Source: an uncultured Acetatifactor sp.
GTDB lineage: Bacteria; Bacillota; Clostridia; Lachnospirales; Lachnospiraceae
Length of the DNA stretch: 64,000 nucleotides
Direction of reading: 5' to 3'
Assembly (NCBI GenBank): GCA_944384205.1
Contig: CALWSL010000016.1
Span: forward strand, 1 to 64,000
The notes under the pieces are model-generated. The model ran no database searches. It saw only the letters and a list, made by a program, of their open reading frames with translations, and was not told where the DNA came from. Positions 1 to 64,000 of this stretch are shown piece after piece. A program made the position numbers and the translations under genes. How positions within the stretch are numbered: the stretch's first letter is position 1; each line of letters opens with the position of its first letter.

Positions 1-432
1 CCTATGGTAAAGAACATGGAGAAGCTGGCGGCAGATTTTTCCGCAGACCCGGAGCAGACGCTTCCAGAAGCGGCGGTTATGGAATCTGCAAAGTCGTATC
101 GGGAGAAGAAAGCAAAACCGCTGGTAAAGAAAATCGTACAAGTCATGCGCTCTGTTTATTCGGCGTATCTGGATATTTCAAATAAGTTTGCAAAGCTACA
201 AGCGGCTTATAACAGGGAACGGAGCGGAAACGAGCGGCTGACAAACAGGCTGGAAGAAGTCTTAGAGGAAAATCTGGAACTGCGGATAGTGGCGGCGGAT
301 TTTGGACGTATAAAGGCGGTTGTCGGTTCTGAACAGGTGAATGCTGTGATTAACCGGGCGAAGCAACAGGAACGGATAGAAGCTGAGCAGAAACGGGCTG
401 CGAGGAGAAAGCATAACAGGGACGCCCGATGA
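1..432 (+). CDS. C-terminal part of a mobilisation (Mob/Pre-like) protein
   Basis: The reading frame is open at the window edge, so the real start lies upstream; only about 143 C-terminal residues are present. The segment is charged and helical, with a predicted coiled coil (residues about 45-95) and a very basic tail rich in K and R. This layout matches the C-terminal region of plasmid recombination/mobilisation proteins of Gram-positive elements, where the catalytic relaxase domain is N-terminal and therefore not visible here. A long stem-loop straddles the stop codon. The Mob assignment is inference from composition and context; any long coiled-coil protein of a mobile element would look similar. 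Confidence 0.5.
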   Translation, partial: PMVKNMEKLAADFSADPEQTLPEAAVMESAKSYREKKAKPLVKKIVQVMRSVYSAYLDISNKFAKLQAAYNRERSGNERLTNRLEEVLEENLELRIVAADFGRIKAVVGSEQVNAVINRAKQQERIEAEQKRAARRKHNRDAR

Positions 433-468
433 CAGGAGAGGGCTGTTTAAAGCCCTCTTAGCTGTCAT
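429..468 (+). terminator. Stem-loop after the mobilisation gene
   Basis: Two nested arms pair: ATGACAG (429-435) with CTGTCAT (462-468), and AGAGGGCT (437-444) with AGCCCTCT (451-458). The outer arm includes the stop codon of the upstream gene. There is no clear T-run after it, so it may be a processing or stability hairpin rather than a strong intrinsic terminator. Confidence 0.5.
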
Positions 469-567
469 GAAGCAAATTACTGCGATTAGGCCGGACGGTG
501 TGTAGCTTTTCGGTTTACTTCCGGCTGTCTGGAAAAAATAAAAAGAATGTATGTTCGATAAAAGTGC

Positions 568-596
568 TTGCCTTTAGGAAGATTTGATAGTATAAT
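568..596 (+). promoter_or_regulatory. Promoter of the restriction-modification operon
   Basis: TTGCCT (568-573) and TATAAT (591-596) are separated by 17 bases, 43 bases upstream of the methylase start. Because the methylase carries an N-terminal ribbon-helix-helix-like segment, autoregulation at this promoter is plausible but not shown. Confidence 0.65.
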
Positions 597-639
597 AAGG
601 GAAAAATCAGGTATAAATTATTTCCCAGGAGTGATGTGA

Positions 640-1788
640 ATGAAACAGGTACATTTAAGAGTTGATGATGAGTTATATAATGAATTAAATGCGTATTCTG
701 TAATGACGGAGCAGACAATGCAGGATTGTGTGAGAGAAGCGGTTGCATATTATGTTACTGATATGAGAAAAAAACAGCGGGAAGTGAAAGACCGTCAGTT
801 TACTTTTATTGATTTGTTTGCCGGAATAGGCGGAATGAGAATTGCTTTTGAGAGAGCCGGCGGGCATTGCGTTTATTCTAATGAGTGGAATAAATACAGT
901 CAGCAGACATATTTTGCTAATTTTGGCGAGCAGCCAGAGGGAGACATTACACAGGTGCCAGCTTCGTCTATCCCGGATCATGATATTCTGGTAGCCGGAT
1001 TTCCCTGTCAGCCATTTTCCATTGCAGGTGTTTCAAAAAAGAACAGCCTTGGACGGGCAACAGGATTTGAGGATAAGACACAGGGGACACTCTTTTTTGA
1101 TGTTTGCAGGATATTAAAAGAAAAAAGGCCAAAAGCATTTATGCTGGAGAACGTAAAAAATCTGTGCAGTCATGATAAGGGCAGAACCTTTAAAATAATA
1201 TTAGAGTCTCTGGATGAACTGGATTACAGTGTATTCTATGCAGTTCTGGATGGACAGAACTATGTACCACAACACAGAGAACGAATCATTATTGTAGGAT
1301 TTGACCGCAAAAAGTATGGAAAGAATATAGAGTTTGATTTCAAGCTGACACCTGAATATCCAAAACCTGTTATGCGGGATATTCTGGAAAAAAATGTTGA
1401 CGAAAAATACACACTATCCGATAAACTCTGGACATATCTTCAAAATTATGCAGCAAAACATAAAGCGGCAGGTAATGGATTTGGATATGGCATTGCTCCA
1501 TTGGATGGCATATCAAGAACAATCAGTGCGAGATATTACAAGGATGGTTCGGAGATACTGATTGAGCAGAAAGGGAAAAATCCACGGCGGCTGACTCCAC
1601 GTGAATGTGCAAGATTGCAGGGATTTCCTGATGATTTCAAAATCCCGGTATCTGATACACAGGCGTATAAGCAATTTGGAAATTCTGTTGTGGTGCCATT
1701 GATGGAAGATGTGGCGAAACTGATAGTAAAGAAACTGGAAGATATGGACGAAACAGAGGGAAAAGAGTTACAGAGGATGGTGATTTAG
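640..1788 (+). CDS. EcoRII/Dcm-type DNA cytosine-5 methyltransferase with RHH-like N-terminus
   Basis: This 382-residue C5-cytosine methylase should protect host DNA, with CCWGG as predicted target because the next gene is an EcoRII nuclease. Ordered C5-MTase motifs are visible: DLFAGIGG (about 58-65), catalytic GFPCQPFS with Cys123, ENVKN with Glu170, [10 protein letters not shown], a motif IX region with [10 protein letters not shown], and QFGNSVVVP near the end. The first about 45 residues ([15 protein letters not shown] and following helices) look like a ribbon-helix-helix DNA-binding unit, not part of the catalytic core. N-terminal DNA-binding extensions of methylases such as M.SsoII act as repressors of their own operons, so autoregulation is inferred. 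Its stop is followed directly by the nuclease start, so the two are translationally coupled. Confidence 0.93.
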
Positions 1789-2964
1789 ATGTCTACAGGA
1801 TATGCGGGACAGGCGATAAAATCTGTTCTTAACAGTGAAAATGGATTTTGTAAATTTCTTTCTGCAAATGACACAGGAGCAACGGGTGGTCACCAGTCTG
1901 GTATTTTGATTTCAAAATCGGCTGTAGATATGATGTTCAGCAGACAGGAACTCGAACAGGATACAATTCCCAAAAGAACGGTAAAAATCAGATGGCAGGA
2001 TGATTTTGAGACAGAAAGTTGTTTTACATACTATGAGAGTAAAAATGAATTAAGGATTACCCGTTTTGGAAGAGGTTTTCCATTTTTGAAACCAGAACAA
2101 ACGGGCGCATTATTTGTATTTACACAACAGACGGATGATGATTACAGTGGATACTTTCTGGAAACAGATGAGGAAATAGAAGAGTTTCTTGATACATTTG
2201 GTATCAGCCCTACAGAGACGAATGGTCTTATTGATACAGGAAAGATTTCGTCAGAAACGCAGGAAAAGTTGGCAATACAGGAGTTTATCAGTGGCCTTGA
2301 TGTAGATTTCCCGACATCTGATGTGATGTCTGCAGCGGCCAGAACGATTGAAGAGAAAGCATATGATCATGTAGAATATATTCTCACCAATCCTGATGAA
2401 AAAATTATCAGTTGGACGAATATGGAATATACTCTTTTCAGAGCGTTGGAATATGCAAGATATGGCGCTATAATTACAAAAGGATTTCAGTCGGTGGATG
2501 AATTTGTAAGAGTTGCAAATGTAGTGCTGAATCGCAGAAAAAGTCGCGCTGGTAAAAGCCTTGAACATCATTTGTCAGCGATATTTGATGGCAATGGTAT
2601 AGAGTATTCATCTCAGGCTGTTACAGAGGGTAATAAAAAGCCGGATTTTCTGTTTCCCTCTCAGGAGGCATACCATGATTATAATTTTTCAACGGATAAT
2701 ATCATTTCTCTGGCGGCAAAAACAACCTGCAAGGACAGGTGGAGGCAGGTGTTAAACGAAGCGGATCGGCTGAGGGATAAACCAAAGTATCTCTGTACAC
2801 TTCAGCAGGGAATATCCGGGGCTCAGATGGATGAAATGCAGGCTGAAAATGTCATATTGGTTGTACCGAAACCCTACATAGTGACATATCCTAAAGACCG
2901 CAGAGACAGGATATGGACATTAGCCCGGTTTGTGCAATATGTAAAAATGATTGAGGGCAAATAA
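1789..2964 (+). CDS. ecoRIIR: EcoRII-type type II restriction endonuclease
   Basis: Full-length homologue of EcoRII (391 residues against about 404), a type IIE enzyme that cuts before CCWGG and needs a second effector site. The N-terminal effector domain shows FLSANDTGATGGHQSG (23-38) and RITRFGRGFPF (89-99), both hallmarks of EcoRII. The C-terminal nuclease domain carries NRRKSRAGKSLE (248-259) and the PD-(D/E)xK core: KKPDFLFP with Asp286, then KTTCKDRW with Lys311 and Lys315, matching D299, K324 and K328 of EcoRII. All catalytic residues are intact, so the enzyme is probably active. It starts at the ATG right after the methylase stop and is followed after one base by vsr. Confidence 0.95.
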   Translation: MSTGYAGQAIKSVLNSENGFCKFLSANDTGATGGHQSGILISKSAVDMMFSRQELEQDTIPKRTVKIRWQDDFETESCFTYYESKNELRITRFGRGFPFLKPEQTGALFVFTQQTDDDYSGYFLETDEEIEEFLDTFGISPTETNGLIDTGKISSETQEKLAIQEFISGLDVDFPTSDVMSAAARTIEEKAYDHVEYILTNPDEKIISWTNMEYTLFRALEYARYGAIITKGFQSVDEFVRVANVVLNRRKSRAGKSLEHHLSAIFDGNGIEYSSQAVTEGNKKPDFLFPSQEAYHDYNFSTDNIISLAAKTTCKDRWRQVLNEADRLRDKPKYLCTLQQGISGAQMDEMQAENVILVVPKPYIVTYPKDRRDRIWTLARFVQYVKMIEGK

Positions 2965-2965
2965 G

Positions 2966-3415
2966 ATGGATATAAAAAGCCCGGAAGAACGAAGCAGGAA
3001 TATGGCGGCTATCCGTTCAAAGGATACCAGGCCGGAGATATATTTCAGAAAATTACTTTTTGCACATGGATACAGATATAGTCTTAATTCCAAAAAGATA
3101 CCCGGACACCCGGATATTTATCTTCGTAAGTATAATACTGCGATTTTTATTCACGGATGTTTCTGGCACAGACATTCCGGTTGTAAGTATGCGTATATGC
3201 CGAAATCAAGAGTGGAATTCTGGCAGAAAAAATTTGAAGCGAATGTAAAAAGAGATTATATTGTCAGGATGGAATTGCAGGATAAGGGGATTAAGTGCCT
3301 GATTGTGTGGGAGTGTACGGTTAAAAGGATGAAAAGAAATCAGGAGGATTGCGAAAAATACTTGAAAATAGCAGAAAGATTTTTAGAAAGCAATCAGGCA
3401 TTGTTAGAAATCTAA
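2966..3415 (+). CDS. vsr: Very short patch repair endonuclease Vsr
   Basis: Vsr nicks 5' of the T in T:G mismatches arising from deamination of 5-methylcytosine in CCWGG sites, limiting the mutagenic cost of the neighbouring methylase. The 149-residue product shows RNMAAIRSKDTRPE (11-24), the nuclease core PGHPDIYL with Asp50 (Asp51 in E. coli Vsr), and FIHGCFWHRHSGC with histidines and zinc-ligand cysteines in place. ATG 2966 is preferred over an in-frame TTG at 2951, because a GAGGG ribosome site (2953-2957) sits 8 bases upstream and it follows the nuclease stop by one base. The placement next to a Dcm-like methylase mirrors dcm-vsr of E. coli. Confidence 0.95.
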   Translation: MDIKSPEERSRNMAAIRSKDTRPEIYFRKLLFAHGYRYSLNSKKIPGHPDIYLRKYNTAIFIHGCFWHRHSGCKYAYMPKSRVEFWQKKFEANVKRDYIVRMELQDKGIKCLIVWECTVKRMKRNQEDCEKYLKIAERFLESNQALLEI

Positions 3416-3478
3416 TATACTGTGTTGAATGAAAGAATATTTAATGATTTTCGCAAATAGCAAATGAGGAGGGAATTA

Positions 3479-5602
3479 ATGTATCAGATTAAAATAGAAA
3501 ATTGTAATAATATTGCGGAGGGAGAATTAACTATTGAGGAGGGGAAACTTAATATCCTTTATGGGATAAATGGTACTGGAAAAACAACGATTGCAAAAGC
3601 AATAGAGTTTTCAAAGGAACCACAAAAAATAGAAGAATTGCAGTCTTTTTTTACAGAGAATCCGGCATCTGTTTCAATCAGTCCGGAGGTTGGAAAGATA
3701 TTGGTGTTTAATGAAGATTTCGTCAGAGATATTGTTTTTAAAGAAGATGAAGTAATACAGAATTCATTTGAAGTGTTTTTGAAAACACCTAATTATTCCC
3801 AAAAAAAGGCACAGCTTGATCAACATCTTCAATCCTTACATAATATTATGAAACAAGATGAAGAGATACAAGAGTTGCAAAGATTATTAGATCAGATTGC
3901 AGGCAAATTCAAACGTAATGCTAATGGAAAACTTAGTAAAACAGGTGTATATAAAAGCGTGTTGTCTAAAAGTAATTTGTATAATATACCAGAAGAACTG
4001 GATAGTTACAGACCTTTTATTACAAATACAGAAATCAATATTCCTTGGATAGATTGGAAGTCTAAAGGAGATGCGTTTGATATTGGAGATGGCTGTCCAT
4101 ATTGTTCAGAAACATTAAACAGGTCTGTACATAATCAGAGGAAAGAGGTATTTAAAAAAACTTATAAAAAGGCTGATTCGCAAAATCTCAAGGATTTGTT
4201 AGATTTGCTTGAAAATTTGAGGGTCTATGTTAAACCTGAGAAGTATGATGAATTGGTGTCTTATGTAAAAACAGATGTTCCGGAAGATATTATATCGGCT
4301 ATTCTTGAAAAATTATTATTAGAATTGGACGTAATGCTGAAACGGTTTGCGGCTATTGCTGAGTTTGGAAACAGGAGAATTGTACTCGCAGATATATCTA
4401 AACTTGACCAGCAGATTAATGAGATTGAAATTCCGAAAAGCTTCTTTGAGATTTTTGGCGGAGAAAAAATTGAAAATGTTATTGAACGAATAAATGATCA
4501 GGTGCTTGAATTGCGTTCGGAAGCAGCAGTATTAAAAAGAGAAATGGGTGCATTGAAAGGCGTAATGCAAGCAACTATACAAGCATCACAAACGGATATT
4601 AATGAGTTCTTAAAAACGGCGGGCATAAACTACGAATTAGTGATACTTGCCGAAGATGAAACTAACAGTCGTACAATATTAAAACAATGTTTTAGCGAAG
4701 AAAGAACAGATGTGACAAAGATACGAGATCATTTAAGCTGGGGAGAGAAAAATGCTTTTGCATTAATCCTATTTATGTATTATGCTGTTATGCAAAATCC
4801 GGATTTAATCATACTGGATGATCCAATCTCATCGTTTGACACTAATAAAAAGTATGCTATTCTCCATAGGATGTTTAAGAATATTGGAAAACGGGATGTT
4901 TCTTTGGAGGGAAAAACAGTTTTGCTTTTAACACATGACTTTGAACCTATTACGGATTTTATCGTAGTAGGAAAATTAGGCGAAGAAAAGGCACAAGCTT
5001 CTTTTATTTGTAATGAACATGGAAGTGTTAAAGCGCACAAGATAGATCCAAATTCTGATGTGAAACTTATTACAATAGAGTGTAGTGAGATTGCAAAAAA
5101 TACAGATATAAATATAGTTAGCCGTGTGGCTTTTTTAAGAAAGTTAAGTGAATTAAATGGAAGGAATGGAGATTGGGATTTGGTGTATGAAATTTTATCT
5201 TGTCTCATTCATGCAAATGAAATAAAGAGAAAGTTGGGGAATAACACATATATTGACATTGATCCGGAAGATATTGCTATTGGAGTATCTAAGATTAAGG
5301 AGTATATTCCGGATTTTGATTATGATGAACTTAAAAATAATATCTATACCAAAGAAGGTATTAAAAATTTATATGACACTGAAACTAATGCGTACTTAAA
5401 AGTGCAGTTATTTAGAGAAATGAACGAAATATTAACTCACAATGAGGTTAGAATTACGCAAATGGATGGTGCTTGGTATAAATTTATAGACGAAACGTAT
5501 CATATTGAAAATGATTATCTGCATTTTTTGGATATTATTAAATTTAACATTGTTCCGAGTTATATAGTTGACAATGTGGATAAAATTATTTCAGAAATAT
5601 GA
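3479..5602 (+). CDS. RloC/PrrC-like AAA (AAA_13-type) ATPase with CxxC hook
   Basis: A 707-residue ABC/SMC-like ATPase. Walker A GINGTGKTT lies at 29-37, a CPYC motif at 206-209 sits between two helical stretches like a Rad50 zinc hook, the ABC signature LSWGEKNAF is near 418, Walker B LIILDDPISSFD near 442, and an LTHDFE H-loop follows. This layout is shared by RloC and PrrC-type anticodon nucleases and related phage-exclusion ATPases that guard restriction systems. The C-terminal 200 residues should hold the effector, but I cannot assign the nuclease residues of PrrC there with confidence. ATG 3479 is chosen over ATG 3464 because AGGAGGG (3467-3473) precedes it. It lies about 60 bases after vsr and 17 bases before the EcoRII-N-like gene. 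Confidence 0.8.
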   Translation: MYQIKIENCNNIAEGELTIEEGKLNILYGINGTGKTTIAKAIEFSKEPQKIEELQSFFTENPASVSISPEVGKILVFNEDFVRDIVFKEDEVIQNSFEVFLKTPNYSQKKAQLDQHLQSLHNIMKQDEEIQELQRLLDQIAGKFKRNANGKLSKTGVYKSVLSKSNLYNIPEELDSYRPFITNTEINIPWIDWKSKGDAFDIGDGCPYCSETLNRSVHNQRKEVFKKTYKKADSQNLKDLLDLLENLRVYVKPEKYDELVSYVKTDVPEDIISAILEKLLLELDVMLKRFAAIAEFGNRRIVLADISKLDQQINEIEIPKSFFEIFGGEKIENVIERINDQVLELRSEAAVLKREMGALKGVMQATIQASQTDINEFLKTAGINYELVILAEDETNSRTILKQCFSEERTDVTKIRDHLSWGEKNAFALILFMYYAVMQNPDLIILDDPISSFDTNKKYAILHRMFKNIGKRDVSLEGKTVLLLTHDFEPITDFIVVGKLGEEKAQASFICNEHGSVKAHKIDPNSDVKLITIECSEIAKNTDINIVSRVAFLRKLSELNGRNGDWDLVYEILSCLIHANEIKRKLGNNTYIDIDPEDIAIGVSKIKEYIPDFDYDELKNNIYTKEGIKNLYDTETNAYLKVQLFREMNEILTHNEVRITQMDGAWYKFIDETYHIENDYLHFLDIIKFNIVPSYIVDNVDKIISEI

Positions 5603-5619
5603 TGTGGAGGTGACAATTA

Positions 5620-6075
5620 ATGATAGTAGGGTTGGCATTAAAAGTTCTGAGTGAAGTTGAAGTAAACTATATGGTAAGTAATCAACATGAATTTAATGGT
5701 GTTGCTTCATTAAAGAGGCTTTTTGGAACAAAGAAACAATTTTTTAATGCGAGATTTGTCTATATGAGTAATGCAGGAATTGAAAGTCAGGAGAATGGAT
5801 CGTTAACATGGTATGATGCAAGGGAAAATCATTCCTATAGAACGGAATATAGACTTTATTATGATTCTGCTATGCCACTGCAAATGGCAAACGCAGGAGA
5901 TACTTTGTTGCTCACAGTTGATGATATGGATTTTGTTAATATTTTTATTATAGAAAGAGGTACTCAACTGGTAAATTATTTGTCAAGCCAAATAAAAAAT
6001 GGAATGAATATGGATTATTATATTTCGACAAATAGTCGAGATACTCAAGTAATAGAAAATATTTTAAGATTGTAG
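5620..6075 (+). CDS. Stand-alone EcoRII N-terminal-like (B3-type) domain protein
   Basis: A 151-residue product, AT-rich, with ribosome site GTGGAGGTG 8 bases before the ATG. The stretch SNQHEFNGVASLKRLFG (about 21-37) followed by LTWYDARENHSYRTEYRLYY (62-81) and AGDTLLLTV resembles, to my recollection, the effector-binding N-terminal domain family of EcoRII, a pseudobarrel DNA-binding fold. No nuclease domain follows; the frame stops and downstream DNA has no PD-(D/E)xK sequence. It may be the sequence-recognition subunit of the preceding ATPase, or the remnant of a second EcoRII-like enzyme. The domain call is from memory of the family, not a search. Confidence 0.6.
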   Translation: MIVGLALKVLSEVEVNYMVSNQHEFNGVASLKRLFGTKKQFFNARFVYMSNAGIESQENGSLTWYDARENHSYRTEYRLYYDSAMPLQMANAGDTLLLTVDDMDFVNIFIIERGTQLVNYLSSQIKNGMNMDYYISTNSRDTQVIENILRL

Positions 6076-6629
6076 TATATTATTGAGGGAAAGAATTTGG
6101 CAACATTTTGGCAACAGAAAATCAGCAAGCCAGAATAAATGATGTAATTGAAGTAAAAAGCGGCGTGTATTTGCACAAAACCTAAACAAATAAAGTTAAT
6201 GATAACACAGAACACATCGAGTTCGAATAATTCCAATTTTAATACAGATTATTTAAAATGGCAGGTAGTCTATGGATTATCTGTCATTTGCCATATTATC
6301 CATAATGGTAAAGGAATAAAAAATTTTGTTATCATGATAGAAAAGCTGTTGTATTTGTTGATATCAAATATTTGAAAAAGAGTTACACAGTGAAATTGAG
6401 AAAATTGTAATTACGGATAAGCTGCAGGAAGCATGGTCATATCCTGAAATACAGCCCGGGTTGGTAAGGGAGTCAAAGGAGAGAAGTTTTTTATAATGGA
6501 AAAAATTTGGGAATTATTGTATAATTAAGTTCGGTGAACAGATTGCGGACACGTTTGGATGACGATAGATGTGGTATGGGAAAATGACGATAGACAAAAT
6601 AAATTTTAGTGGAGTGTGGAAAAAATAAT
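6076..6629. other. Gene-poor scar between defence operon and ogt
   Basis: About 550 AT-rich bases without an intact gene. It starts with a direct repeat, TTGGCAACATTTTGGCAACA (6097-6116). A short open frame at 6362-6496 encodes about 44 residues, including SEIEKIVITDKLQEAWSYPE. It has no start codon or ribosome site and looks like the tail of a decayed gene that I cannot identify. No promoter with good spacing was found for ogt. Confidence 0.4.
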
Positions 6630-7163
6630 ATGCAGTACATCAGTTATTACAGCTCGCCTATCGGCGACATCCTTTTAGCGGCAGATGATGTTGGCTTGAC
6701 AGGATTATGGTTCGAGGGGCAGAAATATTTTGCCCGCTGTCTGGATAAAGAGCATGAGGAAAAAGAAATCCCTCTGTTTGCAGAAGTGAAACAATGGCTT
6801 GCTGTTTATTTTTCGGGAAAAGAACCGGATTTTACGGTGCCGCTTCATTTTACAGGTACGGCTTTTCAGAATGAGGTATGGGAAATTCTCTGTTCGATTC
6901 CATACGGCAGAACTATGACCTACGGAGAGATTGCAAAGCAGATGGCAGCTAAAAGAGGGTTGACGCGTATGTCTGCCCAAGCCGTAGGAAGTGCGGTTGG
7001 ACACAATGAAATTTCCATTATAGTCCCATGTCATCGTGTTGTCGGAACAAACGGCAGTCTGACAGGCTATGCGGGAGGAATTGATAAGAAAGTAAAGCTG
7101 TTGCGTTTGGAAAAGGCGGATATGGAATCCTTTTTTGTTCCGAAGAAAGGAACCGCTTTATGA
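6630..7163 (+). CDS. ogt: Methylated-DNA--protein-cysteine methyltransferase
   Basis: A suicide repair enzyme that moves the methyl group from O6-methylguanine (or O4-methylthymine) to its own cysteine. The 177-residue product has the short N-terminal fold typical of Ogt, then FQNEVWEILCSIPYGRTMTY, the DNA-contacting AVGSAVGHNE segment, and the active site PCHRVVG with Cys134, followed by LTGYAGG. ATG 6630 is preferred over an in-frame GTG at 6609 because the protein begins there in the family pattern (YYSSPIGDILLA). It is a lone gene between mobile scars; there is no Ada/AraC partner visible nearby. Confidence 0.93.
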   Translation: MQYISYYSSPIGDILLAADDVGLTGLWFEGQKYFARCLDKEHEEKEIPLFAEVKQWLAVYFSGKEPDFTVPLHFTGTAFQNEVWEILCSIPYGRTMTYGEIAKQMAAKRGLTRMSAQAVGSAVGHNEISIIVPCHRVVGTNGSLTGYAGGIDKKVKLLRLEKADMESFFVPKKGTAL

Positions 7164-7234
7164 AACCGGCGGAATCAAGCATTAGCCGTTTCCCAATCCT
7201 GCAGCGGAAGCAGTTTCTTTTACCGAGATAGGCG

Positions 7235-7711
7235 GTGCAGATCATCAAGGACGGCGGCTATGCCACCAGCCTGACTTATGTGGAGAAGCTTTGTTCCGTC
7301 ATCGAGAGGTGGAACCTCACGCAGTACGATGTGAAGGAAGAAGTCGAATGGTACCGTGTTCGCAAGACCTGGGAGGATTCCAAGTCGCAGATCGGTGCAT
7401 TCAAGATTCTGGAGAATGCAAAGAAGTGTGCGGATGCCAATCCGGGATATAAGGTTTTTGATGCATCCGGAAAGGTGGTATATGCACCGGCTGCTTCAGC
7501 AGCGGATGTGCCTTTCCCTGTGAAGGTCAGTATCACGGATCTGAATATTCGGACGGGACCGGGGACAGACCATGCCAGGACAGGCAGGTTTACCGGCATC
7601 GGGGTATTCACCATCGTTGAGGTGAAGTCCGGCAAGGGCTCCACGGCGGGCTGGGGACGGCTCAAATCCGGTGCGGGCTGGATTTCGCTTGAGTATGCGG
7701 CACGGATTTAA
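7235..7711 (+). pseudogene. 3' remnant of a phage/ICE lysin (glucosaminidase end plus SH3 domain)
   Basis: The frame opens only after an in-frame stop at 7229-7231 and starts in the middle of a domain. Its first residues, KDGGYATSLTYVEKLCSVIE, match the end of a bacterial glucosaminidase/amidase lysin domain, followed by a linker and a bacterial SH3 domain (SITDLNIRTGPGTDHARTG and a GWGRLKSGAGWISL end). The catalytic half is missing, so this is a 5'-truncated endolysin gene at the edge of an inserted element. A GTG at 7235 could start a fragment, but no ribosome site supports it. Confidence 0.7.
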
Positions 7712-7712
7712 T

Positions 7713-7800
7713 TTATCAGATGTGGGAAGACTCCCGCCTCTGCAGGCGGCGAGTATAACAAACTTGTATCAGTGGCGGGAGTCAATCCCCCATCTGATAA
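7713..7800 (+). terminator. Long stem-loop after lysin remnant
   Basis: TTATCAGATG (7713-7722) pairs with CATCTGATAA (7791-7800), and GACTCCCGCC (7729-7738) pairs with GGCGGGAGTC (7774-7783). This is a large structured element directly behind the stop codon; there is no T-run, so it may be a transcript-stabilising or recombination-related structure instead of a terminator. Confidence 0.5.
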
Positions 7801-7868
7801 ACGCTCCGCGGGGATGCGCAGGGATTCGGTGAGGAAGATGTCGGCTGAAGCTGACCCGAATCCCGCGC

Positions 7869-7890
7869 CAAGACCCGCGAGCGGGTCTTG
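7869..7890. repeat. Perfect 10-bp inverted repeat
   Basis: CAAGACCCGC (7869-7878) and GCGGGTCTTG (7881-7890) are perfect complements around a two-base centre. The site lies between the lysin remnant and the recombinase module; it could be a protein-binding dyad or a hairpin. Confidence 0.6.
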
Positions 7891-7895
7891 AAATT

Positions 7896-7942
7896 GGCGG
7901 CATTGTTCTTCGGAGCAGTGCCGCCTTATTTTTGTTTTTTTT
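7896..7942 (+). terminator. Intrinsic terminator before recombinase module
   Basis: GGCGGCATTG (7896-7905) pairs with CAGTGCCGCC (7916-7925, one G-U pair) and is followed by a long T-rich tract. It separates the lysin remnant from the recombinase module. Confidence 0.75.
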
Positions 7943-8000
7943 CTTCTGTAAATTCGGTCTGTTTCTGGGCGTAGGAAGGTGAACGATTGGAGGCGGCGCT

Positions 8001-8408
8001 ATGAATACAGACCAGAAAACCAGAATCACCAGACTGCGCAGCGAAGGCGCAAGCTATAACCAGATTGCCCAGGAACTTGGCATCTCCAAAAATACAGTCT
8101 CTACCTTCTGCCGCAGAAACGGCCTGACGGGGGATACTGCAGAATCGGCTCCTTCCACAGTCACCACACATACCTGTAAAAACTGTGGGAAAGAGATTAT
8201 CCAGTATCCCGGACGCAAGGAGAAGAAGTTCTGCTCGGATGCCTGCAGGAACAAATGGTGGAACGCCCACTTGTCTGAGGTAAAGCGCAGGGCGATGTAT
8301 CTGTATACCTGCCCATCCTGTGGGAAGACGTTTTATGCCTACGGCAACCGGAACCGCAAGTACTGCTCCCACGCCTGCTATATCGCAGGCAGATTCGGAG
8401 GTGCGTGA
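8001..8408 (+). CDS. Small HTH protein with two cysteine-rich zinc-binding segments
   Basis: A 135-residue protein. Residues 1-40 form a sigma-like or resolvase-like helix-turn-helix (RLRSEGASYNQIAQELGISK). Two zinc-type Cys clusters follow: CKNCGKE with FCSDAC, and CPSCGKT with YCSHAC. Ribosome site TTGGAGGCG lies just upstream. Similar small genes sit in front of tandem serine recombinases in Clostridia elements, so it is likely a recombination directionality or regulatory factor, but the exact role is unknown. The stop overlaps the next start (TGATG). Confidence 0.7.
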   Translation: MNTDQKTRITRLRSEGASYNQIAQELGISKNTVSTFCRRNGLTGDTAESAPSTVTTHTCKNCGKEIIQYPGRKEKKFCSDACRNKWWNAHLSEVKRRAMYLYTCPSCGKTFYAYGNRNRKYCSHACYIAGRFGGA

Positions 8409-8659
8409 TGAGAATGACAGTCGGGGAATTTGAACGGGAGAAGCAGTACCAGACCGTGATGCATTTCGTGAGAAAACTCCTCGAAGAAGGGCTGATCTCC
8501 AAGGAGGAATACTGTCAGATTGATACAAGAAATCTGGAAAAATGGGAGCCGAAAACCGGCAGTTTACTTAGCGGAAAGTTCTTGATATATGCGGAAAACA
8601 GAGCGAACATGTCACATGGAAAGGAGGCATGTGCGTATGAGAAAGATAACAAGAATTGA
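8408..8659 (+). CDS. SHOCT-like small protein of recombinase module
   Basis: An 83-residue product whose central part, KLLEEGLISKEEYCQI, follows the SHOCT pattern (short helix, then G-I/L-I-S-x-E-E-Y). The gene overlaps its upstream neighbour by one base and runs 23 bases into the first recombinase gene, so three or four proteins are made from one message. The role is unknown; SHOCT segments are thought to mediate protein contacts. GTG 8405 or ATG 8414 are alternative starts. Confidence 0.6.
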   Translation: MRMTVGEFEREKQYQTVMHFVRKLLEEGLISKEEYCQIDTRNLEKWEPKTGSLLSGKFLIYAENRANMSHGKEACAYEKDNKN

Positions 8660-10424
8660 GCCGACAGCTCCCGTGGTAAAACAGAAAAGACGTGTGGCGG
8701 CATATGCCAGGGTGTCGATGGATACGGAGCGTCTCCAGCATTCCCTCTCCGCTCAGATCAGCTACTATAACGATAAGATTCAGAAGAATCCGGAGTGGCT
8801 CTTTGCGGGCGTATATGCGGACAACGGAATCTCCGGCACCGGGACGGCAAAGCGGGAGGAATTCAACAGGCTGATTGCTGACTGCGAGGCAGGAAAGATT
8901 GATCTGGTGCTGACCAAGTCCATCAGCCGGTTTGCCAGGAATACGGTAGACCTTCTGGAGACGGTCCGCCATCTGAAGGAGATCGGTGTGGAGGTCTGGT
9001 TTGAGCGGGAAAACATCCGCTCTTTTGACGGGGATGGCGAGCTGCTGCTTTCCATCCTCGCTTCATTTGCCCAGGAAGAAAGCCGATCCATTTCAGAAAA
9101 CTGCAAGTGGGGAATCCGGAAGCGTTTTGAAAACGGAATTCCCAACGGGCATTTCAGGATTTACGGATACCGCTGGGAGGGAGATGAGCTGCTCATTGTG
9201 CCGGAGGAAGCGGCTGTGGTGCGGCGTATATTCCGGAACTTCCTCGATGGGAAGTCCCGGCTTGAGACGGAGCGGGAGTTTGCCGAAGAAGGGATCACCA
9301 CAAGGGACGGGTGCCGATGGGTGGATTCCAACATCAAGAAGGTGCTCACGAACTGCACATATACAGGAGACCTTCTCCTGCAGAAGGAGTACATTTCCGA
9401 TCCCATCCATAAAAAACGCAGGCAGAACCGAGGGGAGCTTCCCCAGTATTTTGTGCCGGAACACCATGAGGCCATCATTGACCGGGAGACCTTTCGGTAT
9501 GTGCAGGAAGAAATGGAACGGCGTAAGGAACTGGGAGCGCTGGCGAACAAGAGCCTGAATACCTGCTGTTTTACCGGCAGGATGAAATGTCCCCACTGCG
9601 GCTGCAGCTACATGCACAACCGGCGTACAAAGAACGGCAGTTATCAGGAGTACTGGACCTGCGGCAGCAGGAAGAAAAAGAAGGTGGGTGATGGATGTCC
9701 GGTAAGCGGCTCCATCAGCCAGAAGGCTCTGGAGAAGGCATGCATGGAAGTCCTCGGATTGGAGGGCTTTAACGAGGAGGCGTTTCTTGCAGTCGTTGAC
9801 CACATCGAGGTGCCGGAAAGCTACACGCTGGACTTCTTCCTAAAAGACGGGACAGTGGTTCGCAAGGCTGCGCCAAACACCGGGCATCAGGACTGCTGGA
9901 CGCCGGAATACAAGGCGAAAGCTTCCGCATACCGTCGGGAGCATGCGGCGATGGGAAAGAAAGGCGCATCCTGTTTTACATCCAAAATCAAATGCGCGGA
10001 GTGCGGCTGCAACTTCCGGGGACATACACAACGAAGTGTATCTTCAGAAAGCGGAAGAATGAAGCACTGGCGGTGCAGCAGCGGCTCTGCCGTCTGCGGC
10101 ACTCCCGGCCTGCGTGACGACCTTCTTCGGAAGCTCGCCGCAGAAGTGATGGGAACGGAGGTATTTGACGAAGAACGATTCCTGGAGCAGGTTGACCGGA
10201 TTGTCGTAAATAAGGAAAAGGAACTGACTTTTGTGTTTTGCGATGGCCGGGAAGTGACAAGGGCGTGGGAATACAAGAGGCAGATGCCGCCCTGGTCGAA
10301 AGAGCGCAGAGCTTCTTTTGCAAGAAAGCCAAGGAGAAGTTTTACAGAAGAAGAGCGCAAAGCTGCCAGTGAGAGGATGAAAAAGCTGAGGAAGGAGCGT
10401 GGAAGCGAATGGCGAAAAAGGTAA
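8637..10424 (+). CDS. Large serine recombinase 1, with duplicated zinc-ribbon half
   Basis: A 595-residue member of the large serine recombinases that integrate and excise mobile elements. The resolvase domain shows AAYARVSMD with the nucleophilic Ser, GISGTGTAKREEFNRL, and KSISRFARNTVD; a recombinase domain follows from about residue 165. The C-terminal half is unusual: the zinc ribbon (CPHCGCSY...) and its following strand region repeat a second time (CAECGCNF... then an FVFCDGRE strand echoing FFLKDGT). No long coiled coil is evident. ATG 8637 is set by AAGGAGG 9 bases upstream. It overlaps recombinase 2 by 16 bases; both are clearly richer in G+C than the R-M operon. Confidence 0.92.
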   Translation: MRKITRIEPTAPVVKQKRRVAAYARVSMDTERLQHSLSAQISYYNDKIQKNPEWLFAGVYADNGISGTGTAKREEFNRLIADCEAGKIDLVLTKSISRFARNTVDLLETVRHLKEIGVEVWFERENIRSFDGDGELLLSILASFAQEESRSISENCKWGIRKRFENGIPNGHFRIYGYRWEGDELLIVPEEAAVVRRIFRNFLDGKSRLETEREFAEEGITTRDGCRWVDSNIKKVLTNCTYTGDLLLQKEYISDPIHKKRRQNRGELPQYFVPEHHEAIIDRETFRYVQEEMERRKELGALANKSLNTCCFTGRMKCPHCGCSYMHNRRTKNGSYQEYWTCGSRKKKKVGDGCPVSGSISQKALEKACMEVLGLEGFNEEAFLAVVDHIEVPESYTLDFFLKDGTVVRKAAPNTGHQDCWTPEYKAKASAYRREHAAMGKKGASCFTSKIKCAECGCNFRGHTQRSVSSESGRMKHWRCSSGSAVCGTPGLRDDLLRKLAAEVMGTEVFDEERFLEQVDRIVVNKEKELTFVFCDGREVTRAWEYKRQMPPWSKERRASFARKPRRSFTEEERKAASERMKKLRKERGSEWRKR

Positions 10425-11983
10425 TGAAGATCCCGGCAACGGTCAGCCAGTTTACGGCATCTCCTATCGACAGCCGGAAAAAGAGAAAAGTCGCCGGATA
10501 TGCCCGTGTATCCACAGACCATGACGAGCAGCTGACCAGTTATGAGGCACAGCTGGATTATTACACCACCCTCATCAAAAGCCATGACGACTGGGAGTTT
10601 GCCGGGATGTATTCTGACGAAGGGGTGACCGGGACCAGCACCAAAAAAAGAGAGGGATTCCAGACAATGGTGGCCGATGCTCTGGCAGGGAAAATCGACC
10701 TAATCATCACCAAGAGCGTGAGCCGCTTTGCCAGAAATACGGTGGACAGCCTTTCCACCATCCGGGAACTGAAGGAGCACAACACAGAGGTCTATTTCGA
10801 GAAGGAAAACATCTGGACATTCGATTCCAAGGGAGAGCTGCTGATCACTATCATGTCCTCCCTGGCCCAGGAAGAAAGCCGCTCCATTTCGGAGAACGTC
10901 ACCTGGGGACACCGGAAGCGGATGGCGGACGGCAAGGTGGCGGTGGCCTACAGCCGGTTCATCGGCTACGATAAGGGGGAAGACGGCAGCATGGTGATCA
11001 ATGAGGAGGAGGCCAAGGTCATCCGGCTGATTTACGGAGAGTTCCTGACGGGGCTTTCCTACCACGCCATTGCCGACCGGCTGACGGCTCTTGGCATTCA
11101 AACGCCCGGAGGCAAAAGAAAATGGAGCCAGAGCACGGTAAAGAGCATCCTCCAGAATGAGAAATACAAGGGAGATGCCCTGCTGCAGAAAAGCTACACA
11201 CCGGATTTTTTAACCAAGAAGCAGGTCGTCAATAATGGCGAGGTTCCTCAATATTATGTGCAGGGAAGTCACGAGCCCATCATTGAGCCGGAAATTTTTG
11301 ACCGGGTGCAGGATATGATCAAGCAGCGGGCTGCCAAACGGGGATACAGCGGAGTGACGATTTTCTCTTCCAGGATTTACTGCGGAGAGTGCGGTGCGGC
11401 CTATGGCTCCAAGGTCTGGCACAGCACGGACAAATATCGGAGGGTGATCTGGCAGTGCAACGCCAAGTTCATAGAAAAGAAACACTGCAGCACTCCCCAC
11501 CTGACGGAGGAGGAGATCAAAGCCGCCTTTGTCCGGGCGGCAAATAAGCTGCTCACGGACAGAACGGTGGTGCTGAAGGAACTGCGGGAAATCCAGAAGA
11601 CTCTCACCGGTACCGATGAGCTGGAAGCAGAGCAGAAACAGCTGGCGGAGCAGATGAATGCGGATGCCGATGCGGTGCAGGAGCTGATTGCCCAGAATGC
11701 ACGGGTGGCGCAGGATCAGACCGAGTACAATCTCCGATACGATGCACTGGTTTCCCGCTTTGACAAGACAAAGGAACGGTACGAGCAGGTCACTGCAGAG
11801 ATCGCTATGAAGGGCGTCCGCAGGCGGGAGTTCGGGCGATTTATCAAGTCGGTGGAGAACCTGCCGGAGATGATCCACGAGTTTGACGAGGCACTCTGGG
11901 GCAGCCTGGTAGAAAAGGTGACGGTATACAGCAAGGACAAAATCGTGTTTACCATGACCAGCGGCATGGAGATCGGGGTCTGA
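10409..11983 (+). CDS. Large serine recombinase 2
   Basis: A 524-residue TndX/CcrA-like recombinase. The catalytic domain shows AGYARVSTDHDEQLTS with the nucleophilic Ser and KSVSRFARNTVD; then the recombinase domain (LTALGIQTPGGKRKWS), a zinc ribbon (CGECGAAY with a later C...C pair), and a coiled coil (about residues 400-470, ELEAEQKQLAEQ) as used for synapsis control. Translation overlaps the end of recombinase 1, so equal production and joint action are likely, as with paired recombinases such as CcrA and CcrB. A terminator follows within 15 bases. Confidence 0.93.
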   Translation: MAKKVMKIPATVSQFTASPIDSRKKRKVAGYARVSTDHDEQLTSYEAQLDYYTTLIKSHDDWEFAGMYSDEGVTGTSTKKREGFQTMVADALAGKIDLIITKSVSRFARNTVDSLSTIRELKEHNTEVYFEKENIWTFDSKGELLITIMSSLAQEESRSISENVTWGHRKRMADGKVAVAYSRFIGYDKGEDGSMVINEEEAKVIRLIYGEFLTGLSYHAIADRLTALGIQTPGGKRKWSQSTVKSILQNEKYKGDALLQKSYTPDFLTKKQVVNNGEVPQYYVQGSHEPIIEPEIFDRVQDMIKQRAAKRGYSGVTIFSSRIYCGECGAAYGSKVWHSTDKYRRVIWQCNAKFIEKKHCSTPHLTEEEIKAAFVRAANKLLTDRTVVLKELREIQKTLTGTDELEAEQKQLAEQMNADADAVQELIAQNARVAQDQTEYNLRYDALVSRFDKTKERYEQVTAEIAMKGVRRREFGRFIKSVENLPEMIHEFDEALWGSLVEKVTVYSKDKIVFTMTSGMEIGV

Positions 11984-11995
11984 TGAAAAGCAACA

Positions 11996-12037
11996 GCGGA
12001 CGCTTCACTTTTTTGGGGTGGGGCGTCCTTTTTTTTG
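11996..12037 (+). terminator. Terminator of recombinase operon
   Basis: GGACGC (11998-12003) pairs with GCGTCC (12023-12028), followed by eight T residues. It ends the recombinase module. Confidence 0.85.
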
Positions 12038-12117
12038 TAGAAATTTCGTCAATCTTATGTTATAATACCTTATCTGATTAGTGAAACAAGTGAACGCATT
12101 TTCGGGAGAAAGAGAAT

Positions 12118-12333
12118 ATGCTGAGAAACAATATCGAATTGGACGTAAAGATAAAATGTATCGAGCAGAGTAAGCCGCAGTCAAAGATTGCGGAAGAAAT
12201 CGGAACGTCGGCTCCATATGTGAGCCGGATTGTAAACAGCGGCGATAAGGTGCTGAATAAGACTTTTGTTCAGATCATGGAGTCACTAGGGTATGATGTG
12301 GAATTAACTTATGTGAAGAGAGATAGCGAATAG
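12118..12333 (+). CDS. Small XRE-like HTH protein
   Basis: A 71-residue protein with a helix-turn-helix (KIAEEIGTSAPYVSRIVNSG, about residues 22-41) of the Cro/cI type. It lies 14 bases before a membrane-anchored coiled-coil gene and probably shares its message. A TATAAT at 12061-12066 lies upstream but no good -35 is visible. Likely the regulator of its own two-gene unit. Confidence 0.7.
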   Translation: MLRNNIELDVKIKCIEQSKPQSKIAEEIGTSAPYVSRIVNSGDKVLNKTFVQIMESLGYDVELTYVKRDSE

Positions 12334-12347
12334 TCAGGAGGGGGATT

Positions 12348-12803
12348 ATGGCAAAAATACCTACAAATAGCGCAAAACTTACACGCAGTGATAAGGCTCA
12401 TCAAAAGTTTATGGACAAGTTGAATGCCGTAAAAAATGCTGGCGAAAAGGGAATGGATTCTATAGGGATGATTCATAAACAAACAGTTGACGCTTCTAAT
12501 GAGTACGCCAAAACTGTGGCAGCTTCACAAGAGTCTGAGCGTACGAGACTCTATGATATTATTTCGACAAGCAAGGACAACGAACTCATAAAATGGGCGC
12601 AAAATAGACTGAGAGAATTAGATCGAAACCAAGGGGAAGCACAAAACCAGCATGATCTTTTTTTGAAGGACGAAAGAGAAACATCAAATAAAAATATTGT
12701 CGGAACGTTTCTGTGTATTTTAGCGGCAGGGGGATTTGTGGTGGGTAATAAACAGATACGACAAGTGGCGAAAAATACTTTGAATTTACTTTCCAAAAAA
12801 TGA
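12348..12803 (+). CDS. Coiled-coil protein with C-terminal membrane segment
   Basis: A 151-residue protein of unknown function, with ribosome site AGGAGGGGG just before the ATG. Residues 1-110 are hydrophilic and helical, rich in K, E and Q; a single hydrophobic segment (IVGTFLCILAAGGFVVG) near residues 117-133 precedes a basic tail. That points to a tail-anchored inner-membrane protein with a cytosolic coiled coil. Pairing with an HTH gene suggests a small regulated unit, possibly a toxin-antitoxin or phage-related module, but nothing in the sequence proves it. Confidence 0.55.
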   Translation: MAKIPTNSAKLTRSDKAHQKFMDKLNAVKNAGEKGMDSIGMIHKQTVDASNEYAKTVAASQESERTRLYDIISTSKDNELIKWAQNRLRELDRNQGEAQNQHDLFLKDERETSNKNIVGTFLCILAAGGFVVGNKQIRQVAKNTLNLLSKK

Positions 12804-12898
12804 TTTATTCGTTGATATGTAAGCTATAAATTAGGGACTGTTAAAGAAGCATTCGGAATTGGCATACTGTTATATCACAGGAATGGAGAGAATTACTT

Positions 12899-13363
12899 AT
12901 GATCCGTGAAATCCACAAAGATGAGGTTGTGCTGCTAAAAGATTTTTTATATGAAGCAATCTATATTCCGGAGGGCGTAACTCCGCCACCGAGAAGTATC
13001 CTCAAACAATCGGAGCTTCGAGTATATATAGACGATTTCGGTTCCCGGAAAGGGGATCATTGCCTGGTGGCTGACTGCGGCGGAAAAGTAGTGGGCGCTG
13101 TGTGGACAAGAATCATGAACGATTACGGCCATGTGGATGATGATACGCCATCCTTTGCAATTTCCCTGTATAAGGAGTATCGTGGAAAAGGCATTGGCAC
13201 ACAGATGATGGTGAAAATGCTGGAGTTGCTGAAAAATCAGGGTTTTAAAAGGGCGTCACTGGCAGTGCAGAAAGCCAACTATGCTGTAAAATTGTATAAG
13301 CGGGTAGGGTTTCGGACTGTAGATGAAAATGAGCAGGAATATATCATGGTGTGTGAGTTATGA
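12899..13363 (+). CDS. GNAT family N-acetyltransferase
   Basis: A 154-residue GNAT fold enzyme that would transfer an acetyl group from acetyl-CoA to an unknown amine. The acetyl-CoA loop is visible as SLYKEYRGKGIGTQMM, followed by the typical ASLAVQKANYAVKLYKRVGF motif B. The stop overlaps the next start (ATGA), so it is coupled to a second GNAT gene. Substrate cannot be read from the sequence. Confidence 0.88.
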   Translation: MIREIHKDEVVLLKDFLYEAIYIPEGVTPPPRSILKQSELRVYIDDFGSRKGDHCLVADCGGKVVGAVWTRIMNDYGHVDDDTPSFAISLYKEYRGKGIGTQMMVKMLELLKNQGFKRASLAVQKANYAVKLYKRVGFRTVDENEQEYIMVCEL

Positions 13364-13839
13364 GAAATCAAAGAGTAGAAGTCAGAAGATACCAACCATC
13401 CGACTGTCAGGAATTAACGGAGATGTTCTATAATACTGTGCATACCGTCAATGCAAGGGATTATTCCAAAGAGCAGCTAAATGCCTGGGCCACGGGACAG
13501 GTAGATATGGATAAATGGAACAAGTCGCTGCAGGAGCATTATAGTCTGGTGGCAATCTTGAATGATAGGATTGTGGGTTTTGGAGACATAGACGAAACAG
13601 GATATCTTGACCGCCTGTATGTACATAAAGATTATCAGGAGCAGGGAATTGCCTCTGTGCTCTGTGATCATCTGGAACAGGCAGTATCAGGAAAAATCAT
13701 CACTCATGCATCCGTTACGGCAAAAGGATTTTTTGAAAAGAGAGGATACAGAGTGGTAAAGAGGCAGGAAGTGGAAAGGCAGGGGGTTCTACTGACTAAT
13801 TTTGTGATGATGTATGAAAAACCTTGTTTTTTATCCTGA
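13360..13839 (+). CDS. GNAT family N-acetyltransferase
   Basis: A 159-residue GNAT enzyme with the acetyl-CoA binding loop YVHKDYQEQGIASVLCDHLE. The opening RRYQPSDCQELTEMFYNTV resembles the YafP/ElaA-like subgroup. It overlaps the previous GNAT gene by four bases, and the hydrolase frame begins just after its stop, so the three may form one message. Substrate unknown. Confidence 0.88.
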   Translation: MRNQRVEVRRYQPSDCQELTEMFYNTVHTVNARDYSKEQLNAWATGQVDMDKWNKSLQEHYSLVAILNDRIVGFGDIDETGYLDRLYVHKDYQEQGIASVLCDHLEQAVSGKIITHASVTAKGFFEKRGYRVVKRQEVERQGVLLTNFVMMYEKPCFLS

Positions 13840-13880
13840 CTGGAAAGAAAAGAAAATCGGAATATGTGGAGGTGAATCCA

Positions 13881-14705
13881 TTGAGAGAAAATGTATATCA
13901 GTCTCCTTGCGGACCAATTCATTATTGGGTAAGTGTTTTAACTCCGGATGCAATCACGCTCGTTTTTCTTCCTGGGCTGACTGCGGATCATAGATTGTTT
14001 GACAAACAAATTGAGTTCTTTTACGACAAGTATAACATTGTTGTATGGGATGCGCCTGCACATGCAGCTTCATGGCCTTTTCAGTTCAACTTTGACCTGT
14101 TCGATAAAGCCAAATGGCTCAATACAATTTTGGAGCGAGAGAAAATTGTCAAACCTGTTATTATCGGTCAATCAATGGGCGGATATGTGGGCCAAGCTTT
14201 TGCGCAGCTTTATCCGGACCAACTGAAAGGGTTTATTTCTGTTGACTCTGCACCGTTACAGAGAAAATATGTGACAGCAGCTGAACTTTGGCTTTTGAAA
14301 AGAATGGAACCCGTATATACCCACTATCCGTGGAAATTACTTTTGAAATCAGGAACGGAAGGTGTAGCTGTTTCTGATTACGGCAGAAATCTAATGCGGG
14401 AAATGATGTTGGTTTACGAGGGAAACCAGAAACGTTATGCACAAATTGCCGGGCATGGATTTCGTATCCTGGCAGCTGCGATGGAAAAGAATTTACCTTA
14501 TGAAATCAAATGTCCAGCTATGTTGCTATGCGGTACACAAGATCATGCTGGTTCATGTATACGTTATAATAAGGCATGGCATCGAGACACGCATATTCCA
14601 TTGAAATGGATTGAAGATGCGGGGCATAACTCTAATACAGATAAGCCGGAATGGATAAACGATTTGATTGAAGAATTTCTTTCAAACATTTCGAGAGATC
14701 AATAA
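13881..14705 (+). CDS. Alpha/beta hydrolase
   Basis: A 274-residue alpha/beta-hydrolase. The oxyanion region FLPGLTADHRLFDKQ, the nucleophile elbow GQSMGGYVGQ, and a late catalytic His in EDAGHNSNTD are visible, with Asp in GTQDHAGS. TTG 13881 is chosen because GGAGGTG (13868-13874) lies 6 bases before it. It lacks a signal peptide, so it acts in the cytosol on an unknown ester or amide. Confidence 0.82.
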   Translation: MRENVYQSPCGPIHYWVSVLTPDAITLVFLPGLTADHRLFDKQIEFFYDKYNIVVWDAPAHAASWPFQFNFDLFDKAKWLNTILEREKIVKPVIIGQSMGGYVGQAFAQLYPDQLKGFISVDSAPLQRKYVTAAELWLLKRMEPVYTHYPWKLLLKSGTEGVAVSDYGRNLMREMMLVYEGNQKRYAQIAGHGFRILAAAMEKNLPYEIKCPAMLLCGTQDHAGSCIRYNKAWHRDTHIPLKWIEDAGHNSNTDKPEWINDLIEEFLSNISRDQ

Positions 14706-14771
14706 CTTCCCGTTGCCGAACAATCGCCACTGCTGCTCAGGGCTTTCGTCTCCCGCAGGGGGTGTTCAAAG

Positions 14772-15761
14772 GTGTTCATTTCCAAAATGAAAAAATGTGA
14801 TTGTATCAAATACCTCAAATTAGTAGATCCCTGTTGTGGTTCTGGTGGTATGTTTGTGCAGTCTGTAAAATTTTTACAAGCTCATAGTGGAAATCGTAAT
14901 CATATTTCTATCTATGGACAAGAATCTAATCCAGACACATGGAAAATGGCAAAAATGAATATGGTTATTCGGGGGATTGATGCTGATTTTGGACCATATC
15001 ATGCAGATACTTTCTTTAATGATATTCACAGTACGTTAAAAGCGGATTTTATTATGGCAAATCCCCCCTTTAATCTATCTAACTGGGGACAGGAGAAATT
15101 GCAGGAAGATAAGCGTTGGAAATATGGGCTACCACCCGCAGGAAATGCTAACTTTGCATGGATTCAGCATATGATTCATCACTTAGCGCCTAATGGGAAA
15201 ATAGGTCTTGTTCTTGCAAATGGTGCATTATCTTCACAGACTGGTGGAGAAGGAGATATTAGAAAAGGAATCATAGAGGATGATTTGATTGAAGGAATTG
15301 TCGCTTTGCCGACACAGCTATTTTACAGTGTGACAATTCCGGTAACACTTTGGTTTATCAGTAAGAACAAAAAGCAAAAGGGAAAAACTTTGTTTATTGA
15401 TGCCCGTAAAATGGGGTATATGGTTGATCGCAAGCACAGAGATTTTACGGAAGGAATTCAAGAGGACGGAACATTAGGAGATATTGATTTACTTGCAAAA
15501 ACGTTTGAGGATTTTCAAAATGGAACACTTGAAGAAGTAAAAGGATTCTGTGCAATAGCTGATATTGAAGCAATTGCAAAGCAGGATTATATCTTAACTC
15601 CAGGCAGGTATGTAGGAATTGAGGAGCAAGAAGATGATGGAGAACCCTTTGAGGAGAAAATGACAAGACTCACTAATGAGTTAGCTGGAATGTTTGCTAA
15701 ATCTCACGATTTGGAAGAGGAGATACGTAGAAAATTGGGGGCGATTGGGTATGAAATATAA
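14772..15761 (+). pseudogene. hsdM: 5'-truncated type I restriction methylase subunit HsdM
   Basis: The frame encodes the AdoMet-binding and catalytic part of HsdM: VDPCCGSGGMFVQS (motif I) and MANPPFNLSNW (NPPF, motif IV), and then the typical C-terminal part of the family. The N-terminal helical domain and the region before motif I, about 160-200 residues, are missing. The first about 15 residues (before KLVDPCC) are not HsdM-like and come from a fusion point near 14800; upstream DNA has no HsdM sequence. The start is a GTG without a ribosome site. It overlaps hsdS by 11 bases, the normal type I arrangement. It is unlikely to work. Confidence 0.8.
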
Positions 15762-16242
15762 ATTAGAAGAGATTGTTGAAGTAACGATGGGACAATCGCC
15801 GAAATCAGAATACTACAATTCTGAAGGGAAAGGTATGCCGTTCTTACAAGGGAATAGAACTTTTGGATATAAAAAACCTACATTTGACACATACACAACA
15901 TTAGTCACAAAAGCTGCCAAAGCAGGTGATGTGATAATGAGTGTTCGAGCACCTGTTGGTGATTTGAACATTACACCAGTAGATATGTGCTTGGGGCGTG
16001 GTGTATGTTCATTGCGAATGAAAAATGGAAATCAAGAGTTTTTGTATTATATGATGAAATTTTATATGCGGCAGTTATTAAACAAGGAAAGTGGAACGGT
16101 GTTTAGTTCTGTTAATAGAAATGATATCTGTGGATTAGAAGTGGATATTCCAAGCGATTTTAATATGCAGCAAAAAATTGCCCGCTATTTAACGATGATT
16201 GACGACAAAGTAGAACTTAATATGCAGATAAATTCAAATTGA
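15751..16242 (+). pseudogene. hsdS: 3'-truncated type I specificity subunit HsdS
   Basis: A 163-residue fragment holding one target recognition domain (EIVEVTMGQSPKSEYYN, then FLQGNRTFG, VRAPVGDLN) and the start of the first conserved helix (QQKIARYLTMIDDKVELN). Full HsdS proteins have about 400 residues with two recognition domains, so the second half is absent. The frame ends in non-HsdS sequence exactly where a TTGATT promoter element of the next cassette begins (16239). With the truncated hsdM this is the wreck of a type I restriction locus. No hsdR is present here. Confidence 0.82.
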
Positions 16243-16294
16243 TTTACCGTCCTAAGTTTGTTATAATACCGTTATGGGTACTGCCATAACGGTA
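16239..16294 (+). promoter_or_regulatory. Promoter and 5' hairpin of small toxin-like mRNA
   Basis: TTGATT (16239-16244) and TATAAT (16262-16267) are 17 bases apart. The predicted start near 16274 falls inside a perfect 11-bp inverted repeat, TACCGTTATGG (16267-16277) with CCATAACGGTA (16284-16294). A second dyad, AGTCCT/AGGACT, follows near 16302-16320. These would structure the leader of the 32-residue ORF. Confidence 0.65.
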
Positions 16295-16379
16295 GGCGGT
16301 TAGTCCTTGAACGGAGGACTGTGACCTCCGATTACATAGAAATCTGCTTGCAGAAATCTTGAAAAGGAGGATATTGCTT

Positions 16380-16478
16380 ATGCTCACCATCGAAAGCTTG
16401 ATAGCTGTCATTAGTCTATGCTTGACATGCTTCAGTCTTGGCTATTCGCTTGGTAAGAATAGCAAGACACAAAAATAA
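16380..16478 (+). CDS. 32-residue hydrophobic peptide, candidate type I toxin
   Basis: An ATG preceded by AAAAGGAGG (16362-16370) at 9 bases opens a 32-codon frame. The peptide has one predicted membrane helix (LIAVISLCLTCFSLGYSLG) and a basic, polar tail ending KNSKTQK. Size, topology and tail match small membrane toxins of type I toxin-antitoxin systems such as TxpA, Fst and holin-like toxins. A 110-base leader, its own promoter and terminator, and a facing antisense promoter support the reading. It is not proven that the peptide is toxic. Confidence 0.6.
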   Translation: MLTIESLIAVISLCLTCFSLGYSLGKNSKTQK

Positions 16479-16512
16479 CCGCCCAAGCGTCGCAAACTTA
16501 GCGGTTATTTTT
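16472..16512. terminator. Symmetric terminator shared by sense and antisense RNA
   Basis: AAAATAACCGC (16472-16482) pairs with GCGGTTATTTT (16501-16511); A-tract and T-tract on both sides let it end transcripts from either strand. It overlaps the stop codon of the 32-residue ORF. Confidence 0.8.
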
Positions 16513-16559
16513 ATAACACTATAAATGCGGACTAGCCGTCTATCGGCAGTACCTTTTAT
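16472..16559 (-). ncRNA. Candidate antisense antitoxin RNA
   Basis: On the minus strand, TTGACA (16594-16589) and TAATAT (16571-16566) have 17-base spacing. A transcript from about 16559 would run through GGTACTGCC to the symmetric terminator at 16512-16472, giving roughly 88 nt. Its 3' end is complementary to the 3' end of the toxin-like mRNA, as in txpA/RatA of Bacillus subtilis. Boundaries are predicted from motifs only. Confidence 0.55.
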
Positions 16560-16710
16560 AATATTATATTACCATTCATTTGCTCATATGTCAACGATAT
16601 AATATTTTTATGGAACTATAATCATTTATATATTTAAGATGCTAAATACGAGATTTTTTTATCAGTGTTGAATGTTACAGATATAATACAACTATAGAAA
16701 GGAAATAACT

Positions 16711-17316
16711 ATGACGCTTGAGAATAAATTAGGCATTACCGATTCGGCAGAGCTTGCGCGAGTTGAGGAGAAGATGAGCAAAAGAAAAGCTCTTGAATTG
16801 TTTGAAAGTGGTTATTTGGATAATTTAAAAGCCGGAACATATAAAACTCTTGCGGAAATTCATAAGTATCTGTTTGATGAAATTTATGAGTTCGCAGGGA
16901 AAATGCGGGACGTGAATCTTGCAAAGGGCAATTTTAGATTTGCACCGGTTATGTATTTGCAGGCTGCGTTAGAAAATATAGAAAAAATGCCACAATCTAC
17001 TTTTGAAGAAATTGTTGAAAAGTATGTTGAGATGAATGTGGCACACCCATTTCGTGAGGGGAATGGTCGCAGTACAAGAATTTGGCTTGATCTTATTTTA
17101 AAGAAAGAAATAGGCAGGGTTATCGATTGGAGTAACGTAGAGAAAGATGATTACCTTCTTGTAATGGAGAGAAGCCCAATCAAGGATATTGAAATCAAAC
17201 ATATTTTCAAGCAGGCGCTTACAGATAAAATTAACGATAGAGAAGTTTATATGAAAGGCATAGATCACAGTTATTACTACGAGGGATATACGATTTATAA
17301 AACGGCAGAGTTATAA
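16711..17316 (+). CDS. Fic/DOC family adenylyltransferase
   Basis: A 201-residue Fic protein that would transfer AMP (or another nucleotide part) onto a target hydroxyl group. The catalytic motif HPFREGNGRSTRIWLD is complete, with catalytic His at about residue 112. No S/TxxxE(G/N) inhibitory helix is evident before it, so an inhibitor could lie in the C-terminal part or be missing. Known bacterial Fic toxins modify gyrase, topoisomerase IV or small GTPases; the target here is unknown. It is a single gene with ribosome site GAAAGGAAA, between the toxin-like cassette and the van cluster. Confidence 0.88.
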   Translation: MTLENKLGITDSAELARVEEKMSKRKALELFESGYLDNLKAGTYKTLAEIHKYLFDEIYEFAGKMRDVNLAKGNFRFAPVMYLQAALENIEKMPQSTFEEIVEKYVEMNVAHPFREGNGRSTRIWLDLILKKEIGRVIDWSNVEKDDYLLVMERSPIKDIEIKHIFKQALTDKINDREVYMKGIDHSYYYEGYTIYKTAEL

Positions 17317-17406
17317 TGGTACCGTCTGCCAGTTTCCAATAATGTGTTTAACTGGAATATGGAAACAGACAAAGCCACAGACGAAACACAGGGAAGGACA
17401 AACATT

Positions 17407-18102
17407 ATGCCGGAAAAAATTATGATTGTTGACGACGAAAAAGAGATTGCGGACTTAGTAGCGGTCTATCTGAAAAACGACGGCTATGAGGTAGTTACCT
17501 GCTATCATGCCGCGGAGGCGTTAAAGTGTGTGGAGCAGGAAAAAATAGGACTTGCCATTTTAGATGTAATGCTGCCGGATATGGATGGATTTACCCTGTG
17601 TCAGAGAATCAGGGAAAAGCATTTGTTTCCCATTATTATGCTGACGGCAAAGGTGGAGGATATTGACAAAATTAACGGACTTACAGTCGGGGCGGACGAT
17701 TATATGACTAAGCCCTTCAATCCGCTGGAGCTGCTGGCAAGGGTAAAAACGCAGCTTCGCAGATATAACAAGTATAATACAGGCAGGGAAAGTGTGACGG
17801 AACAGAAGGAAGTGGACATTCGGGGGCTGCATATTTCCCGGGATAACCATAAATGTTCTCTGAACGGAAAGTTGTTGGAATTGACCCCGATTGAGTTCGA
17901 TATCTTGTGGTATCTTTGCAAAAAGCAAGGCAATGTGGTTTCTTCCGAAGAACTCTTTGAAGCCGTCTGGGGAGAAAAATATTTTGACAACAACAATACC
18001 GTTATGACACACATTGCAAGACTGCGCGAAAAGATGCAGGAGCCGCCGAGAAAGCCAAGGTATATAAAAACAATTTGGGGAGTGGGATATACGATTGAGT
18101 AG
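17407..18102 (+). CDS. vanR: Response regulator VanR (VanG type)
   Basis: A 231-residue OmpR-type regulator. The receiver domain has the acidic DDEKE pocket, phosphorylatable Asp53 in LDVMLPDMDGF, and KPFNP with the conserved Lys; the C-terminal winged helix ends with RLREKMQEPPRKPRYIKTI. It should activate the van genes when phosphorylated by VanS. ATG 17407 is chosen because GGGAAGG lies 10 bases before it and the receiver domain begins right after; upstream in-frame ATGs give an unneeded extension. It overlaps vanS by 8 bases. Confidence 0.9.
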   Translation: MPEKIMIVDDEKEIADLVAVYLKNDGYEVVTCYHAAEALKCVEQEKIGLAILDVMLPDMDGFTLCQRIREKHLFPIIMLTAKVEDIDKINGLTVGADDYMTKPFNPLELLARVKTQLRRYNKYNTGRESVTEQKEVDIRGLHISRDNHKCSLNGKLLELTPIEFDILWYLCKKQGNVVSSEELFEAVWGEKYFDNNNTVMTHIARLREKMQEPPRKPRYIKTIWGVGYTIE

Positions 18103-19267
18103 AATAGTAAAAAAGAAAGAAAAAATCAGCAGTGATTACAGACAGCTGCGGACAAAGATATTTTTCAATACGATAATTATGATAGCGGCTGCCGTTTTGG
18201 GTATTTCACTCTTGTACAGGTATGTTTTTTATGGAAACTTTGCAAACTGGATGGTGGCATTTCTGGAGAAGATTGTTTACCGGGGGGATGTCAATACCGC
18301 TCGAAGCTGGGTGTTAAAAACATACCAGAATGTATTCCGAAATTATATGGACCTGTATTTGCTGGGCGGTATTATTATCATATTTGCAGTTGTGATGCGG
18401 ATATATCTGAATCATTTTACAAAATATTTTAACGAAATCAATCGTGGAATTGATGCACTGATGAAGGAGGATACCGGAGATGTGTTTCTCTCTCAGGAGC
18501 TTGCTGCCACAGAGAAAAAAATAAATGCCATCAAGCATACGCTGGAAAAGCGAAAGTTGGATGCGCAGCTTGCCGAACAGCGGAAAAATGACTTAATTGT
18601 CTATTTGGCGCACGATCTGAAGACGCCGCTGACAAGTGTGATTGGGTATCTGACCTTACTGAAGGAGGAACCGCAGATTTCACAGGAGCTGCGATGCCGT
18701 TACACGGGAATTGCACTGGAAAAAGCGGAGCGTCTGGAGGATTTGATTAACGAATTCTTCGATATTACCCGCTTTAACCTGACCACATTGACGCTGGAGA
18801 CAGAAACGATTCATTTCAGCCGGATGCTGGAGCAGATTATCAGTGAATTTGATCCGATACTGGCGGAAAAGGAGCTTCGGTGGAAGACGGATATTGCGCC
18901 GGGGATAGAGATAGTGGGCGATGCAGACAAACTTTCGAGAGTATTTGACAATCTGATTCGGAATGCCGCAAATTACAGCTATGCCGGAACAGAGATTTTC
19001 TGTTCGGCACAGGTCGTAGAGGACCGGGTAAATATACAGGTAAAAAATCACGGAAAAACCATTCCGCCGGATAAGCTGGAGCATATATTTGAGCAGTTCT
19101 ACCGGGTAGACGCTTCCCGGGCGTCTGTAACCGGCGGAGCCGGACTGGGACTTGCCATTGCAAAAGAAATTGTGGAGCTGCACGGAGGAACGATTACCGC
19201 AGCCAGTGAGGAGGAGAGTATTTCCTTTCTGGTGACGCTTCCTGTGGACCGTAAGAAAATCTTATGA
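18095..19267 (+). CDS. vanS: Sensor histidine kinase VanS (VanG type)
   Basis: A 390-residue membrane kinase. Two membrane segments (about 25-45 and 87-105) enclose a short extracytosolic loop, then a HAMP-like linker, the H-box YLAHDLKTPLTSVIGYL with His173, an N-box near NLIRNAANYS, and G-boxes (GGAGLGLAIAKEI). It should sense glycopeptide or its cell-wall effect and phosphorylate VanR. Start codon is TTG, overlapping the end of vanR. A strong terminator-like hairpin follows, so the two-component genes can be transcribed apart from the resistance genes. Confidence 0.9.
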   Translation: MSRIVKKKEKISSDYRQLRTKIFFNTIIMIAAAVLGISLLYRYVFYGNFANWMVAFLEKIVYRGDVNTARSWVLKTYQNVFRNYMDLYLLGGIIIIFAVVMRIYLNHFTKYFNEINRGIDALMKEDTGDVFLSQELAATEKKINAIKHTLEKRKLDAQLAEQRKNDLIVYLAHDLKTPLTSVIGYLTLLKEEPQISQELRCRYTGIALEKAERLEDLINEFFDITRFNLTTLTLETETIHFSRMLEQIISEFDPILAEKELRWKTDIAPGIEIVGDADKLSRVFDNLIRNAANYSYAGTEIFCSAQVVEDRVNIQVKNHGKTIPPDKLEHIFEQFYRVDASRASVTGGAGLGLAIAKEIVELHGGTITAASEEESISFLVTLPVDRKKIL

Positions 19268-19314
19268 TTTTGAAAAGAAAGCCGTAATAAAATACAAAGG
19301 AAGCCTAAAAACAT

Positions 19315-19366
19315 AAAATGCCTTGTTTTGATATAATTTTTCTTATCAAAACAGGGCATTTTTGCT
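19315..19366 (+). terminator. Terminator-like hairpin between vanS and vanG
   Basis: AAAATGCC-TTGTTTTGATA (from 19315) pairs with TATCAAAACA-GGGCATTTT (19344-19362), with T residues at the end. The stem is near-perfect over about 18 bp. It would stop or attenuate readthrough from vanRS into vanG. TATAAT at 19332-19337 lies in its loop, with no convincing -35. Confidence 0.75.
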
Positions 19367-19391
19367 GCCCGGAATGAGAGGAGAAAGAAAA

Positions 19392-20447
19392 ATGAAAAAT
19401 GTTGCGGTTATTTTCGGCGGCGCTTCCCCGGAATACGGAGTTTCATTGGAATCGGCTTATGCGGTGATAAGGAATCTGGACAGGGAGAAATATCGTCCGC
19501 TGATGATTGGAATTTCAAAACAGGGAAAATGGTTTTATTTCACAGGAGATATTTCCAAAATACAAAAGGACACCTGGTGTAACGCGGCAGATTGCATTCC
19601 GGCGGTGCTGTCCCCGGACAGGACGGAGCATAAGCTGCTTGTTTTGCGGGAGGAGGGCACGGAAAAATCCCGGGAGGAAATTCCGGTTGATGTAGTTTTT
19701 CCGGTGCTGCATGGAAGGAACGGAGAAGACGGAACCGTACAGGGACTTGTAGAGTTGGCGGGGATTCCCCTGGCAGGCTGCGGTACGCTGGCGTCCGCTC
19801 TTTGCATGGACAAGGACAGGGCGCACAGACTGGCGGAATTGTCCGGGGTACGTGTACCCAAGGCAATTGTACTCGGAAGCAGCAGGGAAAAGGAAAGGGC
19901 GGAAGCCTTTGCGGAAGAGGTCGGCTATCCCTTGTTTGTAAAGCCGGTCAAGGCTGGGTCTTCTTACGGGGTAACAAGAGTAGAGGCAGAAGAAAAACTG
20001 ATTCCTGCAATCAATTTGGCGTTTCAATACGACAATCGGGTAATTCTGGAAGAAAACATTGAGGGCTTTGAGGTTGGCTGTGCGGTGCTGGGAAAGGACA
20101 GGCTTATCACCGGAGAAGTGGATGAGATAGAGCTGTCAGGCGTCTTCTTTGACTTTACGGAAAAGTATACTCTGAAAACCTCACAGATTCATGTGCCGGC
20201 GAGAATTACGGCTAAGAAGGCGGAGGAAATCAAAGAGACTGCAAAGAAGATATACCGTGCGTTAGACTGCTCCGGGTTTGCAAGGGTGGATTTGTTTTTC
20301 ACACCGAAGGGCGAAATTGTCTTTAATGAAGTGAACACCATCCCCGGCTTTACGGAGCATAGCCGTTATCCGGGAATGATGAAGGCGGCGGGTTATACCT
20401 TCGGGGAGATTCTTGATTTGATTATCGGACAGGCGGTGGAAGGTTGA
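19392..20447 (+). CDS. vanG: D-alanine--D-serine ligase VanG-like
   Basis: A 351-residue ATP-grasp ligase that would join D-Ala to D-Ser for peptidoglycan precursors with low vancomycin affinity. The N-terminal VIFGGASPEYGVSLESAYA, ATP-grasp VKPVKAGSSYGV, and the metal-binding end GEIVFNEVNTIPGFTEHSRY are visible. The omega-loop EKYTLKTSQIHVPARI is of the VanG/C/E kind rather than the D-Ala-D-Ala or D-lactate kind. ATG 19392 follows a GAGAGGAGA ribosome site. It overlaps the next gene by 4 bases. The order R-S-G-XY-T is that of the C. difficile vanG cluster. Confidence 0.92.
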   Translation: MKNVAVIFGGASPEYGVSLESAYAVIRNLDREKYRPLMIGISKQGKWFYFTGDISKIQKDTWCNAADCIPAVLSPDRTEHKLLVLREEGTEKSREEIPVDVVFPVLHGRNGEDGTVQGLVELAGIPLAGCGTLASALCMDKDRAHRLAELSGVRVPKAIVLGSSREKERAEAFAEEVGYPLFVKPVKAGSSYGVTRVEAEEKLIPAINLAFQYDNRVILEENIEGFEVGCAVLGKDRLITGEVDEIELSGVFFDFTEKYTLKTSQIHVPARITAKKAEEIKETAKKIYRALDCSGFARVDLFFTPKGEIVFNEVNTIPGFTEHSRYPGMMKAAGYTFGEILDLIIGQAVEG

Positions 20448-21193
20448 AAAGAGTTTTACGAAAGCAGGAAGAGGTTCATACAGGGGATTTGATTTTAGTC
20501 AATCGGGAATATGGATATCGGGAGCAGGAAACTCGTCTGGCTGCTGTGGGAAGAGACAAAAATGCGGAGATTTTATTCGACTACAGAGCCGGGATTTTAC
20601 TGAATCGGCTGATGGCGGAAATAAACGGCTGGGAACAAATTGTTCCTGTCAGCGGATGGCGTTCCCTGCAGGAACAGAAGCAAATTTGGGCGGATTCTCT
20701 TGCGGAAAACGGTTCGGAATTTACGTTAAAATATGTGGCTGTTCCGGGACACAGCGAGCATCAGACAGGACTTGCCATCGACTTGGGGTTAAAGCAGGCG
20801 GAAATAGATTTTATCCGCCCGGATTTTCCCTATGAGGGAATTTGTCAGACATTTCGTGAAAAAGCGGCTGCCTATGGATTTGTGGAGCGTTATCCGGCAG
20901 GCAGGGAGCTTGTTACGCGGATTGGGCACGAACCCTGGCATTTCCGATATGTAGGCGTTCCGCACGCGGCGATTATGACCGAAAAGGGACTGGTGCTGGA
21001 AGAATATATTGCGTTTCTGAGAGATTACCCCTATGGGAACAAACCATACATGGCGCAGACGCCTTGCGGGGAAATCGCGGTATCCTTCGTGAAAGCGGAA
21101 GGCGCGGTTACGGAACTGAAAATTGACGATACCCATCCCTATGCGATTTCCGGCAATAATGTGGATGGTTTTATCCTTACAGAGTGGAGGTAG
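20444..21193 (+). CDS. vanXY: D,D-peptidase/carboxypeptidase VanXY-like
   Basis: A 249-residue zinc peptidase of the VanY/VanXY family that removes D-Ala-D-Ala dipeptides or terminal D-Ala to clear normal precursors. Zinc ligands and catalytic residues are in SGWRSLQEQ, GHSEHQTGLAIDLG (His and Asp ligands) and EPWHFRYVG (catalytic Glu and His). No signal peptide is present, consistent with the cytosolic bifunctional VanXY form. A TTG start overlaps the vanG stop. The last about 50 residues after the catalytic core form an extra strand-rich tail. Confidence 0.88.
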   Translation: MKRVLRKQEEVHTGDLILVNREYGYREQETRLAAVGRDKNAEILFDYRAGILLNRLMAEINGWEQIVPVSGWRSLQEQKQIWADSLAENGSEFTLKYVAVPGHSEHQTGLAIDLGLKQAEIDFIRPDFPYEGICQTFREKAAAYGFVERYPAGRELVTRIGHEPWHFRYVGVPHAAIMTEKGLVLEEYIAFLRDYPYGNKPYMAQTPCGEIAVSFVKAEGAVTELKIDDTHPYAISGNNVDGFILTEWR

Positions 21194-21197
21194 TCGG

Positions 21198-23384
21198 ATG
21201 AAGACAAAAGAAACGTATGCGGGAATTGATTTTTTCAGAATACCGGCGGCGCTTTTTGTCGTGGCGATTCATACCTCGCCGCTTACAACCTGGAGTGAAG
21301 GGGCGGACTTTTTTCTGACAAGGGTGCTTGCCAGAATAGCGGTTCCTTTCTTTTTTATGGTGACGGGACAGTTCGTCCTGTCGGATTATTTATGGAGCAG
21401 ACAAAATCATCGGCAAAAGAAGAGCCTGTATCCCATCCTGCGCTATCTCCGTAAAATTCTGCTTCTGTATGGTATCTCAATAGTATTATATCTGCCTTTG
21501 GGAATTTATGCGGGGCATTATCAGAACCTGACGTTTGGGGCAGCGCTGCGGATGCTGCTTTTTGACGGAACCTTTTATCACCTGTGGTATTTTCCGGCTT
21601 GCATCTTAGGAGTTTTGCTTGTCTGCCTGTTCTGTCGTTTATGGAAAGGGAAGGGTGCTCTCGCCGCGGCGGGAGTTCTTTATTTCATCGGATTGTTTGG
21701 AGACAGCTATTTTGGGCTGACAGAAAAGCTTCCCGGAGTTGCTGCAATTTACGAAAAGGGTTTTTCGCTCTGGTCCTATACCCGCAACGGCTTGTTTATG
21801 GCGCCGATCTTTCTGATGCTGGGCGCTGTTATGGGGAGCGGTAAAAGATATGACAAGAGTAAGAAGGCTGTTGTTTCTGTGGGATTTGTCTGCTCCTTTC
21901 TTCTGATGACCGTGGAGGCGTTTCTCTTAAGATGGTTTGAAATCCAGCGGCATGACAGTATGTATGTGATGCTGATTCCAACGGTAATTTTTCTGTATCA
22001 GATTTTGTTGATAGTATCAGAATCAACGAAAAATGCCCATGCAAAAGATTTACGCCTATTGCGAAGCACATCCACGGGTATCTATATCCTTCATCCGGCA
22101 ATAATTGTGGTGGTGCGGGGCGTCGCAAAGGTAAGCGGTATCACAGCATTTATAGATAACAGCCTTTTGCATTATGTGAGTGTCGTAATACTTACGGTGG
22201 CGGCAGCGTTTTTGATTGCGGTCCTGCAGCAGCGGGCGTTTACGGAACATATAGAAAAAAAGCATGTTCAGAAAAGCCGCACATGGATAGAGCTTGACCG
22301 GAATGCCCTGAGAGACAATGTTAATTTTTTCAAGGCATTCCTGCCGGAGCATTGCAGACTGATGCCGGTTATCAAGGCGAATGCCTATGGTCATGGTGCA
22401 GTGCCTTTGGCAAAGGAATTGTGGCGGATAGGAGTAAAGCATTTTTGCGTGGCGTGTATACAGGAGGGGATTGCGCTGCGCAGGGCGGGCGTCCGGGGGG
22501 AAATCCTGGTTCTTGGATATACCCATCCCACACAGTTTGACGCACTCCGAAAATATCGGTTATCCCAAACAGTGATTGATTATGCCTATGCAGAGCAGTT
22601 AAAAACATACGGAAAGAGGCTTCATGTCCATGTGGGCGTTGATACCGGAATGCACCGCTTGGGGGAACGCTGCGAGAATATCGGGCAAATCTGCGAAATA
22701 TTTGAGATGGAGAATTTGATTGTGGATGGGGTAATGACCCATTTATCGGCGGACGAAAAGGCACAGGGGCAGGAAAAAGTCTTTACGGACCGTCAGGCAG
22801 CCGCATTTTATGAGGTCTTGGAGGTGCTGAAAGAGCGGGGAATCAAATGCCCGAAAGTTCATCTGCAGGCAAGCTATGGCATCTTAAATTACCCGGAGCT
22901 GGCAGGGGATTACGCCAGAGTGGGAATTGCGCTTTATGGGGTATTGAGTACCAAAGAAGATACGCTTCGTTGGAAGGAGAAGCTGCATCCTGTCTTATCG
23001 CTCAAGACAAGGGTTGCAGTCGTAAAAGAAATTTACCCGGGAGAAGCGGCAGGCTATGGTCTTTCCTTTATCGCGGAGCATACGATGAAAGTAGCGGTGC
23101 TAACCATCGGATATGCGGACGGTTTCCCACGCTCTCTGTCAAACGGGAAAGGCGCAGTCCTGATTCATGGGCAAAAGGCGCCTGTCATTGGAACGGTCTG
23201 CATGGATCAGACGCTGGTGGATGTAAGTGACATTCCCGATGTGCAGTCAGGGGATATCGCTGTTGTAATCGGAAGGTCGGGAAGCGAGGAGATTACAGCC
23301 TGTGATCTGGCGGAGCAGGCGGGAACGATAACGAATGAGATTTTAAGCCGCATGGGAGCGCGCCCGGAGAGGATAATCATATGA
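21198..23384 (+). CDS. vanT: Membrane serine/alanine racemase VanT-like
   Basis: A 728-residue two-part protein. Residues 1 to about 350 form an acyltransferase-3-like membrane domain with about ten helices (opening FFRIPAALFVVAIHTSPL), thought to take part in L-Ser uptake. From about 357 a fold-type III racemase begins (TWIELDRNALRDN), with the PLP lysine in VIKANAYGHG (about Lys393), GVDTGMHRLG, and the second catalytic Tyr in AGYGLSF. It supplies D-Ser for VanG. ATG 21198 follows TGGAGGTAG; the upstream in-frame extension overlaps vanXY and is not needed. Confidence 0.93.
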   Translation: MKTKETYAGIDFFRIPAALFVVAIHTSPLTTWSEGADFFLTRVLARIAVPFFFMVTGQFVLSDYLWSRQNHRQKKSLYPILRYLRKILLLYGISIVLYLPLGIYAGHYQNLTFGAALRMLLFDGTFYHLWYFPACILGVLLVCLFCRLWKGKGALAAAGVLYFIGLFGDSYFGLTEKLPGVAAIYEKGFSLWSYTRNGLFMAPIFLMLGAVMGSGKRYDKSKKAVVSVGFVCSFLLMTVEAFLLRWFEIQRHDSMYVMLIPTVIFLYQILLIVSESTKNAHAKDLRLLRSTSTGIYILHPAIIVVVRGVAKVSGITAFIDNSLLHYVSVVILTVAAAFLIAVLQQRAFTEHIEKKHVQKSRTWIELDRNALRDNVNFFKAFLPEHCRLMPVIKANAYGHGAVPLAKELWRIGVKHFCVACIQEGIALRRAGVRGEILVLGYTHPTQFDALRKYRLSQTVIDYAYAEQLKTYGKRLHVHVGVDTGMHRLGERCENIGQICEIFEMENLIVDGVMTHLSADEKAQGQEKVFTDRQAAAFYEVLEVLKERGIKCPKVHLQASYGILNYPELAGDYARVGIALYGVLSTKEDTLRWKEKLHPVLSLKTRVAVVKEIYPGEAAGYGLSFIAEHTMKVAVLTIGYADGFPRSLSNGKGAVLIHGQKAPVIGTVCMDQTLVDVSDIPDVQSGDIAVVIGRSGSEEITACDLAEQAGTITNEILSRMGARPERIII

Positions 23385-23430
23385 AAGAAAATTTTCAACA
23401 TTGACAAAAGAGAAAATTTACTTTCATTTT
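23381..23430. repeat. Imperfect 16-bp inverted repeat behind vanT
   Basis: ATGAAAGAAAATTTTC pairs with GAAAATTTACTTTCAT across the vanT stop. The loop holds a TTGACA (23402-23407) but no -10 element at standard spacing. It likely serves as a weak terminator or stem for the van message. Confidence 0.5.
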
Positions 23431-23502
23431 ACGATTTGCTGGTATCTCTTTTTACATTCGACTGTTAAGCTGGAACTATCAAAAACAGAAGGAGAAACAG
23501 TT

Positions 23503-24339
23503 ATGAAAAAAGAGCAGGCAACACAGTCGCAAAAATTAATGGTATTTGTTCTAACCATGTCACTTTATGGATTGGCAACCTTATTTACAGAGTTAATCCC
23601 CAAATTTCAGATAGGTCTTGTAGAGATTTCCGTAGAATACTTCTTGTTTATTCCATTGGTGCTGGCAATGCTTTTTGATCCCCTGTCCGCAGCGCTCGGT
23701 GCGGCAACCGGGGAATTGGTATTCAGCGAAATTATGCTGGGGCAGTTTGGCGGTCTCGGTGAAGTTGAGAAGTTCATCACAGTTACCATTGGCGTCTACA
23801 TTGCGGGACGTCTTGTGCGAAATCCCGGGAATCGTAAGATGGTCGGTATTGCTGCATTCACCGGAACGGCAGCGCAGCTGCTTATGGGTACATTGGTAGA
23901 TATTTTAAAGGTTCAGTTTGCGGTGGAAGACTTTGAAGCGGTGGCTGGTCTTCCGGAATCTGTATTTGCAACAGAGGGCTTTGCCTTCCTGAATGATTTG
24001 CTGTTTTCGGGATTTCTTTTTTGTCTGCTTCCGACCCTGTTTCTGGTTCCTAAGCTTTACGGCAAGATTGAACCCCTTCTTGGTATGCAGCCAAGAACAG
24101 AGAGTACGGCGCTTCCTTCTATCGGAGGCAAAATGGTAATCGGATGTGTAATAGGCTTCCTTTGTGCTGTTGCGGCAGAATTTCTTGCAGAGAGCGGTTT
24201 TGAACTAATTAGTTGGGAAGCAGAGTGGGCGGAAAGTACGGGCTCTATAGCAGTCGGCATGGTAGCGGCTGCGGCAATCGCTGTGATTGTATTGGTAATA
24301 TTGAAGAAAAAAGCAGGAGACACGCAGGTTCAGGTATAA
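23503..24339 (+). CDS. ECF transporter S component (unknown substrate)
   Basis: A 278-residue integral membrane protein with about seven to eight helices, including VLTMSLYGLATLFTEL, FFLFIPLVLAML-like segments and the small-residue-rich AALGAATGELVFSEI. It is followed by 6 bases then a fused EcfA and an EcfT gene, which identifies it as the substrate-binding S unit of an energy-coupling-factor importer. It is longer than common vitamin S units (170-200 residues), with extra C-terminal helices. ATG 23503 is backed by AGAAGGAG; no substrate can be named. The downstream PHP and RpiR genes hint at a phosphorylated or sugar-like ligand. Confidence 0.78.
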   Translation: MKKEQATQSQKLMVFVLTMSLYGLATLFTELIPKFQIGLVEISVEYFLFIPLVLAMLFDPLSAALGAATGELVFSEIMLGQFGGLGEVEKFITVTIGVYIAGRLVRNPGNRKMVGIAAFTGTAAQLLMGTLVDILKVQFAVEDFEAVAGLPESVFATEGFAFLNDLLFSGFLFCLLPTLFLVPKLYGKIEPLLGMQPRTESTALPSIGGKMVIGCVIGFLCAVAAEFLAESGFELISWEAEWAESTGSIAVGMVAAAAIAVIVLVILKKKAGDTQVQV

Positions 24340-24345
24340 AGGGAT

Positions 24346-26043
24346 ATGAATATTTTAGAAGTAAAAGATGTAACATTTACATATCCGGGAGCGGGTATTC
24401 CCACCTTAAGGCACGTAGAACTTCAGATTGAAAAAGGTGATTTTATCGCAATCGTTGGCAACAACGGCTGCGGTAAATCTACATTATGCAAAGTAATGAA
24501 CGGATTGATACCGCATTTTATCACCGGAGATTTTGAAGGGACTGTTCTGGCTGACGGCATAGATACCAAAACGGTGGAAATCGGAGATTTGGCAAAGGTT
24601 GTGGGCTATGTTTATCAGGATTTTGAGAATCAGATTGTCCGTCCCACCGTACTGGATGACGCTTCCTATGCGTGTATGAATTATGCCATGCCGGACTATC
24701 TTGACAGGGGAAGACAGGCATTGAAAGACTGCGGTCTTGAGGGCAGGGACGACGAGTATATATGGCAGCTTTCGGGAGGTCAGACCCACCTTCTGGCATT
24801 GGCGGGAGCGGTCTCTCTGGAACCGGAAGTGCTGATTTTGGATGAGCCAATCGCACAGCTGGACCCAAGACATGCGGATTTGATTTACGGCATCTTAAAG
24901 GATTTGAATGAGCGTCTGGGAAAAACAATTATTGTGATTGAACATCACACGGAATATATTGCCGATTATTGTAAACATGTCATGTTGTTAAAGGAAGGGC
25001 ATGTAGAGTGGGTGCTTCCCACGAAAGAGGCTTTGGACAGAGTAGAGGATTTACAGGCAAGCAATATTTTTCCGCCACAGGTAACGCTGGCTGCCTGGCG
25101 CTTGCAGCGTCAGGGCAGACTGCCACGGGAGCGGATGCTTCCCTCCACCATTTCAGCGGGGCGAGAAGCGTTCAGAAATCTGACCTTTGTAAAACCGGAA
25201 ACGTCGGAAAACACACAGGAAAAGGAACCACAGGACAAAGCAGTGTCCGTATCCTTTCAGGATGTATCTGTCTCCTACCGTTCCGTGAAAGGGGAACCCA
25301 AAAAGATTTACCAGCATTTGAACCTTGATTTGCACAAGGGAGAGAAAATCGCTCTGATTGGCTCCAATGGCGCCGGAAAATCCACCATGATGAAATTGAT
25401 GACGGGTCTGATTAAGCCGAACGAAGGCAGGATTTTTCTGAAAGGGGCGCCGGTTCATGAGACGAAACCGGAGCAGTTATCAAAATATATCTCTCTGGTA
25501 TACCAGAATCCGGAAGATATGTTTATCAAGGATTCCATTGAAGCGGATATTGCTTACGCAATGCAGGTGAGAGAGGTGGAGGAATGGCAGGAGAAAACGG
25601 AAGCCCTCCTGGAACGTTTTCGCCTGACAAAATTAAAGGATCGTGACGGCAGACTGCTGTCAGGCGGTCAGATGCGCAGAGCAAGCCTTGCTATCGGTGT
25701 GGCGCTCCGCCCGGAAATTTTATTGCTGGACGAACCCACTGCCAATCTCGATATCGCCACCAGAAAAGAGATTATGAGAACCCTGAAGGATATGGAGGAT
25801 GTGACGGATACGGTTATGATTGCAACCCATGATATGCAGCTTGTATCGGAATGGGCGGAGAGAATCATTGTATTATATCAGGGAAATGTCATTGCGGATG
25901 GCAGCAGAAATGAAATTTTTGGAAACAAAGAGGTTGTAGAGAAGGTGGGAATCAGACCACCGGAGATTTTCTCTATGGGGAAAGCGCTTCACGACGACGC
26001 ATTCTGCTATACGGTAGATGAGTTTCTGCAGTGCTTTGTGTAA
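24346..26043 (+). CDS. ECF transporter fused ATPase (EcfA-EcfA')
   Basis: A 565-residue protein with two ABC ATPase domains in one chain. Domain 1: GNNGCGKSTLCKVMNG (Walker A), QDFENQIV (Q-loop), LSGGQTHLLALAGA, LILDEPIAQLD, and an H-loop in EHHTEYI. Domain 2 (from about residue 300): GSNGAGKSTMMKLMTG, YQNPEDMF, LSGGQMRRASLAIG, LLLDEPTANLD, ATHDMQ. Both appear competent. It powers uptake together with the S and T units on both sides. Confidence 0.93.
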   Translation: MNILEVKDVTFTYPGAGIPTLRHVELQIEKGDFIAIVGNNGCGKSTLCKVMNGLIPHFITGDFEGTVLADGIDTKTVEIGDLAKVVGYVYQDFENQIVRPTVLDDASYACMNYAMPDYLDRGRQALKDCGLEGRDDEYIWQLSGGQTHLLALAGAVSLEPEVLILDEPIAQLDPRHADLIYGILKDLNERLGKTIIVIEHHTEYIADYCKHVMLLKEGHVEWVLPTKEALDRVEDLQASNIFPPQVTLAAWRLQRQGRLPRERMLPSTISAGREAFRNLTFVKPETSENTQEKEPQDKAVSVSFQDVSVSYRSVKGEPKKIYQHLNLDLHKGEKIALIGSNGAGKSTMMKLMTGLIKPNEGRIFLKGAPVHETKPEQLSKYISLVYQNPEDMFIKDSIEADIAYAMQVREVEEWQEKTEALLERFRLTKLKDRDGRLLSGGQMRRASLAIGVALRPEILLLDEPTANLDIATRKEIMRTLKDMEDVTDTVMIATHDMQLVSEWAERIIVLYQGNVIADGSRNEIFGNKEVVEKVGIRPPEIFSMGKALHDDAFCYTVDEFLQCFV

Positions 26044-26066
26044 ATGGTAGAAATGGAGTTTTCGAT

Positions 26067-26903
26067 ATGACAAATATGATGAAAAAACTTTCGGAAAATA
26101 TTTTTGACAAACTGTCCATGGACTTTTTGCGGAATCAGGTATTGAAAAATGCTTATGGCAACGATGATACCGTCATTGCAAAGCTGGATCCGAGAATTCT
26201 GCTTGTCTGGTATCTATTCTTTGGTCTGGTGCCCTGGTTTTCCAATAATATTATATTTCTTGGGGGATGCTTTCTCCTTGTAGCGGTGACGACGATTCTG
26301 GCAAAGGTGGCAGGACTGGTTTTGTTTCTGTTTTTAGTGGGGGTATTTTCGCAGACGGGATATTTATTCTTAGTTTCTCTCTTCTTTGGCGGAAATGCAG
26401 AAACCATTATTCCGCTGCTTGTGCTGACCCTTAAAGTGGCAACGGTTTCTCTGGCATCCATTACCGTATTCTCCGGATTAGACCCGGACAGGCTGTCCAA
26501 CGGCTTAATGTGGTTTGGATGCCCGGAACGTTTATCCTTTTCTATCTCCTATGCCTATCGTATCCTGCCTATGCTGATGGAGGAATTTCAGAACGTGCTT
26601 TTATCTTATCGCCTGAGGGGAAAAGCGCCGGAAAGTAACGGCTTTATAGGAAAAATCAAATATCTGGTTTATCAGATACAGGTAATCATACATTCCTTTT
26701 ATCCGTTGATGCTCAATACGGCGAAGAGGTCCCGTACCACGGTGGAAGCATTGGAGATGAGAGGGTACCGCTATGCGGCGACAAATAAAGAAGTAAAGAA
26801 GATGAAGCTTTCAGCTTTAAAGATAACATATGATGACCTGCTGTTTCTGGCAGTCTCCTTCCTCTGGATGGCGATTGTCGCCGTGGTAATGTCATATATG
26901 TAA
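26067..26903 (+). CDS. ECF transporter transmembrane coupling protein EcfT
   Basis: A 278-residue CbiQ/EcfT-like membrane protein: opening KLDPRILLVWYLFFGLVPWF, about five to six helices, then the coupling helices with SYRLRGKAP and EALEMRGYR (the conserved A-R-G type motifs that dock into EcfA). ATG 26067 is preferred over upstream in-frame starts overlapping ecfA since GGAG lies about 9 bases before it. It completes the three-part importer. Confidence 0.9.
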   Translation: MTNMMKKLSENIFDKLSMDFLRNQVLKNAYGNDDTVIAKLDPRILLVWYLFFGLVPWFSNNIIFLGGCFLLVAVTTILAKVAGLVLFLFLVGVFSQTGYLFLVSLFFGGNAETIIPLLVLTLKVATVSLASITVFSGLDPDRLSNGLMWFGCPERLSFSISYAYRILPMLMEEFQNVLLSYRLRGKAPESNGFIGKIKYLVYQIQVIIHSFYPLMLNTAKRSRTTVEALEMRGYRYAATNKEVKKMKLSALKITYDDLLFLAVSFLWMAIVAVVMSYM

Positions 26904-26919
26904 GAAAGGGAAACAAAAA

Positions 26920-27723
26920 GTGTTTATTGATTTTCATACCCACGGAAAACTGGCGAAAAAACTGCCGTTTTCTACAAAATATACGGACTGGCTCATGAGG
27001 GAGGCGCACAGTGCAGGTCTGGACGCCATCTGTCTGACAGAACATTTTAATACCTTGCAATTTGATGAATTATATGGTTATCTATTAGATAGATGCGAGA
27101 GAGAGAAAGACACGCTTGTCACAAGGGAAGGGCTTCGCATTTTTGCAGGAATGGAAACGGATATCGCAGAAGGCGGTCATATCTTATCCCTTGGAACTCC
27201 CGAAACCATTCTGGAGTTAAATGCCCGTTTGGAACCGTACAAAGAAAAAGAAAAATTTCTGCCCTTTGAAAGACTGATGGATTTCTTTGATGAATATCCG
27301 GTCATTGTGGGAGCGGCGCATCCCTTTCGCGAGGGCGGTCATATCCCTGAGCTTTCCGCGGAGCAGCTTAAGAGATTTCATTTTCTTGATTTGAACGGAA
27401 AAGACGTGGCACAGGACAGAAAATGTTTTGAGGAGAAGACAGGCGCTTTGGCGCAGAAGCTGGGAATTCCCATGGTCAGCGGAAGCGATACTCATCAGGC
27501 AGTGCAGTATGGATGTGTCCGCACGGAATTTTCCAAAACAATAAATTCAATAGAGCAGCTCTATGAGGAAATGAAAAAAGGGGATTATAACATTGTTGTA
27601 TCTCCCAATGCCGCTTTTCAGGTGAAAACAGCATGTATCCTGAAAAAAGCGTTAAAGGAAATACATGCGCTGGGCGGGGATTACGTTTCTGTACTCACAG
27701 AGCAGATGATTCTATCAGTATAG
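26920..27723 (+). CDS. PHP-domain metal-dependent phosphoesterase
   Basis: A 267-residue protein with the PHP metal-ligand signature: FIDFHTHGK (HxH), CLTEHFN, GMETDIAEGGHIL, AAHPFREGG and SGSDTHQ. Such proteins hydrolyse phosphoesters with two or three metals; family members include histidinol phosphatase and nucleoside 3',5'-bisphosphatases. GTG start, 16 bases after ecfT and 7 bases before the RpiR gene, so it belongs to the ECF operon. It may process the imported solute. Confidence 0.82.
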   Translation: MFIDFHTHGKLAKKLPFSTKYTDWLMREAHSAGLDAICLTEHFNTLQFDELYGYLLDRCEREKDTLVTREGLRIFAGMETDIAEGGHILSLGTPETILELNARLEPYKEKEKFLPFERLMDFFDEYPVIVGAAHPFREGGHIPELSAEQLKRFHFLDLNGKDVAQDRKCFEEKTGALAQKLGIPMVSGSDTHQAVQYGCVRTEFSKTINSIEQLYEEMKKGDYNIVVSPNAAFQVKTACILKKALKEIHALGGDYVSVLTEQMILSV

Positions 27724-27730
27724 GTGAAAG

Positions 27731-28555
27731 ATGACAATCAAACTGTTAAAGGATGTAAGGGATTATACCTCTTCTGATTTGCGCGTAGCGGAATGGATTG
27801 AAGAATCCGGTGAGGAAATCCTGTTTATGAACATCGGACAGGTAGCGGAGAGACTGGGGATGTCGGAAGCCACCGTGTCCAGAAGCGTGCGGCATCTGGG
27901 TTTTTCGGATTTTAAGGACTTAAAGAAGAATCTTGTTTCTAAAAAGGCAGGCGGCGGCGCCGCAGGTAAAATGGCGGGCACGCTGGCAAAGGAGGATTTT
28001 GCCCCGGACAACTGGTTTATGTGCCAGCAGGAGTCTTTACGGCGTACCGCGGAGAAGCTTGTACAGGAGGACTTAGACCGGGCAGTCGCCTGTATGGCGG
28101 AGGCAAGGCGTATTTATATTTATGCGAAAAATGCGTCCGCTTCCATGGCGCAGCTTCTTTTTTTCAGGCTCCGTCGTATGGGAATGGAAGTATCCCTTCT
28201 TCCGTCAGGAGGCTCGGAGATTGTAGAAGGGCTGTCCCATGTCGAAAAACAGGATTTAGTGATTCTGTTCGGCTTTTCTAAAATTTCCAAAGAAGGCAAA
28301 CTGATATTGGATTATCGGACAAGCGCAGGATATAAAGTGTTGACATTTACAAGCCGGAATCATATGCCTGATGACGAGAAGGGAGATGTAAGTCTCTATG
28401 TTTACCGTGGGGAATCGGGCGAATATCATTCCATGGCAGCAGCGGCAGCGATGGTAGATATGCTGGTGCTTGCGCTTGCGGAAAAGATGAAGACGGATGC
28501 CACAAAGCAGCTCAAAAAAATAGAAAATCTGAAGCGGAAATACAGGGATTTATAG
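27731..28555 (+). CDS. RpiR/MurR family transcription regulator
   Basis: A 274-residue regulator with an N-terminal HTH_6 domain (AERLGMSEATVSRSVRHLGF, about residues 38-57) and a C-terminal SIS sugar-phosphate-binding domain (AKNASASMAQLLFFRLRRMG, then a phosphate-loop region with FGFSKISKEGK). Members of this family react to phosphosugars. As the last gene of the ECF-PHP unit it probably controls it. The DNA-binding and ligand domains both look complete. Confidence 0.88.
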   Translation: MTIKLLKDVRDYTSSDLRVAEWIEESGEEILFMNIGQVAERLGMSEATVSRSVRHLGFSDFKDLKKNLVSKKAGGGAAGKMAGTLAKEDFAPDNWFMCQQESLRRTAEKLVQEDLDRAVACMAEARRIYIYAKNASASMAQLLFFRLRRMGMEVSLLPSGGSEIVEGLSHVEKQDLVILFGFSKISKEGKLILDYRTSAGYKVLTFTSRNHMPDDEKGDVSLYVYRGESGEYHSMAAAAAMVDMLVLALAEKMKTDATKQLKKIENLKRKYRDL

Positions 28556-28617
28556 TGTATCTCCTGCCTGAAAATGCAAATATAGATTTGAGATTACCTG
28601 CATGTCTTATAGAATGG

Positions 28618-28672
28618 ATTGTAAACCTAAAATTGCTATGGGTTGACAATGCAAAACAGACTATGCTATACT
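28618..28672 (+). promoter_or_regulatory. BirA operator and promoter of bioY
   Basis: ATTGTAAACC (28618-28627) and GGTTGACAAT (28641-28650) form a near-perfect dyad (9 of 10) with 13 bases between, as in BirA boxes of Clostridia. The right arm contains the -35 TTGACA (28643-28648); TATACT (28667-28672) is the -10 after 18 bases. BirA binding would block RNA polymerase directly. Confidence 0.82.
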
Positions 28673-28712
28673 TTTTTCAATAAAACAGTATACCAATTTG
28701 GAGGTAATACCA

Positions 28713-29261
28713 ATGGAAACAAAAAAATTTAAGACGCTGGATATGGTTTATACAGCGATGTTTGCTGTTATCATGGCAGTATGCTCCTGGATTTCCATTC
28801 CGGCGACGGTACCTTTTACGCTGCAGACCTTCGGCGTATTTCTGGCAGTAGGTGTTCTTGGAGGGAAGAGAGGAAGCTTATCCGTATTGATTTACCTTTT
28901 ATTGGGAGCGATTGGGGTTCCGGTCTTTGCAGGCTTTGCAGGCGGTCTTACCGTTATTTTGGGCAGTACGGGCGGTTACATAGCAGGATTTCTTTTCTCA
29001 GCGCTTGTTATGTGGGCAATGGAAGTGCTTTTGGGCAAAAAAACCTGGGTACTGACGCTTTCCATGGCAGTGGGACTGTTGGTATGCTATGCGTTCGGAA
29101 CGGTCTGGTTTATGACAGTCTATGCAAAGAATACAGGAGCAATCGGACTTATGACGGCGCTTGGATGGTGCGTGTTCCCCTATATCATTCCGGATGTGAT
29201 AAAAATCGTGCTGGCATTGGCGATTTGTAAGAGGCTTTCAGCGGCGATTAAGATAGCATGA
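28713..29261 (+). CDS. bioY: Biotin transporter S component BioY
   Basis: A 182-residue membrane protein with six predicted helices. BioY features are clear: TVPFTLQTFGVFLAVGVLGG near the N-terminus, LLGAIGVPVFAGFAGG, and GGYIAGFLFSALV. It binds biotin at high affinity and uses an ECF energising module, perhaps the one encoded upstream or another in the genome. ATG 28713 follows TTGGAGG. The BirA operator just upstream and birA just downstream place it in biotin homeostasis. Confidence 0.95.
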   Translation: METKKFKTLDMVYTAMFAVIMAVCSWISIPATVPFTLQTFGVFLAVGVLGGKRGSLSVLIYLLLGAIGVPVFAGFAGGLTVILGSTGGYIAGFLFSALVMWAMEVLLGKKTWVLTLSMAVGLLVCYAFGTVWFMTVYAKNTGAIGLMTALGWCVFPYIIPDVIKIVLALAICKRLSAAIKIA

Positions 29262-29271
29262 AGGTATGCTT

Positions 29272-29385
29272 GTGAAAGAATATCAATTACAGTCAGGGCG
29301 CACCATGGGATGTGCCTTAACTTTTTTAAAGGAATCTGCACAGCCGGAGAAAAGGTTGCGGAATATGATAGACAAGTACTCCTGA
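29272..29385 (+). CDS. Possible 37-residue ORF between bioY and birA
   Basis: A GTG-started frame encodes a basic peptide including KEYQLQSGRTMGCALTFLKE and ending NMIDKYS. The ribosome site is weak (GAAGG, 8 bases before). No known family is recognised; it may be a gene remnant or random frame in the 190-base gap. Confidence 0.25.
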   Translation: MKEYQLQSGRTMGCALTFLKESAQPEKRLRNMIDKYS

Positions 29386-29454
29386 AATGTGGTATATCTG
29401 AAGGGGAATTCATTGTGTCAGTCAAATTAAGATTGTATGATAGCCGGAGAAAAA

Positions 29455-30447
29455 ATGACGACGAAGGAAAGATTACTACAATTATTTGAATCCAATAAGG
29501 GAAATTATCTTTCGGGCGAGGAGATTGCAGAGCAGCTTTGCGTATCCAGGACCGCCGTCTGGAAAGCGGTAAATAGTCTCAGGGACCAGGGATATGCCAT
29601 AGATGCAGTTACCAATAAGGGCTATTGCCTTTCTGCAAAAACAGATATCCTGTCGCCCCAGGGCATACAGAAATATCTGGAGCCGGAGTGGGGGAAGCTG
29701 GATATCAGCGTGCTGCTGACCGTTGATTCCACCAATGCGCTGGTGCGCGAGAAAGCAAACAGCGGACTGGCAGAGGGCTATACCGTGATAGCCAACGAGC
29801 AGACGGCAGGACGGGGACGTTATGGCAGAAAGTTTTTCTCGCCCTATGGAACCGGGGTTTATCTGAGTATGCTGCTCAGACCCTTTCATTATTCCGCCAG
29901 TCAGGCGGTCAGGATAACAACAATGGCAGCCGTTGCCATGTGTGAAGCGATAGAGGAGACCACCGGTGAAAAGGCGTGGATTAAATGGGTGAATGACATC
30001 TATGTCAGAGGGAAAAAGGTCTGCGGCATCTTGACGGAGGCATCTTTTGGACTGGAAAGCGGATTGTTGGAATATGCCGTGCTCGGTTTGGGATTAAATG
30101 TGTATCCTCCGCAGAAAGGATTTCCTAAGGAATTGGATGGGATTGCAGGTCCCGTTCTGGAAAGCGCGCAGGACGATATGAAAAATCGTCTGGCGGCTGC
30201 CTTTCTTAACCGTTTCATGAGATATTATAAAGCGCAGAATCAAACGGAATATATTGAAAAATACAGAAGCTATTGTTTCGTCATCGGCAAGCGGATTTCG
30301 GTAATTTCCGGCAGGCAGACCCGCAGTGCCTATGCCTGTGGTATTGACGACGGGTGCCGCCTGCAGGTAAGGTATGATGACGGAGAGATGGAAAGCTTAT
30401 CCTATGGAGAGATAACGATGAAGCTGACGAAAGGAGATTTATTATGA
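29455..30447 (+). CDS. birA: Bifunctional biotin--protein ligase/biotin repressor BirA
   Basis: A 330-residue protein with the N-terminal winged HTH (SGEEIAEQLCVSRTAVWKAV) and the ligase core: VDSTNALVREKA, the biotin loop GRGRYGRKFFSP, WVNDIYVRGKKVCGIL, and a C-terminal SH3-like part. It makes biotinyl-5'-AMP, loads biotin on carboxylases, and represses bioY through the upstream operator when biotin is plentiful. ATG 29455 follows CCGGAG by 6 bases. The stop overlaps the next start. Confidence 0.95.
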   Translation: MTTKERLLQLFESNKGNYLSGEEIAEQLCVSRTAVWKAVNSLRDQGYAIDAVTNKGYCLSAKTDILSPQGIQKYLEPEWGKLDISVLLTVDSTNALVREKANSGLAEGYTVIANEQTAGRGRYGRKFFSPYGTGVYLSMLLRPFHYSASQAVRITTMAAVAMCEAIEETTGEKAWIKWVNDIYVRGKKVCGILTEASFGLESGLLEYAVLGLGLNVYPPQKGFPKELDGIAGPVLESAQDDMKNRLAAAFLNRFMRYYKAQNQTEYIEKYRSYCFVIGKRISVISGRQTRSAYACGIDDGCRLQVRYDDGEMESLSYGEITMKLTKGDLL

Positions 30448-31370
30448 ATAAAATAGGAATGCAGACCCAATGCGTAATACAGAAAGAGAATATTGAAGAC
30501 GGCTACCGTATGATAAAGGAAGCAGGCTTCGACTGTGTTGATTTTAATTTTGACGATTATCTTTCCGTCAATGACGTGTATGCAGGTAAAATTAATGATA
30601 TTTTTGACCGCCCGATGGAAGAGATATGGGCGGATTTTAAGCCCCATGCGGACGCGGCGGCGGAGTACGGTCTGACCTTTGGACAGACCCATGCGCCCTT
30701 CCCCGTAATGGTAAAAGGCAGGGATGATATCAGCGAAAAAATGCTTCGCATTACCGTAAATACCATGGAACTCAGTCACAGAATGGGTTCACGCTATATT
30801 GTGGTGCATCCGGTTACGCTGGCATATGAGTGCAGCAAGCAGGAAGAGCATGCGTTTAATATTGAAATGTATAAAAGAATCATTCCGGCGGCGAAGAAGT
30901 TCGACCAGATAATCTGTCTGGAAAATATGTTTTGGGAAAGCAATTATCATTTGACGGAAGGTATCTGCTCCGATTTTGCGGAGGCGGCGGCTATGATTGA
31001 TGAATTGAACGGACTTGCGGGAGAGGAGCGGTTCGGTTTCTGCTTTGACGTGGGACATGCGAATGTATTGGGCAAGAATATGTACCAGTCCGTTGTTACA
31101 ATGGGCGGCAGATTAAAGATTCTGCACATTCATGATAATGACGGTATCAGTGATTTGCACACGCTTCCCTACACTTTTATGAGAAGCTGGAGCGGTCTTG
31201 CCACCGACTGGGACGGATTTTTGCGGGGATTAAAGGACATTCATTATGAGGGCGTTTTCAGTTTTGAGACATTTCGCAGTATGGCAGGCTTTCCAAGTGA
31301 GCTTCATCCTTCCGTGTTAAGGCTCACTGCGGATATGGGACGGTACTTTGCGAAACGCATGGAAGCATAA
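30444..31370 (+). CDS. Sugar phosphate isomerase/epimerase (AP_endonuc_2 TIM barrel)
   Basis: A 308-residue TIM-barrel protein of the xylose isomerase-like family. Metal-binding elements are visible: GQTHAPFP, YIVVHP, CLENMFWESN (Glu ligand), CFDVGHANVLG (Asp/His ligands), HIHDNDG, and FSFETF (last Glu). Substrate unknown; relatives act on keto- or inositol-type sugars. ATG start overlaps the birA stop by 4 bases, so translation is coupled, although no link to biotin is known. Confidence 0.85.
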   Translation: MNKIGMQTQCVIQKENIEDGYRMIKEAGFDCVDFNFDDYLSVNDVYAGKINDIFDRPMEEIWADFKPHADAAAEYGLTFGQTHAPFPVMVKGRDDISEKMLRITVNTMELSHRMGSRYIVVHPVTLAYECSKQEEHAFNIEMYKRIIPAAKKFDQIICLENMFWESNYHLTEGICSDFAEAAAMIDELNGLAGEERFGFCFDVGHANVLGKNMYQSVVTMGGRLKILHIHDNDGISDLHTLPYTFMRSWSGLATDWDGFLRGLKDIHYEGVFSFETFRSMAGFPSELHPSVLRLTADMGRYFAKRMEA

Positions 31371-31418
31371 AAAGTATAACTTTTCCATAATCGGGTAAAC
31401 TCTTAAAAGAGACGATGG

Positions 31419-32327
31419 ATGGAGGCAGCAGGTGTGCGGAAATGCAAATGCAGGGCAGGTGTGACAGTGGCGACTGCCGGAATCCTTTTGGGAGGCATTT
31501 TGGTTCTTTGGAGCTATTCTGCGGAAAAGGATGTGCATTTCACACCGGATTACCCGATGGAGGATATTACACCTTATTTGGAGAAAGAGACGCTTGGCGA
31601 GACGGAATATGAAATTTTGTATTGGCAGACTGGTCTTACGGCGCTTGCGGTTGACTGTTTGCGGGAACAAAATAAAAGTGAGGAACTGCTTTCAGTGCAG
31701 GAACGATTTTTTGCCGAAGTAGAGACAACCTGTGAGTGGAACTGGTTTATCTTCGGGGAGACGCTGCGGCACCCGGAGAATAATGCGGAAGCGTTTCCTG
31801 CGTTGGAGGACGGAGATATTCTGATTACCTTTAACAGTCATTTTTTCGGTTGGCGCAACGGTCATGCGGCGATTGTGGTGGATGCGGAAGCGGGGCGGAC
31901 GCTGGAAGCCCTGACGCTTGGGAGGGACTCTGCCATTCTGTCAGTAGACGATTGGATGGATCGTCCCTCCTTTGCCGTTCTGCGATTATCCGGCGCATCA
32001 AAGCAAGAGCGGGAAGAGATAGCATCTTATGCCGAAAAGGAGCTGGTAGAGCTTCCCTACCGTCTGAGTGCGGGGATATGGGAATCCGGCGGCTTTGGCG
32101 TAAAGTCCACAGCGTTTGGTGCGCAGGAAGAGACTGCGGAGATGGATGGCGCAGCGTCGGAAATTTCAGGGACACAGTGCGCTCATTTGATCTGGTACGC
32201 TTACAGACAGTTTGGTTATGATTTGGACAGCGACGGCGGATTGCTTGTAACACCCAGGGATTTGTATGAAAGCCCTCTGCTGGAAATAGTGCAGATTTAT
32301 GGACTCAATCCGCAGGAATGTAAATAA
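31419..32327 (+). CDS. Membrane-anchored YiiX-like permuted NlpC/P60 peptidase
   Basis: A 302-residue protein with an N-terminal hydrophobic anchor (VATAGILLGGILVLWSY, about residues 17-33), then an extracellular domain. The permuted papain-like core has DGDILITF, the His in RNGHAAIVVDAEAGRTLEAL, and the Cys in ISGTQCAHLIWYAY, in the order of the Peptidase_C92 (YiiX/YebB) family. It may cut amide bonds in cell wall or lipoprotein. The ribosome site is weak. A different N-terminus is possible. Confidence 0.68.
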   Translation: MEAAGVRKCKCRAGVTVATAGILLGGILVLWSYSAEKDVHFTPDYPMEDITPYLEKETLGETEYEILYWQTGLTALAVDCLREQNKSEELLSVQERFFAEVETTCEWNWFIFGETLRHPENNAEAFPALEDGDILITFNSHFFGWRNGHAAIVVDAEAGRTLEALTLGRDSAILSVDDWMDRPSFAVLRLSGASKQEREEIASYAEKELVELPYRLSAGIWESGGFGVKSTAFGAQEETAEMDGAASEISGTQCAHLIWYAYRQFGYDLDSDGGLLVTPRDLYESPLLEIVQIYGLNPQECK

Positions 32328-32439
32328 CGAATAAAAAAATTGTAAAAAATATTAATTTTTTTAATGGGACTTGAAATGGCATACGAAATATCGTAAACTA
32401 CAAGGGTAGACTTATTTTGACTGGATTGGAGGATGAAAA

Positions 32440-32790
32440 ATGACAAAAGCAGAAATTTTGAAAAAAGAAATTCTGAGACAGTATCGCAGTGTGCGTCAGT
32501 TCGCAATGGAAATGAATATTCCTTATAGTACTTTGGTGACGGCGTTGGAGCGTGGTATTGAGGGTATGGCTTATGGCACGGTTATCAGAATGTGTGACAA
32601 ATTAAGTCTGAACCCTGTGGACTTCTCTTCTTTGGAGAGAGATACTTCTCTTGGCGCGCAGTTGTTGGAGAACCGTGTTATGCAGTATTATGTGAAGCTG
32701 AATCAGAGCGGAAGGGATAAGATTCTTGAGCTGATGGATGACTTTGTGCAGATTGATAAATATAAAGCAAAAGGCAAGAAAAATAAATAA
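32440..32790 (+). CDS. XRE/Cro-like HTH protein
   Basis: A 116-residue protein. The N-terminal half carries a Cro-type helix-turn-helix (VRQFAMEMNIPYSTLVTALE), the C-terminal half is a helical dimerisation-type segment (QSGRDKILELMDDF) with a basic tail. Ribosome site TTGGAGG. It ends 3 bases before a bidirectional terminator. It may act as a regulator of nearby genes; nothing fixes its target. Confidence 0.78.
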   Translation: MTKAEILKKEILRQYRSVRQFAMEMNIPYSTLVTALERGIEGMAYGTVIRMCDKLSLNPVDFSSLERDTSLGAQLLENRVMQYYVKLNQSGRDKILELMDDFVQIDKYKAKGKKNK

Positions 32791-32792
32791 TC

Positions 32793-32834
32793 AAAAAAAC
32801 CCCCCATTCCGTATGCCGGAGTGGGGTTTTTTAA
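32793..32834. terminator. Bidirectional terminator
   Basis: AAAAAACCCC and GGGGTTTTTT flank an inner CCATTCCG...CGGAGTGG arm. A- and T-tracts on both sides serve the convergent HTH and FliD-like genes. Confidence 0.88.
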
Positions 32835-32842
32835 CAGTGTGT

Positions 32843-34138
32843 TTAGCAATATCCGCTGAACATCATGCCCGTATAAGGACTGGATGCGTAAACATTCACA
32901 AAGTTGTGTCCCGGATTTTTATAGGCGACCATGGTTTTATCCACATAGTCCATCGGGTTTAAGGATACCTGTCTGCTTTTGCGCAGAAGCATTCCGGAAA
33001 ACGCCTTGATGTAATCAAATGTCTTTGAAATATCCGTCGCTTCGGATGCGGTTTTCTTTAATTTATTATCGTCAATTGTCATGGTGCCGTCCTCCTGAAT
33101 GTTCAGTCCCATGTCTTTCATCGGCTGCTCATACAGAGAGGCAATTCCCCGCATTTCATGAACCAGTCTTTTGCTGCCGGATTGGGAATCCAGATAGGAT
33201 GCCGCTGCGTGAAGAAAGGAGTTATATCCGCCAATCAGGTGGGTAATATTGTCCGTCAGGGATTCGATATCGGGCTTCAGACCGATTTGGACTTTCTCCC
33301 CTTCGGCGCTGATGCTCTTTAGTTCTATCTCAAACAACTTGCCAACCGTAAAATGGTTGGCGGAAGCAGTTCTTTTTTCGCCGTTAATGGAAAAATGCGC
33401 ATCCGTAGCTCTGTGGCTGACATAATCCAGACCGAAATAGGCAACGGTACCGGCGGTTTTGCCCGTGTGGTCGTCGCTTATGGAAAAAATGCTGTTCTTA
33501 CCGGCGGGAAGTCCTGTTGCCTCAGAGGTCATGCGCAGGGAGGTGCGTGAACCGGATTCCAACAAGGTGGCTTTAATACCGATACCGGAATTGTTGATGA
33601 GCCGGACCAGACGCTCCTGTACTTCCCTGTTTGTTTCGGAATCGCCGAGGGAGAACTGGAGTTCATAGTTCATATCATTAATGGAGATATCAAAGGAATA
33701 AGTGTCTGCAGGAAGCTCCACCTTTGTATCCTCCAAAAACAGTCCCATATTTTCCTGGGGGGAAGCGAGAACAGTCACTTCCATATCAAACATGGGAGGA
33801 ATATCCTCCGGGTTGGAAGCGCCGATATAATACGCGGTGACAACTGCCTCATTGGTGGAAAAGGCGCTTTTTTTGTTCAGGAGATTATTTTCTTCCAGAC
33901 CGCCTAATTGGGCGATAGTATTGTGCAGTTTGCGGGCATTCTCCTTCAAATCGACCGCATACTGCTGGGTAGTTCTGCTTGTTACCGGAAGATACCAGGG
34001 AGACTCTTTATTTAATTTGACAATAGAGTTATATACGCTGCGCAGCTCACTTTTCTTGTGAGTGTCGAAACGTGTCAGGCTTTTCGGGGTATAAGCCGTA
34101 AGATAATTATTGTACGCAGAAGCTAAAGCAGCACTCAT
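32843..34138 (-). CDS. FliD-like (flagellar cap-like) protein, orphan
   Basis: A 431-residue protein on the minus strand; ATG 34138-34136 is preceded by GAAAGGAGG. The C-terminal part follows the flagellar hook-associated protein 2 pattern: IGGYNSFLHAA, a MGLNIQEDGTMTIDDNKLKK segment (typical of FliD), and a helical end. The middle is strand-rich (LPADTYSFDISINDMNYELQ), as in FliD head domains. The usual FliD opening is absent, replaced by a Tyr-rich start (YNNYLTAYTPKSL). No other flagellar gene is in the window. Possible orphan surface-filament cap or paralogue used outside motility. Confidence 0.6.
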   Translation of the reverse strand: MSAALASAYNNYLTAYTPKSLTRFDTHKKSELRSVYNSIVKLNKESPWYLPVTSRTTQQYAVDLKENARKLHNTIAQLGGLEENNLLNKKSAFSTNEAVVTAYYIGASNPEDIPPMFDMEVTVLASPQENMGLFLEDTKVELPADTYSFDISINDMNYELQFSLGDSETNREVQERLVRLINNSGIGIKATLLESGSRTSLRMTSEATGLPAGKNSIFSISDDHTGKTAGTVAYFGLDYVSHRATDAHFSINGEKRTASANHFTVGKLFEIELKSISAEGEKVQIGLKPDIESLTDNITHLIGGYNSFLHAAASYLDSQSGSKRLVHEMRGIASLYEQPMKDMGLNIQEDGTMTIDDNKLKKTASEATDISKTFDYIKAFSGMLLRKSRQVSLNPMDYVDKTMVAYKNPGHNFVNVYASSPYTGMMFSGYC

Positions 34139-34288
34139 TGTCACGCCTCCTTTCTTCCTTGAAATATAGTGACATGCTGTGTTATCATAAACCAGGTGGA
34201 AGTACTTGAAATCCGTTTCACCGTGCATAAAAATCCACTTTTATAGACTAATTGTAACACATGTAATAGGTAGAAACAAGGTCAGAAA

Positions 34289-36016
34289 ATGAAAGAATTG
34301 TTGAAAAAACTAGTAAATAAGTACCTGTTCCCCGCCGGATTGGCGGTGATATTCCTGTCTGTAATACCGTATCTGATACTGGGAGAACAGTCGGTAGTTC
34401 CCTATCACGACCAGTTGGACGGTGAGCTGATTGCCTATCTTTATCAGGCGAAGTATCTTTTTAGCGGGCAGAGTGTGATTCCTGAATTTTTATGCGGCGC
34501 TTCCAAGACGGCTTTATTGCCGCCCGCACCGCTGGCGGTGCTTTTGTTCCGGGTGCTGCCTCCTTTTGCCGCGCTGCTTGCCATGCAGGTAATCGGACAG
34601 GTAACGGCATATGTGGGAATGTTCCTGCTGACGGGATTTATTACGGAGAAAAAGTTGATAGCATTTGTGACGGCAATGTTGTATGCGTTTCTGCCCTTTT
34701 TGCCGGTGTATGGGCTTTCCCAGTACGGAATGCCACTTTTGCTTTTGTGCATCTGCTGTTTATATCGGGGAGAGAAGGTGAGAAGAAGCCTTTGCTACGT
34801 AGCGTTTTATGCTTCCATGTCCTCCTTGGCGCTTTGCGGTTTTGCATGGATTATTCTGTGGGCGGCGGCGCTTTTTGCACTGGCAGTCAGAAAAAAGCTT
34901 GGGTTCCATAAGGAGTTGGCAGCAGGTTTTTTGATACTTGTATCGGTGTATGTGCTGGAAAATCTTGCATTGCTTGGTCAGATGCTGGGAATGGGGGACA
35001 GTACCGTTTCCCATAAAAGCGAGTATGTACTTTCCGGCGGCGAATTTCTATCTGTTTTTTGGAATTATTTGAAGTACAACGGGGAGCATAGCGGGGACAA
35101 TCATTTGTGGATTGCCTGCCTTGCGGCGGCATTGCTTCTGTTTGTTTTCCTGTTTAAAAAGAGATGGGAGGAAAAAGCGGTAAAGCAGGGGAAATATCTG
35201 TTGGGGACGTTTGGGTTTATCTGCTTGCTGTGTTTTGTGGCGGCGGCGTGGGAGAGCGCTTCCGGCGTGTCACTGCGGAAGCATATGGGGTCTCTCGGTT
35301 CCTTCCAGATGGATCGCGTATTGTGGCTGGCGCCGATGCTGTGGGTTCTGGTATTGGCATTTTGCCTTGATATCCTGTGGAGCGTAAGAGAAAAGGCGGT
35401 GTGGTTTGTCTATGGGGGCTCTTTTGTCCTGCTCTCCTGTGCTGCGGTTGTGACGCTTAAGGATTCTCTGGTAAAGCCCTGTATCCAGAAACTTCTGAAT
35501 CCCGATTACGGGGCAATCAGCTATGCGGATTATCTGGCAATCGGCGTGATGGAGCAGGTGGAAGAATTTATTGCGGAGTCGGAAGGGCTGCAAAAAGAGG
35601 AATACCGCGTGGGAAGTCTGGGGATTGATCCGGCGGCGGCATTGTATCACGGCTTTTACTGTATTGACGGATATTCCAACAATTACGATTTGGAATATAA
35701 GCATGCCTTCCGTAAGGTGATTGCGCCGGAGCTGGAAAAGAGTGATTATCTGAAAGCGTATTTTGACGACTGGGGAAACAGATGCTACCTGTTCTCCTCC
35801 GAGTGTCCCGGTTATTATACGGTGGAAAAAGGCGGTTTTGCCTACTATGATTTACAGCTTGACGCGGAAGCGCTAAAGGAACTCGGGTGCCGATATATCC
35901 TTTCGGCGGCTTATGTGGTGAACGCGGGGGATTCCGGTTTGTTTCTTCTGAATGAAACGCCCTTTGAGACGGAGGACAGCTATTACAGAATTTTTGTATA
36001 CAGAGTAACGGATTGA
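34289..36016 (+). CDS. Polytopic membrane protein (DUF6044/YfhO-like)
   Basis: A 575-residue integral membrane protein with about ten to twelve helices in residues 1-380 and a soluble C-terminal part of about 190 residues. The N-terminal loop VVPYHDQLDGELIAYLYQ after the first helix contains acidic residues like those of GT-C glycosyltransferase folds, where a DxD/E in loop 1 is catalytic. This suggests a lipid-linked sugar transfer or cell-surface polymer role. The soluble part (YHGFYCIDGYSNNYDLEYK) is conserved-looking, but unassigned. Start ATG is 27 bases after a possible TGTAATAGG region; ribosome site weak. Confidence 0.6.
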   Translation: MKELLKKLVNKYLFPAGLAVIFLSVIPYLILGEQSVVPYHDQLDGELIAYLYQAKYLFSGQSVIPEFLCGASKTALLPPAPLAVLLFRVLPPFAALLAMQVIGQVTAYVGMFLLTGFITEKKLIAFVTAMLYAFLPFLPVYGLSQYGMPLLLLCICCLYRGEKVRRSLCYVAFYASMSSLALCGFAWIILWAAALFALAVRKKLGFHKELAAGFLILVSVYVLENLALLGQMLGMGDSTVSHKSEYVLSGGEFLSVFWNYLKYNGEHSGDNHLWIACLAAALLLFVFLFKKRWEEKAVKQGKYLLGTFGFICLLCFVAAAWESASGVSLRKHMGSLGSFQMDRVLWLAPMLWVLVLAFCLDILWSVREKAVWFVYGGSFVLLSCAAVVTLKDSLVKPCIQKLLNPDYGAISYADYLAIGVMEQVEEFIAESEGLQKEEYRVGSLGIDPAAALYHGFYCIDGYSNNYDLEYKHAFRKVIAPELEKSDYLKAYFDDWGNRCYLFSSECPGYYTVEKGGFAYYDLQLDAEALKELGCRYILSAAYVVNAGDSGLFLLNETPFETEDSYYRIFVYRVTD

Positions 36017-36025
36017 CATTGGACA

Positions 36026-36064
36026 GGCTTCGGGGAGCCGCAGGATGCGGAAATCTCCGAAGCC
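36026..36064 (+). terminator. Hairpin before ribosomal block
   Basis: GGCTTCGG-GGA (36026-36036) pairs with TCTCCGAAGCC (36054-36064). It follows the membrane gene by 10 bases and insulates the ribosomal block. The T-run is short. Confidence 0.6.
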
Positions 36065-36085
36065 GTGAAATTTCCTGAAAAACTG

Positions 36086-36114
36086 TTGACGCGGAAAGGG
36101 TTCTGTGTTATAGT
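36086..36114 (+). promoter_or_regulatory. Promoter for rpmG-secE-nusG
   Basis: TTGACG (36086-36091), 17 bases, TATAGT (36109-36114). No terminator follows before nusG, so rpmG, secE and nusG probably form one message. Confidence 0.78.
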
Positions 36115-36211
36115 AGTCAGGCGAGATAAGATTCAGGTCTTTTTTTTATGCTTAAAATTAATAAAGAACTTACTTTATCAAAGACATCAGAAAACACGTG
36201 GAGGTAGAGAA

Positions 36212-36361
36212 ATGCGTACAAAAATCACTTTAGCATGTACCGAGTGCAAGCAGCGTAACTACAATACTACCAAGGATAAGAAGACACATCCTGACAGAAT
36301 GGAAACCAAGAAATATTGTAGATTCTGCAAGACACATACATTACACAAGGAAACCAAATAA
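36212..36361 (+). CDS. rpmG: Ribosomal protein bL33
   Basis: A 49-residue 50S protein. The zinc-binding form is present: CTECKQRNY and [14 protein letters not shown] give four cysteines (C+ paralogue). ATG 36212 is set by GTGGAGGTAG; earlier in-frame starts lie in the promoter and leader. Located before secE as in most Firmicutes. Confidence 0.96.
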
Positions 36362-36422
36362 ATCAGCAATTAATCAGCCATTCGTTTGGCGTTGCAGGTC
36401 ATAGTTTTTTGGAGGACAAAAA

Positions 36423-36626
36423 ATGGGAGATTCCACAGAAAAGCAGGAGCGTCCAAGCTTTTTTAGGGGCGTGAAGGCAGAATTTAAAAAGATTTCATGG
36501 CCGGACAGACAATCTACACTGAATCAATCTGTTGCAGTTGTTGCAATATCGGTTGTTGTGGGAGTTATCATTGCCGTATTGGATTATATAGTTCAGTATG
36601 GGGTGAACTTCTTAACATCAATATAG
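36423..36626 (+). CDS. secE: Preprotein translocase subunit SecE
   Basis: A 67-residue single-span subunit of the SecYEG channel. The amphipathic cytosolic stretch FFRGVKAEFKKISWPDRQST is followed by one membrane helix (VAVVAISVVVGVIIAVLDYI). Ribosome site TTGGAGG. It lies 15 bases before nusG, the standard arrangement. Confidence 0.96.
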   Translation: MGDSTEKQERPSFFRGVKAEFKKISWPDRQSTLNQSVAVVAISVVVGVIIAVLDYIVQYGVNFLTSI

Positions 36627-36641
36627 AGCGAGGGTGATTGT

Positions 36642-37160
36642 ATGGCAGAGGCAAAGTGGTATGTAGTCCATACCTATTCGGGATATGAGAACAAGGTCAA
36701 AGCCAATATTGAGAAAACGATTGAGAACAATAAGCATCTGGCGGAGCAGATTCTGGAAGTCAGAGTCCCGATGCAGGATGTGGTGGAACTGAAGAATGGC
36801 GTCAAAAAGACCGTTCCGAAAAAAATGTTCCCGGGGTATGTACTGCTTAATATGGAGATGAACGACGATACCTGGTATGTCGTGCGTAACACGAGAGGCG
36901 TTACGGGATTCGTCGGACCGGGAAGCAAGCCGGTTCCTCTTACCGAAGCTGAGATGAAACCGCTGGGTATCAAGACGGACAATGTCTCCATTGATTTTGC
37001 GGAGGGAGACAGCATTACAGTGGTAGCGGGCGTCTGGAAGGATACCGTCGGTATTGTGCAGAAGCTTGATTACGGCAAGCAGACAGCTACTATCAATGTT
37101 GAACTGTTCGGCAGAGAGACCCCTGTTGAAATCAGTTTTGCGGAGGTCAGGAAGCTTTAG
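36642..37160 (+). CDS. nusG: Transcription antitermination/pausing factor NusG
   Basis: A 172-residue protein with the NGN domain (WYVVHTYSGYENKVKANIEK; VPKKMFPGYVLLNMEM; RNTRGVTGFVGPG) and a C-terminal KOW domain (FAEGDSITVVAGVWKDTVG). It binds RNA polymerase and couples elongation to translation or Rho. Closely follows secE. Confidence 0.97.
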   Translation: MAEAKWYVVHTYSGYENKVKANIEKTIENNKHLAEQILEVRVPMQDVVELKNGVKKTVPKKMFPGYVLLNMEMNDDTWYVVRNTRGVTGFVGPGSKPVPLTEAEMKPLGIKTDNVSIDFAEGDSITVVAGVWKDTVGIVQKLDYGKQTATINVELFGRETPVEISFAEVRKL

Positions 37161-37343
37161 AAATTTAAGATATTTTTTCTGCATTCCATCAGGGAGCGCG
37201 GATGAAATATAAACGGGCAAAAAGCCCTCCTGTCTGAAGCGACAGGATGCAGCACGAAGGGAGTGTGTTTCACATTCCGGTGGGAGCAGGAGCGGACTTA
37301 CCGTAACCCTGCGCCGATTTACCACATTATAGGAGGTGCCACA
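37161..37343 (+). promoter_or_regulatory. nusG-rplK leader region
   Basis: The 183-base gap has a small hairpin, CCTGTC (about 37228) with GACAGG, and a GC-rich stretch before the AGGAGG of rplK. It resembles the structured leaders where ribosomal proteins regulate L11 operons, but I cannot match a named motif. No clear promoter seen. Confidence 0.35.
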
Positions 37344-37769
37344 ATGGCAAAGAAAGTAGAAGGATATATTAAGTTACAGATTCCTGCCGGCAAAGCTACA
37401 CCGGCTCCACCAGTTGGTCCTGCACTTGGACAGCATGGTGTTAACATCGTTGAATTTACAAAGCAGTTCAACGCAAGAACAGCAGACAAGGGAGACGTTA
37501 TCATCCCTGTAGTGATTACTGTATATGCAGACAGAAGCTTTAGTTTCGTTACCAAAACTCCTCCTGCAGCAGTACTGTTAAAGAAGGCCTGCAATATCAA
37601 ATCCGGTTCAGGCGTTCCTAATAAGACTAAGGTTGCTACCATTTCCAAGGCTAAGATTCAGGAGATTGCTGAGACGAAAATGCCTGATTTGAATGCAGCA
37701 AGCCTGGAAGCAGCTATGAGCATGATTGCCGGTACTGCGCGTAGTATGGGTATTGTTGTAGAAGACTAG
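37344..37769 (+). CDS. rplK: Ribosomal protein uL11
   Basis: A 141-residue 50S stalk-base protein. N-terminal [20 protein letters not shown] and the C-terminal rRNA-binding end ([15 protein letters not shown]) are typical. ATG 37344 follows AGGAGGTGCC. A hairpin lies in the gap to rplA. Confidence 0.98.
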
Positions 37770-37786
37770 AGTAAAAAGAAAAACTA

Positions 37787-37807
37787 AGACACGAAAGTAC
37801 CGTGTCT
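37787..37807 (+). terminator. Attenuator-like hairpin between rplK and rplA
   Basis: AGACACG (37787-37793) and CGTGTCT (37801-37807) pair around a 7-base loop; a T-rich stretch (ATTTTCTATATTTT) follows. It could reduce rplA relative to rplK. Confidence 0.5.
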
Positions 37808-37942
37808 AAGATTTTCTATATTTTACTCTGGGAAATTGCAAGTAATTTTCGCGAATGAGTTAATAACAGGGAAGCAGATAATTTGTTTCCTCAATAATTG
37901 GGAGGCAATCAATATTGCCGCTGGAACCTGGGAGGTAAGATA

Positions 37943-38632
37943 ATGAAACATGGTAAAAAATATACAGAGGCTGCTAAGCTTGTAGATCGCGCTACATTCT
38001 ATGAGCCTGACGATGCAATTGCATTGGTTAAGAAAACAGCAACTGCAAAATTTGACGAAACGATTGAAGTACACATCAGAACCGGCTGTGACGGACGTCA
38101 CGCAGAACAGCAGATTCGCGGTGCGGTTGTACTGCCCAACGGAACCGGTAAGACTGTAAAAGTTCTGGTATTTGCAAAAGGTGATAAAGTAAACGAAGCG
38201 GAAGCTGCCGGCGCAGATTATGTAGGCGGCGAGGAGCTGATTCCTAAGATTCAGAACGAAGGCTGGCTTGATTTTGACGTAGTAGTAGCTACTCCTGATA
38301 TGATGGGTGTAGTTGGACGTCTGGGTAAGGTTCTGGGACCTAAAGGCTTAATGCCTAACCCCAAAGCAGGTACCGTAACCATGGACGTTGCCAAGGCTAT
38401 TGCAGATATCAAAGCAGGTAAAATTGAGTACAGACTTGACAAGACCAACATCGTGCATGTTCCTGTTGGAAAGGCTTCCTTCACGGAAGAAGCTTTGCTG
38501 GAGAACTTTAACGCACTGATGGAAGCTATCATAAAGGCAAAACCCAGCGCATTAAAGGGTCAGTATTTGAGAAGCATTACGCTGACCAGCACCATGGGAC
38601 CCGGCGTAAAGGTAAGCGTAGCGAAGTTCTAA
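37943..38632 (+). CDS. rplA: Ribosomal protein uL1
   Basis: A 230-residue L1 protein ([40 protein letters not shown]). It forms the mobile L1 stalk and, in many bacteria, represses its own message. ATG 37943 follows TGGGAGG. The 173-base gap after rplK leaves room for a regulatory structure. Confidence 0.98.
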
Positions 38633-38666
38633 GGAAATATCTATCCCGCGTATAAAAAATAGTGAT

Positions 38667-38704
38667 ACAAGGGGTTGACATCAGTCAGCCCCTTGTGTTA
38701 TTAT
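38667..38704 (+). promoter_or_regulatory. rplJL promoter embedded in a stem-loop
   Basis: ACAAGGGG (38667-38674) and CCCCTTGT (38689-38696) form an 8-bp stem that encloses the -35 TTGACA (38675-38680). The -10 TATTAT (38699-38704) is 18 bases downstream. The stem could also end the rplKA message. Confidence 0.7.
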
Positions 38705-38715
38705 CACAAAGGTTG

Positions 38716-38837
38716 TAAAAACCAAAGCCGAAGACAGTAGGTGTGAGGAGAAGCCGAACGTAAATCCTACCGAGGAGAAGAGTAAAAGCATTTTGCGTAT
38801 GATTACATTATCTCTCTGAGGCATCAGGGAGTTTTTT
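38716..38837 (+). ncRNA. L10 leader with attenuator
   Basis: The segment has the conserved leader core AAGCCGAAGACAGTAGGTG (38724-38742) and the pairing strand AAATCCTACCGAGG, which form the L10(L12)4-binding structure of the Rfam L10_leader family. It is followed by a terminator, CTCTCTGA (38812-38819) with TCAGGGAG (38824-38831) and six T. Excess L10-L12 would favour termination before rplJ. Confidence 0.85.
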
Positions 38838-38899
38838 GTTTATTGCATAGTAATCTTTATTCTGTCGCAAACCCGAAATTTGGGCGCTAGCACAAATTT

Positions 38900-38969
38900 G
38901 TGTGTGAAAAATTTATTTTTCGTGTGTGAAAAATTTATTTTTCGTGTGTGAAAAATTTATTTTTCACAC
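38900..38969. repeat. Three tandem 22-bp palindromic repeats
   Basis: GTGTGTGAAAAATTTATTTTTC occurs three times head-to-tail (38900-38921, 38922-38943, 38944-38965), then ACAC. Each unit is nearly self-complementary (GTGTGAAAAA...TTTTTCACAC), and lies between the L10 attenuator and the rplJ ribosome site. The unit count could vary between strains by slippage. Confidence 0.9.
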
Positions 38970-39008
38970 TATTCTCCCCAAGGCATAATTCTATAAGGAG
39001 GTAAAGAA

Positions 39009-39563
39009 ATGGCAAAAATTGAATTAAAACAGCCCATTGTTGAAGAGATTTCTGCTAGTATCAAAGACGCTCAGTCTGTAGTATTGGTTGATTACCGCGG
39101 ACTTACTGTAGAGCAGGATACTCAGCTTCGTAAGAGCTTGCGTGAAGCAGGAGTTACCTACAAGGTTTACAAAAACACCATGATGAACTTTGCGTTCAAG
39201 GGTACAGAATTTGAAAGCTTGTCCGAGTATCTGAACGGTCCCAGCGCTATCGCAATCTCTACAGAAGATGCAACCGCACCTGCAAGAGCATTGGCACAGT
39301 TTGCTAAAACTGCTGATAAGCTTGAGATTAAAGCCGGTGTAGTAGAGGGTACTGTTTACGACGCTAAAGGAATTGCAAACATTGCATCTATTCCTTCCAG
39401 AGACGTACTTATTTCCAAGTTGCTTGGAAGCTTACAGAGCCCTATCACCAACTTCGCACGTGTTATGAACCAGTTGGCGGAAAAAGGCGGTGCGTCCGCA
39501 TGTGAAGCACCTGCAGCCGCTGAAGAAGCACCTGCAGAAGAAGCGGCAGCTACCGAAGAGTAG
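39009..39563 (+). CDS. rplJ: Ribosomal protein uL10
   Basis: A 184-residue L10 (VVLVDYRGLTVEQDTQLRKS; KVYKNTMMNFAF). It anchors L7/L12 dimers and binds its own leader. The C-terminus has an Ala/Glu-rich tail (about residues 165-184). ATG 39009 follows AAGGAGG. Confidence 0.98.
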   Translation: MAKIELKQPIVEEISASIKDAQSVVLVDYRGLTVEQDTQLRKSLREAGVTYKVYKNTMMNFAFKGTEFESLSEYLNGPSAIAISTEDATAPARALAQFAKTADKLEIKAGVVEGTVYDAKGIANIASIPSRDVLISKLLGSLQSPITNFARVMNQLAEKGGASACEAPAAAEEAPAEEAAATEE

Positions 39564-39643
39564 GCGCGGTCATCAGGCAATCCGTCGCCTGATTTTAAAA
39601 CGGAACAATAAATTATAGTTAATGAAAAATGGAGGAAATGAAA

Positions 39644-40018
39644 ATGGCTAAATTAACAGCTCAGGAACTTATTGATGCTATCAAAGAGTTAACCGTATTA
39701 GAATTAAATGATCTTGTAAAAGCTTGTGAAGAAGAGTTCGGTGTATCCGCAGCAGCAGGCGTTGTAGTTGCAGCAGCAGATCCTGCAGCAGAAGCAGCAG
39801 AAGAGAAGACTGAGTTCGACGTAGAGTTGACCGAAGTTGGCGCTGAGAAGGTTAAGGTTATTAAGGTTGTTCGTGAAGTAACCGGTCTTGGTCTGAAGGA
39901 AGCTAAGGATGTAGTTGACGGCGCTCCTAAGGTTGTAAAGGAAGGCGCTTCTAAAGAAGAAGCTGAAGATATCAAGAAGAAACTTGAAGAAGTTGGCGCT
40001 AAGGTTACTTTGAAATAA
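39644..40018 (+). CDS. rplL: Ribosomal protein bL12
   Basis: A 124-residue L7/L12: N-terminal dimer part ([20 protein letters not shown]), Ala/Glu hinge, and C-terminal factor-binding domain ([20 protein letters not shown]). ATG 39644 is chosen since GGAGG (39631-39635) lies 8 bases before it; two in-frame ATGs upstream overlap the ribosome site. Confidence 0.98.
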
Positions 40019-40052
40019 GCAGATTGCTTAGGTGAATTATTCTTTGAATTTA

Positions 40053-40085
40053 AGAACCATGTACTGTTCGACAGTGCATGGTTCT
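40053..40085 (+). terminator. Attenuator hairpin between rplL and rpoB
   Basis: AGAACCATGTACTG and CAGTGCATGGTTCT form a long stem with a 5-base loop, followed by a T-rich tract. It separates high ribosomal-protein expression from rpoBC. Confidence 0.72.
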
Positions 40086-40130
40086 ATTGTCTTAATTTAT
40101 TCAATTTTTTTAAACATTTCAAATTTTTCC

Positions 40131-40159
40131 TTGACCCGTTTTCCATTTTGTGCTAGTAT
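40131..40159 (+). promoter_or_regulatory. Promoter of rpoBC
   Basis: TTGACC (40131-40136), 17 bases, TAGTAT (40154-40159), 65 bases before rpoB. This gives rpoBC its own transcription start beyond the attenuator. Confidence 0.72.
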
Positions 40160-40224
40160 GGATAGTGCACTATTGTGCAGTGTTATGCTTATTTGCGGCT
40201 TTAAATCTATAAGAACGGGGTGAA

Positions 40225-43200
40225 ATGTCAATGGAAAAGAACAGAATTCGTCCGATTGCCGGTAACAAGGTTATGCGTATGAGTTATGCAAGACAGAAAG
40301 AGGTTTTAGAGATGCCCAATCTGATCGAAGTCCAGAAGGATTCCTATCAGTGGTTTTTGGACGAAGGCTTAAAAGAAGTCTTCGACGATATCTCTCCGAT
40401 AGCTGACTACAGCGGCTCTTTAAGTCTTGAATTCGTAGACTTTGAATTGTGCAGAAACGATGTAAAATATTCTATTGAAGAGTGTAAAGAGAGAGATGCT
40501 ACTTATGCAGCTCCTTTGAAGGTGAAGGTTCGTCTTTACAACAAAGAAAAAGAAGAAATCAGCGAGCATGAAATCTTTATGGGTGATCTTCCTCTTATGA
40601 CCGAAACCGGTACTTTTGTAATCAACGGCGCAGAGCGTGTAATCGTCAGCCAGCTGGTACGTTCTCCCGGCATTTATTATGCAATCGGTCATGATAAAAT
40701 CGGTAAGAGATTATTTTCCTGTACGGTTATTCCCAACCGTGGCGCATGGTTGGAATATGAGACAGACTCCAATGACGTATTCTATGTACGTGTAGACAGA
40801 ACACGTAAGGTTCCCATTACGGTATTGATTCGTGCACTTGGTATCGGTACAAATGATGAGATTCGTGAAGTGTTTGGCGATGAACCTAAGATTGAAGCGA
40901 GCTTTGCGAAAGACACTGCTGAAAATTATCAGGAGGGTCTGTTAGAGTTATACAAAAAGATTCGTCCCGGCGAACCGTTAAGCGTTGAGAGCGCTGAGAG
41001 CTTAATCAATGCTATGTTCTTTGACCCCCGCAGATATGATTTAGCAAAAGTCGGAAGATATAAATTCAACAAAAAACTGGCTCTGAGGAACAGAATCAGG
41101 CATCAGATTCTGGCTGCGGATGTAGTGGATCCTTCCACCGGAGAAGTTCTCGCCGCAGCAGGAGATAAAGTGACGGCTGAGCTTGCCGATACCATTCAGA
41201 ATGCGGCAGTACCTTTTGTATATATTCAGACAGAGGAGAGAAAGGTAAAGGTTCTTTCCAATATGATGGTAAACCTTACCAGCTATGTAGACTGCAATCC
41301 GAGAGACTTTGGCATTCACGAGTCCGTGTATTATCCTGTACTCGCCCAGATTCTTGAGGAGTTCGGCGATGATGCTGAGAAGCTGGCAGAAGCAATCAAA
41401 AAGAATGTACATGAATTAGTTCCGAAGCACATTACCAAGGAAGACATTATTGCTTCCATTAACTATAATATGCACTTAGAGTATGGTCTGGGCAATGATG
41501 ATGATATCGATCATCTGGGCAACAGACGTATCCGTGCCGTTGGTGAGCTGTTGCAGAACCAGTATCGTATCGGTCTTTCCAGAATGGAGAGAGTGGTAAG
41601 AGAGCGTATGACCACACATGACGCAGAGGACATTTCTCCGCAGTCATTGATTAATATTAAGCCTGTCACTGCGGCTGTGAAGGAGTTCTTCGGTTCTTCC
41701 CAGTTGTCACAGTTCATGGATCAGAACAACCCTCTCGGTGAGCTTACGCACAAGAGACGTTTGTCTGCGTTAGGTCCCGGCGGCTTGTCCAGAGACCGTG
41801 CCGGATTCGAGGTCCGGGACGTACACTATTCCCACTATGGAAGAATGTGTCCTATCGAGACTCCCGAAGGTCCTAACATCGGTTTGATTAACTCCCTTGC
41901 AAGCTATGCAAGAATTAATGAATATGGTTTTGTCGAGGCGCCTTATCGTAAGATTGATAAAGCAGACCCTCAGAATCCTCGTGTAACGGACGAGGTTGTG
42001 TATATGACTGCTGATGAGGAGGATAATTACCATGTAGCACAGGCGAGTGAACCGCTTGATGCGGAGGGACATTTTGTCCGTAACAGCGTATCAGGTCGTT
42101 ACCGCGAGGAGACACAGGAATATCCTAAGGCTATGTTTGATTATATGGATGTATCCCCGAGAATGGTATTTTCTGTGGCAACAGCATTGATTCCATTCCT
42201 GCAGAATGATGATGCGAACCGTGCGCTGATGGGTTCCAACATGCAGCGTCAGGCAGTGCCTTTGCTGACGACGGAAGCGCCTGTTGTAGGTACCGGTATG
42301 GAACCTAAGGCTGCCGTTGACTCCGGTGTCTGTGTTGTGGCAAAAAAGGCGGGTACGGTAACATATGTATCGTCCGATGTAGTCAGACTGACTTATGATG
42401 ACGGAGAAAAGGATGAAATCCATCTGACTAAATTTTCCAGAAGCAACCAGTCCAACTGCTACAACCAGAAGCCCATCGTATTCAAGGGTGACCGCGTGGC
42501 ACAGGGACAGGTGATTGCAGATGGTCCGTCCACTTCTATGGGTGAGCTGGCATTGGGTAAAAACCCTCTGATTGGTTTCATGACCTGGGAAGGCTATAAC
42601 TATGAGGACGCCGTACTTTTGAGTGAAAGACTGGTTCAGGAGGATGTATACACCTCCGTTCATATTGAGGAATACGAGGCGGAAGCCCGTGATACCAAGT
42701 TAGGTCCCGAGGAAATTACCCGTGATGTTCCCGGCGTCGGCGACGATGCGTTGAGAGATTTGGATGACAGAGGTATTATCCGTATCGGTGCAGAGGTTCG
42801 TGCCGGCGATATCCTTGTGGGTAAAGTAACTCCCAAGGGCGAGACAGAGCTGACCGCAGAAGAAAGACTGCTGCGTGCAATCTTCGGCGAGAAGGCGAGA
42901 GAGGTAAGAGATACCTCCCTGAAAGTGCCTCACGGCGAGTATGGTATCGTAGTGGATGCCAAGGTATTTACCCGTGAAAACAGTGATGAATTATCTCCCG
43001 GTGTAAATCAGGCGGTTCGTATTTATATTGCACAGAAGAGAAAGATTTCCGTAGGTGACAAGATGGCAGGTCGTCACGGTAACAAGGGTGTTGTTTCCCG
43101 TGTATTGCCGGTTGAAGATATGCCTTATCTGCCTAACGGACGTCCTCTTGATATCGTGCTGAATCCTTTGGGTGTGCCTTCCCGTATGAACATTGGACAG

Positions 43201-44136
43201 GTATTGGAGATTCATCTTTCTCTGGCTGCCAAGGCGCTTGGCTTCAACGTTGCAACGCCTGTATTTGACGGTGCAAACGAGAAGGATATTATGGATACGC
43301 TGGATTTGGCGAATGATTATGTGAATCTTCCTTTTGACGCTGAGGAGGCGAAGAAATGGAAGGCAGACGGCAAGGAGTGGAGCGGAGATACGTTTGAGAG
43401 CAGACACGGCGAGGAACTGCTCCCTGAGGTTATGCAGTATTTGTCTGATAACAGAGAGCATAGAAAGCTTTGGAAAGGTGTTCCCATTTCCCGCGACGGT
43501 AAGGTGCGTCTGCGCGACGGCAGAACGGGCGAGTACTTTGACAGCCCTGTAACAATCGGACACATGCACTACCTGAAGCTGCACCATCTGGTAGACGATA
43601 AGATTCATGCCCGTTCTACCGGACCGTACTCCCTGGTAACGCAGCAGCCTTTGGGCGGAAAAGCCCAGTTCGGCGGACAGCGTTTCGGAGAGATGGAGGT
43701 TTGGGCGCTGGAAGCATATGGTGCATCCTACACGCTGCAGGAGATTCTGACTGTGAAGTCCGACGATGTGGTAGGACGTGTAAAGACCTATGAGGCAATC
43801 ATCAAGGGAGACAATATTCCGGAGCCGGGTATTCCTGAATCCTTCAAGGTATTACTGAAAGAGTTGCAGGCTCTTGGTCTGGATGTAAGAGTTCTTCGCG
43901 AGGATCAGACCGAAGTTGAAATTATGGAGACCATTGATTACGCTGAGACGGATTACCGTTACGAGATGGAAGGCGATCATAAGTACGATGATTATGACAA
44001 TAATTCTCTGGGCGAGATGGGCTATCAGGCACAGGAATTCGATGAAGAGAGCGGCGAGCTTGTGAGTGCGGAGGAAGAAGACTTCGACGAGGAAGACTTC
44101 AGTGAAGATAGCTTTGACGGCGAAGATGAATTCTAA
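40225..44136 (+). CDS. rpoB: RNA polymerase beta subunit
   Basis: A 1303-residue RpoB, slightly longer than usual for Firmicutes because of a Glu/Asp-rich tail (about the last 60 residues, with [20 protein letters not shown]). The rifampicin region shows [20 protein letters not shown] and [14 protein letters not shown] with wild-type residues (D, H and S at key positions), so no common resistance change is seen. [10 protein letters not shown] and the clamp end are present. ATG 40225 and ATG 40231 are both possible; the GGGGTG ribosome site fits 40231 slightly better. Confidence 0.98.
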
Positions 44137-44184
44137 AGTCAGGAAGAGCTACGATGACTTATTAATAGAAAGGGAGTGCCATTA

Positions 44185-47100
44185 ATGTCAGAAACAAAGA
44201 ATGAAACAACCTATCAGCCTATGACATTTGATGCCATAAAGATTGGATTAGCTTCACCGGAGAAAATTCGTGAGTGGTCCCATGGAGAGGTGTTAAAGCC
44301 GGAGACAATCAACTACAGAACCTTAAAGCCTGAGCGAGACGGTTTGTTCTGTGAGAAAATTTTCGGACCCAGCAAGGACTGGGAATGTCACTGCGGTAAA
44401 TATAAGAAAATCAGATATAAGGGCGTAGTCTGCGACAGATGTGGTGTGGAAGTTACCAAGGCAAGTGTCCGCAGAGAGCGTATGGGTCACATTGAGCTTG
44501 CAGCTCCCGTGTCCCACATCTGGTATTTCAAGGGTATTCCCAGCCGTATGGGATTAATCCTTGATTTGTCCCCCAGAGTATTGGAGAAGGTTCTTTACTT
44601 TGCTTCCTATATCGTGCTGGATGCAGGGGAGACCAATCTGGAATACAAGCAGGTACTGTCCGAGAGAGAGTATCAGGATGCCAGAGAGACATGGGGCGGC
44701 AAGTTCCGTGTAGGTATGGGCGCCGAAGCAATCAAAGAGCTGTTGCAGGCGATTGATTTGGAGAAAGAAGCGGAAGAACTGAAGACCGGTTTAAAGGAGT
44801 CCTCAGGACAGAAGCGTGCGCGTATTATCAAGAGACTGGAAGTAGTAGAAGCGTTCTGCGGTTCAGGCAACAAGCCTGAGTGGATGATTATGGATGTGGT
44901 TCCTGTCATTCCGCCCGATTTGCGTCCTATGGTTCAGTTGGATGGCGGACGTTTTGCAACCTCCGATTTGAATGATTTATACAGAAGAATTATCAACAGA
45001 AACAACCGTTTGAAGAAGCTGCTGGAGCTGGGCGCTCCCGACATTATTGTCCGCAATGAGAAGAGAATGCTTCAGGAAGCGGTTGACGCGCTGATTGATA
45101 ACGGCAGACGTGGTCGTCCTGTTACCGGACCCGGAAACAGAGCGCTGAAATCTCTGTCCGATATGTTAAAGGGTAAATCCGGACGTTTCCGTCAGAACCT
45201 GTTAGGTAAGCGTGTAGACTACTCCGGACGTTCCGTTATCGTCGTTGGACCGGAGCTTAAGATATATCAGTGCGGTCTGCCCAAAGAGATGGCGATTGAG
45301 CTGTTCAAGCCCTTTGTTATGAAGGAGCTTGTTGCAAAGGGAATCAGTCAGAATATTAAAAATGCAAAAAAACTGGTAGAGAGATTGGATACCCAGGTAT
45401 GGGATGTTCTGGAAGAGGTTATCAAGGAACATCCTGTTATGCTGAACCGTGCTCCTACCCTGCATAGATTAGGTATTCAGGCATTTGAGCCTATTTTGGT
45501 AGAAGGTAAGGCTATCAAGCTGCATCCGCTTGTTTGTACCGCGTTCAACGCTGATTTCGACGGTGACCAGATGGCTGTACACCTTCCGTTGTCCGTAGAG
45601 GCGCAGGCAGAATGCCGGTTCCTGCTTTTGTCTCCTAACAACCTGTTAAAGCCCTCCGATGGTGGTCCTGTTGCCGTTCCTTCACAGGATATGGTACTTG
45701 GTATCTACTATCTGACACAGGAGAGACCCGGTGCGTTAGGCGAAGGCAAGTTCTTTAAGAACGTAAACGAAGCAATTTTGGCATATGAAAATCAGGCAAT
45801 TACCCTGCATACGAGAATTACGGTCCGTATGAGCAAGGTAAATGCAGACGGTGAGACTGTTACCGGCAATGTAGAATCCACCCTGGGACGTTTTATCTTT
45901 AATGAGATTCTGCCTCAGGATCTCGGATTTGTAGACAGAAGCGTACCTGAGAATTTCCTGAAACTGGAGGTTGACTTCCATGTAGGAAAGAAGGGTTTAA
46001 AGCAGATTCTGGAGAAGGTTATCAATACCCATGGCGCTTCTAAGACTGCTGAGGTATTGGATGATGTAAAGGCTATCGGTTATAAGTACTCTACAAGAGC
46101 TGCCATGACCGTATCTATTTCTGATATGACCGTTCCTGAGAAGAAGCCTGAGATGCTGGCAGAAGCACAGGCGACGGTAGATAAGATTTCCGTAAACTAC
46201 CGCAGAGGTCTGATTACAGAGGAAGAAAGATATCGTGCAGTAGTGGAAACCTGGAATGAGACCGATAAGGAGCTGACCGAGGTACTGCTTTCAGGACTGG
46301 ATAAGTACAACAACATCTTCATGATGGCTGACTCCGGTGCCCGTGGTTCCAACCAGCAGATTAAGCAGCTTGCAGGTATGCGTGGTCTGATGGCTGATAC
46401 AACCGGTAGAACCATCGAGCTGCCCATTAAGTCAAACTTCCGTGAAGGTCTGGACGTTTTGGAGTACTTTATGTCCGCTCACGGTGCACGTAAGGGTCTG
46501 TCCGATACCGCGCTTCGTACCGCAGACTCCGGTTATCTGACACGTCGAATGGTTGATGTATCACAGGAATTGATTATCCGTGAGGTTGACTGCTGTGAAG
46601 GAAAAGCGGAAATTCCCGGAATGGTTGTAAAGGCATTCATGGATGGAAAAGAGACTATCGAAAGCCTGAAAGACAGAATTACAGGAAGATATACCTGTGA
46701 GGATATTTATGACAAGGACGGCAACATGATTGTAAAACACAATCATATGATTACGCCCAGCCGTGCCGCTAAGATTTTGAGCGTTGGCGTAAATGCCAAG
46801 GGAGAGCCGATTGAAGAGGTTAAGATTCGTAATATTTTGAACTGTCGTTCCCGCAACGGTATCTGTGCGAAATGTTATGGCGCCAATATGGCAACCGGTG
46901 AAGCTGTTCAGGTAGGTGAGGCAGTCGGTATTATCGCCGCTCAGTCTATCGGTGAGCCCGGTACACAGCTTACCATGAGAACCTTCCATACCGGCGGTGT
47001 TGCAGGTGATGATATTACACAGGGTCTTCCCCGTGTAGAGGAGCTTTTCGAGGCGAGAAAGCCGAAGGGTCTTGCGATTATTGCGGAGTTTGGCGGAAAA

Positions 47101-47883
47101 GCAGAGATTCGTGATACCAAGAAGAAGCGGGAAGTGGTTATTACCAATGACGAAACCGGTGAATCCAAGGCATATCTGATTCCTTACGGTTCCCGTATCA
47201 AGGTTGTGGACGGTCAGATTCTTGAGGCGGGCGACGAGCTGACCGAGGGTAGTGTAAACCCTCATGACCTGCTTAAGATTAAAGGTGTCCGTGCGGTTCA
47301 GGATTATATGCTCCGCGAGGTGCAGCGCGTATATCGTCTGCAGGGTGTGGATATCGCAGATAAGCATATTGAGGTGCTGGTACGCCAGATGCTTAAGAAG
47401 GTTCGTATCGAGAACAATGGTGATACCGATTTCCTTCCCGGCACACTGGTTGATGTGCTTGAGTATGAAGATATGAATGAGCAGTTGATCGCAGAAGGCA
47501 AGGAGCCTGCAGAAGGCAAACAGATTATCCTTGGTATTACCAAGGCGGCTCTGGCGACCAATTCCTTCCTGTCAGCAGCATCCTTCCAGGAGACCACCAA
47601 GGTTTTGACCGAAGCGGCGATTAAAGGCAAGGTAGACCCGTTAATCGGTTTGAAGGAGAACGTTATCATCGGTAAGCTGATTCCTGCGGGTACCGGTATG
47701 AAGAGATACCGTACCACCAGACTCAGTACGGATGCGGTGGAAACCATCTCCTTTGACGAGGGTGTTTATGATGAAGAGGCGGAAATCAGCTTCGACGAGG
47801 GCTTGGATTCTGAGACAGAAGCTTCTGATTTGACTGAGAATGAAAGCGCTGAGGCAGAAGAAGCCGTGATGGAAGAGGTCTAA
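44185..47883 (+). CDS. rpoC: RNA polymerase beta' subunit
   Basis: A 1232-residue RpoC. N-terminal zinc site ([20 protein letters not shown]), the catalytic [12 protein letters not shown] with three Asp for Mg2+, bridge helix/trigger loop region (TRRMVDVSQ), and the second zinc cysteines in [13 protein letters not shown] are intact. A short acidic tail is present. ATG 44185 follows AAGGGAGTG; it lies 48 bases after rpoB. Confidence 0.98.
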
Positions 47884-47932
47884 GACCAATCGGCAGGTTT
47901 GCTTTTGTGCTAAATTATAATGTATGATAAAT

Positions 47933-47970
47933 AAAAATTCCACTGACTTTGGCGGTTAGTGGAATTTTTT
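47933..47970 (+). terminator. Terminator of rpoBC
   Basis: AAAAATTCCACT (47933-47944) pairs with AGTGGAATTTTT (47958-47969). A-run and T-run flank the stem; it ends the rpoBC unit before rfbD. Confidence 0.88.
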
Positions 47971-48013
47971 ATGAAGAAGGTGAAATAATTTCCCAAATTA
48001 TGGCGGGCACAGG

Positions 48014-48043
48014 TTTACTTTCCTCAAAAGAGTGTAGTATAAT
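48014..48043 (+). promoter_or_regulatory. Promoter of rfbD
   Basis: TTTACT (48014-48019), 18 bases, TATAAT (48038-48043). It shows that rfbD is transcribed by itself, not from rpoBC. Confidence 0.55.
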
Positions 48044-48078
48044 AGCAGAAATGAAAAAATAAAGGAAGGCTATAGAAT

Positions 48079-48927
48079 ATGAAGGTATTGGTAACAGGCG
48101 TAAAAGGACAGCTCGGTTTTGATGTCGTAAATGAGCTTACAAAGCGCGGCATCGAAGCGGTGGGCGTAGATATTGAAGAGATGGATATTACCGATTCCGC
48201 CAGCGTGGACAGAGTGATAAAGGAAGTGGCGCCGGATGCCGTGATTCACTGTGCAGCGTATACCGCAGTGGATGCCGCAGAAGATAACGAGGACGTATGC
48301 CGCAAAGTAAACGCGGACGGTACGCGCAATATTGCAGAGGTCTGCAAAGAACTGGATATCAAGATGATTTATATCAGTACAGATTATGTGTTCAGCGGAC
48401 AGGGTGAGAGATTCTGGGAGCCGGAGGATGAGCGGGAGCCCCAGAGTGTGTACGGTCAGACGAAGTACGAGGGAGAGCTTGCTGTACAGGAACTTCTGGA
48501 AAAATATTTTATTGTGCGAATTGCATGGGTATTTGGAATCAACGGCAAGAATTTTATAAAGACCATGTTAAATCTGGCAAAAACCCGTGATACCGTGACT
48601 GTGGTTAACGACCAGTTCGGCTCGCCGACCTATACCTATGATTTGGCAAAGCTTCTGGTGGATATGGTGCAGACCGAGAAGTATGGTGTTTACCATGCGA
48701 CCAATGAAGGAATCTGTTCCTGGTATGAGTTTGCCTGTGCAATCTTTAAGGAAGCAGGCATCGAGATGAATGTCCTTCCCATCAGCTCTGCAGAGTATGC
48801 GGCAAAGGCGAAACGCCCTTACAACAGCCGAATGAGCAAGGACAAGCTGGAGGAGAATGGTTTTGACAGACTTCCTACATGGCAGGACGCCTTGAAACGG
48901 TATCTTGCCGCATTGAAGGAAGCGTAA
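48079..48927 (+). CDS. rfbD: dTDP-4-dehydrorhamnose reductase
   Basis: A 282-residue SDR-type reductase that makes dTDP-L-rhamnose from dTDP-4-dehydro-rhamnose. The nucleotide loop VTGVKGQLGFDVV, the DAVIHCAAYTAVDAAEDN stretch, ISTDYVFSG, and YGQTKYEGE (catalytic Tyr and Lys) are present. No rfbA, rfbB or rfbC lie in the window. It sits alone between the rpoC terminator and the rpsL promoter. Confidence 0.93.
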   Translation: MKVLVTGVKGQLGFDVVNELTKRGIEAVGVDIEEMDITDSASVDRVIKEVAPDAVIHCAAYTAVDAAEDNEDVCRKVNADGTRNIAEVCKELDIKMIYISTDYVFSGQGERFWEPEDEREPQSVYGQTKYEGELAVQELLEKYFIVRIAWVFGINGKNFIKTMLNLAKTRDTVTVVNDQFGSPTYTYDLAKLLVDMVQTEKYGVYHATNEGICSWYEFACAIFKEAGIEMNVLPISSAEYAAKAKRPYNSRMSKDKLEENGFDRLPTWQDALKRYLAALKEA

Positions 48928-48958
48928 GCTTTTTTGCGCAAATTCAAAGAAAATATTA

Positions 48959-49014
48959 TTGACAATACATCCGTAAACAAGTATACTATCATAGTGTGCG
49001 AGTACGCACACTAT
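48959..49014 (+). promoter_or_regulatory. Promoter of str operon with 5' stem-loop
   Basis: TTGACA (48959-48964), 17 bases, TATACT (48982-48987). The predicted RNA begins at a perfect 10-bp hairpin, ATAGTGTGCG (48991-49000) with CGCACACTAT (49005-49014), then a long leader before rpsL. A 5' hairpin of this kind commonly stabilises mRNA. Confidence 0.82.
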
Positions 49015-49090
49015 GCGTACGCGGATGTATTTTTTTGCGTATGTACCAAACAATTACTATTATTTACATTCAGAAAGAGGTGAAACTGAA

Positions 49091-49513
49091 ATGCCAACAT
49101 TTAACCAGTTAGTAAGAAAAGGACGTCAGACTACTGTAAAGAAGTCTACTGCACCGGCTCTCCAGAAAGGATACAATTCCCTTCACAAGAAAGCCACTGA
49201 TGTTTCTGCTCCTCAGAAACGTGGTGTATGTACTGCTGTTAAGACAGCGACTCCTAAAAAGCCTAACTCTGCTCTTAGAAAAATCGCCAGAGTACGTCTT
49301 TCCAACGGAATCGAAGTTACAAGCTACATTCCCGGCGAAGGTCACAATCTGCAGGAGCACAGCGTTGTTTTGATCCGTGGTGGTCGTGTTAAGGATTTAC
49401 CCGGTACCAGATATCACATTATCCGTGGTACTCTTGATACCGCAGGTGTCGCTAACAGAAAACAGGCTCGTTCCAAATACGGCGCTAAGAGACCGAAGGA
49501 CGCAAAGAAATAA
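49091..49513 (+). CDS. rpsL: Ribosomal protein uS12
   Basis: A 140-residue S12. Residues set by streptomycin-resistance mutations are wild type in [17 protein letters not shown] (Lys at the K42-equivalent) and [17 protein letters not shown] (Lys at the K87-equivalent). ATG 49091 follows AAAGAGGTG. The upstream frame overlaps the leader and is excluded. Confidence 0.98.
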
Positions 49514-49560
49514 GGCGTCAGCGTTTAAGTACTGCATAATATAATGCGGTAGCGTGAGTA

Positions 49561-49582
49561 ACAAAAACGTTATGTTTTTGTT
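49561..49582 (+). terminator. Stem-loops between rpsL and rpsG
   Basis: ACAAAAAC (49561-49568) pairs with GTTTTTGT (49574-49581), followed by TTTG. A second dyad, AAATTTGC-GAA-GCAAATTT, lies at 49744-49762. The 278-base gap otherwise lacks a gene; it may attenuate the str message. Confidence 0.45.
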
Positions 49583-49668
49583 TTGTACCACAATAACGAA
49601 ACTAAGAAAAGTGTTGGAATTTCTGTGATACAGATATACAGCGCGAACACTTGGGGAAACACATGTGA

Positions 49669-50262
<594 letters not shown>

Positions 50263-50303
50263 TTTGTCTGTTATCATTTGACTAAATTGAGGAGGAAAAA
50301 ATC

Positions 50304-52421
50304 TTGGCTGGAAGAGAATATCCGTTAGAGAGAACCAGAAATATTGGAATTATGGCTCATATCGATGCCGGTAAAACCACATTGACCGAGCGTATCCTTT
50401 ATTATACTGGTGTTAACTATAAGATTGGTGATACTCATGAAGGTACTGCTACCATGGACTGGATGGAGCAGGAACAGGAAAGAGGTATTACCATCACATC
50501 AGCAGCGACAACCTGCCATTGGACTTTGGAAAAAGAGACCAAGCCCATGCCCGGCGCGTTGGAGCACCGTATCAATATTATTGATACTCCTGGCCACGTT
50601 GACTTTACTGTTGAAGTAGAGCGTTCCCTTCGTGTATTGGACGGCGCTGTGGGCGTCTTCTGTGCAAAGGGTGGTGTAGAGCCTCAGTCTGAGAACGTAT
50701 GGCGTCAGGCTGATACCTACAACGTACCTCGTATGGCATTCATCAACAAGATGGACATTCTTGGTGCAAACTTCTATGGCGCAGTAGAGCAGATCAGAAC
50801 CAGACTTGGCAAAAATGCCATTGTTCTTCAGCTTCCTATCGGTAAGGAAGATGATTTCAAAGGTATCATTGATTTGTTTGAAATGAAGGCTTACATCTAC
50901 AATGATGATAAGGGTGATGATATCACTGTAACCGATGATTTGGGCGACATGAAGGATGATGCGGACCTTTATCGTTCTGAATTGGTTGAAAAAATCTGCG
51001 AATTAGACGATGATTTAATGATGCAGTATCTGGAAGGTGAAGAGCCTTCTGTGGAAGATATGAAGAGAGTTCTTCGTAAAGCAACCTGTGAGTGTGCTGC
51101 AATTCCGGTATGCTGCGGTTCTGCTTATCGTAATAAGGGTGTTCAGAAGCTTCTGGATGCGATTCTTGAGTATATGCCTGCTCCTACAGACATTCCTGCT
51201 ATCAAGGGTACTGACCTTGAAGGAAATGAAATTGAGAGACATTCCTCTGACGATGAGCCTTTTGCAGCATTGGCATTCAAGATTATGGCAGATCCGTTTG
51301 TAGGTAAACTTGCATTCTTCCGTGTATATTCCGGTACTATGAATTCCGGTTCCTACGTTTTAAATGCGACAAAAGATAAAAAGGAACGTGTCGGACGTAT
51401 TCTGCAGATGCACGCCAACAAGCGCGCAGAGCTGGATAAGGTTTACTCCGGTGATATCGCAGCTGCAGTCGGTTTTAAATTCACTACAACCGGCGATACC
51501 ATCTGTGATGAGCAGCACCCTGTAATCCTTGAGTCCATGGAGTTCCCTGAGCCTGTTATCGAGCTGGCTATCGAGCCTAAGACCAAAGCCGGTCAGGGTA
51601 AGATGGGTGAAGCGCTTGCGAAGCTTGCAGAGGAAGATCCTACTTTCCGTGCACACACTGACCAGGAAACCGGTCAGACCATCATTGCCGGTATGGGCGA
51701 GCTGCATCTTGAGATTATTGTTGACCGTCTCCTTCGTGAGTTCAAGGTTGAGGCTAACGTTGGTGCTCCTCAGGTTGCTTACAAGGAAGCTATCACAAAG
51801 GCTGTTGAGGTTGATTCCAAGTATGCTAAGCAGTCCGGCGGTCGTGGACAGTACGGTCACTGTAAGGTTAGATTCGAGCCTATGGATCCCAACGGCGAGC
51901 AGTTGTTCAAATTTGAGTCTTCCGTTGTCGGCGGTGCTATTCCTAAGGAATATATCCCCGCAGTCGGTGAAGGTATCGAAGAAGCAACTCATGCAGGTAT
52001 CCTCGGCGGATTCCCTGTGGTTGGTGTATACGCTAACGTATACGATGGTTCTTATCATGAGGTTGACTCCTCTGAAATGGCATTCCATATCGCCGGTTCC
52101 ATGGCGTTCAAGGATGCTATGCAGAAGGCAGCTCCTGTATTGATGGAGCCTATCATGAAAGTAGAAGTAACCATGCCGGAAGAATACATGGGAGATGTTA
52201 TCGGTGATATCAACTCTCGTCGTGGACGTATTGAAGGTATGGACGATCTTGGCGGTGGTAAGATTGTAAGAGCATTCGTTCCTCTTTCTGAGATGTTCGG
52301 TTACTCTACAGACTTGCGTTCCAAAACCCAGGGTCGTGGTAACTACTCTATGTTCTTCGAGAAGTATGAGCAGGTGCCTAAGAACGTACAGGAAAAGGTA
52401 TTGGCTGCAAAGGCTAAGTAA
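50304..52421 (+). CDS. fusA: Elongation factor G
   Basis: A 705-residue translocase. The GTPase signatures [16 protein letters not shown] (G1), [10 protein letters not shown] (G2), DTPGHVDFT (G3), NKMD (G4) and a G5 region are intact. The start is TTG with GGAGGAAAAAA before it. Closely follows rpsG without terminator. Confidence 0.98.
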
Positions 52422-52482
52422 ACTTAGCCAACTAAATAAATTCAGTCCGCAAATAAATTGCCTGTATTTCATTAAAAATAAC

Positions 52483-52517
52483 TTGAAAAACCTCTGATTA
52501 TTTAATATAATCAGAGG
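52483..52517 (+). promoter_or_regulatory. tuf promoter overlapping a stem-loop
   Basis: TTGAAA (52483-52488), 17 bases, TATAAT (52506-52511). The -10 lies in the right arm of a perfect 11-bp dyad: CCTCTGATTAT (52491-52501) and ATAATCAGAGG (52507-52517). It may end fusA transcripts and start tuf transcripts. A further dyad CGCCGAA/TTCGGCG (52536-52563) lies in the leader. Confidence 0.72.
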
Positions 52518-52610
52518 TAGCCGAGTTAATGAACGCCGAATGCGTGAAATACCACTTCGGCGAATAAAAAAATAAGAACAAGTTTCAATTTTTTAAGGAG
52601 GACTTTAATA

Positions 52611-53798
52611 ATGGCTAAAGCTAAATTTGAAAGAACTAAGCCCCATTGTAACATTGGTACCATTGGACACGTTGACCATGGTAAAACTACTCTGACCGCT
52701 GCAATCACTAAGGTTCTGGCTGAGAGAGTTGCCGGAAACGAGAAGGTAGATTTCGAGAATATCGATAAGGCTCCCGAAGAGAGAGAGCGTGGTATTACTA
52801 TCTCTACTGCACACGTTGAGTATCAGACTGAGAAGAGACACTATGCACACGTTGACTGCCCCGGTCATGCTGACTATGTAAAGAACATGATTACCGGTGC
52901 AGCTCAGATGGATGGCGCTATCCTCGTTGTTGCTGCAACTGATGGTGTTATGGCTCAGACCAAGGAGCACATCCTTCTGTCCCGTCAGGTAGGTGTACCT
53001 TACATTGTTGTTTTCATGAACAAATGTGATATGGTAGACGATCCTGAGTTGCTTGAGCTGGTTGAGATGGAAATCACTGAGCAGCTTGAGGAGTATGACT
53101 TCACAGATTGCCCTATCGTTAAGGGTTCTGCTTTGAAGGCTCTGGAAGATCCTAACGGCGAGTGGGGCGACAAGATTATGGAGCTCATGGATACTGTTGA
53201 TTCTTATATTCCTGATCCTCAGCGTGATACTGACAAGCCTTTCCTTATGCCTGTAGAGGACGTATTCACTATTACCGGACGTGGTACTGTTGCTACCGGT
53301 AGAGTAGAGCGTGGTGTTCTTCATTTGAACGACGAAGTTGAAATCGTTGGTATTAAGGAAGAGACCAAGAAGACCGTTGTTACCGGTATCGAGATGTTCC
53401 GTAAGATGCTTGACGAGGCTCAGGCTGGTGATAACATCGGTGCACTTCTTCGTGGTGTTCAGAGAACTGAAATTGAAAGAGGACAGGTTCTTGCAAAACC
53501 CGGCACTGTTACCTGCCACACCAAATTTACCGCTCAGGTATACGTTTTGACCAAGGATGAAGGTGGTCGTCATACACCTTTCTTCAACAACTATCGTCCT
53601 CAGTTCTACTTCAGAACAACTGACGTTACCGGTGTTTGCGAACTTCCTGCAGGTACCGAGATGTGCATGCCTGGTGATAACGTAGAGATGACTATCGAAC
53701 TGATTCATCCTATCGCTATGGAGCAGGGGCTTACCTTCGCTATCCGTGAAGGTGGTAGAACAGTAGGTTCTGGTAGAGTTGCTACAATTATTGAATAA
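52611..53798 (+). CDS. tuf: Elongation factor Tu
   Basis: A 395-residue GTPase that carries aminoacyl-tRNA to the ribosome. G motifs: [42 protein letters not shown] and a SALKAL stretch. Ribosome site AAGGAGG. It has its own promoter, and a strong terminator follows. Confidence 0.98.
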
Positions 53799-53820
53799 TT
53801 GTAAATAATACAGTAATTTC

Positions 53821-53855
53821 AAGGCTCCCGAGAATTTTCTCGGGAGCCTTTTTAC
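53821..53855 (+). terminator. Terminator of tuf
   Basis: AAGGCTCCCGAGAA pairs with TTCTCGGGAGCCTT around a very short loop, then T residues. This is the right end of the housekeeping block; sequence beyond has mobile-element character. Confidence 0.92.
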
Positions 53856-53882
53856 GTGCAGAAAGAATGAAAATAAGTGTAA

Positions 53883-53902
53883 GTGGTGCCGAAACGGTGC
53901 CA
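53883..53902. repeat. GGTGCC direct repeat at the edge of mobile region
   Basis: GGTGCC-GAAAC-GGTGCC appears about 30 bases after the tuf terminator, where AT-rich mobile DNA starts. Similar spaced hexamers are common at integration points; no second copy can be tied to it inside the window. Confidence 0.35.
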
Positions 53903-54040
53903 AGAAGAAAAATGTCTCACATTAGCATAGGAGCAATATAAGGGTAAAAATTGTTATTATCTCAAATATGTATAATATCGAAAAAAGTGAATATACTAAA
54001 ATTAAAAATCGGAACATTTTGTACCGAAATAAAAATATGA

Positions 54041-54069
54041 TTGACAAGTGAGACTGAATGGTATATTAT
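54041..54069 (+). promoter_or_regulatory. Promoter of the ATPase/TOPRIM pair
   Basis: TTGACA (54041-54046), 17 bases, TATTAT (54064-54069); ribosome site GAAGGAG follows at 54094-54100. Confidence 0.7.
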
Positions 54070-54109
54070 GATAGATGTAAGAAGAATACAATTGAAGGAG
54101 TATATACGT

Positions 54110-55537
54110 ATGAAACGGGAAATTGTTAGGCTTCAAAAAGTAGAAATAAAAAATTTGAAAAATGTAGGATATGGATGCGTTAAATTTGCGTCTAAGAATA
54201 GTGCAGCATCCGATATATTAGGACTATATGGGCAGAATGGATCTGGAAAGACAACCTTGGTATATGCGATTGATATGCTTAAGGATCTTTTAACAGGGAA
54301 AAGTCTAGTACAAGATTTAGGTAATTATATTAAGATTGATGAATCAACAGCTGGAGCTATTATTGAATTTTCTGTGACAAGTAGCACAGATGATTTGTAT
54401 AAAGTCATCTATGAATTTGATTTGGTAAGAAAAGTAGTTGATGTAGATGAACATATCGAAGAAAATGATGATATTGATGAAGAGGAACATGAAAAGCGTA
54501 ATGGGGCTTATCTTGTATCAGAAAAAATATCTATGGCAAAGTTGATAAATGATAAATGGACAAAGATGACCCCTATTTTGTATTATAATGCTGGCAGTAA
54601 TGAAATTTTGCCAAAAAATAGATACAATTTATTAACCGAGGGAAAGCAGGAATTAATAGACGAGCTGAGGGTATTGAGATTGCTGGCAGCAAAAGAAGAA
54701 CGTTCTTTTTTGTTTTCTAAAGAGCTTAGGAAGATTATTCGTGATTCGAAATGGGAAGAGGAGTATAAGTTTATTTTTAAAGTATTAACGGAATATGCAA
54801 TATATAATCTTCATGTGTTTAGTAGTGAAGATACTGGAATAATTAATGCTAATATTGCATTACCTATTTCGATTGTGTCCAAAGAAAAAGATAAAATATC
54901 ATTACTAAAAGGCTGTCTGAATCTGGATGGAGTATCGCCAATACCTAGAAAGTTCTTTGGAGATATTCAGACAAAGATGGATGCGATAAGTTTGGTATTA
55001 AAAGAAATTATTCCCGGATTAACCATAAACTTGAAAGAATTGAGTACTAGCCTAAATAAGAAAGGCGAAGAAATAGTTAAAGCTGAGATTATTGCTAAAA
55101 GAGCGAATGTAGAAATTCCGTTGCGTTATGAGTCAGATGGAGTGAAGAAATTAGTGTCAATTTTATATTGTTTGATTTTAGTTTTTAATGATAGTTCTAT
55201 GACACTGGTAGTTGATGAATTTGATTCGGGGATTTTTGAGTACCTGCTAGGTGAGATTTTACGAGTTGTTGAAGAATCAGGAAAAGGACAATTGATTTTT
55301 ACATCACACAATTTAAGAGCATTGGAAGTGCTAAATAACAAAAATATCATGTTTACAACCACCAATGAAAATAATCGTTATATTAGATTTAAGAATGTTA
55401 AAGCAAATAATAATTTTAGAGATGTATACTTTCACGATATTGTACTTGGTGGACAGAATGAATGTATTTACGAAGCAACGAATCCATATATGATTGCTAG
55501 AGCATTTAGATTGGCTGGTGATGAAAATGCCGAATAG
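54110..55537 (+). CDS. AAA_15/21-type ATPase of a two-gene defence system
   Basis: A 475-residue ATPase. An N-terminal SMC-like strand (VEIKNLKNVGYGCVKF) leads into Walker A GLYGQNGSGKTTL (Lys47). A long insert holds an acidic stretch (DEHIEENDDIDEEEHEKR). The late part shows RYESDGVKKLVSILY (signature-like), Walker B TLVVDEFDSGIFEYLLGE, and LIFTSHN. This pattern fits ATPases of OLD/PARIS (AriA)/AbiL groups. The gene overlaps the next by 17 bases; together they look like an abortive-infection pair. ATG 54110 is supported by GAAGGAG and excludes the upstream in-frame codons in the promoter. Confidence 0.8.
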   Translation: MKREIVRLQKVEIKNLKNVGYGCVKFASKNSAASDILGLYGQNGSGKTTLVYAIDMLKDLLTGKSLVQDLGNYIKIDESTAGAIIEFSVTSSTDDLYKVIYEFDLVRKVVDVDEHIEENDDIDEEEHEKRNGAYLVSEKISMAKLINDKWTKMTPILYYNAGSNEILPKNRYNLLTEGKQELIDELRVLRLLAAKEERSFLFSKELRKIIRDSKWEEEYKFIFKVLTEYAIYNLHVFSSEDTGIINANIALPISIVSKEKDKISLLKGCLNLDGVSPIPRKFFGDIQTKMDAISLVLKEIIPGLTINLKELSTSLNKKGEEIVKAEIIAKRANVEIPLRYESDGVKKLVSILYCLILVFNDSSMTLVVDEFDSGIFEYLLGEILRVVEESGKGQLIFTSHNLRALEVLNNKNIMFTTTNENNRYIRFKNVKANNNFRDVYFHDIVLGGQNECIYEATNPYMIARAFRLAGDENAE

Positions 55538-56231
55538 AAAGAAGATAATTTTGTTTATTGTAGAAGGAATTAATGATAAAACCAGTTTGGCATTGTGTCT
55601 TAGTCAATTATTAAACGATGATGAAATTCATTTTGAAATCACAGATGGAGATATAACAACAAGGATTGGTACGAATCCGACAAATATAGCAGCCAAAGTT
55701 GGAGATATTGTAAAAAAGCACAGTGGAAGAGTATTTAAACAAAGTGACTATTTGGAGGTTGTTCATTTGATAGATACGGATGGTGCTTTTGTTCCGGATG
55801 AAAATATAAGTGAATCAGAAGATGGTGAATTGATATACGAACTTGATACAATAAGATGTAAGGATGTGTCAGGAATCAAAAAGAGAAATTATCAGAAGCA
55901 AGAAGTGGTTAATAGAATGCTTAGTATATCAAAAGTTTGGACATGTATTCCGTATAGTGTTTATTTTTTCTCGTGCAATATGGATCATGTTCTACATAAC
56001 CAAGCTAATTTATCGAAGCAAGAGAAAGATAAATTAGCGCAGAAGTTTGAAGATACGTTCATAAATAAACCCCAAGAATTTGCAGAATTTTTTGATGATG
56101 AGCAATTGTTTTCAGGGAAATCTTACACAGAATCATGGGATTTTATTAGAGCAAGTACAAACTCATTAAAACGAAAAACTAATTTTTATCTATATATTGA
56201 AGAAAAGGTTAGTAAAAAGATGTGTCAGTGA
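55521..56231 (+). CDS. TOPRIM-like effector (AriB/AbiLii-like)
   Basis: About 236 residues. The opening KKIILFIVEGINDKTSLAL has the TOPRIM glutamate (Glu15), and VVHLIDTDGAF gives the DxD pair about 65 residues later, as in TOPRIM nucleases. In PARIS the ATPase AriA releases the TOPRIM nuclease AriB, which cuts tRNA-Lys; AbiL and RloA/RloB are similar gene pairs. The rest (SVYFFSCNMDHVLHNQ) is not a family I can name. Starts 17 bases before the ATPase stop; ATG 55527 is an equally possible start. Confidence 0.65.
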   Translation: MKMPNRKKIILFIVEGINDKTSLALCLSQLLNDDEIHFEITDGDITTRIGTNPTNIAAKVGDIVKKHSGRVFKQSDYLEVVHLIDTDGAFVPDENISESEDGELIYELDTIRCKDVSGIKKRNYQKQEVVNRMLSISKVWTCIPYSVYFFSCNMDHVLHNQANLSKQEKDKLAQKFEDTFINKPQEFAEFFDDEQLFSGKSYTESWDFIRASTNSLKRKTNFYLYIEEKVSKKMCQ

Positions 56232-56270
56232 AAGGAGGGAAAGTTATCTGGAAAGGAAGGCAAAACAAAA

Positions 56271-56303
56271 GAGTTGAAGTTGCAGCTTCAACTCAGGCGT
56301 TTT
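56271..56303 (+). terminator. Terminator behind the ATPase/TOPRIM pair
   Basis: AGTTGAAG-TTGCA-GCTTCAACT forms a stem with a T-run a few bases later (GCGTTTTTG). Confidence 0.65.
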
Positions 56304-56370
56304 TGTAGTGCTAATGACTACAGTGATATACATTGAAATTATAACATTACTGAACCTAATATACAATCCA

Positions 56371-56439
56371 GAACTGACATTCGCCCAGGAGGTTGGTCAT
56401 TCCTCCATAACAATGATTGTTCGCTATGTTATGCAATAA
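56371..56439 (+). pseudogene. Possible tail of a tyrosine integrase
   Basis: A frame without start reads ELTFAQEVGHSSITMIVRYV and ends soon after at a stop. This fits the end of tyrosine recombinases (GHSS...T...RY). Only about 23-30 residues remain. It suggests an older insertion. Confidence 0.4.
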
Positions 56440-56472
56440 CGCCTTTGTAGTGATGTAGCTATAGGTAAATTA

Positions 56473-57345
56473 ATGAAATACAAGATAATTAAATATGTAA
56501 AAGATGGCATTGTTCAAGATATGGATGTCACGAATATGTCAACCGAAGAACTTGAAAAGCACGAAACACAAGGAGAATTCCTATGTCCTGGTAAAAAATG
56601 TAATGCTAGGTTGTGCTTAGTTCATAGTTCTAAAAATGGTGGAAAGACCTGTTTTTTGAAGGCTGTAGATGACAAACAACATCATCCGGATTGTGATTAC
56701 AAGATTGGAAATTATCAAGAACGTATGTCAAGTGTACGTATGGATGGCGTTTTTACTGAAAAGCAGGTAAATGATGCAGTGAGACGTATTTCTAACGACT
56801 ATATGAATCCTGTTCAGCCTAAAAAAGAAAAGGACAAAAACTCTGACAATAAAAAGAAAAATACTGGTCAGAGAAAAGGAACTGGTGCAACAACAGTTGA
56901 AACAGCTGCTGGTGGTCGTATTGTATATGGCGATGAAGGAGAAGACGGTGTTCATGGAAGGATGAGACGTCGATATAAAGTATCCACATCGGATATAGGA
57001 ATAATGACAACTTTATGTGGAAAAGCGCAAACAGTAACACTCAATAAACATAGAGAAATGGTTATTAAGTTTAAAGATGATCGCCTTGAAAATATTGAGG
57101 TGTTGCTTGGTGCAGTCTATGAACAAAATAATCCCACGGAATTTAGAAATCTTTATTTGGTAAAAGAGTATTTTGATCAAAAAGCTAAGACGGAAGAAGT
57201 CTGGGTTGCAGCAGGAGGATTAGTTAACCAGCTGAATGGTAGATTGATTTTGGAATTGCAGGCGAATGGTTCTTTGCGTGTGGATAATCAGACGGTTATG
57301 AAGATGATTATTGATGATGTAAAAAGACGTGAAGAGAATCAGTAA
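56473..57345 (+). CDS. CoiA-like zinc-finger protein, function unknown
   Basis: A 290-residue protein in three parts. N-terminal: FLCPGKKCNARLCLVH (38-53) and HHPDC (76-80), a CxxxxC...HxxxC pattern like the N-terminal zinc site of CoiA-type competence proteins. Middle: a low-complexity basic linker rich in K, N and D (about 118-145). C-terminal: strand-rich domain (TLCGKAQTVTLNKHREMVIK, VWVAAGGLVNQLNGRLILEL) with no nuclease motif seen. A 58-residue basic protein follows after 13 bases, likely as partner. No known function; may be part of a defence island. Confidence 0.5.
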   Translation: MKYKIIKYVKDGIVQDMDVTNMSTEELEKHETQGEFLCPGKKCNARLCLVHSSKNGGKTCFLKAVDDKQHHPDCDYKIGNYQERMSSVRMDGVFTEKQVNDAVRRISNDYMNPVQPKKEKDKNSDNKKKNTGQRKGTGATTVETAAGGRIVYGDEGEDGVHGRMRRRYKVSTSDIGIMTTLCGKAQTVTLNKHREMVIKFKDDRLENIEVLLGAVYEQNNPTEFRNLYLVKEYFDQKAKTEEVWVAAGGLVNQLNGRLILELQANGSLRVDNQTVMKMIIDDVKRREENQ

Positions 57346-57358
57346 AGGAGTAAAGTAT

Positions 57359-57535
57359 ATGGCAGTGAATAAACCATACGGTGATAATGCAAGAGTTGGT
57401 GCTGTAAAAGACAGATCCCAAGTTTATAATCCTAAAACAGACAAATGGGTTAAGAGGGATTCGCAAACAGGAAAATTTATGGATGTGAAAACCACAGACA
57501 ACAAACCATTTAAGGGTGTTAGGAAAGAAAAATAA
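57359..57535 (+). CDS. Small basic protein (KPYGDNAR family)
   Basis: A 58-residue protein (MAVNKPYGDNARVGAVKDRS; NPKTDKWVKRDSQTGKFMDV; KPFKGVRKEK). I recall this as a widely spread short conserved protein without known function, found in many phyla beside varying genes. It follows the zinc protein by 13 bases, with ribosome site AAAGGAG. A strong bidirectional terminator is behind it. Confidence 0.65.
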   Translation: MAVNKPYGDNARVGAVKDRSQVYNPKTDKWVKRDSQTGKFMDVKTTDNKPFKGVRKEK

Positions 57536-57553
57536 TTGAATAAAGTAAAGCAG

Positions 57554-57594
57554 AAACTCCAGTGAATTTAATGATTCACTGGAGCTATTTTTTT
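57554..57594. terminator. Bidirectional terminator
   Basis: CTCCAGTGAAT (57557-57567) pairs with ATTCACTGGAG (57574-57584) and a T-run follows. It lies between the convergent 58-residue gene and the repressor gene. Confidence 0.88.
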
Positions 57595-58075
57595 ACCATC
57601 CCTTAATCTGTTTTACCTGTTCTGCCCTCTCTGCATCTCTATGATACTGTAGCTTAAATTGTATCGTTTCCACAACCTCTTTCCGGGCTTCATCATCCAA
57701 CTGATAAAAGGATGTAAGCAGATTATCCACATCCGGCATACTGTTTTTGCCAAACAGGTGCATAAGTGGATAGAGAGAATATTTTAAGTATGTTTTTATT
57801 CTGCTGGAATCCAATGCACCATTCAAACCATCCGGAAGGGTAGGGTAGATTTCGTCTTCCGTAATGGCTCCGGAGAACGGACTTGCGGAGCATATCTCAT
57901 TCACATCAATCTCCAAGGCATTTGCCAGACGGAGAGCAAAGTCAAATCTGATGTTGGTATCCTTTTGAATAATAGTATAAAGTGTAGTGGCACTGATGCC
58001 GGTTTCTTTAGCAATCTTACGCACATTGGTACCTTTGTTATCAATGTGTTCTTTTAATTTCTTTCCATCGCCCAT
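57593..58075 (-). CDS. cI-like XRE repressor of the mobile element
   Basis: A 160-residue protein read leftward. The N-terminal HTH (NVRKIAKETGISATTLYTII) is of the Cro/cI family; the C-terminal part is helical (FYQLDDEARKEVVETIQFKL) and lacks the peptidase residues of LexA-type repressors. ATG 58075-58073 follows GGAGGTT. It diverges from the excisionase/integrase genes, with several dyads in between, so it should repress them and itself. Confidence 0.85.
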   Translation of the reverse strand: MGDGKKLKEHIDNKGTNVRKIAKETGISATTLYTIIQKDTNIRFDFALRLANALEIDVNEICSASPFSGAITEDEIYPTLPDGLNGALDSSRIKTYLKYSLYPLMHLFGKNSMPDVDNLLTSFYQLDDEARKEVVETIQFKLQYHRDAERAEQVKQIKGW

Positions 58076-58106
58076 AAGCAACCTCCTATATTCATACATA
58101 GAAAAA

Positions 58107-58265
58107 ACACGAAAAACATAATTACAATATCCATATTAGCATATTTACGAAAAACATAAAAGAGGAAATTACAAAAAATATTAATTACGAAAACCGTAAA
58201 AATAATTTTACGAAGTGTTGACAAAGGAAAGATATGGTGCTAATATAAGCTTACGAAATTCGTAC
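58107..58265. promoter_or_regulatory. Operator array and promoter of integrase unit
   Basis: Repeated TTACGAAAA sites: 58107-58122 (ACACGAAAAACATAAT), 58145-58159 (TTACGAAAAACATAA), 58185-58199 (TTACGAAAACCGTAA, a dyad), 58208-58217 (half site), and 58251-58265 (TTACGAAATTCGTAC, a dyad). The promoter TTGACA (58218-58223), 17 bases, TAATAT (58241-58246) lies between the last two, so repressor binding would hide it. Confidence 0.75.
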
Positions 58266-58322
58266 ACAAACAAAATACAAGAGATGTAACGAAATTAGAA
58301 ATGAAGAAGGGAGGACGAATAT

Positions 58323-58517
58323 ATGGCGAATTATCAATATATGATGAGTGCGGAAGATGTTGCAAAAGAACTGAATTGTTCCAAATCTCACGCATATAAG
58401 CTTATTAAGTCAATGAACAAGGAATTGGATAGTCAGGGTTATGTGACAATGCCTGGGCGAATTCCAAGAGCGTTTTGGGCAACTAAGATGTTTGGCTATG
58501 AATTGGTAGCAAATTAA
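58323..58517 (+). CDS. Excisionase-like small HTH protein
   Basis: A 64-residue protein with a MerR/Xis-type helix-turn-helix (MSAEDVAKELNCSKSHAYKL), 16 bases before the integrase gene. Position and size point to an excisionase or directionality factor of the element. Ribosome site AAGGGAGGACG. Confidence 0.78.
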   Translation: MANYQYMMSAEDVAKELNCSKSHAYKLIKSMNKELDSQGYVTMPGRIPRAFWATKMFGYELVAN

Positions 58518-58533
58518 GGAAAGGAAGGTCATT

Positions 58534-59610
58534 ATGGCGTATAAAGAGAAAGACACAAAGAAATGGACAGCCCAATGGTTTGAAACAAATGCCAAGGGCG
58601 AAAAGAAAAAGCGAAGAAAAAGAGGTTTTGAGACAAAGCGTGAAGCTCTTGGGTATGAGCGCCAAAAGAAATTAAATAACAGCAGAAGTATGGATATGAA
58701 GCTGAGTGAATTCATGGAAGTTTATTTTGAAGATAAGCAGAATGAGTTGAAGGAACGCACCATGAAGAACAAGCGGTATATGATGGAGCAACACATCATT
58801 CCATACTTCGGTAATCAGATGATGAGTGAGATAACTGCCGGGCAGATTATCCAGTGGCAGAATGAAATGCAGACCAAAGGATTTTCGGAAGCATACTTAA
58901 GAATGATACAAAATCAGCTAACTAGTTTATTCACTCATGCTTCACGAATTTACGATTTACACACAAATCCTTGTAAAAAAGTAAAGCGTATGGGAAGTTC
59001 GGATAACAGAAGTTTGGACTTCTGGACAGTGGATGAGTACCAAAAGTTCATACAAACGATGGAGCCGGGAAGCAGATACTATCTTATCTTTGAAATCCTC
59101 TTTTGGACGGGATGTAGAATTGGAGAGTTGTTAGCACTTACACCAAAGGACATTGATTTTGAGAGAAATCAAATCAGCATTACCAAGACTTACTACCGGA
59201 CAGAAAGGCAGGATGTGATTACGGAGCCTAAGACGAAGCAATCTGTAAGACTGATAGAAATACCGGAGTTTCTTAAACAGGAGATTAAGGATTTTATAGA
59301 TGGTCATTATGGGATGCCGGAGAATGAAAGACTCTTTCCCATTGTGCAGGAAGCAGTACAACACAAGATGAAACACCAAATGGAGAAAGCAGGAGTAAAG
59401 AAAATCAGAGTTCACGATTTGAGACATTCTCATGTGGCGTACTTAATCAATAAAGGAATTGAGCCTATTCTGATAAAGGAGAGGGTTGGACACAAGGATA
59501 TCCGTATCACATTAAATACTTACGGACACTTATATCCGAACCAACAAAGAAAAGTAGCGGATATGTTGGATTTTGAAAAAGAAAAAAGCCCTAACAGCGG
59601 CAACTGCTAG
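58534..59610 (+). CDS. int: Tyrosine site-specific integrase (Tn916 Int-like)
   Basis: A 358-residue recombinase. N-terminal basic arm-binding part (KWTAQWFETNAKGEKKKRRK), core-binding SAM-like domain, and catalytic domain with Arg195 (GCRIGELLAL), His294/Arg297 (HDLRH), His320 (VGHKD) and nucleophile Tyr330 (LNTYGH). All catalytic residues are present. It should integrate and excise the element; the att sites are not located. Start is supported by AAAGGAAGG. Confidence 0.93.
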   Translation: MAYKEKDTKKWTAQWFETNAKGEKKKRRKRGFETKREALGYERQKKLNNSRSMDMKLSEFMEVYFEDKQNELKERTMKNKRYMMEQHIIPYFGNQMMSEITAGQIIQWQNEMQTKGFSEAYLRMIQNQLTSLFTHASRIYDLHTNPCKKVKRMGSSDNRSLDFWTVDEYQKFIQTMEPGSRYYLIFEILFWTGCRIGELLALTPKDIDFERNQISITKTYYRTERQDVITEPKTKQSVRLIEIPEFLKQEIKDFIDGHYGMPENERLFPIVQEAVQHKMKHQMEKAGVKKIRVHDLRHSHVAYLINKGIEPILIKERVGHKDIRITLNTYGHLYPNQQRKVADMLDFEKEKSPNSGNC

Positions 59611-59677
59611 GACTTGTGATAACAGGAAAACCTCTGTCATCTATGTAATCACAGCATAAGTATAACAGAGGTTCTTC
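59590..59677 (+). terminator. Terminator region after integrase
   Basis: CCTAACAG/CTGCTAGG overlaps the end of int; AACCTCTGT (59629-59637) pairs with ACAGAGGTT (59665-59673), followed by CTTCT. Confidence 0.6.
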
Positions 59678-59713
59678 TGTGTGACAATGAGATTTTAGGA
59701 AACGGAGGACTTT

Positions 59714-60694
59714 ATGGAAGAAAAGAGAACAGAACTGAAAATGATTAAGATGTCAGAAGTACAGTCTCAGGAGATTGAGTGGCTTTGGTATCCATTCATC
59801 CCTTATGGAAAGCTGACAATCGTACAAGGTGATCCGGGAGACGGAAAGACAACCTTGATATTAAATATTGCAGCCAAGTTATCCAAAGGAGAGGGGCTGG
59901 ATAATGATATGAAGCTGACGGAACCAATGAACATTATTTATCAGACTGCCGAGGACGGGCTTGCAGATACTGTAAAGCCAAGGCTTGAAAAGGCAGGTGC
60001 AGATTGTGAGCGGATAGTGGTAATTGATGAAAGCGACAAGTCTCTTTCTATGGCAGATGAAAGGCTGGAAGAAGCTATTATACAGACCGGAGCGAGGATG
60101 TTGATTTTAGACCCGATACAGGCTTACTTGGGTGGTGGCATGGATATGAACAGAGCAAATGAAGCAAGGGATATGACGAAGCGTTTAGGAGCTTTGGCAG
60201 AGAAATATAAATGTGCCATTATTCTTATCGGTCATATGAATAAGGCATCCGGCAATAAGGCGGCTTATAGGGGCATGGGTTCCATTGATTTCTTTGCAGT
60301 AGCAAGGAGCGTGTTGCTAGTTGGCAGAGTGGAAGGAGAACCAAATATCAGAGCAGTTGTTCAGATAAAAAATAATTTGGCACAGTTCGGACATCCCAAG
60401 GCATTTGAACTGATGGAAAGTGGTTTTAAGTGGCTGGGAGATTATGAGATTACAGCAGATGAAGTACTTGGCGGTATTGCTCCAAAAGCAAATAAATTGG
60501 AGCAGGCAAAGCAGATGCTTCGGGAACTGGCAGAGACTGCTAATGCGGTACAGAGTAATGAGATTTTTGATATGGCTGAGGAACAGGGAATTTCTAAAAG
60601 AACATTGGAAAATGCCAAAAAGGAGCTGGGCATCAGGGCAAGAAAAATCAATAACTCATGGTATTGGGAACTGGATAAGATAAAGCAGATTTAA
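59714..60694 (+). CDS. RepA-like RecA/DnaB-fold ATPase of the element
   Basis: A 326-residue AAA_25-type protein. Walker A GDPGDGKTTL (39-48), Walker B RMLILDPIQAYL, and the sensor region IILIGHMNKASGNKAAYRG place it with plasmid RepA-like hexameric ATPases used as helicase in element replication. The C-terminal part holds a winged helix-like segment (EEQGISKRTLENAKKELGI). Lies in the same direction as the relaxase. Confidence 0.82.
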   Translation: MEEKRTELKMIKMSEVQSQEIEWLWYPFIPYGKLTIVQGDPGDGKTTLILNIAAKLSKGEGLDNDMKLTEPMNIIYQTAEDGLADTVKPRLEKAGADCERIVVIDESDKSLSMADERLEEAIIQTGARMLILDPIQAYLGGGMDMNRANEARDMTKRLGALAEKYKCAIILIGHMNKASGNKAAYRGMGSIDFFAVARSVLLVGRVEGEPNIRAVVQIKNNLAQFGHPKAFELMESGFKWLGDYEITADEVLGGIAPKANKLEQAKQMLRELAETANAVQSNEIFDMAEEQGISKRTLENAKKELGIRARKINNSWYWELDKIKQI

Positions 60695-60810
60695 GGGAAG
60701 AACGCAACAATGCAGACTATATAAAATTTGCGGTGATGAACCTTGCAAGGTTGCAAAATTTATAGACATTGCGTTGTTGCGGTCTTGATGGAAAGGATGG
60801 ATTGATAGGA

Positions 60811-61044
60811 TTGAAAAATGTGCAGATTTCAGAGGAATTATTTATTGCACTCCTTAAATATCACTTGGTGGAAATAGATGATGTTTTACCGGAGATAAAG
60901 AAAGGTTTGGAAGAAAAATTGGAAGCTATGGTAAGGCGGGATTTATACACAAAATATAAGACTGCTCCAACTGAGGAAGAAAGAGAAAAAGCACGACAGG
61001 AGTATCTGGAAAAGGTGGGAATGCACCGAAGCTTCCGATGGTAA
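60811..61044 (+). CDS. Small conserved mobile-element protein
   Basis: A 77-residue product (if TTG 60811 is the start) with KNVQISEELFIALLKYHLVE and a K/E-rich end (TKYKTAPTEEEREKARQEYL, then SFRW). I recall close relatives in Firmicutes conjugative elements near the relaxase, with unknown function. Earlier in-frame codons (60769 on) do not look conserved. A helical, charged fold is predicted. Confidence 0.55.
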   Translation: MKNVQISEELFIALLKYHLVEIDDVLPEIKKGLEEKLEAMVRRDLYTKYKTAPTEEEREKARQEYLEKVGMHRSFRW

Positions 61045-61369
61045 ATTTTTCCCTTCAGTGTGTAGGACGGGAGCGTGCCACGCTCCTGTATATGGTAGTT
61101 AAGGAGAAAGCCGGATGAGGGTGTAATGACAAAATCGGACTACACTCACAAGCCCTCGGCGTTTGAGAGCGAAATACACCCATCGCACAAAACTTCGTTT
61201 TATGTTCTGTGAATTTCGCCCTTGCGGGGGGCAAAGGACAGCGTGGCTGTCCTTACAAATGCTGACGCATTTGTGGTTATGCCGGATACGGCAATTGGTT
61301 CGTAAACGGGCACCTAAGTGTCCACTCACGATAGCAAAAACCGCTATCATTTTTCAAAGAAAGGGGGCA
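61045..61369. other. oriT: oriT-like region with serial hairpins
   Basis: Upstream of the relaxase lie at least five dyads: AAGGACAGC/GCTGTCCTT (61234-61254), ACAAATGC/GCATTTGT (61255-61274), TGCCG/CGGCA (61280-61293), GGGCAC-CTAA-GTGTCC (61308-61323), and GATAGC/GCTATC (61330-61348). Closely spaced stem-loops of this kind are typical for origins of transfer next to MobA/MobL genes. The nic site may be in the CTAA loop or beside it; this is a guess. No other gene is seen in these 325 bases. Confidence 0.6.
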
Positions 61370-62890
61370 ATGCCTATTGTAAGAAATTCATTTATACAGA
61401 TGTCAAAACTGCCAAATGTAAAAGGCAGAATCAGTTATATATCGAGCAAAGCAAGACAGGAAAATTTGTACGCAGTTTATGAAACAACTGACCGTAAATT
61501 TTGGACAGAACTTGCTAGGTGCAATCAGGAGGAATTTAAGAAAAGTGGAACGGAAGGAACCTGCATTGAAGCCAGGGAGCTTATCATTGCTTTGCCGGAA
61601 AGTTTTGTGGATTATGAGCCGGACAAGTTACTGAAACTTTTTACGGAGCATTTCAAACAGAATTATGGTGTGGAGTGTATTTCAGCGTTGCATCATAATA
61701 AACGCAAGACTAATTATCATATCCATCTTATCTTTTCGGAGCGAAAGCTGCTTGATGAGCCTGTGGAGAAGATTGCCACAAGAAATATGTTTTATGACGA
61801 AAACGGAAAGCATGTACGAACCAAAAAAGAGATACTGGATGAAGCCGGACAGCTTCGGAAAGGCTGTAAAATCATTCCCAAGGGCGAGGTATATGAGCGT
61901 AATCTTTTTACCATAAAAGACAGCCGATTTAAGAGCGACAGCTTTCTTGATGAAGTGAAACGCTCCTACACTGACCTTATTAATATTTATGTAAAAGATG
62001 ACAGGCAAAAGCTCAAGGTTTTTGACAGAAACGGTGTGTATCTGCCTACGAAAAAGATTGGCAAGAACAACCCAAAAGCGGAGCAGATAAAAACTGATAA
62101 CCAGTACCGTGTCATGTGGAATCAGACGGTGGATAGAGCATTAATTAGCGGTGTGCCAGAGGGACAGATTTTGGAAGTGAAGCAGAGTGAAATCGGACAA
62201 AAAGTAAAGGCTTCCATTCAGAAGTCGGGAAGAAATCCGGCACTGCTAAAAAGCCTGATTATGACCGCTATTTATGCGTTGGAGCTTCTCATTGGCAAGG
62301 TGTTCAAAATGGTTTCACAAAAAGCAGATAAGGGCATAGAAACAGTTATTAAAGCAGAACCAGAACAGACACCTGTTAAGGAGATAAAATCATTTGTAAA
62401 AGCAGAGAGTGAGCCTGTGCCGGAAATGCCTAAGAAGTCAGCACTTGCTTCCAAGTATCCGAGACTTGCAGATATTTATAATAAACTGGAGAAACAAAAT
62501 ACAGCCATTTATGAGAGGGAACAGCAGCTTGTCAGCGTGGAGAAGGAGCTTGCTGGAGCAAAGGGCATCTTCAAGGCAAAACAGCGTAAGGAGTTGCAGG
62601 AGCAGGCAGAACAGCTAAAGACACAGATAGCCAATATGAAACAGTACCTATCAAGTATCGTGCAGGGGTATGGATATAAGAATGTGAAGGAGTTTCTAGC
62701 TGAATACAGAGCGTCCAAAGCAGAGTATAGCGATTATCAGTCGGCAGTTGCAAAGTGGGAACAGCAGACCGGAAATAAGGCGGAATCGGACAGCATGAAG
62801 GCGAGATTGCAAAGGAAGCAACAGGAAGTGCAGGAACGGGAAAATAACAGACAGAGCCACCAGCACAAGAAGGACAGAGGAGCAAGGTAG
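61370..62890 (+). CDS. mobA: MobA/MobL family relaxase
   Basis: A 506-residue relaxase that would nick at oriT and lead a strand into the recipient. The metal-binding triad is seen in LHHNKRKTNYHIHLIFSER (His108/109, His117, His119), and a candidate active tyrosine lies in ISYISSKARQENLYAVYE. After about residue 330 a coiled coil (KQRKELQEQAEQLKTQIANM) leads to a basic tail. ATG 61370 is set by AAAGGGGG; the frame is open further upstream but through the oriT hairpins. No coupling protein is seen, so the element is probably mobilisable. Confidence 0.88.
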   Translation: MPIVRNSFIQMSKLPNVKGRISYISSKARQENLYAVYETTDRKFWTELARCNQEEFKKSGTEGTCIEARELIIALPESFVDYEPDKLLKLFTEHFKQNYGVECISALHHNKRKTNYHIHLIFSERKLLDEPVEKIATRNMFYDENGKHVRTKKEILDEAGQLRKGCKIIPKGEVYERNLFTIKDSRFKSDSFLDEVKRSYTDLINIYVKDDRQKLKVFDRNGVYLPTKKIGKNNPKAEQIKTDNQYRVMWNQTVDRALISGVPEGQILEVKQSEIGQKVKASIQKSGRNPALLKSLIMTAIYALELLIGKVFKMVSQKADKGIETVIKAEPEQTPVKEIKSFVKAESEPVPEMPKKSALASKYPRLADIYNKLEKQNTAIYEREQQLVSVEKELAGAKGIFKAKQRKELQEQAEQLKTQIANMKQYLSSIVQGYGYKNVKEFLAEYRASKAEYSDYQSAVAKWEQQTGNKAESDSMKARLQRKQQEVQERENNRQSHQHKKDRGAR

Positions 62891-62896
62891 TATTAG

Positions 62897-62927
62897 AAGT
62901 GGAGTGGGAAACTGCTCCACTTTTATA
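62897..62927 (+). terminator. Terminator of the relaxase gene
   Basis: AAGTGGAG (62897-62904) pairs with CTCCACTT (62915-62922), and a short T-rich tract follows. Confidence 0.75.
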
Positions 62928-63023
62928 CTGTAAGGGAGCATAAAAATTCGGTGGAGAAATTGTATATATCATGATATAATTGGTGTGTTCGACAAGGGCA
63001 AATTTTGAAGTTGGGGTGGTGTG

Positions 63024-63434
63024 ATGGAGAAGATATTTTCTAAATGTGGCATGCGATGTGATTTGTGTTTGATATATCGTCCTAATGTAGAAAAAGAAGA
63101 TAGACGTATTGAAATTTGTAATGTGTGGAAAAAGATATGGAAAGGCTTTGATCCTGACCCAAATACAGTTATATGTGATGGTTGTTCTTGTGAAAAAAAT
63201 GGAGCAACATTATTTAGTCCGTTGTGTGAAGCACGAAAATGTGTGATAGAAAAAGGGTTGATACATTGTGGGTATTGTGAACAATATCCGTGTACTATCT
63301 TTCCTGCAGAGCCAACACCGGAAGAAACTATCCAAAAAATAGAGGTTGAAAAGCAATGGACTTGGGAAGATGAAAAACTAATGGAAGCATATGCTTGTAA
63401 AAAGAATATGGATGAATTTAAAAGAAGTAGATAA
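63024..63434 (+). CDS. DUF3795-type cysteine-rich protein
   Basis: A 136-residue protein rich in cysteine: SKCGMRCDLCLIYRP, CDGCSCEKN, CEARKC, HCGYCEQYPC. The pattern matches the DUF3795 family, thought to bind metal; function unknown. GTG 63021 is an alternative start. Stands alone after the relaxase terminator, with weak ribosome site. Confidence 0.75.
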   Translation: MEKIFSKCGMRCDLCLIYRPNVEKEDRRIEICNVWKKIWKGFDPDPNTVICDGCSCEKNGATLFSPLCEARKCVIEKGLIHCGYCEQYPCTIFPAEPTPEETIQKIEVEKQWTWEDEKLMEAYACKKNMDEFKRSR

Positions 63435-63504
63435 AGTTTAAATTGGAGATGTGTCCCTTGAGTTTGTAAATATCGCACCAATGGTGCGAGAAATGGAGAT
63501 GTGC

Positions 63505-64000
63505 ATGGAAAAGAATAGAAAATTATTGCTTATTACAGGGGATATTGCGGCAGGAAAATCTACTTTCGCCAATATTCTTTCACAAAGATATAATACCAAT
63601 GTGTTTTTCAAGGACTCAATCAAAGAAGTTTTGGGAGATACAATAGGTTTTTCTAACAGAGAGGAAAATAAAAAATTATCAAATGCTTCGATGGAATTGA
63701 TGTTCTTTATTTTTTCGGAATTTGCGAAGTTGGGAAAAGGGCTGATTTTGGAATCTAATTTTCATAGAGCGGAACTGGAACGGTTACAAAAAATGGCACT
63801 GGATAATGGTTATGATGTGCTTACAATAGCTCTCTTTGGTGATGTGGAAGTGTTGCATGCAAGGTACTTGAATCGAATGATGAATGAAAATAGGCATTCG
63901 GTTCATTTGAGTACAACCATAGATAAATTTGAGGATTTTAAAAAGTGCTCGGATTATTTGAAACGCATAGATATACCTGGTAAAGTAATTCGTATTGATG
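63505..64000 (+). CDS. P-loop kinase-like protein, cut by window end
   Basis: The first 165 residues are present; the frame remains open at 64000. Walker A GDIAAGKSTFANIL lies at 12-25, followed by a lid-type region and HARYLNRMMNENRHSVH, as in zeta-toxin/AAA_33-like small-molecule kinases. A substrate cannot be inferred. ATG 63505 is preceded by GGAG at 6 bases. Confidence 0.72.
   Translation, partial: MEKNRKLLLITGDIAAGKSTFANILSQRYNTNVFFKDSIKEVLGDTIGFSNREENKKLSNASMELMFFIFSEFAKLGKGLILESNFHRAELERLQKMALDNGYDVLTIALFGDVEVLHARYLNRMMNENRHSVHLSTTIDKFEDFKKCSDYLKRIDIPGKVIRID

Follow-up and report, generated by a model that had tools for sequence, protein, structure and literature searches.

Known B3-type readers and hook ATPases

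In 2008, Iyer et al. noted that MORC/SWI2-SNF2 restriction operons can contain B3-type (VP1/RAV) proteins (PMC2292703). In the accessible part of that account, the B3-type protein lies near an SNF2 helicase, an HNH nuclease, MORC, a methylase and Vsr, and complete EcoRII operons, LlaJI-type cassettes and hook ATPases go unmentioned. In LlaJI, as the available excerpts describe it, the B3 domain is N-terminal (PMC7680126), the reader being joined to the motor and nuclease, and no subunit other than R1 confers specificity; LlaI and BsuM are known examples of three-gene cassettes in which McrB is shorter (PMC1459862). CglI and NgoAVII pair a B3-nuclease R protein with an ATPase, N. According to the accessible passages, the B3 domains of R.CglI and R.NgoAVII bind their site even when isolated, and the activity of the partner ATPase is stimulated by the R-proteins (PMC4267653), which provides a precedent for the reader model discussed below. 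McrBC-type nucleases are also found beside methylases, an association termed surprising in the excerpt at hand (PMC11090510). The hook ATPase RloC is described, in the available portion of its source, as a protein of 658-897 aa with an R-X3-E-X36-52-H triad (PMC2610378).

An EcoRII operon with two additional genes

The window, a stretch of 64,000 nucleotides from an uncultured Acetatifactor sp. (contig CALWSL010000016.1), contains the following features, all on the plus strand.

640..1788, +, C5-cytosine methylase, Dcm/M.EcoRII-like (PF00145, E 7e-99)
1789..2964, +, EcoRII-type restriction endonuclease, 391 aa (PF09217 effector and PF09019 catalytic domain)
2966..3415, +, Vsr mismatch endonuclease (PF03852, E 2e-29; TIGR00632 over cut-off)
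3479..5602, +, zinc-hook ABC ATPase, 707 aa (PADLOC candidate family PDC-S06; PF13166, E 5e-26)
4094..4105, +, CPYC zinc-hook motif, C206 and C209 (both cysteines in 21/21 aligned ATPases, the window's included)
5138..5152, +, R554-X3-E558, candidate effector residues (invariant in 21/21 aligned ATPases)
5501..5503, +, H675 of the ETYHIEND motif, candidate effector residue (histidine in 20/20 readable ATPases)
5620..6075, +, stand-alone EcoRII-N-like protein (presumed B3-type), 151 aa, nuclease-free
5677..5694, +, SNQHEF motif (Q, H and E in 42/42 aligned domains, N in 40/42)
5839..5853, +, RTEYR loop (R74, E76 and R78 in 42/42; aligned with the TRNE(K/Y)R loop of EcoRII-N)

The preliminary description had placed two genes, 17 bases apart, behind a full EcoRII operon, and all five genes were confirmed in that arrangement. 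Successive genes are separated by 0, 1, 63 and 17 bases. Positions 640-3415 hold a type IIE EcoRII system, with a C5-methylase and a restriction enzyme bearing both the PF09217 and PF09019 domains. In the region that we take to be its target-recognition part, the methylase matches M.EcoRII at 34 of 52 aligned positions. G+C content is low in the last two genes (32.1% for the ATPase, 31.1% for the 151-aa gene), compared with 40% in the methylase and EcoRII genes and 42.8% in the reader gene of an orthologous operon, L046. Together with the 17-base gap, this shared composition suggests that the ATPase and the reader may have arrived together.

Homology of the 151-residue protein to EcoRII effector domains

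Searched against Pfam and NCBIfam at E up to 1, the 151-aa protein matches no family and no nuclease domain. It does not reach the gathering score of the PF09217 model, and its sole database matches are weak (PADLOC, E 0.013; PHROG, E 0.099). Because Pfam is silent, the protein is named EcoRII-N-like here and not assigned to PF09217. A PDB sequence search returned nothing for the protein and chance-level matches for its family. Direct comparison gives a different picture: the protein resembles the N-termini of four EcoRII-C enzymes at 40-47% identity (E 3e-23 to 6e-28, for one genome). Compared with 12 EcoRII-N domains by hhalign, its family scored 93.1% (E 3.3e-7, 115 columns) against 0.2-1.1% for four negative controls, and the 12 stand-alone members alone still gave 91.4% over 65 columns. 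The single sequence without its family reached only 17.7%, so the link to EcoRII-N depends on the family profile. At the level of sequence profiles, these comparisons show homology between the family and the effector domains of EcoRII, with a likeness beyond chance, and they bear out the earlier proposal of a nuclease-free, EcoRII effector-like protein.

The two groups also have an R-X-E-X-R loop in common. In the window protein it aligns with TRNEYR of the effector loop, which in EcoRII spans K92 to R98. Both are likewise linked to M.EcoRII-like methylases. The window protein differs from EcoRII-N in having no catalytic domain and in escaping detection by PF09217, and 11 of the 14 stand-alone members group in two clades of their own. 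In a tree of 99 rows and 135 columns, whose bootstrap had not yet settled, the window protein falls in a clade of seven stand-alone Bacillota readers (support 100/99), and four Pseudomonadota or viral rows form the second clade (100/99); the remaining three members lie elsewhere.

Genomic neighbourhoods of the reader

Of 237 genome loci, the best 80 supplied the neighbourhoods, together with 14 viral loci; this choice favours relatives near the window protein. Some contigs stop close to the gene. Duplicates were identified by eye and combined (L003/L008/L049, L004/L059, L005/L077, L006/L092 and L007/L117). A C5-methylase motif is present at 91 of the 94 loci of the SNQHEF family. The reader stands alone at 14 loci, two of which (L114 and L139) are outside the 42-domain alignment, and an M.EcoRII-like C5 methylase adjoins it at 13 of them. 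The copy at L139 is without a methylase, and the methylase of a control locus, L044, is without the M.EcoRII-like region.

The restriction machines at these 14 loci are diverse: six are of EcoRII type, four of LlaJI type, two of MORC/SNF2/HNH type, and one is a DrmB cluster. L125 and L132 fit the VP1/RAV operons, from which the window differs in that neither MORC nor SNF2 was matched in its first 16 kb. The LlaJI-type loci (L047-L050) carry LlaJI-like R1 and R2 genes as LlaJI does, but their reader is encoded separately, and no likeness to EcoRII-N is seen in the McrB N-termini (hhalign 0.1% and 0.4%, run without a positive control). McrB-like R1 and LlaJI-like R2 are both absent from the first 16 kb of the window. 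This distribution suggests that the reader travels with CCWGG-type methylases and varied DNA-cutting machines, and not specially with an ATPase.

We lean, at somewhat better than even odds, towards the 151-aa protein being a stand-alone reader of the operon's own site, most likely CCWGG, that belongs to the methylase-EcoRII-Vsr operon and not to the ATPase. With its R-X-E-X-R and SNQHEF residues the reader would bind CCWGG in the unmethylated state, a site proposed from the neighbouring methylases, and would hand site recognition in trans to the local restriction machine. In LlaJI/McrBC-type cassettes it would act as the specificity part; in the window it would be an extra effector-site sensor for EcoRII, perhaps a redundant one, since this EcoRII already has its own effector domain. 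A broader proposal, which we advance only tentatively, is that one portable CCWGG reader, with a gene to itself, serves as a shared specificity subunit for unrelated systems: split LlaJI/McrBC nucleases in which McrB has no B3 likeness, MORC/SNF2/HNH, DrmB (DISARM-like) and EcoRII. In the window it may inform EcoRII and the hook ATPase alike, and a single site sensor would then serve cutting as well as back-up defence.

If the reader does supply recognition in trans, specificity would be modular across unrelated nuclease machines, with one kind of CCWGG reader for EcoRII, McrBC-like motors and MORC systems. This would offer a testable model for engine swapping while methylase and site stay, and could explain how some methylase-adjoining McrBC-type nucleases find their site. 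The preliminary description had regarded a partner built from EcoRII-N as new. B3-type proteins in restriction operons have been known since 2008 (PMC2292703).

The hook ATPase

An alternative in-frame ATG at 3464 gives a 712-aa reading of the ATPase, of which residues 7-711 match PADLOC PDLC04889 (683 bits). The protein thus matches PDC-S06 at full length, PDC-S06 itself being a candidate label. Walker A, ABC signature and Walker B motifs are all present and, as in RloC, the predicted ABC ATPase is split by a CXXC hook insert. PDB sequence searches with the whole protein returned generic ABC ATP-binding domains only. The ATPase occurs in 903 plasmid records, from which 12 neighbourhoods (11 distinct) were examined, and was not found in phage records; G755, a fragment interrupted by an internal stop, does not enter the ATPase count. 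A relationship of the plasmid ATPases to IbfA was weighed and dropped, as IbfA is described in the available excerpt as an ATPase plus TOPRIM (PMC12111858).

The ATPase had been described as hook-bearing and RloC/PrrC-like. The zinc hook and the C-terminal R-X3-E are indeed there; the RloC triad spacing and a type I linkage are not, and RloC/PrrC identity is not established. After R-X3-E, a mostly conserved histidine lies at about X16-20 (16/21, with lysine in 5/21) and the invariant histidine at X116 in the window, as against X36-52 in RloC. The type I restriction-modification linkage of PrrC is likewise missing, the window system being type II and none of the seven restriction-linked contexts being recognised as type I. 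Restriction genes adjoin the ATPase in these seven of 21 contexts. Apart from the window, the six comprise type II systems, type III systems, or an annotated methylase with a DEAD helicase, and loci without a reader include EcoO109I, EcoRII, BsuBI/PstI and type III. L154, where a gene annotated as an N-6 methylase lies 1.4 kb away from that of the ATPase, was not scored as restriction-linked.

Could the ATPase be a genuine anticodon nuclease of the RloC type that the type II system keeps silent? The constancy of the hook CXXC and R-X3-E, the restriction linkage, and a size inside the range given for RloC in the accessible text (PMC2610378) are consistent with this. The displaced histidines argue against it, as do the absence of a conserved HEPN Rx4-6H motif among the aligned ATPases and a C-terminal part with no convincing Pfam match and chance-level PDB matches, so that we regard the proposal as possible but doubtful. 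In our preferred reading, the ATPase would be a second, independent accessory, RloC-like, that joins restriction systems of several kinds and probably acts as a back-up defence when restriction fails or DNA is broken. Its attachment to type II as well as type III systems is in keeping with a general role in backing up restriction.

Relationship between the reader and the ATPase

A dedicated ATPase and EcoRII-N pair, as originally claimed, is not what the neighbourhoods reveal. The orthologous operon L046 is 77% identical to the window in the methylase, 66% in EcoRII and 60% in the 151-aa protein, yet has neither an ATPase nor a remnant of one between Vsr and the reader (the contig is only 3.9 kb long, and an ATPase may lie elsewhere in that genome). 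A window-type ATPase is found at one of the 14 stand-alone reader loci, the window itself. Among 392 genomes of the order, five others have a relative of the 151-aa protein and three others a full-length ATPase, with zero overlap. The single looser case of co-occurrence is L132, where one cluster holds two stand-alone readers together with a PDC-S06 hook ATPase other than the window type. No significant enrichment was seen (P 0.056 when the window is included, 0.26 when it is excluded). The ATPase and the reader are best read as two independent accessories on one operon.

These counts bear on the gating model, in which the 151-aa protein would sense a site or how it is methylated and thereby control the hook ATPase, with the C-terminus of the ATPase as effector. 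The short gap and common low G+C, which the L046 reader does not share, speak for it, as do the L132 cluster, a hook ATPase directly 3′ of a full EcoRII-like enzyme at L081, and fusions of EcoRII-N to GHKL ATPase domains in L104 and L096 (below cut-off in L133). However, no ATPase lies between Vsr and the reader in L046, the window-type ATPase is missing from the other stand-alone loci, and its relatives adjoin restriction genes without a reader; we consider such gating unlikely. A PHP-SMC ATPase behind the L008 reader at first resembled a second ATPase partner and was set aside, L047, L048 and L050 being without such a neighbour by eye.

Rather less probable still is that the 151-aa protein regulates transcription of the operon by sensing methylation near its promoter. 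Plant B3 domains are described as transcription factors in the excerpts at hand, the restriction genes at L047 and L050 begin with the reader, and LlaJI transcription can, in the accessible passage, be controlled via methylase sites in the promoter region (PMC11779793). But CCWGG, the only site counted, occurs in just 2 of 14 upstream or intergenic stretches (0 of 2 at L046), and the position of the reader among its neighbours varies.

It is very improbable that the protein is a relic, left when a second EcoRII-like enzyme decayed to its N-terminal stump: it does align with the N-terminal 98-125 residues of full-length enzymes, but no catalytic-domain remnant (E <0.8) was detected in the window at 5601-9000 or in L008 at 8501-9700, and the strongly supported stand-alone clades, a tail beyond the domain common to six Clostridia members (judged by eye) and the selection acting on its relatives all oppose decay. 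Substitution rates estimated from the coding sequences show these relatives to be under purifying selection: the L048 and L049 readers differ with a dN of 0.145 and a dS of 0.861, and the window and L046 readers with a pN of 0.26 and a pS of 0.776, dS being saturated.

Operon organization

The 64-kb window lies at the start of a 66-kb contig in a genome of 3.15 Mb. Five genes run along its + strand:

640..1788, + strand, C5-methylase
1789..2964, + strand, EcoRII
2966..3415, + strand, Vsr
3479..5602, + strand, zinc-hook ABC ATPase
5620..6075, + strand, 151-aa protein (the reader)

The intergenic gaps (0, 1, 63 and 17 bases) and the gene order confirm that the ATPase and 151-aa genes lie 17 bases apart after a full EcoRII operon, as first described. 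To the right of the operon, positions 7235-11983 encode a protein of weak SH3-type similarity, followed in the list by an HTH protein and a pair of large serine recombinases; close to their own ATPase, viral contigs L141 and L143 carry a module that resembles the HTH and recombinase part. Positions 4-432 weakly match (27%, E 2e-7) an ORF that precedes an EcoO109I-ATPase locus (L044) and was judged by eye to be relaxase-like; a mobilisable element is possible.

A stand-alone relative of the EcoRII effector domain

Searches of Pfam and NCBIfam at E up to 1 give no match for the 151-aa protein. Among 392 genomes from the order, six carry a match, counting the window's own: one other small protein, and the N-termini of four enzymes of 389-412 aa that end in EcoRII-C (PF09019, E 2e-58 to 3e-70). 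These N-termini are 40-47% identical to the 151-aa protein and also escape PF09217. Aligned by hhalign, 42 family domains match 12 EcoRII-N domains with 93.1% probability (E 3.3e-7, 115 columns), against 0.2-1.1% for negative controls (Vsr, alkyltransferase, GNAT, ATPase); the 12 stand-alone members by themselves give 91.4% over 65 columns. The single sequence reaches only 17.7%, so the link to EcoRII-N rests on the family. In the alignment, the RTEYR loop falls opposite TRNEYR of EcoRII-N, and R74, E76 and R78 are invariant in 42/42 aligned domains. In EcoRII, the corresponding loop contacts DNA. Judging from these alignments, the 151-aa protein is EcoRII-N-like; the resemblance to the EcoRII effector domain proposed in the preliminary description holds at the level of the family profile. 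The window's own EcoRII (1789-2964) carries ESKNELR at this loop, where 10 of the 12 EcoRII-N domains have [G/K]TR[N/D/S]E(Y/K)R.

A scan of a genome collection (84,980 species) gave 237 relatives; the 80 best, together with 14 from viral contigs, make up a set of 94 loci. Of these, 13 have a short ORF that lacks a catalytic domain, and the window brings the stand-alone loci to 14. In a 99-domain tree, the window's protein groups with six other Bacillota stand-alone proteins (support 100/99), a second group (100/99) unites four of Pseudomonadota or viral origin, and the other three (L086, L114, L139) are placed elsewhere. The stand-alone label needs 4 changes, compared with 13.4 in shuffles. 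Between the relatives L048 and L049, dN is 0.145 and dS 0.861; between the window and L046 (Lachnoclostridium UBA7215), pN is 0.26 and pS 0.776, with dS saturated. By eye, six of the Clostridia members have in common a tail that extends past the domain. Given the well-supported groups, these substitution values and the common tail, the 151-aa protein is not a recent stump.

Genomic company of the readers

A C5-methylase with an M.EcoRII-like presumed recognition region accompanies 13/14 stand-alone readers (27-43 identities over 52-53 aligned positions; 9/41 for the EcoO109I-type methylase of L044, the control), and none lies among the neighbours at L139. Across the 94 loci (best 80 of 237 plus 14 viral), 91 carry a C5-methylase motif, the exceptions being L062 (gene 353 bases from the contig end), L121 (4.7 kb long) and L139 (20 kb). 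Vsr is found at 10/14 stand-alone loci and is broken in L046.

The nuclease machine differs from locus to locus. EcoRII-type enzymes occur at the window, L046, L056, L102, L114 (with a MORC-like gene too, ~6 kb away) and L115; LlaJI-like R1 and R2 genes at L047-L050; a GHKL/MORC-like protein, SNF2 helicase and HNH at L125 (where the first is PADLOC MzaB) and L132; and a DrmB cluster at L086. No such machine is present at L139. LlaJI reads DNA via a B3 domain at its N-terminus (PMC7680126), whereas the McrB N-termini of the four LlaJI-like loci score 0.1% and 0.4% against EcoRII-N, in a comparison without a positive control; this suggests, without proving, that the separate reader supplies recognition there.

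Among the literature matches listed, with subscription journals and preprints mostly outside, no stand-alone EcoRII-N-like protein appears in LlaJI-type or EcoRII operons. LlaI and BsuM are described as three-gene cassettes with a shorter McrB (PMC1459862), and a 2021 paper places EcoRII-C and Vsr domains in the vicinity of two-component-like genes that have links to paraMORC ATPases (PMC8011034).

Reader and ATPase

The preliminary description proposed the reader as a partner that signals to the ATPase. The 17-base gap favours such pairing, as does the low G+C of both genes (32.1% and 31.1%, where methylase and EcoRII have 40% and the L046 reader 42.8%), and EcoRII-N is elsewhere fused to GHKL-type ATPase domains (Table). 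However, L046 holds the same operon (methylase 77%, EcoRII 66%, reader 60% identical) with neither ATPase nor remnant between Vsr and reader, on a 3.9-kb contig representing part of the genome, and the window-type ATPase is present at 1/14 reader loci. Other hook ABC ATPases occur at 2/94 loci (best 80 of 237 plus 14 viral): a PDLC04893-type with two readers at L132, and a PDLC04895-type directly after a full-length enzyme at L081. At least two in 14, given three in 95, has P = 0.056, or 0.26 with the window left out. Dedicated pairing is not supported across these loci, and the reader is probably not a dedicated partner of the ATPase.

Table. Other EcoRII-N architectures
L104:11245-13980, fused to GHKL-type ATPase domains, immediately follows a full-length EcoRII-like enzyme
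L096:11249-14002, same fusion and position
L133:7100-10513, same fusion and position, EcoRII-N below Pfam cut-off
L080:11334-13340, fused to Mrr_N + GmrSD_N, downstream of full-length EcoRII-like enzyme
L086:11228-12700, C5-methylase with weak EcoRII-N-like C-terminal domain (E 0.0013, below cut-off)
L125:10537-10974, stand-alone, other type, kin to EcoRII-N proper, PF09217 over cut-off
L132:10297-10782, stand-alone, other type, kin to EcoRII-N proper
L097:3023-3391, stand-alone, other type, kin to EcoRII-N proper, PF09217 over cut-off
L122:13693-14121, stand-alone, other type, kin to EcoRII-N proper, PF09217 over cut-off

The L086 methylase adjoins a stand-alone reader, an HhH-GPD glycosylase and a DrmB gene; at L125 and L132 the other-type protein adjoins a SNQHEF-type reader.

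Most likely, the reader would bind unmethylated CCWGG and pass this recognition to the local restriction machine, by analogy with CglI and NgoAVII, whose B3-bearing R-proteins are described as stimulating their ATPase (PMC4267653). EcoRII N-domains are described as allosteric effectors (PMC4081073), which makes the reader plausible as an extra EcoRII effector in trans. The ATPase would act separately, as a back-up defence. A regulatory role of the reader at CCWGG is unsupported, the site occurring in 2/14 stretches checked. In the window, the sole CCWGG within 211 bases upstream of the methylase (position 625) overlaps its likely ribosome-binding site; CCWGG is absent from the 410 bases upstream in L046.

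The hook ATPase

Along its entire length, the ATPase fits PADLOC model PDLC04889 (PDC-S06), with 683 bits. Of the 392 genomes in the order, 3 besides the window's carry a full-length relative; apart from the window, 391 genomes of the class yielded one full-length copy, one that is nearly so, and a fragment. Four viral contigs and 903 plasmid records match (771 with at least 80% cover), and none was found in phage records.

Restriction genes adjoin the ATPase in 7 of 21 distinct contexts, window included: EcoRII in the window and in enterobacterial plasmids, EcoO109I at L044, a BsuBI/PstI type in Komagataeibacter, two mutually similar type III loci (L140 and L161), and, in Methylotuvimicrobium, a DEAD helicase together with an annotated methylase. 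At least 80% of the ATPase-M.EcoRII-R.EcoRII stretch is present in 87 of 2137 plasmid records matching any part; two records read have the same neighbours, so these may be one plasmid lineage. RloC is reported linked to type I or III loci in 8/73 cases (PMC2610378), and a HEPN study proposed ABC-HEPN proteins and restriction systems as multi-pronged defence (PMC3710099).

The hook cysteines and R-X3-E are invariant in 21/21 aligned ATPases. Position H578 holds histidine in 16 of them and lysine in 5, and H675 is histidine in 20/20 readable sequences; the RloC motif is given as Arg-X3-Glu-X36-52-His (PMC2610378). Of the RloC/PrrC-like label, the shared hook and R-X3-E stand: from these residues the protein may work like RloC, yet it is not classed as RloC. 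Hook ATPases also adjoin SbcC/SbcD-like gene pairs at L152 and L155 (annotated) and L142 (by eye).
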